Assembly (NCBI GenBank): GCA_036270875.1
Contig: DATBBR010000015.1
Span: 1 to 36,704, forward strand
Length of the DNA: 36,704 nt
From: Acidimicrobiales bacterium
GTDB taxonomy: Bacteria; Actinomycetota; Acidimicrobiia; Acidimicrobiales; AC-9
Direction of reading: 5' to 3'
Under the pieces are notes generated by a model. It had not been told where the DNA came from and ran no database searches. It was given only the letters and a program-made list of their open reading frames with translations. A program made the translations under genes and the position numbers. Positions 1 through 36,704 of the stretch are shown piece by piece (position 1 is the first letter of the stretch; each line of letters starts with the position of its first letter).

Positions 1-702
1 CGTGCCGGGAGGCCCGACCATGAGTACACCCCGCGGCCCGACGGCGCCCGCCCGGGCGTAGCGGTCGGGGTGGGCGAGGAAGTCGACGACCTCGCTGACC
101 TCCTGCTTGGCCCCCTCGTAGCCGGCTACATCGCCGAAGCGGGTCGAAGGTCGCTCCTCGTCGTAGAGCTTGGCCCTCGAGCTGCCGACGCCCATGATCC
201 CCCCCGCCGCCCGGGCCGTGCGACGGCCCAGGAACAGGAACAGTCCGAGGAAGAGCACGAACGGCAGGAAGGAGAGGATCGTGGGCAGCACCGAGCTGCT
301 GGGGCCCACACCGGTGATGGTCACGCCGTGGGCTTGGAGAGTCGAGGCGAGCTGGTTGTTGCCGAGGGCCAGGGGGATCTGGGAGCTGTAGTGCTGCCCG
401 GCCTTCCCCTTCAACGTGCCGGTGACCTTGCCGTTGGGGTCGATGGTGGCCGTGGACACCTGATTGGCGTTGACCTTGTTGAGGAAGGTCGTGTAGTTCA
501 GGTTGGAGACCGGCGGGGCGCTCGCCATGCTCGGTATGAACAGCAGCCCGACGGTGGCGAGGATCCCGACCACGAGGAACCAGATCCGCCAGCGAGGGGG
601 CGGTGGTGGTGGCGCCGGCCGCTTCGGCGGGTCCGTCGGCGGGCCGGGCTTCGGTGGGTTGGAGTGATGCTGGCCGATCACGAAGAGTGTCCCCCTCGAC
701 AC
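1..702 (-). CDS. ftsH: ATP-dependent zinc metalloprotease FtsH, N-terminal part (gene runs off the left edge)
   Basis: Membrane-anchored AAA+ protease that degrades membrane and short-lived cytosolic proteins. The 234 codons present show a proline-rich cytosolic N-terminus, a first membrane segment at about residues 40-56, an extracytoplasmic domain with the NYTTFL stretch typical of FtsH, and a second membrane segment near 130-155. The AAA domain follows with FGDVAGYEGAK and ends at the Walker A motif GPPGT at the window edge; the rest of the AAA domain and the HEXXH protease domain lie outside. Two in-frame GTG starts have fair ribosome sites: 702 (GGAGG, 8 nt spacing) and 681 (AGGGGG, 9 nt). 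I chose 702, but 681 is nearly as likely. It is divergent from the GH13 gene. Family assignment is secure. Confidence 0.93.
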   Translation of the reverse strand, partial: MSRGTLFVIGQHHSNPPKPGPPTDPPKRPAPPPPPPRWRIWFLVVGILATVGLLFIPSMASAPPVSNLNYTTFLNKVNANQVSTATIDPNGKVTGTLKGKAGQHYSSQIPLALGNNQLASTLQAHGVTITGVGPSSSVLPTILSFLPFVLFLGLFLFLGRRTARAAGGIMGVGSSRAKLYDEERPSTRFGDVAGYEGAKQEVSEVVDFLAHPDRYARAGAVGPRGVLMVGPPGT

Positions 703-828
703 TGGTCGAACCTCCAACCTACTTCCCCAGAATCGCTCGCACCCCCCCGGGCTGGGCGTCAGTCCCCGTGGTGCTGACAGAGGCCCCCCGCCGGGGCGTG
801 GACGGTGGGCGTCAGGAAGGGTTGGGGC

Positions 829-834
829 TACGGT
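829..834 (+). promoter_or_regulatory. -10 hexamer TACGGT of the GH13 gene, leaderless type
   Basis: TACGGT ends 8 nt before the GTG at 843, so transcription would begin at or next to the start codon. There is no usable Shine-Dalgarno sequence before 843, which fits. The same arrangement recurs at many genes in this window. Confidence 0.5.
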
Positions 835-842
835 CGCCCACT

Positions 843-2420
843 GTGCTCGGCGACCGGCTCCACGGACTGCCCTGGTGGAAGTCCGCGGTCGTCTACCAGA
901 TCTACCCGCGGTCGTTTCAGGATTCCAACGGTGATGGTGTCGGTGACCTGGAGGGCATTCGCCGCCGCCTCGACCATCTGGCGTGGCTGGGCGTGGATGC
1001 GCTCTGGCTCTCCCCCTTCTTCCGCTCGCCGATGGCCGACTTCGGTTACGACGTGGCCGACCACTGCGACGTGGACCCGATGTTCGGGACGTTGGCCGAC
1101 TTCGACGACCTGGTCGCCCGGGCGCACGAGCTCGGCATCCGGGTGCTGATCGACTGGGTTCCCAACCACACCAGCGACCAGCACAGGTGGTTCGTCGATG
1201 CGCGCTCGGCGCGGTCGTCGCCGCGACGGGAGTGGTACGTCTGGCGGGACGGGCAGCCCGACCACCCGCCCAACAACTGGCGGGGCACCTTCATCGACGG
1301 ACCCGCGTGGACCTGGGACGAGGGCACCCGCCAGTGGTACCTCCACCTGTTCCTGCCTCAGCAGCCGGACCTCAACTGGGCGAACCCCGAGGTGGTCGAG
1401 GCCATGCACGGCGTGCTGCGGTTCTGGCTCGACCGGGGAGTCGACGGCTTCCGCGCCGACGCGATACATGCGGTGGGCAAGGACCCGCTCCTCCCGGACG
1501 CCGACGCCAAGTGGACCGGCATGCCCTGGTCTGCGCTCAACGACCACGCCGCCACCCATGACATCCTCCGCCAGCTGCGGCGGCTGATCGACTCCTATCC
1601 AGGCGAGCGACTGATGGTCGGTGAGGTCTTCCTGCTATCCACCGCGGCCGTGGCGCGCTACTACGGTGAAGGCGACGAGCTCCAGCTGGCCTTCAACTTT
1701 CCTCCGCTCTTCGCCCCCTGGGAAGCAGGGGCGTGGCGCCACCGCATCGACCGAGTGGTCGAGGAGCTCGATCCCAGGGGGGCGTGGCCCACCTGGGTGT
1801 TGTCGAACCACGACAATCCACGGCACCGAACGCGCTACGGCGGCTCGGAGGGCCGCGCCCGCGCCGCCGCCGTGCTGCTGCTCACGCTGCGGGGCACGCC
1901 CTTCATGTACGCCGGCGAGGAGCTCGGACTCGACAACGCCGACATCCCCGCTGAGGCCCAGCTCGATCCAGGAGGGCGCGACGGCTCCCGAGCACCGATG
2001 CCCTGGGACTCTTCACCCGACCACGGGTGGCGCTTCGATGGTCAACGCCCGGGGGCAGCTCCGTGGTTGCCATGGCCGCCGGAGGCCGAGCTCCGGAACG
2101 TGGCCGCCCTCAAGGACGACCCGACCTCCATCCTCCACCTCTACCGCCACCTCCTGGCCGCCCGGCGACGGTCGCCCGCCCTGTCCACCGGGTCATGGTC
2201 GCCCCTCCCGAGCCCGCCTGACGTGCTTGCCTACGAGCGAGCGGCGGCAGGCGACCGCCGTGTGGTTGTCGTCAACTTCGCCGATCACGAGGCTGCGGTC
2301 CCCGTGCAAGGTGGCGCCTGGCGGGTCGAGGTGTCCTCCGACGGCCCGGTCGACTTGGAGCCGTACGCCGGCGTCGTCCACGGACCGGGCGCCGTTGTCC
2401 TGACCGAGGCGCCTTCCTGA
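843..2420 (+). CDS. GH13 alpha-glucosidase / oligo-1,6-glucosidase
   Basis: Cytosolic glycoside hydrolase that releases glucose from the non-reducing end of short alpha-glucans or isomalto-oligosaccharides. The N-terminus WWKSAVVYQIYPRSF and NGDGVGDLEGI are diagnostic of GH13 alpha-glucosidases. With the GTG start at 843 (525 residues, normal for the family) the catalytic residues are nucleophile D206 in GFRADA, acid/base E261 in MVGEVF and D324 in SNHDNPR. The C-terminal beta domain follows. The frame stays open upstream to ATG 603, but that extension reads over ftsH and its promoter, has no family similarity, and the leaderless -10 box supports 843. No signal peptide. The gene stands alone, convergent with rnd. 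Substrate chain length cannot be told from sequence. Confidence 0.88.
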   Translation: MLGDRLHGLPWWKSAVVYQIYPRSFQDSNGDGVGDLEGIRRRLDHLAWLGVDALWLSPFFRSPMADFGYDVADHCDVDPMFGTLADFDDLVARAHELGIRVLIDWVPNHTSDQHRWFVDARSARSSPRREWYVWRDGQPDHPPNNWRGTFIDGPAWTWDEGTRQWYLHLFLPQQPDLNWANPEVVEAMHGVLRFWLDRGVDGFRADAIHAVGKDPLLPDADAKWTGMPWSALNDHAATHDILRQLRRLIDSYPGERLMVGEVFLLSTAAVARYYGEGDELQLAFNFPPLFAPWEAGAWRHRIDRVVEELDPRGAWPTWVLSNHDNPRHRTRYGGSEGRARAAAVLLLTLRGTPFMYAGEELGLDNADIPAEAQLDPGGRDGSRAPMPWDSSPDHGWRFDGQRPGAAPWLPWPPEAELRNVAALKDDPTSILHLYRHLLAARRRSPALSTGSWSPLPSPPDVLAYERAAAGDRRVVVVNFADHEAAVPVQGGAWRVEVSSDGPVDLEPYAGVVHGPGAVVLTEAPS

Positions 2421-2433
2421 CGGCGCCCGCTGC

Positions 2434-3564
2434 TCAAACCGCGATGGGCCGGTGCGAGCGGGCCTCCAGGACCAGCTCGCCCCGGCCGCCGACCGCAAGC
2501 GCCCCCTCCCCCGCCAGCAGCTGGCGAAGCGGCTCGCCCACGAGCGTCCGGCGCCACCCGCTGGCCAGACGGGACTCGCCAGCACCCCGCAGCAGCGCGT
2601 GCAGGTCGGCCCGGGTGGCAAGAAGGGGAGCGTCGATCCGCAGCTCGCTCGCCCGCTGGGCCAGCCAGGCCCCGGCCAGCGTCGCAACTGGACGCAGGCG
2701 GCGCTCGACCTGATCGGTCGGTGGCTGCCGGAGGGCGTCGTCACCGAGCTCCAGCCCGGCCCGCACGGCGTCGAGCAGCCCCGCCGCGTCCGCCGCCTTG
2801 GCCCGGCGCCCGTCGAGCCCCCGGACACCTGCCACCTCGGCCGTGGTGGTTGGCGGCCGCTGGGCGATGGCAACCACCGCCAGATCGGGGAGGATGAACC
2901 GCGAAGGTCGATCGGTCGCCGCGGCGCGGCGCTCCCGCCAGGCGCCCACCGTCTGGGCCACGGCTCGTGACTTGCCCCTGAGCTGGCGGGCCTCCTTCAG
3001 TCGCCACCATGCCTCGTCCGGCTCGACCCGCCGGCTGGGGCGGGACAGAAGGATCTCGCACTCTCCCTCGGCCCAGCTCAGCCGGTCGAGGCGGTCGAGC
3101 TCGACTACCAGCGCTCGGTGCAGTTCGAGCAAGTGCGCGGCGTCGGACGCTGCGTAGTGGCGTTGCTCGGCGCTGAGGGGGCGTCGAGTCCAGTCGGTGA
3201 GGCGATCCCCCTTCGCCAACCGGTGGCCGAGAAGGTGCTCGACCAATGTCGTCAGCGACGGAGCCGAGAGGCCGAGGAAGCCAGCCGCCAGCTGGGTGTC
3301 GAACAGTCGGCGGGGCTTCGTCCCGCACGCCAGCTCGAGCACTTCGAGATCCTGGTCGGCGGCGTGGGCCACGGCGAGCCCTGGTCCGTCCAGCACCCGG
3401 CGCAACCCGGCGAGGTCGACGCGGTACGGATCGACCAGGGCGACTCCCCCGGGCCAGACCAGCTGGACCAGGGCCAGGTGCGGGAAGTAGGAGCGCTCGC
3501 GGTGGAACTCGGTGTCGAAGCCGTACACCGAGGCGGCCTCGATCTCGGCCACCAGCTCGTCCAT
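2434..3564 (-). CDS. rnd: Ribonuclease D
   Basis: 3'-5' exoribonuclease that trims tRNA and other structured RNA ends. The DEDDy exonuclease motifs are visible: FDTEFHRER (Exo I), AHAADQDLEVL (Exo II) and HYAASDAAHLL (Exo III with Tyr and Asp). The FDTQLAAGFLGL and LTDWTRRPL stretches are typical of RNase D. HRDC-type helices make up the C-terminal half. ATG 3564 is the only standard start available, but it has no ribosome site and drops the ..SWVD.. strand that homologues usually have. The open frame extends upstream to a TGA near 3630 without ATG, GTG or TTG. A CTG at 3609, overlapping the stop of the preceding small ORF, or a CTG at 3600 is probably the true start. Confidence 0.9.
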   Translation of the reverse strand: MDELVAEIEAASVYGFDTEFHRERSYFPHLALVQLVWPGGVALVDPYRVDLAGLRRVLDGPGLAVAHAADQDLEVLELACGTKPRRLFDTQLAAGFLGLSAPSLTTLVEHLLGHRLAKGDRLTDWTRRPLSAEQRHYAASDAAHLLELHRALVVELDRLDRLSWAEGECEILLSRPSRRVEPDEAWWRLKEARQLRGKSRAVAQTVGAWRERRAAATDRPSRFILPDLAVVAIAQRPPTTTAEVAGVRGLDGRRAKAADAAGLLDAVRAGLELGDDALRQPPTDQVERRLRPVATLAGAWLAQRASELRIDAPLLATRADLHALLRGAGESRLASGWRRTLVGEPLRQLLAGEGALAVGGRGELVLEARSHRPIAV

Positions 3565-3605
3565 GGCGGGCTGAGCGTCGACCCAGCTCGGTTCGGCCAG
3601 ATCGC

Positions 3606-3698
3606 TCAGCCCTTCACGAAACCGGTGTCGTCACCGGTGACCTCGTCCAGCATCGACCCGAAGCCCCAGACGTCGTTGTCGAGCCGATGTCGGGTCAT
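3606..3698 (-). CDS. Possible 30-residue small protein upstream of rnd
   Basis: ATG at 3698 opens a 30-codon frame ending in TGA at 3606. The peptide contains DNDVWGFGSMLDEVTGDD and ends in GFVKG. About 26 of 30 third positions are G or C, as in neighbouring genes. Its stop overlaps a CTG in the rnd frame (CTGA), so it could couple rnd translation. A TACGGT hexamer lies 13 nt upstream. I recognise no family. It may be a real small protein, a leader peptide, or the N-terminus of RNase D displaced by a frameshift. Confidence 0.4.
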   Translation of the reverse strand: MTRHRLDNDVWGFGSMLDEVTGDDTGFVKG

Positions 3699-3758
3699 CG
3701 CGTCCGACGCTACCGTACGGCAGGCTGCACCGGCCGAACCTGCAGGGGCCGAGCGCGG

Positions 3759-4316
3759 TCAACCGCCGTAGCTCATGCGGGTGTCCTCCATTCGCAGCGG
3801 CAGGGAGCTCTCGTCCCCCTGAAAGCGGGCCTCCACGACCTCGCCCACGAAGAGGATGTGGTCTCCCACCGGCACTCGCTCGCGCACCTCGCAGTCCAGG
3901 TAGGCCAGGGCCTGGTCGAGAATCGGCGCACCGGTCGTGGCCTCATGGAAGGCGAAGCCGTTGAGCGTCCCGGCCTCCTCGTCAGACTCGACCGGCTTGA
4001 CGAACTTGCGCACGATGGCGCGGTCGTCGCGGTCGACGATCGAGAGACTGAACGCGCCGCCATCGTCGACCAGGGTGGCGGTGAGGGCCTCCTTCTCGAC
4101 GCTCACGGCCACCAGCTTGGGATCGAAGGCGACCTGGGTGACCCAGTTGGCGGTCATGAGGTTGCGGCGCCCGTCGGCTCGACTCCCGATGACGTAGAGC
4201 CCGCTGGGCATCGTCCACAGCACACGCCGGCGCAGCTTGTCGTACTCCTCGGGATCAGCCCCCGGTGGAAAGGGGCCGATCAACCCGCTCGTAGCTCCGG
4301 CCATGGTCTCGAACAT
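3759..4316 (-). CDS. Flavin reductase-like domain protein (FMN-binding split barrel)
   Basis: The 185-residue protein has the fold of flavin reductases and flavin-dependent monooxygenase partners (DIM6/NTAB type). Visible marks are RRVLWTMPSGLYVIGSR, NLMTANWVTQVAFDPKLVAVSV, the FSLSIV strand, and the C-terminal DHILFVGEVVEA typical of the family. It probably binds FMN and passes electrons from NAD(P)H, or acts as a haem or flavin binding relative; the substrate is unknown. The frame is open further upstream to 4496, but that part overlaps the lipoprotein gene and is arginine-rich shadow sequence. ATG 4316 lacks a ribosome site, and a second ATG lies four codons in. It follows the lipoprotein gene by 67 bp on the same strand. 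Confidence 0.8.
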   Translation of the reverse strand: MFETMAGATSGLIGPFPPGADPEEYDKLRRRVLWTMPSGLYVIGSRADGRRNLMTANWVTQVAFDPKLVAVSVEKEALTATLVDDGGAFSLSIVDRDDRAIVRKFVKPVESDEEAGTLNGFAFHEATTGAPILDQALAYLDCEVRERVPVGDHILFVGEVVEARFQGDESSLPLRMEDTRMSYGG

Positions 4317-4383
4317 AGCGCCGGATGACGGCCGGCCATTGCGACAGGAGCGAGGCGTGGTCTGACCACCACGCCGCGCTCGC

Positions 4384-4848
4384 TCAGGAGTGGGCGAACG
4401 TCGTCGCCCGGGCGCGTGCCGCCTGCAGGGCCCGCTGCGCGGCGTCGGCCTGACTGATGACGGCGGCCAGACCCGCCGCCCGGTTGGACCCAGCACCCTT
4501 GTCCAGGTAGTGGTTGGCGAGCTGGTATGCGGTCTGGTACGCCGTGTTCAGCTGGTCCGTCAGGCTCTGATCGGGACTCGGGAGCTGGGCGTGAGCGATG
4601 GTGGCGTCGTCCTGGAGCTGAACGCTGACCGCTTGCAGGCCGCCAAGGTCACCGGCCTGGGCGGTCTTCGTGACCTGGTCGAGCTCGGAGCCGATCTTGG
4701 CGCTCGAGGCCGTGAGGCCCACTCCCTGCGACCATCCGTTGACCCGCTGCGACAACGTGCCCGAGACGTCGGGCCCCGACGAGCAGGCGGTCACCAGCAT
4801 CGAGGCGACGACCAGAGCGGCCGCGGCGGTCATCCTCTGCTGCTTCAT
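4384..4848 (-). CDS. Small predicted lipoprotein, co-translated with putA
   Basis: A 154-residue protein with a lipoprotein signal: positive MKQQR start, hydrophobic core, and lipobox LVTAC with the lipidated cysteine at residue 22. The mature part is Gln/Ala-rich and looks entirely helical, with no cysteine pairs and no recognisable enzyme motif. The ATG overlaps the putA stop by 4 nt (ATGA), so the two are translationally coupled. The function is unknown; surface placement and coupling suggest, without proof, a role linked to proline use or envelope sensing. Confidence 0.75.
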   Translation of the reverse strand: MKQQRMTAAAALVVASMLVTACSSGPDVSGTLSQRVNGWSQGVGLTASSAKIGSELDQVTKTAQAGDLGGLQAVSVQLQDDATIAHAQLPSPDQSLTDQLNTAYQTAYQLANHYLDKGAGSNRAAGLAAVISQADAAQRALQAARARATTFAHS

Positions 4849-7800
4849 GCTCCGCCCGGTCCGTCCGGCGCGAAGCCCCGGCGCAGCGTGTTCTCCGTGA
4901 CCACCCTGGGATCGACGAACTGCAGCAGGTAGTCGGGGCCGCCCGACTTGGAGCCCACGCCCGACAACCCGTGGCCACCGAAGGGCTGGCGGCCGACCAC
5001 CGCGCCCGTGATCCCCCGGTTGACGTAGACGTTGCCCGCCTGCAGCTCGTTCGACGCCAAGGCAATGTGCGCAGGGGAGCGGGAGAAGACGCCGGCGGTC
5101 AGCGCGTAGTCGGTGTTGTTGGCCAGCGCCACGGCGTCAGCGAAGGAGGCGGCCCGCAGCACAGCCAGCACCGGGCCGAAGATCTCGTCTGTGGCCAGCG
5201 GCGCGTCAGGTGCGACGTCGGCGACAACCACGGGACCGGCGAAGTAGCCCGACGGGGGCAGGTCCGTTCGCGACAGCACGACCCGGCCCTGGGTGTGCGC
5301 CGCCGCGGTATAGGTGTGCACGCGGGCGTGGGCGTCGGCGTCGATGAGCGGCCCGACCTCGGTCGCCATGTGGCGCGGATGGCCGATCGACAGCTCGAGC
5401 GCGGCACCGCTCAGCCTCGTGACCACCTCGTCGAACACGGGCTCCAGCACGATCAGGCGCGAGGCTGCCGAGCACTTCTGCCCGGCGTAGGAGAACGCCG
5501 AGTGCACCACGGCGGGAATGGCCTGGTCCAGATCGGCGTCGGCGTCGACCACGATGGCGTTCTTGCCGCCCATCTCGGCGACAACCCGCTTGACCTGGCG
5601 CTGGCCGGGACGGTGCGCGGCGGCGGCGGCGTTCACCTCCAGTCCTACCGCCTTCGAGCCGGTGAAAACGACGAAGCTCACCCCCGGGTGGGCGACCAGG
5701 TGCGCCCCGACCACCTCGCCGACCCCGGGCAGGAAGCCAACCACCCCTGGTGGCAGGCCGGCCGCAGCCAGGCCTTCGATCAGCATGGAGGCGACGGCGG
5801 GGGCCTGTTCCGCCGGCTTCAGGATGACGGCGTTGCCGGTCACCAGGGCAGCGGTCACCATCCCAGTGGGGATGGCGAGGGGGAAGTTCCACGGTGCGAT
5901 GACGACACCCACGCCCCGGGACTGGTAGGTGAGGCGATTGGTCTCCCCCGGTGGTGAGTCGACGGCGCCGCCGAGGTCCAGGCGCAGCATCTCCCTGCCG
6001 TAGTACTCGCAGAAATCGATGGCTTCGCACACGTCGGCGTCGGCCTCGGCCCAGGGCTTTCCCGCCTCGAAGATCTCGAGGGCGGTCAGGTCGGTCCGGC
6101 GGGCGCGCATCCATTCCGCCAAACGGAAGAGGACCGCCGCCCGCTCGCGCGCCGGCGTCCGCCTCCACTGCTCCCAGGCCCGGGTTGCCACCTCGACAGC
6201 CCGATCTGCTTCGTCCGGCCCGCAGGACGCCGAGGTCGCCACCACGGTGTCGGGCGCCGCGGGATCGACGGAGACGATCGTCGATCCGGTGTGGATCTTC
6301 TCGCCGCCGATCACCGCCGGTGCGTCGAGGCCGCGTCCTCCACGCTCGAGGGAGCTCCCCGTGCGTTCCACGACCGCGGCGAACTCCCAACGAACGCCGG
6401 CACGCCGCCACTCGGCCACCGGCTCGTGATGGTACGGGCCCGACCGGCTCGGATCGGTGGCGGGACGACTGGCGGGACGCGTGGGACCAGGGAGCTCGCC
6501 CGCCTGCGGCGCGACCAAGAGGTCGTCGAGACTGCGGTGCTGCGCGAACTGACGACGCACGAAGCTTTCGTTCGACGTGTTCTCGAGGAGACGCCGGACG
6601 AGGTAGGACATGCCCGGAACCAGCTCGCCCATGGGGGCGTACACGCGCAGGCGCAGCCCGAGACGGCGGATGGCAGCGTGCACCGGCTCGGCCATGCCGT
6701 ACAGCATCTGGAGCTCGTAGCCGGAGTCGGGGATGCCGAGCCGGCGCGCGTAGGCGATGGCATAGGCGAGCGACCGCAGGTTGTGCGAGCCGAAGGCGGC
6801 CCTCACCTGCCCATGGTGATCGTGCAGCAGTCGGGCGCAGCGCTCGTAGTTGGCGTCGGTCTGCGCCTTGTCCTCGAACACCGGGACCGGCCAGCCCTCG
6901 GCTCGGGCCCGCACGGTCTCCGCGTCCCAATACGCCCCCTTCACCAGCCGCACACCGAGGGGTCGGGCGCCAGGGACCGTGGCGGCGCGCCGAGTCGACC
7001 ACGCAACGAGGTCGGCGAGATCGGCGGCGGCGTCCTTCAGGTAGGCCTGCACGACAACCCCCGCGTGCAGGGGGGCCAGGTCCGGCTCCTCGAGCAGGCT
7101 GCGGAACAGCTCGAAGGTGAGCTGCTTGGCGTCGTAGTCCTCGGTGTCCAGCCACACGAACGCACCGCGGTCGACGGCGAGCTTGAGCAGGGGGCGCAGG
7201 CGGTCGGCGGCTCGGGCAACGGCCTCGGCGCCGGTGAGCGGTGCGAACCTCGGCGCCAGGGCGGTGGGCTTGATGCTGACGCTGACGCGAGGCAGCGGTC
7301 CTAGGTCGTCCCGCTCCAGGTGATCGTCCGGCGCCCAGCCGGTACTGGCATCCAGCAACACCCGCAGGACCTCATCCACGCGCACCGCATACCGGTCGGC
7401 CTCGGCGCCGGTGAGCGTCTTCTCGCCCAACAGGTCAATGGTGAAGGCCGTCCCCCCGCGCCACAGGCGCTCGAGCCGGCCGGCCACCTCGGCCGGAGTG
7501 GCCCCCACGATGAACTGCTGGGCCATGCGGGCGATGTTGCGACGGGCGACCGCGGCCGACAGCCGCTCGCCGCGCGGCAGATGCTCGGCCACGCCGACGC
7601 CCAGATCGAGCAGCCGGGGGGCATCGGCCCCGGCGAAATACTCATGGAGATGCCGAAGCGCGTCGGCGTCACCGGTCGTTGCAGGGAACACGTCGACCAG
7701 GCGGAACAGCTGGGTCTTGAACGACGGGTTGGCCATGGCCCAGGCGAGCATGCGCTCGCTCCACCATGACAGCCGGTAGACCCGGGCCCGCTCACCAGAG

Positions 7801-7859
7801 CCGAGCTCGGCGATGCACCGAGCCAGGTCGGTGACTTCCGCCTCGAGCGGTGGGGCCAC
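4845..7859 (-). CDS. putA: Bifunctional proline dehydrogenase / L-glutamate gamma-semialdehyde dehydrogenase (PutA)
   Basis: Oxidises proline to glutamate in two steps, FAD-dependent then NAD-dependent. With GTG 7859 (1004 residues) the N-terminal half is a PRODH barrel: VSIKPTAL, FVWLDTEDYDAKQLT, VRLVKGAYWDAE and the YELQMLYGM segment. The C-terminal half is an aldehyde dehydrogenase with VIAPWNFPLAIP, VFTGSKAVG, general base E762 in AEMGGKN, catalytic C796 in GQKCSAAS, and EIFGPVLAV. There is no N-terminal ribbon-helix-helix DNA-binding domain, so it is not an autoregulating PutA. TTG 7868 is also in frame, but a TACCTT hexamer exactly 7 nt before GTG 7859 argues for a leaderless start there. 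The lipoprotein gene follows with a 4-nt overlap. Confidence 0.93.
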   Translation of the reverse strand: MAPPLEAEVTDLARCIAELGSGERARVYRLSWWSERMLAWAMANPSFKTQLFRLVDVFPATTGDADALRHLHEYFAGADAPRLLDLGVGVAEHLPRGERLSAAVARRNIARMAQQFIVGATPAEVAGRLERLWRGGTAFTIDLLGEKTLTGAEADRYAVRVDEVLRVLLDASTGWAPDDHLERDDLGPLPRVSVSIKPTALAPRFAPLTGAEAVARAADRLRPLLKLAVDRGAFVWLDTEDYDAKQLTFELFRSLLEEPDLAPLHAGVVVQAYLKDAAADLADLVAWSTRRAATVPGARPLGVRLVKGAYWDAETVRARAEGWPVPVFEDKAQTDANYERCARLLHDHHGQVRAAFGSHNLRSLAYAIAYARRLGIPDSGYELQMLYGMAEPVHAAIRRLGLRLRVYAPMGELVPGMSYLVRRLLENTSNESFVRRQFAQHRSLDDLLVAPQAGELPGPTRPASRPATDPSRSGPYHHEPVAEWRRAGVRWEFAAVVERTGSSLERGGRGLDAPAVIGGEKIHTGSTIVSVDPAAPDTVVATSASCGPDEADRAVEVATRAWEQWRRTPARERAAVLFRLAEWMRARRTDLTALEIFEAGKPWAEADADVCEAIDFCEYYGREMLRLDLGGAVDSPPGETNRLTYQSRGVGVVIAPWNFPLAIPTGMVTAALVTGNAVILKPAEQAPAVASMLIEGLAAAGLPPGVVGFLPGVGEVVGAHLVAHPGVSFVVFTGSKAVGLEVNAAAAAHRPGQRQVKRVVAEMGGKNAIVVDADADLDQAIPAVVHSAFSYAGQKCSAASRLIVLEPVFDEVVTRLSGAALELSIGHPRHMATEVGPLIDADAHARVHTYTAAAHTQGRVVLSRTDLPPSGYFAGPVVVADVAPDAPLATDEIFGPVLAVLRAASFADAVALANNTDYALTAGVFSRSPAHIALASNELQAGNVYVNRGITGAVVGRQPFGGHGLSGVGSKSGGPDYLLQFVDPRVVTENTLRRGFAPDGPGGA

Positions 7860-7866
7860 AACGGCC

Positions 7867-7872
7867 AAGGTA
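7867..7872 (-). promoter_or_regulatory. -10 hexamer TACCTT of putA, leaderless type
   Basis: TACCTT on the minus strand is followed by 7 nt and then the GTG at 7859. This spacing puts the transcript start at the start codon and selects GTG 7859 over TTG 7868, which lies inside the hexamer region. Confidence 0.5.
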
Positions 7873-7889
7873 CCCGGCTGGTACTGAGA

Positions 7890-8336
7890 TCAGCCGTCAG
7901 GCGCGGCCTGGCGCCATCCCGGGTCGAGCTGACGGAGAAACTGGCGACAGCGCTCCGCCTCGTCGGTCTCACCAATGGCGCCAGCGACACGAGCGAGCCC
8001 GTCCAGGCACCGTAGGAATCCTCGGTTCGGCTCGTGGGACGAGCGCACGTAGCCCGACCCCCGCCAACCGGCGGCCCGCAGCGCATCCAGCCCGCGGTGG
8101 TAGCCGACCCGAAAGTAGGCGTAGGCCTCGACGTCGTCCCGGGCCAGGTCGCCCAGTGACGCCCAGGCCTCGAGGAAGCGGGGGAAGGCGGCGGCGACCT
8201 TGGCCACGGCCGCTCGCCGCTCGCCGCTCACAACCTGAAGCGCGGCGCGCAGCTGCTCGCGAGCAGGAGCCGGGGCCAGAGGCAGCTCGGTCTCGGGCGG
8301 GCTGCCCGACAGCGATATGGGGGAGTCGTCGGCCAC
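7890..8336 (-). CDS. DUF3151 family protein
   Basis: Conserved actinobacterial protein of unknown function. The family signature is plain: VEAYAYFRVGYHRGLDALRAAGW, SSHEPNRGFLRCL, and GAIGETDEAERCRQFL. The helical repeats resemble TPR-like hairpins, which is inference. The frame is open to 8438, but that overlaps the HIT gene. GTG 8336 gives 148 residues beginning a few positions before the PPETELPL segment where relatives start, so I prefer it; GTGs at 8351, 8372 and 8375 are alternatives. None has a clear ribosome site. It is divergent from the HIT gene and lies 30 bp upstream of putA on the same strand. Confidence 0.82.
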   Translation of the reverse strand: MADDSPISLSGSPPETELPLAPAPAREQLRAALQVVSGERRAAVAKVAAAFPRFLEAWASLGDLARDDVEAYAYFRVGYHRGLDALRAAGWRGSGYVRSSHEPNRGFLRCLDGLARVAGAIGETDEAERCRQFLRQLDPGWRQAAPDG

Positions 8337-8352
8337 GTCGAATCGTCGCACA

Positions 8353-8358
8353 TAGGCT
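8353..8358 (+). promoter_or_regulatory. -10-like hexamer TAGGCT of the HIT gene
   Basis: TAGGCT lies 9 nt before ATG 8368. An identical 11-mer, ACATAGGCTCG, precedes the gene at 10918, where the gap is 7 nt. Neither gene has a good ribosome site. Confidence 0.4.
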
Positions 8359-8367
8359 CGCCCGCCG

Positions 8368-8826
8368 ATGACCACGTCGCCCGGAGACCGGCTCCCCGGC
8401 TGCAAGTTCTGCGACATCGTGGCCCACGAGGTGCCCACCGACCTGGTTCTCGAGGAAGGCCAGGTGTCGGCGTTCCTCGATCAGCGCCCGGTGTTCCCGG
8501 GCCACGTGCTGGTCGTGCCGAGGGCCCATTTCGAGACGCTCGTCGACCTGCCGCTCCCGCTGATCGAGCCGCTCTTCGCCGCGACCCGTCGGGTCGCCGC
8601 CGCCGTGGCCCGGGCGATGCAGGCCGACGGCACCCTGGTGCTGATGAACAACCGGGTGAGCCAGAGCGTGCCTCACCTCCACGTCCACGTGGTGCCCCGA
8701 CGATTCAAGGACGGGCTCCGCGGTTTCCTGTGGCCCCGCCAGCGCTACGCCGACGAAGCCATCGAGGCCGAGGTGGCGGCCGCCATCCGCGCCGCCCTCG
8801 GGGCCGATCCGGTCAGCGACCCCTGA
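8368..8826 (+). CDS. HIT family nucleotide hydrolase
   Basis: A 152-residue histidine-triad protein, a class of cytosolic enzymes that cleave nucleoside phosphoramidates, dinucleoside polyphosphates or similar nucleotide conjugates. CKFCDIVAHEVP and GHVLVVPRAHFETL are family marks, and the active-site triad reads HLHVHVVPR near residues 110-118. The C-terminal region carries RFKDGLRGFLWPRQRY, found in one actinobacterial subgroup. CKFC gives two cysteines that could take part in zinc binding as in bacterial HinT-like proteins. The gene stands alone between divergent DUF3151 and convergent tyrS. The exact substrate cannot be assigned. Confidence 0.88.
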   Translation: MTTSPGDRLPGCKFCDIVAHEVPTDLVLEEGQVSAFLDQRPVFPGHVLVVPRAHFETLVDLPLPLIEPLFAATRRVAAAVARAMQADGTLVLMNNRVSQSVPHLHVHVVPRRFKDGLRGFLWPRQRYADEAIEAEVAAAIRAALGADPVSDP

Positions 8827-8844
8827 GGCCGGCCGCCCCGACCG

Positions 8845-10131
8845 CTACCCGAAACGGACGAGATGCTGGTCCCGTCTCCCCCGGCGCAGCAGCAGATAGC
8901 GGTCCCGCAACAGGTCCTCCGGGCCCAGCTGGCGGGCTCGGTCGACCTCGCGGCGATTGTTGACGTAGGCGCCCCCCTGCTCGATGGTCGAGCGGGCGGC
9001 CGAGCGGGACGGGGCAAGGCCGGTCTCGACCATGGCCTCGACGAGCGAAAGCCCGCCGTCCGCCAGACGGTCCCTCGACCAGGTGCTGGAGGGGGCATCA
9101 GCGAGCACGTCGACGAGGACCTCCTCGTCGAGCTTGGCGATCTCCTCTGAGAACAGCGCCGCCGCAGTGCGCTCGGCGTTGGCCGCTGCCATCTCGCCGT
9201 GGACCAGCGCGGTCACCTCGCGCGCCAGGGTGCGCTGAGCCTCCCGGGCCTCGGGGTGGGTGGCCACGGCGGCGTCGAGTTCCTCGATCCGCCCGTGATC
9301 GAGCCAGGTGAAGTAGCGGAGGTAGGTGCCAACCACGCTGTCCTCGGTCCGCAGGAAGAACTGGAAGAGCTGGTACGGGCTGGTGCGCCGCTCGTCCAGC
9401 CAGACGTTGCCGGACACGGTCTTGCCGAACTTCGTTCCGTCGGGGCGCACGACCAGGGGCCAGGTCAGCCCCCACGCTTCGGCGCCTCGCACGCGCCGGA
9501 CGAGCTCGATGCCCATCGTGATGTTGCCCCACTGGTCGCTTCCACCCAACTGCAGCCGACACCCGTAGGCGTCGAACAGCCGAAGGAAGTCGTAGGCCTG
9601 GAGGAGCATGTAGCTGAACTCGGTGAACGACATGCCCTGCTCGGGCGTGTCCAGCCGGGCCCGCACCGTTTCCTTGGCGATCATCTGGCCAACGCCGAAG
9701 TGCTTGCCGACGTCCCGGAGGAACTCCAGCAGCCGCAGCGGGCCCAGCCATTCGACGTTGTCGACCAGGACCGCCTGACTGGCGCCGGCCGTCGGGGTGA
9801 AGTCGAGGAACCGACCGAGCTGGCCACGAATGCCGGCCATGTTGGCCTCCAGCGTCTCGGCTCCCAGCAGCTGACGCTCCTCGCTCTTGCCGCTCGGGTC
9901 GCCGATCATCCCCGTACCCCCGCCCGCAAGGGCGATCGGCCGGTGGCCGGCCTCCTGGAGGCGGCGCAGGTTGAAGATCCCGAGGAGGTGGCCGACGTGG
10001 AGGCTGTCGGCGCTGGGATCGAACCCGGCGTAGGCCGTCAGCGGCTCCCGGTCGAGGATGGTGGCCAGCTTGGCGTCACTCAACTGCTGAACGAGACCAC
10101 GGAACTGGAGGTCGGCAAAGAATCCACGCAC
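8845..10131 (-). CDS. tyrS: Tyrosyl-tRNA synthetase
   Basis: Class I aminoacyl-tRNA synthetase that charges tRNA-Tyr. With GTG 10131 the protein has 428 residues, the usual length. The HIGH-like motif is HVGH at residues 45-48 within GFDPSADSLHVGHLLG. ALAGGGTGMIGDPSGK, QLGGSDQWGNI and the KMSKS equivalent KFGKT follow, and a C-terminal S4 RNA-binding domain contains GGAYVNNRREV. The frame is open far upstream to 13443, but that part is antisense to the TetR and thioredoxin-fold genes. VRGFFADLQFRGLVQQ matches the family N-terminus. The start is immediately preceded by a perfect 10-bp hairpin and has only a weak GGCAGG ribosome site. Confidence 0.95.
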   Translation of the reverse strand: MRGFFADLQFRGLVQQLSDAKLATILDREPLTAYAGFDPSADSLHVGHLLGIFNLRRLQEAGHRPIALAGGGTGMIGDPSGKSEERQLLGAETLEANMAGIRGQLGRFLDFTPTAGASQAVLVDNVEWLGPLRLLEFLRDVGKHFGVGQMIAKETVRARLDTPEQGMSFTEFSYMLLQAYDFLRLFDAYGCRLQLGGSDQWGNITMGIELVRRVRGAEAWGLTWPLVVRPDGTKFGKTVSGNVWLDERRTSPYQLFQFFLRTEDSVVGTYLRYFTWLDHGRIEELDAAVATHPEAREAQRTLAREVTALVHGEMAAANAERTAAALFSEEIAKLDEEVLVDVLADAPSSTWSRDRLADGGLSLVEAMVETGLAPSRSAARSTIEQGGAYVNNRREVDRARQLGPEDLLRDRYLLLRRGRRDQHLVRFG

Positions 10132-10132
10132 G

Positions 10133-10158
10133 CGGGCCAGCCTGCCACGGCTGGCCCG
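10133..10158 (-). promoter_or_regulatory. Perfect GC-rich hairpin abutting the tyrS start codon
   Basis: CGGGCCAGCC and GGCTGGCCCG form a perfect 10-bp stem with a 6-nt loop, ending 1 nt before the GTG of tyrS. In the transcript this would bury the only candidate ribosome site. No T-box consensus (AGGGUGGNACCGCG) is visible, so its role in controlling tyrS is inference. Confidence 0.5.
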
Positions 10159-10269
10159 GACCAGACACCACGTTCCACGGCCGCTCTTACTCGGGCCGCC
10201 ACCTGGCTCTAGTGACGCCTTGACGACGTCGCAAGGGCGCAACGATGCCGATGGCGCGACCCTGGAGTC

Positions 10270-10860
10270 ATGGGTGCTCGTCTCTCCCGCCAGGCGATCA
10301 TCGAGGCGGCCCGCACCCTTCTGGCCGCCGAAGGCATCGAGGCGGTGTCCCTGCGTCGGGTGGCGGGGGCCCTGGGCGTCACCGCGCCGGCGCTCTACGC
10401 GCACGTAAAGGACAAGCACGACCTCCTGCAGGGCGTCGCCGACCAGGAGGGCCGGCGGGTGATCGAGCGGATCCAGTCCATCCCCGAGACCGAGCCGCTG
10501 GCCCTCATCCGGGCCCGGAGCCTGGCCTACGTGGCCTACGCCAAGGAGAACCCGGCGCTGTTCAAGGCCATCTTCATGGTGCGGCCCGAGCTCACGGCCC
10601 AGCCCAAGGACGCTGAGGCGATGGCCACCATGGCGCCCGAGGAATTTCAGGTCGGTGCGGCACCGGTCTTCGAGCTCGCCCGTGCCGGTCTGCTCGGCAG
10701 CGTGGACCCACATCTGGCGGCGCTGACCATCTGGACCGCGACCCACGGCGTGGCCACTGTGATCCTCGCCGGGCCCGAGTTCGATCCCGACCTGGAGCGA
10801 GCGCTGGTCGAGACGGTGATCGACGCCGTCATCGCCGGGCTCACCGGGCGCCGACCGTAG
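10270..10860 (+). CDS. TetR family transcriptional regulator with WHG-type C-terminal domain
   Basis: A 196-residue repressor-like protein. The N-terminal helix-turn-helix is clear: AIIEAARTLLAAEGIEAVSLRRVA followed by GVTAPALYAHVKDKHDLL. The C-terminal ligand domain contains IWTATHGVATVIL, typical of the WHG subgroup of TetR proteins. The ligand is unknown. The ATG at 10270 lies next to a weak GGAG. It is divergent from tyrS and co-directional with the DUF255 gene, which starts 57 bp downstream after a hairpin, so that gene could be its target. The neighbours do not point to a specific drug or metabolite. Confidence 0.9.
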   Translation: MGARLSRQAIIEAARTLLAAEGIEAVSLRRVAGALGVTAPALYAHVKDKHDLLQGVADQEGRRVIERIQSIPETEPLALIRARSLAYVAYAKENPALFKAIFMVRPELTAQPKDAEAMATMAPEEFQVGAAPVFELARAGLLGSVDPHLAALTIWTATHGVATVILAGPEFDPDLERALVETVIDAVIAGLTGRRP

Positions 10861-10873
10861 GCCGGCCCACGAT

Positions 10874-10891
10874 GCCGGCCCCCTGGCCGGC
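10874..10891. terminator. Perfect 7-bp inverted repeat between the TetR and DUF255 genes
   Basis: GCCGGCC-CCCT-GGCCGGC forms a perfect stem just after the TetR stop codon. There is no T-tract, so it could be a weak terminator or a palindromic operator for the TetR protein upstream of the 10918 gene. Confidence 0.35.
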
Positions 10892-10904
10892 GGGGAGCCC
10901 GACA

Positions 10905-10910
10905 TAGGCT
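10905..10910 (+). promoter_or_regulatory. -10 hexamer TAGGCT of the DUF255 gene, leaderless type
   Basis: TAGGCT is followed by exactly 7 nt and ATG 10918. It lies within the 11-mer ACATAGGCTCG that is also present before the HIT gene. Confidence 0.45.
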
Positions 10911-10917
10911 CGAGGCC

Positions 10918-12948
10918 ATGAACCGTCTGTCCGCAGAGACCAGCCCCTATCTGCGCCAGCATCAGGACAACCCGGTGGACTGGTATCCGTGGGGCGAGGA
11001 GGCGTTCGCGCGGGCTCGCACCGACGACCGACCGGTCATGCTCTCCATCGGGTACTCCTCGTGTCACTGGTGTCACGTGATGGCGCACGAGTCCTTCGAG
11101 GACGAGCACACGGCCGCCCTGCTCAACGACCGCTTCGTCAGCATCAAGGTCGACCGCGAGGAGCGGCCGGACGTCGACGCGGTCTACATGGAGGCCGTGC
11201 AGGCCATCACCGGTCGGGGGGGGTGGCCCATGACGGTCTTCCTCACCCCCGACCGGCGACCGTTCTACGGGGGCACCTACTTCCCCAAGGACGACCGGGG
11301 CGGGCTGCCAGGGTTCACCACGGTGCTGCAGGCCATCGACGCAGCGTGGCGCGACCGGCGCGACGAGGTTGTCGGCCAGGCCGAGCAGCTGGTGGGCGCA
11401 GTCGAGGCCCGGCTGCAGATCCCTACGGCCGGCGCCGGCACCGGCCGACCGCCTGCTGCTCCCGCCGAGCTCCTGCAGGGGGCCTTCGCCGCCCTCCAGA
11501 GCGCCTACGACCCCAGCTGGGGAGGGTTCGGGTCCGCTCCCAAGTTCCCCCAGCCGTCGATGCTCGAGCTGGCGCTCCGAGCCCACGACCGCTCGGGCGG
11601 GGACACGGCGCTCGCCATGGTGACGACCACCCTCGATGCCATGGCGTCCGGCGGCATCTACGACCACCTCGGAGGCGGGTTCGCCCGCTACTCGGTCGAC
11701 GGCCGCTGGATGGTGCCGCATTTCGAGAAGATGCTGTACGACCAGGCCGGGTTGGCCCGCATCTACCTCCACGGCTGGCAGGTGACCGGGTCGCCGCACT
11801 GGCGACAGGTGCTCGACGAGACCGTGGAGTACGTGCTGCGCGACCTGCGCGCCCCCGAGGGCGGGCTCTACTCCGCCGAGGACGCCGACTCCGAAGGCGT
11901 GGAGGGTCGCTTCTATGTCTGGAGCCTGCAGGAGGTGACCGACACGCTCGGCCCCGAGCTGGCGCCGGCGGCCATCGACTGGTACGGCGTCACCGCCGCG
12001 GGCAACTTCGAAGGCTCGAACATCCTGCACCGCCCCCAGCGGGCTGATCTGCTGCGGCCTCCGGCGATCGAGCGCGCGCGACGCCTGCTGTTCGCGCATC
12101 GGGCCCGGCGGGTACGGCCCGGACTGGACGACAAGGTGCTCACCGAGTGGAACGCCATGTTCTGCTCGACGCTGGCCGAGGCCGCGGGGGCGACCGGTCG
12201 GCAGGACTGGCGGGAGGAGGCCGTCTCGGTCGCCGAGTTCCTGCTCGGATCCCTGCGACGAGACGACGGGCGCTGGCTGCGCTCCTGGCAGGGGGACTCG
12301 AGCAGCGACGGCAGCGACGGTGGCCGGCGGGGTCGAGCCGGCCATCTGGCGGTCGCGGCCGACTACGCCTGGCTCGTCGATGCCTTCACCCGACTGTCCG
12401 AGCTCACCGGCCAGGCCCGCTGGATCGAGACGGCCAGGGCCACGGCCGACGACCTGCTCGCCCTGTTCTGGGACCCGGCGCAGGGCGGGCTCTTCACGAC
12501 GGGCGAGGACGCCGAACGGCTCATCGTCCGCTCGAAGGAGCTGTTCGACGGGGCCACGCCGTCGGCGAACTCGGTGGGTGCCGTCGCCCTCGCCCGTCTG
12601 GCCGCCCTGACCGGTGAGGTGCGCTATGCCCAGGCCGCCGAGGCCATCCTCGCCTCGCTGGGAGAGGCCATGGCCACCCAGCCGACCGCCTTCACCCACG
12701 CCCTGGGCGCCGTGGATCTCGTCGCCGATGGGGTCACCGAGGTCGCCGTCGTCGGTGACCGTCCCGACCTGGTCGGCGCCGTGCACCGCAGCTACTTGCC
12801 CCGCGCCGCGCTGGCGTGGGGAGAGCCGTACCGGTCGCCGCTGTGGGAAGAACGACGAGACGGCCTGGCCTACGTCTGTCGCGACTACGCATGCTTGACA
12901 CCGACGTCGACGGTCGTGGACCTGGAGGCCCAGCTCACAACCCGGTAA
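10918..12948 (+). CDS. Thioredoxin-fold DUF255 protein (YyaL / spermatogenesis-associated protein 20 family)
   Basis: A 676-residue two-domain protein found in bacteria, archaea and animals. The N-terminus [21 protein letters not shown] and the redox motif CHWC (C49, C52), in [14 protein letters not shown], mark the thioredoxin-like domain, together with [11 protein letters not shown] and [12 protein letters not shown]. The remaining 480 residues form an (alpha/alpha)6 glycosidase-like barrel: [38 protein letters not shown] and [10 protein letters not shown]. No signal peptide, so it is cytosolic. The biochemical activity of the family is not firmly known; a redox or sugar-isomerase role has been proposed from fold alone. 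It may be transcribed with the unknown gene 34 bp downstream. Confidence 0.93.
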
Positions 12949-12982
12949 CGATCTATCCCTCGACGCGTCGGCAACGGAGGGC

Positions 12983-13663
12983 ATGATGGAGCCCGTGAGT
13001 CGCACCGGTCTGTCCTCGCCCCGGCTCGACCTCGCCGGGGCGGAGCTCCGGCTCCTGGTCCTGGCCGAGCGCCCGGACGAGTACCTGGCGGTCGACGTCG
13101 ATTCTGGCGCGTTCGTGCGGGCGCACGGCAGCACCGATACCGACACCGGCCCGAGCCACATCCTGGACGTGATCAAGGTCGAGCTGGCGGACAATGTGCA
13201 CGCCAGCGACCTGTCGCAGCCCGAGGCGGTCACCATGGCGGGACCGGCGCGACCTGCCCGCCGGGTCCGTCGGGGCCGGGTGAAGCGGTACCTGCGCGCC
13301 CTGGTGGCGCCCAAGGGTGAGCCGTTGCTCGGCTTCCCCGCCGCGGCCACCCCGTACTGGACCCTGAACGGGACTCGGCCGTCGCTGGCCCTCATCGCAC
13401 CGGACGATGGCCTGGTGGTCACCAAGCGCCAGCCCGACGACACCTTGTGGGCCCGGTTCCACTGGGATGGCAGCCAGTATCAGCTGCCCGTCGACGACGC
13501 CCGCCTGTCGGCCGCTTTTGCCGGCAACGAACGGGCCCGTCTCGGCGGCCGGGCCCTCTCCCACGCCCTCGGCCATCGCCCCCAATACCTGCTGGTGGCC
13601 CTGGCCCCGCCGCGCAACGGCCACTGCTACAAGACGCTGGTGGCGGTGCTCCCCCGGCAGTGA
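12983..13663 (+). CDS. Conserved-looking protein of unknown function
   Basis: 226 residues, cytosolic, no membrane segments and no family I can name. The N-terminal half has LRLLVLAERPDEYLAVDVDSG and DVIKVELADNV, which look like beta-rich domain strands. A basic stretch PARRVRRGRVKRYLRAL at about residues 92-108 is followed by LGFPAAATPYWTL and a C-terminal domain with NERARLGGRALSHALGHRPQYLLVALAPPR. The basic stretch could bind nucleic acid, but this is speculation. It begins at ATG 12983 after a GGAGGG ribosome site (ATG 12986 is alternative), 34 bp after the DUF255 gene, and is convergent with the patatin gene. Confidence 0.75.
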   Translation: MMEPVSRTGLSSPRLDLAGAELRLLVLAERPDEYLAVDVDSGAFVRAHGSTDTDTGPSHILDVIKVELADNVHASDLSQPEAVTMAGPARPARRVRRGRVKRYLRALVAPKGEPLLGFPAAATPYWTLNGTRPSLALIAPDDGLVVTKRQPDDTLWARFHWDGSQYQLPVDDARLSAAFAGNERARLGGRALSHALGHRPQYLLVALAPPRNGHCYKTLVAVLPRQ

Positions 13664-13719
13664 ACCGCCAGCCGCGGGCTTCCAGCCGGCCCGAGGAAGC
13701 GGTCGCCGCCGCTCTGCGC

Positions 13720-14664
13720 CTAGGCGGCCAGCTCGGCCAGGGCCCGGCGGAAGCGGTCGGTGGCGAGGCTGCGCGCCGTCGACTCGTAGGCGTCGCGGGC
13801 CGTGCGGTCGAGGCCAGCGCCACGCATCAGGTTGATGCCGTGGGCGCGCACCTCGGGCCCGGTCGGACGAAGGAGCAGGACCTGGGCGCCCCGTCGACGC
13901 GCCGCGCCGGCCTCCTGGGCCAGCGCCCGGGCCGGCACCCTGCGGGCCAACTGGATCAATGGCCCCGGGGCATCCGTAGGGTCGAAGGCCAACGGCGCCA
14001 CGCCGATGATCAGGTCGCAGCCGGCGTCCGCGGCCAGGTCGAGGTTGGTGGTCGAGTGGGCACCGCCGTCGACGAGCACGTGACCGCCGACCCGGACCGG
14101 GGGGAAGATCCCCGGTATGGCGCAGGAGGCCTGGACGGCGCGTGGCAAGTCGATGCGTGTCTCGTGGTCACGGCCGAGCACGACTCGCCGGCCGCTGCCG
14201 ATGTCGACGGCACAGAGCCACAGAGGCTCGGTCGGCCAGGCCGCGGGCAGCTCGGCCTCGAGCCGGTCGCGGCCCTCTGCCATGGCGAACAACCCGCCGG
14301 GGAACACCCGCCTGAGCACGGCCGGCACCGCCGGGACCGGGATTCGCAGCACCGAACGGCCGAGCACGTACGCCGACCCGACGCCGCGCTGCACCAGCTC
14401 GACGGGTGACGCGAAGTTCGGGGCCAAGATGTCCCCCCATCCGTCTCGCTCCTCGGCTCCGCTGGCCAGGGCCTCGCTCCAGAAGTCGGCCGAAGACCAG
14501 CCGCTGCGAAGGTACGCCGCGATAGCCGCGCCGGCACTGGTCCCCACGATGAGGTCGGCCGAGGCCAGCCGGATCCCGCCCTCCTTCTCGAGGGCATGGA
14601 GCACGCCGGCGTGGTACGCCAGGCCGACCGTACCGCCGGCACCCAACACCAGTCCGAGCTTCAC
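13720..14664 (-). CDS. Patatin-like phospholipase (RssA/YchK type)
   Basis: A 314-residue serine lipase-like protein using a Ser-Asp dyad. The oxyanion loop LVLGAGGTVGLAYHAGVL, nucleophile S43 in GTSAG, and D199 in LVDGGAHSTTNLDL are all intact, so it should be an active acyl hydrolase on membrane lipids or acyl esters. There is no signal peptide. It begins at GTG 14664 next to a G-rich tract and lies 39 bp after the GNAT-like gene on the same strand, so the two probably form an operon. The substrate is unknown. Confidence 0.88.
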   Translation of the reverse strand: MKLGLVLGAGGTVGLAYHAGVLHALEKEGGIRLASADLIVGTSAGAAIAAYLRSGWSSADFWSEALASGAEERDGWGDILAPNFASPVELVQRGVGSAYVLGRSVLRIPVPAVPAVLRRVFPGGLFAMAEGRDRLEAELPAAWPTEPLWLCAVDIGSGRRVVLGRDHETRIDLPRAVQASCAIPGIFPPVRVGGHVLVDGGAHSTTNLDLAADAGCDLIIGVAPLAFDPTDAPGPLIQLARRVPARALAQEAGAARRRGAQVLLLRPTGPEVRAHGINLMRGAGLDRTARDAYESTARSLATDRFRRALAELAA

Positions 14665-14703
14665 GGTCCCCCCCCGGACCGCGCTACGACAAGTCGGGTG
14701 GGC

Positions 14704-15372
14704 TCATCGGCCCAGCCGTCCCTCGGCCAGGTCCTCGGCCATGGCCCATCCGAAAGCCACGAGGCAGTCGTAGCGCTTCTCCGTCAACGGCGCGAAGAAG
14801 GCGGCGACATCGGCGGGGCCCGACTTGAGGCTGCGATATTCGAGCACCCCGCCCGGTGATCCCGTACCACCGAGCACGAAGGTGCGATCATCGAGGCGCC
14901 CGTCGGCGCCAAAACGCTTGGCCAGGCGGCGACCCCACGCCCGCTCCTCGCCGGTAGGCCGATGCGCGGGACGGGGAACGACATCTGCGAGGCCCTTGAA
15001 GGCGTCGAAGGCGCCGGGATCGACCATGCGGGTCCCGACCAGCACGTCCTCGTCGGGAAACGCCAGCAGGGCCCGCCGGTACTGGTCGCCCATCAGGGTG
15101 CGGACGACGTGCTCCCGCTTCGACGTCGCCTTCACCGAGGCCAGACCGACGAGGAGGGAGGGCGTCCCGCCGATGCGCTCGAGGGTGCAGAACGAGAACC
15201 CGGCCAGCCTGCCGCCCTCGCGGGCCTGGGTGACGAGCACCCATTCGTCGCGCTGCTTGGAGAGGAACCCCACGTCGAAGCCCGCCGAACCGTCAGTGCA
15301 GATGTCGGCCATATCGGCCAACTCGGCGTCGCTCAGCGCGGTGCAGTCCTTGGTGTCGACCTCGATGGACAT
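14704..15372 (-). CDS. Conserved actinobacterial protein, probably GNAT-like fold
   Basis: 222 residues. SDAELADMADICTDGSAGFDVGFLSKQ, ERIGGTPSLLVGLASVK and LMGDQYRRALLAFPDEDVLVGTRM resemble a conserved actinobacterial family with the strand-helix order of N-acetyltransferases. The substrate and activity are unknown, and I do not see a clear Q/RxxGxG/A acetyl-CoA loop, so it may not be catalytic. ATG 15372 has an AGAGG site only 2 nt away. It is the first gene of a likely pair with the patatin gene and follows dnaE by 146 bp on the same strand. Confidence 0.72.
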   Translation of the reverse strand: MSIEVDTKDCTALSDAELADMADICTDGSAGFDVGFLSKQRDEWVLVTQAREGGRLAGFSFCTLERIGGTPSLLVGLASVKATSKREHVVRTLMGDQYRRALLAFPDEDVLVGTRMVDPGAFDAFKGLADVVPRPAHRPTGEERAWGRRLAKRFGADGRLDDRTFVLGGTGSPGGVLEYRSLKSGPADVAAFFAPLTEKRYDCLVAFGWAMAEDLAEGRLGR

Positions 15373-15518
15373 GACCTCTTGAGAACTCCCATTCGACCTG
15401 GTGCTTGCCTAGTTCTCCTCCAGATTACGGGATGGCGCCTGGATCTGTCCCATGCGGGGCCCGCCGGTGGCCGGCCCACACCCCGCTCCCGGGCCGCCCC
15501 GGCACGCGGGCATCGTGC

Positions 15519-18500
15519 TCAGCTGACTACGGCGTTGGGGCCGAGCAGGACCCGCACCTCGGCGACCACGCCGGATCGAGCGTCGACGTTGAGCTCGTCC
15601 GGAAGGCGGATCACCTTCTCCCCCACGTGCAAGAACACCGGCGACGGACCCGGGTGGTCGACCAACAACTGCTTGAGGCCCGCCAGCAGCGAGTCGGTGA
15701 GGCTGGGCAGCGGCAGACAGATCCGCAGCGGGGGCCCGTCGTCGGCGACCAGTTGCGGCCGGGTGAGACCCATGCACACCAGCTTGGGCTGGTCGTCGCG
15801 CGTGTCGATCCGCCCCTTGACACACACCGCCACGTCTTCCTCGAGGAGGGCGCCGAACTGCCGCATGGCGCCCGGGAACACGAAGGTCTCGATCGTGGCC
15901 TCCAGGTCCTCGAGAACGAAGGTGGCCATCTGGTCGCCGCTCTTGGTGTACTTGCGCACCAGGTTGGTGACGACACCCCCGACCACCCGAACCTCGGCGT
16001 CCCGATAGGCGTTCCCTCCCCCCGGGGCGACCTCTCGCAGCTCACCGATCGTGCAGTCGGTGTGCTTGGCCAGCGCCGCCTCCACGCCCATGAGCGGGTG
16101 GTCGCTCACGTAGAGGCCGAGCATCTCCTTCTCGAACGACAGCCGCTGGGCCTTGTCGAACTCGACCTCGGGGATGGGAACCCTGGAGTCGTCGAAACCC
16201 ACCGTCGGCCCGCCCGTCCCGCCGTCTGTCGCCGAGCCGTTACCGGCCCCCGTGTCGCCCATCGAGGCGAACAAGCTCATGATGCCGAGCTCGGCCTCAC
16301 GGCGGCGGGCCAGGGTGCGGTCGACCACCTGCTCGAACACGAGACACAAGCCCTTGCGCGGATGGCCGAGCGAGTCGAACGCCCCCGCCTTGATGAGGGA
16401 CTCGACGGTCCTCTTGTTGAGCACTGTCGGGTCCACCCGGTCGCAGAAGTCGTAGAAGTCCCGGTACGGACCGCCCCGGTCCCGCTCGGCCACGACCTGG
16501 GCAACGAGCCCCTCGCCGACGTTGCGGATGGCCGAGAGCCCGAAGGGGATGGCCCCCGGGCCATCCTCGGACCCTGGCTGCGCGGTGAAGTCCGACGCCG
16601 ACACGTTGACATCGGGGACGAGCACCTGGATGCGGTGGGCTCGGCAATCGCCGAGGTAGACCGCCGTACGGTCCTTGTCGTCCTTGACGCTGGTCAACAG
16701 GGCGGCCATGTACTCGACCGGGTAGTTGGCCTTGAGCCATGCCGTCTGGTAAGCGACGAGGCCGTACCCATAGGAGTGGCTCTTGTTGAAGGCGTAGTCG
16801 GCGAACGGCTCGATGAGATCGAAGAGCGCCGTGCCGAGGGCGGAGCCGTAACCAGTGCGCTCGCAGCCGGCCACGAACTGTTCCCGCTCAGCGGCGATGA
16901 GGGACCGGATCTTCTTGCCGCAGGCCTTTCGGAGGCGATCGGCCTCGGCCAGGCTGTAGCCCGCGAAGCGCTGGGCCACGCGCATCATGGACTCCTGGTA
17001 GATCATCAGCCCGTAGGTGTCCGCCAGGATGTCCTCGAGATCGGGGTGCAGGTAGGTGATGGGCTTGCGGCCGCACTTGCGGTCGGCGTAGTCGTTGTGC
17101 ATGTTGGCCGCCATCGGCCCCGGCCGGTAGAGGGCCACGAGGGCGGCGACGTCCTCGAACCGGCTGGGAGCGAGGGAGCGCATGAGCGCCCGCATCGGCG
17201 CGCCCTCCAGCTGAAAGACCCCGACCGACCGTCCCTGCTTGAGCATCGCGAAGGTCGCCTCGTCGTCGGGAGGGAGCGCATCGACGTCGGGGCGGTGGCC
17301 CTGGGAGCGCTCGACCAGATCGAGCGCCCGCTCGATCACGCTCAGGTTGCGCAGACCGAGGAAGTCCATCTTGAGCAGGCCCAGCTCCTCGACACCGTGC
17401 ATCTCGTACTGGGTGACGATCGGTGCGTCCTGGGCAGGAGTGGAGGGATCCGGCTTGCGCTGGATCGGGAGGTGCTCAGTCAGCGGCTCGCGAGTGATGA
17501 CCACGGCGGCCGCGTGGATGCCCGCCTGCTGGCGCAGCCCCTCCAGTCCCTTGGCCACGTCGATCACCTGACGGGCGTCGGGATCGCTCTGGTACATCTC
17601 CCGGAGCCCAGTCGCCATCTTGTACCCGTCGTCGTGCCCGTCCCGAGGCTCGAGGCAGGCGCCCAGCGGGGTGTCCCGACCCATGACGAGCGGGGGCATG
17701 GCCTTGGCAATGCGGTCCCCAACGGCGTAGGGATAGCCGAGCACCCGAGCGGCATCCCGAACCGCGGCCCGAGCCTTGATGGTCGAGAAGGTCACGATCT
17801 GGGCGACGTGGTCCCACCCATAGCGCTCGGCGGCGTAGCGGATCATCTCCCCCCGAGCCCGCTCGTCGAAGTCCATGTCGATGTCGGGCATCTCCCGGCG
17901 GCCGGGATTGAGGAAGCGCTCGAACAGCAGGTCGTGATGGATGGGATCGAGATCGACGATGCGCAGGCAGTAGGCGACGCAGCAGCCGGCGGCCGAGCCA
18001 CGGCCGGGCCCGACGCGGATGCCCGAAGAGCGGGCGTGGCGGATGAGATCCCACACGACGAGGAAGTAAGCCGAGAACCCCATGTCGGCGATGACGCCGA
18101 GCTCGAAGTCGAGCCGCTCGATCACCGCTGTCGGGATCGGCCGCCCGTAGCGTTCCTCGGCGCCGCTCATGCTCAGGTGACGCAGGTAAGCGGCGGTAGC
18201 GGCCTCGCCGCCGCCGGCGGAGAACTCCTCGGGCACGGGGAACTCGGGCAGCTTGGGCTTGCCGAACTCGATGTCGATCGCAGCCCGCTCGGCGATCCAG
18301 AGCGTGTTGTCGCAGGCCTCGGGCCAGTCGCGGAACAGCGTCCGCATCTCCGCCGCCGACTTCAGGTAGTGCTCCTCGCCCTCGAACCGGAACCGCTTGG
18401 GGTCGTCGCGCATCGCCCCGGTCTGGACGCAGAGGAGCGCATCGTGGGCCATGGCGTCGTCGCGGTGGGTGTAGTGGCTGTCGTTGGTGGCGAGCAGCGG

Positions 18501-19154
18501 TGCCCCCACATGGCGGGCGATGTCGATGAGGCTGGCGTTGGTCTTGCGCTGCAGCTCCAACCCGTGGTCCTGGAGCTCGACGAAGAGATGCTCGCGCCCG
18601 AAGATGTCCTGGAGTCGCCCGGTCAGCGCCGTGGCGCCGGCGAGGTCGCCCCGTTGCAGGGTCTGGAGGACGACACCGCCGAGGCATCCGGTGGTGGCGA
18701 TGACGCCGTCGTGGTGGCGCTCGAGCAGCTCCCAGTCGAGACGGGGTTGGTAGTAGTAGCCCTCGAGGTAGGCGGCGCTCGAGAGCTGCATGAGGTTGCG
18801 GTAGCCCAGGGTGGACTCGGCGAGGAGCGTGAGGTGGTAGTAGAGCTTCTCCCCTCCCTCCACGTCGCCGCCGGTGTCGTCCACCCGGCCCCGCCGCACC
18901 GGTCGCTCGTGGCGGCTGGTGGCCGCCATGTAGGCCTCGATGCCAACGATGGGGACGATCCCCTGGGACTGGCACTCCTTGTAGAAGTCGAGGACGCCGT
19001 ACATGTTGCCGTGGTCGGTGATGGCCAGGGCCGGCTGCCCGTCGGCCGCCGCCGCCGCCACCAGGTCCTTCACCCGGGCAGCCCCGTCGAGCATGGAGAA
19101 CTCGGTGTGCACGTGAAGGTGGGCGAACGAGTCCCTTCCAGCTCCGCCCGCCAC
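15519..19154 (-). CDS. dnaE: DNA polymerase III alpha subunit
   Basis: Catalytic subunit of the replicative polymerase. With GTG 19154 it has 1211 residues. The PHP domain opens with FAHLHVHTEFSMLDGAARVKDL, and H12, H14 and H16 are kept, so proofreading or metal-binding activity of the DnaE1-type PHP domain is plausible. The palm carries GPGRGSAAG and the acidic triad D424, D426, D428 in PDIDMDFDE. The DFLGLRNLSVIERA, helix-hairpin-helix and OB-fold regions (VRVVGGVVTNL, ATFVLEDLEA) follow. The frame is open to 19259, but GTG 19154 has a strong GAGGAGG site and gives the family N-terminus. A DnaA-box palindrome lies 27 bp upstream. Confidence 0.96.
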   Translation of the reverse strand: MAGGAGRDSFAHLHVHTEFSMLDGAARVKDLVAAAAADGQPALAITDHGNMYGVLDFYKECQSQGIVPIVGIEAYMAATSRHERPVRRGRVDDTGGDVEGGEKLYYHLTLLAESTLGYRNLMQLSSAAYLEGYYYQPRLDWELLERHHDGVIATTGCLGGVVLQTLQRGDLAGATALTGRLQDIFGREHLFVELQDHGLELQRKTNASLIDIARHVGAPLLATNDSHYTHRDDAMAHDALLCVQTGAMRDDPKRFRFEGEEHYLKSAAEMRTLFRDWPEACDNTLWIAERAAIDIEFGKPKLPEFPVPEEFSAGGGEAATAAYLRHLSMSGAEERYGRPIPTAVIERLDFELGVIADMGFSAYFLVVWDLIRHARSSGIRVGPGRGSAAGCCVAYCLRIVDLDPIHHDLLFERFLNPGRREMPDIDMDFDERARGEMIRYAAERYGWDHVAQIVTFSTIKARAAVRDAARVLGYPYAVGDRIAKAMPPLVMGRDTPLGACLEPRDGHDDGYKMATGLREMYQSDPDARQVIDVAKGLEGLRQQAGIHAAAVVITREPLTEHLPIQRKPDPSTPAQDAPIVTQYEMHGVEELGLLKMDFLGLRNLSVIERALDLVERSQGHRPDVDALPPDDEATFAMLKQGRSVGVFQLEGAPMRALMRSLAPSRFEDVAALVALYRPGPMAANMHNDYADRKCGRKPITYLHPDLEDILADTYGLMIYQESMMRVAQRFAGYSLAEADRLRKACGKKIRSLIAAEREQFVAGCERTGYGSALGTALFDLIEPFADYAFNKSHSYGYGLVAYQTAWLKANYPVEYMAALLTSVKDDKDRTAVYLGDCRAHRIQVLVPDVNVSASDFTAQPGSEDGPGAIPFGLSAIRNVGEGLVAQVVAERDRGGPYRDFYDFCDRVDPTVLNKRTVESLIKAGAFDSLGHPRKGLCLVFEQVVDRTLARRREAELGIMSLFASMGDTGAGNGSATDGGTGGPTVGFDDSRVPIPEVEFDKAQRLSFEKEMLGLYVSDHPLMGVEAALAKHTDCTIGELREVAPGGGNAYRDAEVRVVGGVVTNLVRKYTKSGDQMATFVLEDLEATIETFVFPGAMRQFGALLEEDVAVCVKGRIDTRDDQPKLVCMGLTRPQLVADDGPPLRICLPLPSLTDSLLAGLKQLLVDHPGPSPVFLHVGEKVIRLPDELNVDARSGVVAEVRVLLGPNAVVS

Positions 19155-19179
19155 GTGCGCCTCCTCGACTCGGGCCCCG

Positions 19180-19201
19180 TCGTCCACAGCCCTGTGGACA
19201 A
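19180..19201. promoter_or_regulatory. Inverted DnaA-box pair upstream of dnaE
   Basis: On the minus strand TTGTCCACA (19193-19201) is a perfect actinobacterial DnaA box. On the plus strand TCGTCCACA (19180-19188) is one mismatch away. They face each other with a 4-nt spacer and contain a perfect 8+8 palindrome, GTCCACAG-CC-CTGTGGAC (19182-19199). Confidence 0.65.
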
Positions 19202-19207
19202 GAGTTA
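19202..19207 (-). promoter_or_regulatory. Possible -10 hexamer TAACTC of dnaE
   Basis: TAACTC directly precedes the DnaA-box palindrome on the minus strand, so a transcript start would fall inside the palindrome. No convincing -35 is visible. The assignment is tentative. Confidence 0.3.
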
Positions 19208-19268
19208 CATCGCTGTCATTCACCCTACCGCTTTTCCAGGCGGCTTCGCCGCCCCGCACGAGGTGGCG

Positions 19269-19784
19269 TCAGAGGTAGGTGCCAGGGCGAGAGCCCGCGG
19301 GCTCCTCGCCGGCGGGCAGCTGGCGCCGGCGCATGTCCTCCAGCTGCGAGCGGGCGTTCATCTGCTGGGCGAACAGGGTCGCCTGGATGCCCTGGAACAG
19401 TCCTTCCAGCCAGCCGACCAGCTGGGCCTGGGCGATCCGAAGCTCGGCTTCGCTCGGCGTGGTGGCCTCCAACGGAAGCGAGATCCGGTCCAGCTCGGCG
19501 GCCAGGTCGGGCGAGAGCCCGTCGGACAGCTCGCGGATCGAGGTCTCGTAGATCTCCCGCAGACGTGTCCGGCTCTTCTCGTCCAAGGGGGCCTGGCGGA
19601 CCTCGTCGAGCAGCTGGCGGGTCATCGAGCCGATGCGCATGACCTTGGCCGGCTGGGCGACGGTCTCGGTCGGCTCGACGGCGCCGCCGGCTCCGGCCTG
19701 AGACTCGGGGGTGGCCGCGCTGCCGCCGTCGGGGCCGGGCACGATGACGACGTTCGGCGGACGGTCGGGTGTGTCGGGAGCCAT
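19269..19784 (-). CDS. bpa: Bacterial proteasome activator Bpa (PafE)
   Basis: Ring-forming, ATP-independent activator that opens the 20S proteasome gate and delivers unfolded proteins. The 171-residue protein has the family core: LLDEVRQAPLDEKSRTRLREIY, ELSDGLSPDLAAELDRISLP, and AELRIAQAQLVGWLEGLFQGIQ. It ends in GTYL, the HbYX-like gate-opening tail (GQYL in mycobacteria), with the tyrosine and leucine kept. The first 45 residues are disordered. ATG 19784 has an AAGGA site 6 nt away, and the gene starts 19 bp after the phosphatase stop, so it is probably the second gene of that unit. Its presence implies a 20S proteasome elsewhere in the genome. Confidence 0.92.
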   Translation of the reverse strand: MAPDTPDRPPNVVIVPGPDGGSAATPESQAGAGGAVEPTETVAQPAKVMRIGSMTRQLLDEVRQAPLDEKSRTRLREIYETSIRELSDGLSPDLAAELDRISLPLEATTPSEAELRIAQAQLVGWLEGLFQGIQATLFAQQMNARSQLEDMRRRQLPAGEEPAGSRPGTYL

Positions 19785-19803
19785 GAACGATCCTTAGCTC
19801 GGA

Positions 19804-20988
19804 TCAGGCCTGGCGCGCCAGCAGTGGCACCAACATCTCGGCCGATGTCAGCGAGCCGTGCCGACTCACCAGGCGGACCTCACCCGTGTCGGCGGGGTCC
19901 AGGAAGGCCACGGGAGCACGCGCGACCAGGGCGACGTCGCCGAGGCGCTGCTCGACCTCGGGGACCGGCATTCCCCCCAGCCACCCTTCGGCCAGCACCT
20001 GGTGCCGGGTGCGCACCCAGGCCACGTGGCCGTACTCCGCCGTCGCCTGCTCGGCCAGACGATCAACCGTCCCGGGCCGGGCGTGCAGCCAGCGGAACCG
20101 GCCCTCGCCCGAGAGCAGCGTCACCCCGCCCATGATCTCGGGCGACAAGGTGATCGTCTTGTCGCCGACGTCCACCTGACCGTGGTCGGAGGTGACCAGC
20201 AGGGCCGCACCGGCCGGCAGGACAGCCAAGACCTCGGCCACGAGATGGTCGGCGGCCGCGACCTCCGCCTCGTAGTGGGCGTGGAGCCCCCACTCGTGGG
20301 CGACCTTGTCGATCCCGTCGTAGTAGGCGTACACGAGGGGCTCGCCGTCAGCCAACAGTCGAGCCACCTCGACCGGCAAGGTGGAAGGCATGCGCCAGCC
20401 TCGGATCGGAGAGCCTGCGAGATGGGCGGCGGTGAAGCCGGTGCTGACGAACTCCGCCCGCGTCACCGCCGGCACCCGCCTGCCGGCGAAGGCCGGTGCG
20501 GGCTGGAAGACGGGCGGGCGAACCTTGGTCCGGGCGTCGCCAGCCTCGGTCCTCCAGCGCAGGACGTTCATCACCTCGCCCTCGCCCACGTGTACCCGGT
20601 AGCCGACGACACCGTGCTCCGCCGGGGTCAGGCCCGTCGTGATCGACGTGAGCGCTGTCGCCGTCGTGGTCGGCACGACCGACGTGATGGGCCCTCCGGT
20701 CAAGGAGGTCATCGTCGGGGCGAGATGGGGTCTGGCGAGGAACTGCTCCCAGCCGAACCCGTCGAGCACCAGCAGGACCACCTGGTTCGCCGTCCGCACC
20801 GGCTCGGGGATCCACGGGGGAGCCTCGTGACGGCGACGATCCAGGAGGGCGCATGCCAGGCCGGAGAGGCAGGCCCCTCCGTAGGTCGGAAGCACGGGGG
20901 TCGGAGCCGACAGTGCTGGCTGCAGCGAACCGCTGGCGAGGGGCCGGTCCTCCCGCCCCATCGCCCTCGAAGTCGGCTCGGCCTCCAC
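19804..20988 (-). CDS. Alkaline phosphatase superfamily protein (type I phosphodiesterase / nucleotide pyrophosphatase)
   Basis: A 394-residue metal-dependent phosphoesterase. Metal and nucleophile motifs are present: LVLDGFGWEQF (Asp), SVVPTTTATALTSITTG (Thr nucleophile region), YYDGIDKVAHEWG (Asp and His), TSDHGQVDVG (Asp-His) and a final His in SRHGSLT. It lacks a signal peptide, so it appears cytosolic; the substrate is unknown. The frame is open to 21603 over the Rrf2 gene, but GTG 20988 sits 7 nt after a TAAGGT hexamer and is the credible leaderless start. It is divergent from rrf2 across 39 bp and upstream of bpa. Confidence 0.85.
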   Translation of the reverse strand: MEAEPTSRAMGREDRPLASGSLQPALSAPTPVLPTYGGACLSGLACALLDRRRHEAPPWIPEPVRTANQVVLLVLDGFGWEQFLARPHLAPTMTSLTGGPITSVVPTTTATALTSITTGLTPAEHGVVGYRVHVGEGEVMNVLRWRTEAGDARTKVRPPVFQPAPAFAGRRVPAVTRAEFVSTGFTAAHLAGSPIRGWRMPSTLPVEVARLLADGEPLVYAYYDGIDKVAHEWGLHAHYEAEVAAADHLVAEVLAVLPAGAALLVTSDHGQVDVGDKTITLSPEIMGGVTLLSGEGRFRWLHARPGTVDRLAEQATAEYGHVAWVRTRHQVLAEGWLGGMPVPEVEQRLGDVALVARAPVAFLDPADTGEVRLVSRHGSLTSAEMLVPLLARQA

Positions 20989-20995
20989 TACAGCG

Positions 20996-21001
20996 ACCTT
21001 A
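20996..21001 (-). promoter_or_regulatory. -10 hexamer TAAGGT of the phosphatase gene, leaderless type
   Basis: TAAGGT on the minus strand is followed by exactly 7 nt and GTG 20988. It lies 13 nt from the oppositely directed TACCAT of the Rrf2 gene, so the two polymerase sites must overlap. Confidence 0.5.
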
Positions 21002-21014
21002 CGCCCAGGGGCCC

Positions 21015-21020
21015 TACCAT
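21015..21020 (+). promoter_or_regulatory. -10 hexamer TACCAT of the Rrf2 gene, leaderless type
   Basis: TACCAT is followed by exactly 7 nt and GTG 21028, which starts the canonical Rrf2 N-terminus. The ATG at 21019 inside the hexamer would add three residues and is less likely. Confidence 0.5.
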
Positions 21021-21027
21021 GGAACAC

Positions 21028-21474
21028 GTGAAGGTGTCGACAAGGGGTGACTACGCCAGCCGGGCGCTGCTGTCCCTCGCGCTGCACACTGGCCAGGACG
21101 GACCGACGTCGGTGCGCGATCTCGCCGAGCGGACCGGCCTGCCCCAGCCCTATCTGGAGCAGATCCTGCTCGCCCTCAAGGGCGCCGGCCTGGTGCGTTC
21201 CAAGCGCGGAGTGGGCGGGGGCTACGTGCTGGCCCGCCCGGCCGACGAGATCACACTCGGCCAGATCGTCAGCGCCGTCGACGGCCCGATCGTGGCCGGA
21301 GATTTCGGCGCGCCCCACCAGAACGGCGCTTGCGACCACGAGGGCCAGTGCGTGTTGCTCGGGGTGTGGTCCGAGGTGGGCAAGCACATGCGATCCCACC
21401 TCGACTCGTTCACCCTCGCGGACATGGTCTCCCGGTCCCGGGGGTGGGCTGCGCCCCTGGCCCCGCTCACCTGA
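21028..21474 (+). CDS. Rrf2 family transcriptional regulator
   Basis: A 148-residue winged-helix regulator. The N-terminus VKVSTRGDYASRALLSLAL, the recognition region VRDLAERTGLPQPYLEQILLALKGAGLVRSKRG, and the wing GGGYVLARPADEITLGQIV are typical. Rrf2 proteins of the IscR/NsrR/RsrR type sense through an iron-sulfur cluster held by three cysteines. Here only two are seen, in CDHEGQC, and the third position is occupied by other residues, so cluster binding would need another ligand or be absent. Start at GTG 21028 is set by homology and the leaderless promoter. It is divergent from the phosphatase-bpa unit, a likely target by position. Confidence 0.9.
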   Translation: MKVSTRGDYASRALLSLALHTGQDGPTSVRDLAERTGLPQPYLEQILLALKGAGLVRSKRGVGGGYVLARPADEITLGQIVSAVDGPIVAGDFGAPHQNGACDHEGQCVLLGVWSEVGKHMRSHLDSFTLADMVSRSRGWAAPLAPLT

Positions 21475-21485
21475 CCGGCACCGCG

Positions 21486-22046
21486 CTAGGAAGCCTCGTT
21501 CCACAATCGGACAACGCTGACCTCCCGCTCGTACCCAAGGACGCTGATCGTGGCGGTGTCCAGAGCCAGGCGGCTGCCCCCGTCCGGGCCGAGGTTCACC
21601 CAACGGGCGGCCAGCATCCGCAGGATGTGGCCGTGGGAGAAGCAGATGACGTCCCCCGAGACGCCTCGGAGCCTGGCGATCAGCCGGTCGGCTCGCCGGG
21701 CGACGTCAGCGGGCTGCTCGCCGTCGGGCACGCCGTCCCGCCACAAGAGCCAGCCGGGGCGCTCGGCGCGGATGTCGTCGGTCGTTCGGCCCTCGTAAGC
21801 GCCGTAGTCCCACTCGAGCAGGTCGTCGGATCGCTCGCCCTCGCCCATTCCCGCCAGTCGACAGGTGTCCACGGCGCGCGACGCCGGGCTCGTGAGCACC
21901 AGCGCGAATCGCCGGTTGGCGAGCTTGGTCCCCACCTGCATCGCCTGACGTCGACCCGTCTCGGTAAGGGGAACGTCCGTGCGCCCGGTATGGCGCCCGG
22001 ACAGGCTCCACTCCGTCTGGCCGTGGCGGACGAGGGTGATCGTCAG
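21486..22046 (-). CDS. Histidine phosphatase (phosphoglycerate mutase-like), apparently starting with CTG
   Basis: A branch-1 histidine phosphatase of 186 residues. The phosphohistidine motif is LVRHGQTEW (H8), with LTETGRRQA, LTSPASRAVDT and the second catalytic histidine in ICFSHGHILRM. The only standard start, ATG 21941, would delete the RHG motif. The frame is open upstream of RHG to a TGA near 22093 with no ATG, GTG or TTG, but a CTG at 22046 overlaps the stop of the upstream flippase gene (CTGA) and gives the normal family N-terminus. A GGAA lies upstream. I therefore call a CTG start. The substrate could be a sugar phosphate, cobalamin intermediate or protein. Confidence 0.82.
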   Translation of the reverse strand: MTITLVRHGQTEWSLSGRHTGRTDVPLTETGRRQAMQVGTKLANRRFALVLTSPASRAVDTCRLAGMGEGERSDDLLEWDYGAYEGRTTDDIRAERPGWLLWRDGVPDGEQPADVARRADRLIARLRGVSGDVICFSHGHILRMLAARWVNLGPDGGSRLALDTATISVLGYEREVSVVRLWNEAS

Positions 22047-23290
22047 TTTGCGTTCCAGGGGGTGAGCGGCGGGGTCGCCGGCGGTGTCGATCGACCGTGG
22101 TCGTCACCCCTATCGGTCTGGCGGTCAGGGCGCTGGCGCTGGCGACTGTGGACGGCCCACGGATGGTGCTTGCCGTGGCGCCGGCCCCGACGCTGCTGGA
22201 GGGCCAGGTAGGCCCACGAGATCCAGCCCAGGGGCACGACACCCCAGAAGCTGACGATGCGGTAGAGCAGCACGATGGCCACGGCCTCACTGGCGCTCTG
22301 CCCGTAGGCGATGAGGGCGAAGGTCAGGCTGCCCTCGACCACCCCGATCCCGCCCGGTGTGATCGGCAGGCTGGCGGAGATCTGGGCCAGGGCGTACGCG
22401 ACGAGCACGCCCCGCCAGTGCACGTGCGCACCGAGGGCCAGCGTGCACGCAATGAGGGTGGCGCAGTTGCAGAGCCAGTTGGCCATGGCCAGGGCGAACG
22501 CGACCATCCACCCGGTCAGCCCCGGGCGCACCCGCCTGACGCGTGACCAGAACAGCCGAAGCAGGTCGGCAGCGCGATTGCCGCGCGGAACGAGCCGCTC
22601 TATCGACGCCAGAAGCGTCAAGCCCCGCGCTCGGGCCCTGGGGGAGTAGTGGACGACGATGCCGACCGCCGCGGCCACCACGGGTATGGCCGCCAGCGCC
22701 GCGGCCAACCACCGCAGGCTGGCGACCGGGCCCTGGCTGCCGGCCACCCAGATGCCGGTGGCGAGGATGCAGAAGAGGGCGAAGCTCGACAGGGCGCCGG
22801 CGACGAGAATCACCCACTCGGCCAGGACCCGGTCGGCACCGCGGCGCCGGAGCTGCTCGTACGCGAAGACCGCGGCCCACGCCGCGCCGCCAGGCAGCGT
22901 GACCGCCAATGCGTTGCCGGCCAGCGTGATCTCGAACAGGGCACCAAAGCCCAGGCGCACGCCGCCGGCGTGCAACAGCCAGCGCTGGAGCCTGGCGAAG
23001 ACGACGAGCGAAGCCAGCTCGAAGACTATGGCGACGACCAGCCAGCCCCAGCGAATGTGCGCCAGCAGGTCGGCACCCTGCTCGAGTCGCTTTGTCTGGG
23101 TGCTCGCAGCCACGACGGCAGCGATCAGAACGGCGACGGCCAGCGCCCTGCGGACCCACTTCACCCAGCCCCGCCGTCGGCCTGGCGGCCCACCCTCGTC
23201 CGGCGACGACCCCGGCGGAGATCCGGGTCGATGGCGCCGCATGGTCGGCCATACGCCCCGCGCCCGGCGGCGCTCCTGTTCGACCGACAT
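22043..23290 (-). CDS. Flippase-like integral membrane protein (lysylphosphatidylglycerol synthase TM region / UPF0104)
   Basis: 415 residues with about eight hydrophobic helices, for example VLIAAVVAAST, LVVAIVFELASLVVFARL, and WLAAALAAIPVVAAAVGIVV. The family signature PITPGGIGVVEGSL and GNALAVTLPGG identify the AglD/MprF-type membrane domain. There is no soluble synthase domain, so it is likely a lipid-linked transporter or flippase of unknown cargo rather than an aminoacyl transferase. The N-terminal 45 residues are basic and proline-rich, and the C-terminal tail is polar and histidine/arginine-rich. Start at ATG 23290 has an AGG-rich upstream. The downstream phosphatase overlaps its stop, so the two are probably coupled. 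Confidence 0.85.
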   Translation of the reverse strand: MSVEQERRRARGVWPTMRRHRPGSPPGSSPDEGGPPGRRRGWVKWVRRALAVAVLIAAVVAASTQTKRLEQGADLLAHIRWGWLVVAIVFELASLVVFARLQRWLLHAGGVRLGFGALFEITLAGNALAVTLPGGAAWAAVFAYEQLRRRGADRVLAEWVILVAGALSSFALFCILATGIWVAGSQGPVASLRWLAAALAAIPVVAAAVGIVVHYSPRARARGLTLLASIERLVPRGNRAADLLRLFWSRVRRVRPGLTGWMVAFALAMANWLCNCATLIACTLALGAHVHWRGVLVAYALAQISASLPITPGGIGVVEGSLTFALIAYGQSASEAVAIVLLYRIVSFWGVVPLGWISWAYLALQQRRGRRHGKHHPWAVHSRQRQRPDRQTDRGDDHGRSTPPATPPLTPWNAN

Positions 23291-23512
23291 CAGGGAACCT
23301 GCCAGCAGCGACGCCCCGACGGGCCGGTCCCCAAGGCCAGGCGCCGTTGACCGCCCACCACCAAAGGGTATCCGCTCGCTCCGTTAGGACCGCCGAATAT
23401 CCCAGCCGGCCAGGCGCGCTGGGTGCGGCCGGGTGGGGTCGGGCGGAGCCCTGCCGACGACACTCCACTGATCGCTGGCCGACCGCCCGCTACGGTGTAA
23501 TCTTGTAAGAGC
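23291..23512. other. Divergent intergenic region, 222 bp
   Basis: Lies between the flippase gene (-) and the unknown gene at 23513 (+). I see AT-richer patches, including TACCCT on the minus strand and TAATCT near the plus-strand gene. No RNA gene, repeat or small ORF with convincing codon use is visible. Confidence 0.5.
23498..23503 (+). promoter_or_regulatory. Possible -10 hexamer TAATCT of the 23513 gene
   Basis: TAATCT ends 9 nt before ATG 23513, and a second TANNNT hexamer, TACGGT, lies just upstream at 23491-23496. No ribosome site with normal spacing is present. Confidence 0.4.
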
Positions 23513-24037
23513 ATGGCACCGAAAGCAGAGTCCGAGCGCATCCAACGCTGGGTCGTCCAGCACGTCCCCCGGGGTTGGTTCGCCACCGCACCCGAGGTCA
23601 ACGTGGACGATGACGAGATCCTGATCGTCGGGGTCCTGGATGAGCCTCCCCCCGAACGCGGCGCGACCGAGGCGGCCAGGGCGGCGACCAGGGTCGCCCA
23701 GATCCGGGGGTTCCGGGAGGAGACGCGCGACGCCAGGATGCGTACGGCCCAGGAGGCCGAGCACACCTTTGGTCGCAAGGTCTCGTGGGGGGCGCGCTGC
23801 GGCGAGTCCTACGAGCTCTTCACGACCATGAGCGTCCCGGTGATGACCAGGCTCCGCATGGGCGAGCGGGCGGTACTCGACATCCTGGTGGCGGCGGGTG
23901 TGGCCCGTAGCCGCAGCGACGCCCTGGCCTGGTGCGTCCGCCTGGTGGGGCGACACGAGACGGACTGGCTGACCGACCTCCGCGACGCCCTGGTGCACGT
24001 GCATCGGGTCCGGGGCGAGGGGCCCACCACGATCTGA
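23513..24037 (+). CDS. Conserved actinobacterial protein of unknown function, possible ribbon-helix-helix segment
   Basis: 174 residues, no membrane segment. The N-terminal domain has RIQRWVVQHVPRGWFATAPEVNVDDDEILIVGVL; a charged helix TRVAQIRGFREETRDARMRTAQEAEHTFGR follows. The C-terminal part SVPVMTRLRMGERAVLDILVAAGVARSRSDALAWCVRLVG looks like the strand-helix-helix of a ribbon-helix-helix DNA-binding protein; this is inference. I believe similar proteins are common in Actinobacteria but cannot name the family. It begins at ATG 23513 and precedes the HtrA gene by 39 bp, which contain an 18-bp tandem repeat. A regulatory link with the protease is possible. Confidence 0.72.
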   Translation: MAPKAESERIQRWVVQHVPRGWFATAPEVNVDDDEILIVGVLDEPPPERGATEAARAATRVAQIRGFREETRDARMRTAQEAEHTFGRKVSWGARCGESYELFTTMSVPVMTRLRMGERAVLDILVAAGVARSRSDALAWCVRLVGRHETDWLTDLRDALVHVHRVRGEGPTTI

Positions 24038-24064
24038 GACCTCTGGACGATCTGAGACCCTCTG
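24029..24064. repeat. Imperfect 18-bp tandem repeat spanning a stop codon
   Basis: Two copies of ACGATCTGAGACCTCTGG (24029-24046 and 24047-24064, second copy with small differences) span the stop codon of the 23513 gene and the leader of the HtrA gene. It is a local duplication of the gene end. Confidence 0.6.
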
Positions 24065-24076
24065 AGAGGAGCGCGG

Positions 24077-25078
24077 ATGACCGAACCTCATATCCCATCT
24101 GGCGACCTGCTCGACAACCAGCCTGACGCCCTCGGCGAGCACGCCCTGGACGCCTACTCGGGCGTCGTCACGTCGGTGGCGGCCAAGCTGCTGCCCTCGG
24201 TGGCCAGCCTCCGCGTCGGGCGGTCCGCGCGACGCGGCGGCCGTGAGGCAACCGAGGGGGCGGGCACCGGTGTCGCCATCACCCCGGACGGCTTCATGCT
24301 GACCTCGGCCCACGTGGTCGCCGGGAGCCGCAACGGCACCGCCAGCTTCAACGACGGCCGGGAGCTCGAGCTCGAGGTCGTCGGAACGGACCGGCTCTCC
24401 GACCTCGCCGTCGTCCGCGCCAGGGGGTCCGGTCTGAGCGCCGCCGTCCTCGGTGACGCCGACGGGCTACGGGTCGGCCAGTTGGTCGTGGCGATCGGCA
24501 ACCCACTCGGTCTGTCCGGTTCGGTGACCGCCGGCGTTGTGAGCGGGTTGGGGCGGTCCCTGCCGACGAGGGCGGGGAGCGCAACGAGGATCGTCGAGAA
24601 CGTGATCCAGACCGACGCCGCCCTCAACCCGGGGAACTCCGGGGGCGCCCTCGCCGACAGCCGAGGTCAGGTCGTCGGCATCAACACGGCCGTGGCCGGG
24701 ATCGGCCTGGGCCTCGCCGTGCCGGTCAACGCCACGACCAGGAGGATCATCGGCGCGCTCATGAGCGAAGGCCGCTTCCGGCGGGCCTACATCGGCATCG
24801 CCGGCGCTTTTCGAGCCCTTCCGCCCCGCCAGAGCGCCGTCCTCGGGCGCGATGCCGGCGTCGGGGTCGCCGAGGTCGTCGATGGGAGCCCCGCCGCCAG
24901 AGCCGGCCTACGGCCCAAGGACGTGATCCTCAGCATCGACGACAACGACGTGGAGTCGGCCGGCGACCTGCAGAAGCTCATGATCGGCGATGCCATCGGC
25001 CGCGCCGTGGTCCTACGCACACTCCGCGACGACCGGGTGGTCGAGATCTCAGTGACACCGGTGGAGCTGGTGGAGTAG
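24077..25078 (+). CDS. HtrA/DegP-like serine protease with PDZ domain
   Basis: A 333-residue trypsin-like protease. The catalytic triad is H79 (TSAHVVAGS), D109 (LSDLAVVRA) and S188 (NPGNSGGAL), all intact. A single PDZ domain at about residues 240-330 carries AYIGIAG, VDGSPAARAGLRPKDVIL and the SIDDNDV loop. Unlike most actinobacterial HtrA proteins it has no transmembrane anchor or signal peptide, so it appears cytosolic. ATG 24077 has a strong GAGAGGAG site 5 nt upstream. It lies 39 bp after the 23513 gene and 11 bp before the DUF2630 gene, so the three probably form one operon. Protein quality control is the likely role. Confidence 0.9.
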   Translation: MTEPHIPSGDLLDNQPDALGEHALDAYSGVVTSVAAKLLPSVASLRVGRSARRGGREATEGAGTGVAITPDGFMLTSAHVVAGSRNGTASFNDGRELELEVVGTDRLSDLAVVRARGSGLSAAVLGDADGLRVGQLVVAIGNPLGLSGSVTAGVVSGLGRSLPTRAGSATRIVENVIQTDAALNPGNSGGALADSRGQVVGINTAVAGIGLGLAVPVNATTRRIIGALMSEGRFRRAYIGIAGAFRALPPRQSAVLGRDAGVGVAEVVDGSPAARAGLRPKDVILSIDDNDVESAGDLQKLMIGDAIGRAVVLRTLRDDRVVEISVTPVELVE

Positions 25079-25089
25079 ACCGGGGGCTC

Positions 25090-25332
25090 GTGGACGACAA
25101 CGAGATCCTCGAGCACATCGGCGGCCTGGTCGGCGAGGAGCACACCCTGCTCGAGACGGCCGGGGCCGACGGTCTCGACGAGGCCCAGGAGCGCCGTCTC
25201 GCCAGCCTCGAGGTCAGCCTGGACCAGTGCTGGGACCTGCTGCGCCAGCGGCGGGCTCGACGGCACGCGGGCCTCGACCCCGACGAGGCCAAGGAGCGCG
25301 ACACCGACACCGTCGAGCACTACCGCCAGTGA
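25090..25332 (+). CDS. DUF2630 family protein
   Basis: A small 80-residue actinobacterial protein of unknown function. The family pattern is clear: MDDNEILEHIGGLVGEEH, then LDEAQERRLASLEVSLDQCWDLLRQRRARRHAGLDPDEA. It should form two antiparallel helices. GTG 25090 is the only sensible start and gives the conserved N-terminus. It lies 11 bp after the HtrA-like gene and is likely co-transcribed with it; it is convergent with the ROK gene, separated by 10 bp. Confidence 0.88.
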   Translation: MDDNEILEHIGGLVGEEHTLLETAGADGLDEAQERRLASLEVSLDQCWDLLRQRRARRHAGLDPDEAKERDTDTVEHYRQ

Positions 25333-25342
25333 ACCAGCAGGG

Positions 25343-26260
25343 CTACCGCCGCGGCGTCGCCGAGCGTCCCTGAGCACCCCGGCGCGGCGAGTCCCACAGG
25401 CGCAGGCCGCCGAGGATCGCGCCGGTGTTGCCGACCAGGGTGGCCTTCTCCCCCAGGTCGACCTTGAGGTGCTTGGCGTTGCCCCCGCCGACATAGAGCC
25501 GGTCGTACAGCATGAGCGCGTCGAGGGTCTCGACCGCCACCGCCACCCGCCGGCTCCACCGCTTGTTGCCGATCCGAAGGCGGGCCGCCTCCCCCACCTG
25601 CTGCTCGTAGGTCTCGCCCTTGCGGAAGGGGTGGTGGGCCAGCTCGAGGTGTGGGGCCAGCTCGCCGTCGAGGAAGAAGCTGCTGCCCATCCCCGTGCCC
25701 AGGGTGATCACGCACTCGAGGCCCTCTCCGTTCACCACTCCCAGGCCCTGGAGATCGGCGTCGTTGACGATCCGGGTGGGTTTGCCCGTCCGCTGCTCGA
25801 GGACCGCGGCCAGATCGAATCCCTTCCAGGCCTCCACCAACTGCTCGAGCACGGGGGTGCCGAGGCCACCGCTGGTCGACAGGTTGGGCGCGGTGATGAC
25901 AATGCCTCGCCGCACCATGCCGGGAAAGCCCACCGACACCCGGTCGAAGGGCGGGAGCCCCTCGGCCAGCCCGAGCACGGCCTCGACGAGCACGTCTGGT
26001 GGACAGGGATGGGGAGTCTTCACCCTTACCCGGTCGACCAGCATGGCGCCCTCGGGGTCGAGCACCGAGGCCTTGATGCCCGTGCCCCCGATGTCGACGG
26101 CAAGCGTGGTGGGGCCTCCGGCCCCCTTGCGCCGGCCTCCCGGGCCGGCCTTACCCTCGGGCCGGGCTCCCCGGCCGGCCTTCGGGGCCGGACGGGCTCG
26201 ACGCGGCGTGCCCGATCCGGACTCACCGCTGTCGGTCCGAGAATCTGGACCAGAAACCAC
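25343..26260 (-). CDS. ROK family sugar kinase, probably polyphosphate/ATP glucokinase
   Basis: A 305-residue cytosolic kinase that would phosphorylate glucose or a related sugar. The ATP/polyphosphate loop is LAVDIGGTGIKASVLD, the sugar-binding region has SVGFPGMVRRG and IVNDADLQGLG, and the adenosine motif is ITLGTGMGSSFFLDG. PHLELAHHPFRKGETYEQQVG is typical of the actinobacterial branch usually annotated as polyphosphate glucokinase; I cannot confirm the phosphate donor. The first 45 residues are a basic Gly/Pro/Arg/Lys linker of low complexity. Start is uncertain: GTG 26260 was chosen, with ATG 26314 as alternative. It is convergent with DUF2630 and divergent from the sigma factor. Confidence 0.82.
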   Translation of the reverse strand: MVSGPDSRTDSGESGSGTPRRARPAPKAGRGARPEGKAGPGGRRKGAGGPTTLAVDIGGTGIKASVLDPEGAMLVDRVRVKTPHPCPPDVLVEAVLGLAEGLPPFDRVSVGFPGMVRRGIVITAPNLSTSGGLGTPVLEQLVEAWKGFDLAAVLEQRTGKPTRIVNDADLQGLGVVNGEGLECVITLGTGMGSSFFLDGELAPHLELAHHPFRKGETYEQQVGEAARLRIGNKRWSRRVAVAVETLDALMLYDRLYVGGGNAKHLKVDLGEKATLVGNTGAILGGLRLWDSPRRGAQGRSATPRR

Positions 26261-26417
26261 GAGCGCGATCCAACCGCAATGGGTAAGACTGAGCAAGCGG
26301 TCCCGAGGGGCCATATGGGCGGCCGGGGCGGCGGGTCGGTTCGGCGATCAGCTCGAAGACGCAACCTCGTGGGCGTAGGCAGGGGGCTTCTGTCTCGGGC
26401 CGGAATGGCCAGGGCAC

Positions 26418-26445
26418 TTGGGGCGTTTAGGTCTACAGGTAAGAA
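26418..26445 (+). promoter_or_regulatory. Possible promoter of the sigma factor gene
   Basis: TTGGGG (26418-26423) and TAAGAA (26440-26445) are separated by 16 nt, in the most AT-rich patch of the 196-bp intergenic region 26261-26456. The transcript would begin a few nt before GTG 26457. No other feature is visible in this region. Confidence 0.35.
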
Positions 26446-26456
26446 TTTTGAGAGGA

Positions 26457-27341
26457 GTGAAGATCATCGCTACCGCACGGGATACCGCCACCAAGGATGC
26501 GACGCGGAGGTCATCCGCGCCCTTGGGAGATGCCGTCGGGCTCTTTCTCGACGACCTGGCCCGATATCCCCTGCTCACGGCCGATCAGCAGGTGGAGCTG
26601 GCCCAGCGCATCGAGGCCGGCGATGACGAGGCCAGGCAGCGGATGATCACGGCCAACTTGCGTCTGGTCGTGCACTGGGCTCGCCTGTACCAGGACCGGG
26701 GCGTGGACCTGGGCGATCTCGTCCAGGAGGGCACCTTCGGCCTCATGCGGGCCGTCGACAAGTTCGATTGGCGTCGGGGCTTCCGGTTCTCCACCTACGC
26801 CACATGGTGGATCCGTCAGGCCCTTCAGCGGGCGGTCCACAACACCGGGCAGTCCATCCGCCTGCCGATGGACGCCGCCGAGCGCGCTCGCCGCGTCGAC
26901 ACCGCCCGTCGGGAGCTGGCCGTGGAGCTGGGACGGGAGCCTGACGACGAGGAGCTGGCCGAGGCGGCCAGCGTCTCGCTCAGCCAGCTGTCGGATCTGC
27001 GCCAGGCGGCACGGGTCGTGGCCAGCCTCGACCAGACCGTGGGACCGGACTCCGAGACGAGCCTGGGCGAGCTGGTCGCACCGGCCGGAGAGCCGTTCGA
27101 GGAGGAGGTCGACTCGGCCATCGGGCGCGAGCAGCTCCGACAGGCTGTCCAGAGCCTCAGCCCCCTCGAGCGTGACGTCCTCTGGCTGCGGTTCGGGCTC
27201 GACACGGGCCAACCCGCATCACTGGAGAACACGGCCCGACGCCTGGGTATCGGCGTCCGCCGGGCCCGCCAGGTGGAGAGCGACGCCCTCCGCCGGCTGG
27301 CCACGTTCCCCGAGCTCGAGTCCCTCCTGCTCGCCGCCTGA
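26457..27341 (+). CDS. Group 2 (RpoD-like) RNA polymerase sigma factor
   Basis: A 294-residue sigma-70 protein. Region 1.2 is [15 protein letters not shown]; region 2 has [37 protein letters not shown]; region 3 has [16 protein letters not shown]; and region 4 contains [15 protein letters not shown] with a helix-turn-helix near [14 protein letters not shown]. It lacks the long region 1.1 of a housekeeping RpoD, so it is a non-essential, stress or stationary-type sigma of the SigB/HrdB-related group. GTG 26457 is preceded by GAGAGGA with unusually short spacing; TTG 26448 is in frame as an alternative. It is convergent with rluD. No anti-sigma gene is adjacent. Confidence 0.9.
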
Positions 27342-27342
27342 C

Positions 27343-27364
27343 CCCCCTGGGATCGGGCAGGGGG
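27343..27364. terminator. Hairpin between convergent sigma and rluD genes
   Basis: CCCCCTG and CAGGGGG form a perfect 7-bp stem with an 8-nt loop in the 50-bp gap between two convergent genes. It could serve as a bidirectional terminator, but there is no T-tract. Confidence 0.45.
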
Positions 27365-27391
27365 ACTCAGCGGGCTCGGGCCCAGGCCGGT

Positions 27392-28315
27392 CTAGGACAG
27401 TGTCGCCAATACGGCCGTCAGATCAGCGGGCAAGGGCGACGTGAAGCCGAGACGCTCTCCCGTGCGGGGATGGTCAAAGCTCAGCCGATGGGCGTGCAGG
27501 AACGGTCGTTCCAATTCCAGCCTGGGCTCGGCGCCCCCGTAGCGCACGTCGCCCGCCACCGGGTGCCCGATGGCGGCCAGGTGCACCCGGATCTGGTGGG
27601 TGCGGCCCGTGTCCAGCCGGCAGTCGACCAGGGTCGCCTCCGCCGGGAGCCGGTACCGGGTTTCGACGCGATACGCCGTGCGCGCCGGTCGACCCCGGCG
27701 GGAGATGGCCATCCGGGTGGGATCCCGCTCCGACCGCCCCATCGGCGCCTCGACCTCGCCCGCGTCGGCGTCGACGGAACCGAGGACCAGGGCGAGGTAG
27801 CGGCGCTCGATCGCCCGGGGCCGACCGCTGAGCTGTTCGACCAGCGAGCGGTACGCATCGGCAGTCCGCGCCACCACGAGGAGACCGGACGTGCCCTTGT
27901 CCAAGCGCTGGACGATGCCCGGACGGCCGGCATCACCCGCGCCGGCGTCGGCCAGGTCCGGAAATCGGGCCACCAGCCCCTGGACGAGCGTGCCCGAGGG
28001 GTGGCCGGCACCGGGATGGACGACGAGGCCCGAAGGTTTGTCGACCACCACGATGTCGCCGTCCGCGTGGACAACCCGTACGTCCACGCTCGGGTCGGCA
28101 CCGACTCCGGACGGCGGTCCGCGAGACGGCAGGTCCACCTCGAGGTCCTCGCCGCCGGCCACCCGGCGGCTGCGGGTCGACACCGGAGCGCCCGAGAGCC
28201 GGACGCGGCCGGCCCGCACCAGCTCGGCCACCTCCGCTCGCGTCAAGCCGCCCAGGAGCGCCACTGCCCGGTCGACGCGCTCGCCGGCGAGCGCCGCCGG
28301 GATGGAGGCTTTCAC
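27392..28315 (-). CDS. RluD-family 23S rRNA/tRNA pseudouridine synthase
   Basis: Converts uridine to pseudouridine in RNA. The 307-residue protein has an N-terminal S4 domain (GERVDRAVALLGGLTRAEVAELVRAGRVRL) and the catalytic motif QRLDKGTSGLLVVAR, with the aspartate intact and Gln replacing the usual His. VDCRLDTGRTHQIRVHLAAIGHP is the second conserved region. GTG 28315 overlaps the lspA stop (GTGA), which fixes the start and indicates translational coupling; the longer frame to 28363 is inside lspA. The lspA-rluD pair is a well-known bacterial arrangement. Which uridines are targeted is not decidable here. Confidence 0.92.
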   Translation of the reverse strand: MKASIPAALAGERVDRAVALLGGLTRAEVAELVRAGRVRLSGAPVSTRSRRVAGGEDLEVDLPSRGPPSGVGADPSVDVRVVHADGDIVVVDKPSGLVVHPGAGHPSGTLVQGLVARFPDLADAGAGDAGRPGIVQRLDKGTSGLLVVARTADAYRSLVEQLSGRPRAIERRYLALVLGSVDADAGEVEAPMGRSERDPTRMAISRRGRPARTAYRVETRYRLPAEATLVDCRLDTGRTHQIRVHLAAIGHPVAGDVRYGGAEPRLELERPFLHAHRLSFDHPRTGERLGFTSPLPADLTAVLATLS

Positions 28316-28815
28316 GGCGCTCGTCTGCGGTAGCCGGCGAAGATGAGGAGAATCGCACCACACACGATGCAGGCGTCGGCCACGTTGAACGTGGGCCAGT
28401 ACCGAAGGTCGATGAAGTCGATCACGGAACCCCCGTTGGACCGCACCAGTCGGTCGACCAGGTTCCCGACCGCACCACCGAGGATCAGGCCAACCGCGAT
28501 CGCCGTCGCCGTCGTCGAGGCCGACCGGCCCAGGACCACGACGACGGCGATCAGCGCCACAGCGACAATCACCAGCTCGGTCGTGAGGCCGCGCGCCAGG
28601 CTGAACGCCGCACCCGAGTTGAAGGTGAGGGCGAGCCGCACCGGACCGACCAGGTGCACCGGAGCGTCCCTCAGGAAGTGCACTGCCAGCGACTTGGTCA
28701 GCTGGTCCACGGCGACGACGATTGCCGCCGTCCCCGCGATGATCAGCTGAAGGCGCGGGCGAGACCAGTCCCGGCTCAGCGCCGCGACAACCCCCCGCTC
28801 TTGCAGGTCACGCAC
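28312..28815 (-). CDS. lspA: Lipoprotein signal peptidase (signal peptidase II)
   Basis: Membrane aspartyl protease that cleaves prolipoproteins after lipidation, including presumably the lipoprotein at 4384. Four membrane helices are seen, with AVDQLTKSLA, LTFNSGAAFSLARG, the first catalytic aspartate in GNLVDRLVRS and the second in FIDLRYWPTFNVADACI. Start is uncertain. GTG 28815 (167 residues) overlaps the end of the DksA-like gene by 40 nt and has a poor ribosome site. A CTG at 28779 overlaps the DksA stop as CTGA and gives a typical 155-residue protein. ATG 28878 is too far inside the upstream gene. It is between the DksA-like and rluD genes in one operon. Confidence 0.9.
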   Translation of the reverse strand: MRDLQERGVVAALSRDWSRPRLQLIIAGTAAIVVAVDQLTKSLAVHFLRDAPVHLVGPVRLALTFNSGAAFSLARGLTTELVIVAVALIAVVVVLGRSASTTATAIAVGLILGGAVGNLVDRLVRSNGGSVIDFIDLRYWPTFNVADACIVCGAILLIFAGYRRRAP

Positions 28816-29690
28816 ATACGGGCCTGGGGCAACGCCTTGAGCCGGGCCCTCGGGATCGGTTGGCCGCATCCCTCGCACAGGCCGTAGGTGCCGGCTTCGA
28901 TCTTGGCCAGGGCGTGGTCGATGTCCTCGATGGCCGCCCTCGCCTGCGCCGACAGGGCCAGGTCCCGCTCGCGGTCGACGGTGACCGTCCCCCCCTCGCC
29001 AGACTCCTCGTCGAACTGCACGTCGCCGGGCTCCATGTCCTGAGCCAGCGAGTCAGCCTCGGCCTTGAGGGCCTCGGCCTGTTCGAGATAGGTCGCCCGC
29101 TCGGCAAGCAAGAGCCCCTGCTGCTCCAGCAGGAACTTGTCCGTGACCTTCCGGGGCCGAGTCTTCGGGGCCCTGGCCGCGGCGCCGGCCGGGGTCCCGG
29201 ATCCCCCCCGGCGAGCAAGGGTCTTCGCTGCTGCCCCCCGCTCTGCCCCTCGTGTGGGGCTCAGCTTTGGTGCCGCCGCCCGGCTCGCTGGGGCCTTGGC
29301 CGGCACTCGGGCGCTGGCGCCGGCCTTCGCCTGGACGCCGCTGCCGGCGCGCCCCGTCGCCACCCGGGCGCCTCCCCGCTTGGCGGTGGCGGACGTGGTG
29401 GCCGCCGGTCCCGCCCCCCGCTGGCCCTTGCCCGCCACGGAAGCTCCCCGCCCCCGCCCGGACTTGGTGCCGGCGGCATCGGCCTTGCCGGTGGGCCGGC
29501 CTCCCGCGCCGGCCGCGGTGCCTCGTGCGGGTGGGTTCCGCGCCGTGGACTGGCCCTTGCCGGTCGCCGGGCCAGCTCCGGCGGACTTGCTCGCCCGGGC
29601 AGCCGGGGCGGACGCTCGAGCCGATGCGGGGGCTCCCTTTCGGGTTCCCGCCTGTCGGGCCGGGTTGGATGAACGTGACGTTCGAGGCAT
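28776..29690 (-). CDS. DksA/TraR C4 zinc-finger protein with long basic disordered N-terminus
   Basis: 304 residues. The C-terminal 120 residues form the DksA/TraR fold: a coiled-coil with LLAERATYLEQAEALKAEADSL, then LAKIEAGTYGLCEGCGQPIPRARLKALPQARMCVTCK with the CXXC pairs of a zinc finger. Such proteins bind the RNA polymerase secondary channel. The first 170 or so residues are an Ala/Gly/Lys/Arg/Pro-rich, disordered, histone-like tail. ATG 29690 is 14 nt after an AGGA and begins the low-complexity part. A -35/-10 pair lies upstream. It is followed by lspA and rluD in an operon that is common in Actinobacteria. Confidence 0.87.
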   Translation of the reverse strand: MPRTSRSSNPARQAGTRKGAPASARASAPAARASKSAGAGPATGKGQSTARNPPARGTAAGAGGRPTGKADAAGTKSGRGRGASVAGKGQRGAGPAATTSATAKRGGARVATGRAGSGVQAKAGASARVPAKAPASRAAAPKLSPTRGAERGAAAKTLARRGGSGTPAGAAARAPKTRPRKVTDKFLLEQQGLLLAERATYLEQAEALKAEADSLAQDMEPGDVQFDEESGEGGTVTVDRERDLALSAQARAAIEDIDHALAKIEAGTYGLCEGCGQPIPRARLKALPQARMCVTCKSGGLSRR

Positions 29691-29725
29691 GAAGCTCGGT
29701 CCTGAGAAGTCGCCGAGGGCGTCGG

Positions 29726-29754
29726 ATCGTACCTGACCAGGCAGGCTTCGGCAA
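29726..29754 (-). promoter_or_regulatory. Promoter of the dksA-lspA-rluD unit
   Basis: On the minus strand TTGCCG (29749-29754) and TACGAT (29726-29731) are spaced by 17 nt, the ideal sigma-70 distance. The -10 lies 35 nt before ATG 29690, leaving room for a short leader. Confidence 0.5.
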
Positions 29755-29854
29755 CGACCTCGCCGGAACGGCCGCCCGAGGCGATCGGTTCCGGCCTGCG
29801 ACACGAGGCCGCCAGAAGCCGGGAAACTCGCCAGGAGCTCAGACTGGTCCCGCC

Positions 29855-29860
29855 TACTGT
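29855..29860 (+). promoter_or_regulatory. -10 hexamer TACTGT of ileS, leaderless type
   Basis: TACTGT is followed by 6 nt and ATG 29867. No T-box leader can fit, although many Actinobacteria regulate ileS with a T-box. Confidence 0.45.
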
Positions 29861-29866
29861 GGTCCC

Positions 29867-33109
<3,243 letters not shown>

Positions 33110-33115
33110 GGCGGC

Positions 33116-33138
33116 GGCCGACCGTCGATCGGCCCTTT
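33116..33138 (+). terminator. Terminator-like hairpin after ileS
   Basis: GGCCGA-CCGTCGA-TCGGCC forms a 6-bp stem with a 7-nt loop, followed by CTTTC, 7 bp after the ileS stop. It is a plausible, if weak, intrinsic terminator. Confidence 0.4.
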
Positions 33139-33173
33139 CAGGAGCTGCCGTGCGCTGAGGCCTTCCCCGGCGG

Positions 33174-33215
33174 GGTCAGCGGCTCTGGGTCAGCGGCTCT
33201 GGGTCAGCGGCTCTG
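33174..33215. repeat. Three tandem copies of a 14-bp repeat
   Basis: GGTCAGCGGCTCTG occurs three times without gaps. On the minus strand each unit contains TGA, and the first in frame is the stop of the membrane protein gene (33204-33206). Confidence 0.75.
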
Positions 33216-34385
33216 GCGAGCGGGCGCCCGGGCCGCACCCGTCCCGATCAGGGCGTCGATGCGGTTGAGCAGGGTGGCTCGCCGCTCCCCCTGAAGCTCT
33301 CGTTGCCGCACGAGCTCCAGCTCCATCGGTTCCAGCTGGGGAAGCAGGGGAAGGATCTCGGTCAGGCGGAGATCGTCGTAGTCGGCGATCGGAAAGTCGA
33401 CGTGACGATCGTCACGACCCCCGTCGTCGTACTGCTGCTCGGCGTCGTCGTAGCCATCGTGCTCGTCGTAGCCCGCGTGCTCGTCGTTGTAGCCGTCGTC
33501 GACAGGACGCTCGACCGGCTGGCGCTGGCGGGTCCCGTTCGGGACCGGCGCCGCCGGGCGGCGAGCGGCAGGGGCGGCCCCGACCGCGCCGGTCAGCTCG
33601 TCCAGCTTGCGGAGGACGACGCCCCGCTTGCGACCCGACATCTCGCGATCCTTGACGACCTCGACCTCGTCCGGCTCGAGCTCCTCCAGCAGCGGCAGGA
33701 TCTCGCCCACCCGGAGCTCGTCGTAGTCCGCGATGGGGAACTCCAGATCGTCGTACTCCTGGACATCGGCGCGGCTGGCGTCGCCGTCGTCCTCGAATCG
33801 ATCGTCCTCGTACCGATCGCGGGGGTCAGGGGCTGCCGGCGGACGGACGTCAGCCACGGGCGCCGACGGACGCTCGTAGGGCGACGGACCGCGGGCGGAG
33901 CGGGCCGAGCGGGCCGACACCGGAGGCGGCGGAGCCTGGGGCTCCCAGACCGCTTCGTCCTCTTCGTCCTCTTCGTCGACTTCCTCCAACGGGGGCGCAT
34001 CGAACACCTGGGAGGTCGGCTCCGCTGCCCTCGCGCCCCTTGACGCCCTGGGGATCGTCGCCGTCTCGGGAGCGAGCGAGTCGCGGTGGTCGAGCTCGAT
34101 GGCGCCGGTGTCGCTCTGGGCCAGGGGCGCCGGCGCCTGGGAGCCGCGGGCGGCGGCCGACCGGGCCGACCGGGCCCGTCCGAGGCGGGTGAAGAGCAGC
34201 ACGAGCGCGAAGGACAGTGCGCTTGCAGCAATCGAGATGTAGTCCAAGGCCAGCGAGCTGTTCAGGAAACCGATCACCAGGGTGACCAGGCCGATCAGCA
34301 AGAGGCCAACGGTCAGAAGAAGCAACACCGAGCCACCATCCCAGGGAGCCTTCGTGGGGGGAGCCGAGGCGCAGCGCCCGGCCAC
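33204..34385 (-). CDS. Membrane-anchored protein with a duplicated C-terminal domain, unknown function
   Basis: 393 residues if GTG 34385 is used; GTG 34328, just before the hydrophobic part, is possible. Two membrane helices lie at about residues 20-65 (LLLLTVGLLLIGLVTLVIG and ISIAASALSFALVLLF). A long acidic and Pro/Arg-rich disordered region follows. Two copies of a 49-residue domain at about 216-264 and 331-379 start with FPIADYD and share EILPLL, LEP and RE..G; they are 28 of 49 identical by my alignment. Similar YD-L-EI-PLL domains occur in other actinobacterial division-associated proteins, as I recall. It is downstream of divIVA on the same strand but has its own promoter. A polar growth or division role is inference. 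Confidence 0.75.
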   Translation of the reverse strand: MAGRCASAPPTKAPWDGGSVLLLLTVGLLLIGLVTLVIGFLNSSLALDYISIAASALSFALVLLFTRLGRARSARSAAARGSQAPAPLAQSDTGAIELDHRDSLAPETATIPRASRGARAAEPTSQVFDAPPLEEVDEEDEEDEAVWEPQAPPPPVSARSARSARGPSPYERPSAPVADVRPPAAPDPRDRYEDDRFEDDGDASRADVQEYDDLEFPIADYDELRVGEILPLLEELEPDEVEVVKDREMSGRKRGVVLRKLDELTGAVGAAPAARRPAAPVPNGTRQRQPVERPVDDGYNDEHAGYDEHDGYDDAEQQYDDGGRDDRHVDFPIADYDDLRLTEILPLLPQLEPMELELVRQRELQGERRATLLNRIDALIGTGAARAPARQSR

Positions 34386-34409
34386 GCCATCTGTCTATCG
34401 CACCTACAT

Positions 34410-34415
34410 ATTCTA
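34410..34415 (-). promoter_or_regulatory. -10 hexamer TAGAAT before the membrane protein gene
   Basis: TAGAAT on the minus strand is 24 nt before GTG 34385 and close to consensus. It overlaps the 9-bp inverted repeat at 34412-34432. Confidence 0.4.
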
Positions 34416-34432
34416 GAACCAGGGGCTCTAGA
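34412..34432. repeat. 9-bp inverted repeat over the divIVA stop codon
   Basis: TCTAGAACC-AGG-GGCTCTAGA is palindromic with one mismatch. It includes the TAG stop of divIVA and overlaps the TAGAAT hexamer of the next gene. There is no T-tract, so an operator is as likely as a terminator. Confidence 0.45.
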
Positions 34433-35375
34433 CCTGCCCACGACCCCCTGCGGGGCCCTGGCCCCGGATAACGCGCGTCGGTGTGTGCTCGTCAGCGGCA
34501 CCCTGCACCCGGATGATCCGGGTCGGATTGTCCTCGTCGGTGCTCTCCCACTGCTCAGCGTCGAATACACCGGTTCCCGGCCCTGGCGGACGCTCCTGCG
34601 GCCCGGCACCACCCGGAGGGGAGCCACCCGGAGGGGCGCCACCGGGAGGGGAGCCAGCCCCCACCACGATGGTCGGGCGATCGTCATCAGCTTGGCGATC
34701 GTCGTCAGCTTGGCGATCGTCGTCAGCGGGGCCCTCGTCGGCCACGCCCGAGTCGGGCTCGCCACCGTCACCGTTGAGACCGTCCTCGGACGGCTCACTC
34801 GGCTGTGGCGGCGGAGCGGGGACGTCCACCTCGCTCAACGGCGGCGGCGGCGCCATGGCCGAGAGGTTGTGATCCACCCAGGCGGCGGCGTTCGAGAGGG
34901 CAGCCCGCATCCGGCTCCGCTCCTCCTCGACATGCCGCTCGAGCAGGATGATGTCCTTGTGCATCTGCTGGCGGGCGCTCTCGAGCCGGACCAGCTCCTC
35001 ACGCAGCTCGCGCTCGGCCTCCTCGGTGGTGCGCCGGGCGCGCTCCTCCGCCTCGGCGACCATGGCCCGCGCCTCGGTCTGCGCGCTCACGAGCGTCTCT
35101 CGAGCCTGTTGCTGCGACTCCTTCACGGCCATGTCGGCTGTCCGCTGGGCCAGCACGAGCGTGCGCCGGAGCGCATCGTCGTCGTCGGGAAGGTCGGAGA
35201 CGCGTTGCTCGGCGCGCATGGCCCGCTCCATGGCCTGCCGGAGACGGTCGTGCAGCAGCTCGACCCCCGCCGCCGCCCGCTCGAGGAACTCGTCGACATC
35301 GTCCTGGTTGTAGCCCCGTAGCTTCTCTCGGAACTCAACCTCTCGAAGTGTTCTCGCTGAGACCTCAATATCCAT
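34428..35375 (-). CDS. divIVA: Polar growth / division scaffold DivIVA (Wag31)
   Basis: 315 residues. DivIVA proteins bind curved membrane at poles and septa and recruit cell wall enzymes. The lipid-binding N-terminus has REVEFREKLRGYNQDDVDEFLER, followed by a long coiled-coil to about residue 160. The C-terminal half is a disordered, acidic and Pro/Gly-rich tail containing ADDDRQ repeats, a GGxPPGG run, and two TRxIRxQG copies around T285 and T300. The coiled-coil matches Wag31, but this tail is unusual. ATG 35375 is 8 nt after a TACCAT hexamer, which suggests a leaderless transcript in addition to readthrough from yggT 53 bp upstream. Confidence 0.92.
   Translation of the reverse strand: MDIEVSARTLREVEFREKLRGYNQDDVDEFLERAAAGVELLHDRLRQAMERAMRAEQRVSDLPDDDDALRRTLVLAQRTADMAVKESQQQARETLVSAQTEARAMVAEAEERARRTTEEAERELREELVRLESARQQMHKDIILLERHVEEERSRMRAALSNAAAWVDHNLSAMAPPPPLSEVDVPAPPPQPSEPSEDGLNGDGGEPDSGVADEGPADDDRQADDDRQADDDRPTIVVGAGSPPGGAPPGGSPPGGAGPQERPPGPGTGVFDAEQWESTDEDNPTRIIRVQGAADEHTPTRVIRGQGPAGGRGQV
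34677..34730. repeat. Three tandem 18-bp repeats within divIVA
   Basis: GCGATCGTCGTCAGCTTG and close variants occupy 34677-34694, 34695-34712 and 34713-34730. They encode the repeated acidic QADDDR units, so length variation would stay in frame. Confidence 0.75.
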
Positions 35376-35383
35376 GAACGATC

Positions 35384-35389
35384 ATGGTA
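35384..35389 (-). promoter_or_regulatory. -10 hexamer TACCAT of divIVA
   Basis: TACCAT on the minus strand is followed by 8 nt and ATG 35375. The 12-mer GATCGTTCATGG covering the start is shared with the start of bpa. Confidence 0.4.
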
Positions 35390-35428
35390 CCGACGGCTTT
35401 TGACCAGGGCGCGGATGGTCGCGGATCG

Positions 35429-35692
35429 TCAGGCGAGGACAGCGCGGGACACGATCTGCAGCCCGATCAGCACGATGATCGGCGAGAGGTCGAGACCCAT
35501 GCCGCCCAGACGCATCGGGGGAAGGACCCGGCGGATCGGACCCAGCACCGGCTCGGTGAGGCTGTACAAGACCCTCGCCGCGGATGCGAGGGGCGTGCCC
35601 GGAGTGATCGGGAACCAGCTGAGGATGACCCGAGCGAAGATGATGATGACGTACGCCTGGAGGACCCAGGCGATGATGCCTTTGGCGGTCAC
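35429..35692 (-). CDS. yggT: YggT family small membrane protein
   Basis: 87 residues. Two hydrophobic helices (GIIAWVLQAYVIIIFARVILSWF and LSPIIVLIGLQIVSRAVL) flank the conserved loop with LYSLTEPVLGPIRRVLPPMRLGGMGLDLSP. The family is of unknown biochemical role, found between sepF and divIVA in many Gram-positive bacteria, and implicated in division or osmotic stress. GTG 35692 starts 3 nt after the sepF stop, so translation is probably coupled. Confidence 0.9.
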   Translation of the reverse strand: MTAKGIIAWVLQAYVIIIFARVILSWFPITPGTPLASAARVLYSLTEPVLGPIRRVLPPMRLGGMGLDLSPIIVLIGLQIVSRAVLA

Positions 35693-35695
35693 GGG

Positions 35696-36217
35696 TCAGG
35701 AGCGAAACAGGCCGCGCTCCTGCAGGCGCTGACGCTCCTCCGGTGACACCTCGACGTCCGACGGGGTGAGCAGGAACACCTGGTCGGCCACCTTCTCCAT
35801 CGACCCGCTCAGCGCGTACGCGAGCCCGCTGCAGAAATCGATCATGCGACGGGCCAGGTCCCGGTCGACAACCTGAAGGTTGACGATCACCGGCTGGTCG
35901 TCCTTCAGTCGATCGCCGATCTCCTGGGCGTCGGAGAACCGGGCGGGAGCGACGACGTGGACACGCGGCGCCTTGTCAGGTGCGATCGGGCGCACGATCG
36001 TGGGCCGGTCGTCGGGCACCTGAGCCGGTGACACCTCCTCCCGCGTCAGCGTCCGAATCGTGCCGGGAGTCGACTCCTCGGGCTCGGCTTGCGAGTACAC
36101 GCGGGATTGACGACGGGCCGGGGCCGCTGCCCTGGGCTCCTCGTAGTGGTCGTAGTCTTCGTACTCGTCATCGGCCAAGCCGAGATAGATCATCGTTCGT
36201 CGAACAAACGAAGCCAT
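35696..36217 (-). CDS. sepF: Cell division protein SepF
   Basis: 173 residues. SepF tethers FtsZ to the membrane. The N-terminal amphipathic segment MASFVRRTMIYLGL is followed by an acidic, tyrosine-rich linker. The C-terminal core has RVHVVAPARFSDAQEIGDRLKDDQPVIVNLQVVDRDLARRMIDFCSGLAYALSGSMEKVADQVFLLTP, the classic SepF domain. The start ATG 36217 has a strong AAGGAGG ribosome site. It lies 28 bp after yggS and 3 bp before yggT in the division operon. A DDRPTIV motif is also present in DivIVA. Confidence 0.94.
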   Translation of the reverse strand: MASFVRRTMIYLGLADDEYEDYDHYEEPRAAAPARRQSRVYSQAEPEESTPGTIRTLTREEVSPAQVPDDRPTIVRPIAPDKAPRVHVVAPARFSDAQEIGDRLKDDQPVIVNLQVVDRDLARRMIDFCSGLAYALSGSMEKVADQVFLLTPSDVEVSPEERQRLQERGLFRS

Positions 36218-36245
36218 CGACGCCTCCTTCTGGCTCCCTCTGAGC

Positions 36246-36704
36246 CTATTCTCGCAGCCCGGAGCGCGATGGGCGGGGACCGAACAGGGCCCGCCCCACC
36301 CGGATCATGGTCGCGCCCTCCTGCACCGCCACTTCCAGGTCCTCGCTCATCCCCATAGACAGCTCGGCGAGCTCCAGGTGGCGGGCCAGGTCGGCGAGCA
36401 TCCGAAACTCGCCCCGGGCCGCGTCCGTCGAACCTTGGGCGGCGATGCCCATCAGCCCCCGCACATCCAAGTCGAGCTCGCGCAGGCGGACGACGAGCGC
36501 GGCCGCCTCGTCCGGAGGCACCCCGTTCTTCGTCGCCTCGCCGCTCACGTTCACCTGGACGAGCACCGCCGCGCCAGGAGACCAGCGTGCGATCTCTGCG
36601 CCCTCGCTGGCGCGCGCGACCCCGTGCCAGAGGTGCACAAGCGGCGCTAGCGACCGAACCTTGTTGCGCTGGATGGCCCCGATGAAGTGCCAGCGGGGGG
36701 CGAG
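36246..36704 (-). CDS. yggS: YggS/PLPBP pyridoxal-phosphate homeostasis protein, C-terminal part (runs off the right edge)
   Basis: The 152 codons present include WHFIGAIQRNKVRSLAPLV, QVNVSGEATKNGVPPDEAA, RGLMGIAA, FRMLADLA, LSMGMSEDLEVAVQEGATMIRVGRALFGPR. These are the PLP-binding barrel motifs of YggS, a carrier that balances cellular PLP. The frame is open to the window edge; the N-terminus with the PLP lysine lies outside. It is the first gene here of the sepF-yggT-divIVA unit. Confidence 0.94.
   Translation of the reverse strand, partial: LAPRWHFIGAIQRNKVRSLAPLVHLWHGVARASEGAEIARWSPGAAVLVQVNVSGEATKNGVPPDEAAALVVRLRELDLDVRGLMGIAAQGSTDAARGEFRMLADLARHLELAELSMGMSEDLEVAVQEGATMIRVGRALFGPRPSRSGLRE

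Follow-up and report, generated by a model that had tools for sequence, protein, structure and literature searches.

Face-to-face DnaA boxes and an adjoining palindrome upstream of dnaE in an Acidimicrobiales bacterium and its relatives

The gene of the replicative DNA polymerase, dnaE, of an Acidimicrobiales bacterium is preceded by two DnaA boxes that lie face to face, and the array of such boxes upstream of dnaE is conserved among its relatives far beyond chance. The palindrome that the two boxes form is probably a site in the dnaE leader at which DnaA tunes transcription of the gene, together with a putative protein that would bind a second, adjoining palindrome, referred to here as motif2. 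The stretch of DNA that was analysed (the window, 36,704 nucleotides) corresponds to contig C15 of a draft genome of 3.0 Mb in 155 contigs. Read on the minus strand, which carries dnaE, positions 19180–19201 are TTGTCCACA-GGGC-TGTGGACGA, which corresponds on the plus strand to TCGTCCACA (19180–19188), GCCC (19189–19192) and TGTGGACAA (19193–19201). This direct reading bears out what a preliminary description of the region had claimed for the pair, namely facing boxes with a 4-nt spacer and a perfect 8+8 palindrome, the latter being GTCCACAG-CC-CTGTGGAC at 19182–19199.

The dnaE product scores 1328 bits against the model NF004226 (cut-off 1002) and contains the PHP, DNA_pol3_alpha, finger and HHH_6 domains. 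We take it to be the replicative form of the polymerase because its score of 594 bits against an error-prone polymerase model stays below the cut-off of 939, and because a second dnaE-like match, 40% identical, is present on contig C57 of the same draft genome. A longer dnaE frame, starting from a GTG at 19223 or 19259, is open in the genome G002, but stops interrupt it in G001, a genome of the same genus; because of these stops the start listed in Table 1 is preferred and the boxes are treated as part of the leader. Between the upstream gene, which encodes the bacterial proteasome activator Bpa, and dnaE there follow one another the −10-like hexamer, motif2, the two boxes, the Shine-Dalgarno-like sequence and the GTG start codon. 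From the position of the −10-like TAGGGT, the dnaE transcript would be expected to start at about 19213–19216; no match to a sigma-70 −35/−10 consensus was found in the region of this site. The pair had been described as overlapping the expected transcript start, which has to be corrected, as the boxes lie some 12–36 nt downstream of the start placed here, in the leader. An inverted repeat without a run of T, GGCGGC-GAA-GCCGCC (19239–19253, minus strand), is found between the Bpa stop codon and the −10-like element, and no terminator-like site was called at it.

Table 1. Positions of the features in and around the dnaE upstream region (window coordinates unless a locus is named)
Feature	Position	Strand	Remarks
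dnaE, replicative DNA polymerase III alpha	15519..19154	(-)	1211 aa; GTG start 19152-19154
Shine-Dalgarno-like AGGAGG of dnaE	19160..19165	(-)	From sequence; in all three genus genomes examined
DnaA box II, TCGTCCACA	19180..19188	(+)	From sequence; faces box I over the 4-nt gap 19189-19192
DnaA box I, TTGTCCACA	19193..19201	(-)	From sequence; commonest box counted around dnaA in the order
Motif2, AATGACA-GCGA-TGTAACT	19203..19220	(-)	3 mismatches to the consensus AATCACA-N4-TGTGATT; lies across the inferred transcript start
-10-like hexamer TAGGGT (TANNNT)	19222..19227	(-)	From sequence; TANNNT recurrent before motif2
Upstream gene, bacterial proteasome activator (Bpa)	19269..19784	(-)	PF10759, 210 bits
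Motif2 in relatives	L182 1201-1220; L183 1201-1220; L108 1501-1520; L120 1501-1520		
Motif2 in relatives (L161, L187, L190, L163)			

With up to three mismatches, the 22-mer spanning both boxes has an expected count of 0.01 in the window, where it is found once, at the dnaE pair; this is also its sole match in the whole draft genome. Single DnaA boxes show no enrichment in the window (12 matches, 18.6 expected). The shorter pattern TCCACAG-N0-5-CTGTGGA occurs at two places in the draft genome, the dnaE pair and a site on contig C65, and its reversed-pattern control at none. A dnaE-like match was present in 98 of the 99 genomes compared, the window's own included; G038, G064 and G069, for which only a weaker match of the second-dnaE type was listed, were left out, and the order-level set comprises 95 dnaE upstream regions (30 loci and 65 further ones, again with the window's). 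Facing boxes are found just before dnaE in all three genomes of the genus that were examined. Of the 95 regions, 42 have TCCACAG or CTGTGGA within 220 nt, compared with 2.96 in dinucleotide-preserving shuffles, and 29 have both orientations, compared with 0.06; a search for the pair upstream of dnaE in relatives, which the preliminary description had proposed, thus finds facing boxes kept far beyond chance. The 6-mer core box is seen in 46 of these regions (33 of 60 families) and a facing pair with a gap of 2–6 nt in 26 (21 of 60 families), in leaders that otherwise look diverged by eye. The exact 22-bp palindrome was considered as the conserved unit and rejected: the spacing varies, with a close gap of 2–6 nt, and the form with exactly 4 nt (up to two mismatches) occurs in three of the 99 genomes, at dnaE only in the window. 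In a set of 64 named Acidimicrobiia-like dnaE loci, some of them from the same genomes, a core box is seen in 17, a facing pair in 6 and motif2 in 32.

For the layout of the arrays, 193 regions upstream of dnaE were examined, no two of them with a 40-mer in common; a core box is present in 64. With F and R denoting the two orientations, the orders are FR (23 regions), FRR (16), F (9), FF (4), FFR (3), R (3), FFF (2) and four others found once each, and R followed by F within 60 nt is seen in none of the 64. The gap between F and R is 2–6 nt in 31 of 45 cases and 14–17 nt in 13 more, and the step from R to R is 11–13 nt in 16 of 20 and 11–14 nt in 17 of 20. The boxes extend on their 5′ side as DnaA boxes do: among the 142 core-containing 9-mers, 97 begin with T and 128 have T or C as their second letter. 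The commonest of them is TCGTCCACA (29 of 142). Around dnaA, in 30 loci, the forms T[TC][GAC]TCCACA are represented by TTGTCCACA (15), TTATCCACA (10) and TCATCCACA (8), and more rarely by TCGTCCACA (5), TTCTCCACA (5) and TCCTCCACA (3). Judged as DnaA boxes (9-mers of the TTWTNCACA class), boxes I and II both match the 9-mers of the dnaA region in their lineage. Their placement at a promoter and leader, and their conservation there, are as at DnaA-regulated promoters, though 49 of the 95 regions are without a core box.

Motif2, which does not figure in the preliminary description, adjoins the DnaA boxes and is more widespread than they are. With up to three mismatches it is found in 60 of the 95 regions and 39 of the 60 families (about 0.4 of 95 regions expected from shuffles), and together with a core box in 39 regions. 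In 40 of the 60 regions, compared with 0.7 in shifted windows, the hexamer TANNNT falls within the 13 nt that precede motif2, and owing to this regularity motif2 is placed at the inferred transcript start or directly behind it. Outside the order, among the best-scoring 20 of the 112 phylum genomes in which dnaE was matched (the 20 include three of the same class), motif2 is present in 11 and a box in 3; in 16 more distant named dnaE loci the counts are two and none, respectively. Matches to motif2 near lexA (in one genome) and near Metallophos (SbcD-like), PD-(D/E)XK (RecB-like) and NurA-like genes raised the idea that it is a LexA box, which was rejected: in 30 lexA loci, examined out of 92 genomes with a match, CGAAC-N4-GTTCG (up to one mismatch) is upstream of lexA in all 30 and motif2 (up to four mismatches) in one. 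To our knowledge, none of the sites of CRP, Rex, NrdR, BldD, MtrA or WhiA seemed to fit motif2 either. In several of the 30 lexA loci (L133, L135, L137, L150, L152 and L158), a block resembling GGGGGTGTGACA was noticed by eye close to the start of the neighbouring gene that diverges from lexA. Among the matches listed, motif2 also precedes smc (two loci, one family), WhiB-like genes (three loci, one by Pfam and two by eye), ribonucleotide reductase, CTP synthase, a sigma factor and a Metallophos (SbcD-like) gene, and about ten other listed matches fall inside genes according to simple gene calls; the reversed control gave none, with the proviso that its composition is rare. A replication or cell-cycle regulon marked by motif2 is possible, and these matches are suggestive only.

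Counted genome-wide, as had also been proposed, exact tight pairs occur at 54 places in the 99 genomes and the reversed pattern at 12, so that there are not many random pairs; assigned by hand, 21 of the 54 lie before dnaE, 7 before dnaA, 13 at a thiolase/crgA site (a class whose flanks hold a thiolase gene, crgA or a small gene that is their usual neighbour) and the remaining 13 at other places. A three-box form, in which the facing pair is followed by a further box placed in tandem to the second, is found at 69 places in the same genomes and at none in the reversed control: 34 upstream of dnaA, 7 upstream of dnaE and 28 unassigned, 24 of the last in genomes outside the dnaA search. In the phylum (Actinomycetota), 79 of 149 genomes have this form anywhere in the genome, and one the reversed control. 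Upstream of dnaA the gap is 2 or 3 and the step 12 in 30 of the 34 cases, and the seven dnaE places are looser (gap 2–6, R–R step 11–14). The form stands directly upstream of dnaA at, for example, L376 (from 47) and L377 (from 1470); dnaA was searched for in the window's own draft genome and not found. Behind dnaA, a block like TTGTCCACAATCCACAGCCCTTATTACTA was seen by eye in about a dozen of 30 loci (L224–L252), which may represent a DnaA box and an unwinding element.

The other pair of the window's genome (G000:C65:6883, seen in L366 around 1484 and in L422) is a triad with a gap of 3 and a step of 12, followed by motif2. It is intergenic, behind a thiolase gene, and is not regarded as a promoter in this genome because it sits between converging 3′ ends, the other being that of crgA. 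The corresponding site was examined in the best-scoring 30 loci of 30 genomes, of which one was dropped as it has no recognisable gene end and two have little 3′ sequence; [TC]CC[AC]CA, a gap of 2–4, TG[TG]GG[AG], N6 and [TC]G[TG]GG[AG], with motif2 (up to four mismatches) at most 3 nt further on, are found in 10 of 29 loci, with a gap of 3 in nine of the ten and a step of 12 that is fixed by the search pattern. Exact boxes together with motif2 are present in 4 of the 29. The order of the elements differs between the two kinds of place, with motif2 next to the first of the facing boxes at dnaE and next to the third box at the thiolase site. The repeated pairing of motif2 with the boxes at unlinked places argues for a functional unit. 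In G035 (L104), crgA starts 46 nt after the palindrome of the thiolase site, and this copy could be a promoter element.

In the reading that we consider probable, DnaA would bind the facing boxes in the dnaE 5′ leader, and in many relatives also a further box, and the leader-bound DnaA would set how much of the transcription from the promoter just upstream reaches dnaE, while a putative second protein would bind the motif2 palindrome on the transcript start. DNA-bound DnaA is a roadblock to RNA polymerase in E. coli. At dnaE it would most likely act likewise, as a repressor or roadblock that hinders RNA polymerase when free DnaA is plentiful; at other DnaA levels it may instead stabilise RNA polymerase, as described for nrdAB (PMC8203912). 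Given the similar layout upstream of dnaA, the two genes would be tuned together, rising and falling around replication initiation. Points against a role of DnaA are that the window has only two boxes, that about half of the order's regions have none, that three boxes are spaced more loosely at dnaE than upstream of dnaA, that dnaA was not found in the window's own draft genome, and that the reversed pair pattern does occur, at its 12 places. The earlier proposal that DnaA tunes dnaE keeps, with this, the identity of the boxes and gains a conserved array, and it loses the fixed 4-nt spacer and the placement on the start site.

Several systems offer precedents. According to the available text of a review, DnaA regulates the replication genes dnaA, dnaN, nrdAB and polA, the Caulobacter DnaA regulon includes dnaQ and dnaB, and autoregulation at dnaA promoters is described for E. 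coli, Bacillus, Streptomyces and mycobacteria (PMC8203912). The case at hand resembles dnaA autoregulation in having boxes at a promoter or leader, and the dnaE array is close to the one that this order has upstream of dnaA, mostly F-2/3-R with a step of 12; the case differs in its target, in its looser spacing and in the extra palindrome on the start site. In E. coli, chromatin immunoprecipitation points to a preference of DnaA for close box pairs 2–3 bp apart, modelled as tandem, with such double boxes at polA, nrdA, purH and mutH (PMC11317965). Those and the window's pair are alike as close pairs at replication or nucleotide genes, whereas the window's pair is inverted, with a gap of 4, and does not have the tandem arrangement at 2–3 bp. 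Nearest in target is Borrelia burgdorferi, whose DnaA binds the dnaE 5′ region, with one potential box, in mobility-shift assays in vitro, and activates dnaX-ebfC in vitro via the 5′ UTR (PMC9879097). Common to both are a DnaA site 5′ of dnaE, predicted in the present case, and an action through the 5′ leader, shown there at dnaX-ebfC and proposed here for dnaE. Borrelia differs in its phylum and in the one potential box at dnaE, where the available text of that report describes binding without evidence of regulation (PMC9879097). The main texts of the review and of the E. coli immunoprecipitation study contain no occurrence of dnaE, and a literature search, covering mainly openly licensed papers, turned up no paper describing DnaA boxes at dnaE in Actinomycetota. 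The statement that no such arrangement at dnaE was known holds in this sense for Actinomycetota and has to be qualified by the Borrelia binding; what appears new is the conserved array of facing boxes before the dnaE of Acidimicrobiia, together with its motif2 partner site, and the idea of DnaA at dnaE has precedent.

The arrays also bear comparison with the E. coli DARS elements, in which box I is opposite to boxes II and III, as described in papers that treat E. coli and related gamma-proteobacteria (PMC5742627, PMC8682772). Measured from NC_000913.3, the cores of both DARS1 and DARS2 are F-5-R with an R–R step of 12, and they share with the arrays discussed here the facing 3′ ends and the opposite box I, as well as the step of 12 with most arrays upstream of dnaA; the likeness of the dnaE arrays to them consists in orientation and rough spacing. 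An element of the DARS or datA type, which would change the nucleotide state of DnaA or titrate it instead of, or besides, regulating dnaE, draws further support from the 16 dnaE arrays of F-R-R order and from the thiolase-site triads with motif2, which in the window's genome stand in a non-promoter position. We nevertheless consider it unlikely at dnaE, where the spacing is loose, with gaps of 2–6 against the 5 of DARS, and where the arrays lie downstream of a conserved −10-like element, in the leader of a gene, DARS being DnaA-recycling sites. The IHF and Fis sites that DARS2 also needs, according to the available text (PMC8682772), were not identified at dnaE, and the thiolase-site copy before crgA in G035 could itself serve a promoter. 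The window's array, with two boxes instead of three and a gap of 4 instead of 5, is not classed as DARS because the third box is missing. The thiolase–crgA triad is a candidate for a locus of the DARS/datA type.

The palindrome might alternatively act in the RNA, as a leader hairpin in attenuation or translation control of dnaE, and a 32-nt piece of the leader is indeed more stable than all of 200 shuffles (z −4.0). Such folding is expected of any inverted repeat, and the 77-nt leader is no stabler than its shuffles (z 0.29). Among the 30 regions that have motif2 as well as an F/R pair, with one change allowed per arm, the arms are perfect in 19, only the R arm is changed in 10 and one shows compensating changes, so that boxes of unequal strength fit better than a kept helix; a hairpin also fails to account for third boxes in tandem and for the occurrence of the same pairs both upstream of dnaA and at the converging intergenic site, and it is quite unlikely to be the main role of the palindrome. 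The G after CACA is often kept as well, to give TCCACAG/CTGTGGA by eye, which would suit another protein with a preference for such palindromes. That protein would have to prefer the very 9-mers found around dnaA in the same genomes, and a three-box form that, where checked, is chiefly upstream of dnaA, and we hold its involvement to be very unlikely. Chance, or descent without function, would account for the roughly half of the relatives that have no boxes at dnaE. It is highly improbable in view of the shuffle and reversed-pattern controls and of boxes in more than half, and facing pairs in about a third, of the families, in leaders that have otherwise drifted apart to the eye.

The probable reading, DnaA control of dnaE through its leader, can be extended to a composite control module of Acidimicrobiales, and perhaps of other deep Actinomycetota, that would combine a DARS-core-like array with a palindrome for a putative DnaA partner; at dnaE it would couple polymerase supply to the state of DnaA, and at the thiolase–crgA site it would form a locus of DnaA recycling or titration. 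This extension is offered tentatively, and we regard it as doubtful. Were the thiolase–crgA triad to act in this manner, it would be a candidate for a locus of the DARS/datA type beyond the Proteobacteria, and the motif2 palindrome points to a further regulator of replication or the cell cycle. Beyond a few models, little is known of how bacteria match the supply of replisomes to initiation, and a conserved DnaA array on the gene of the replicative polymerase would make the link between supply and initiation directly testable.
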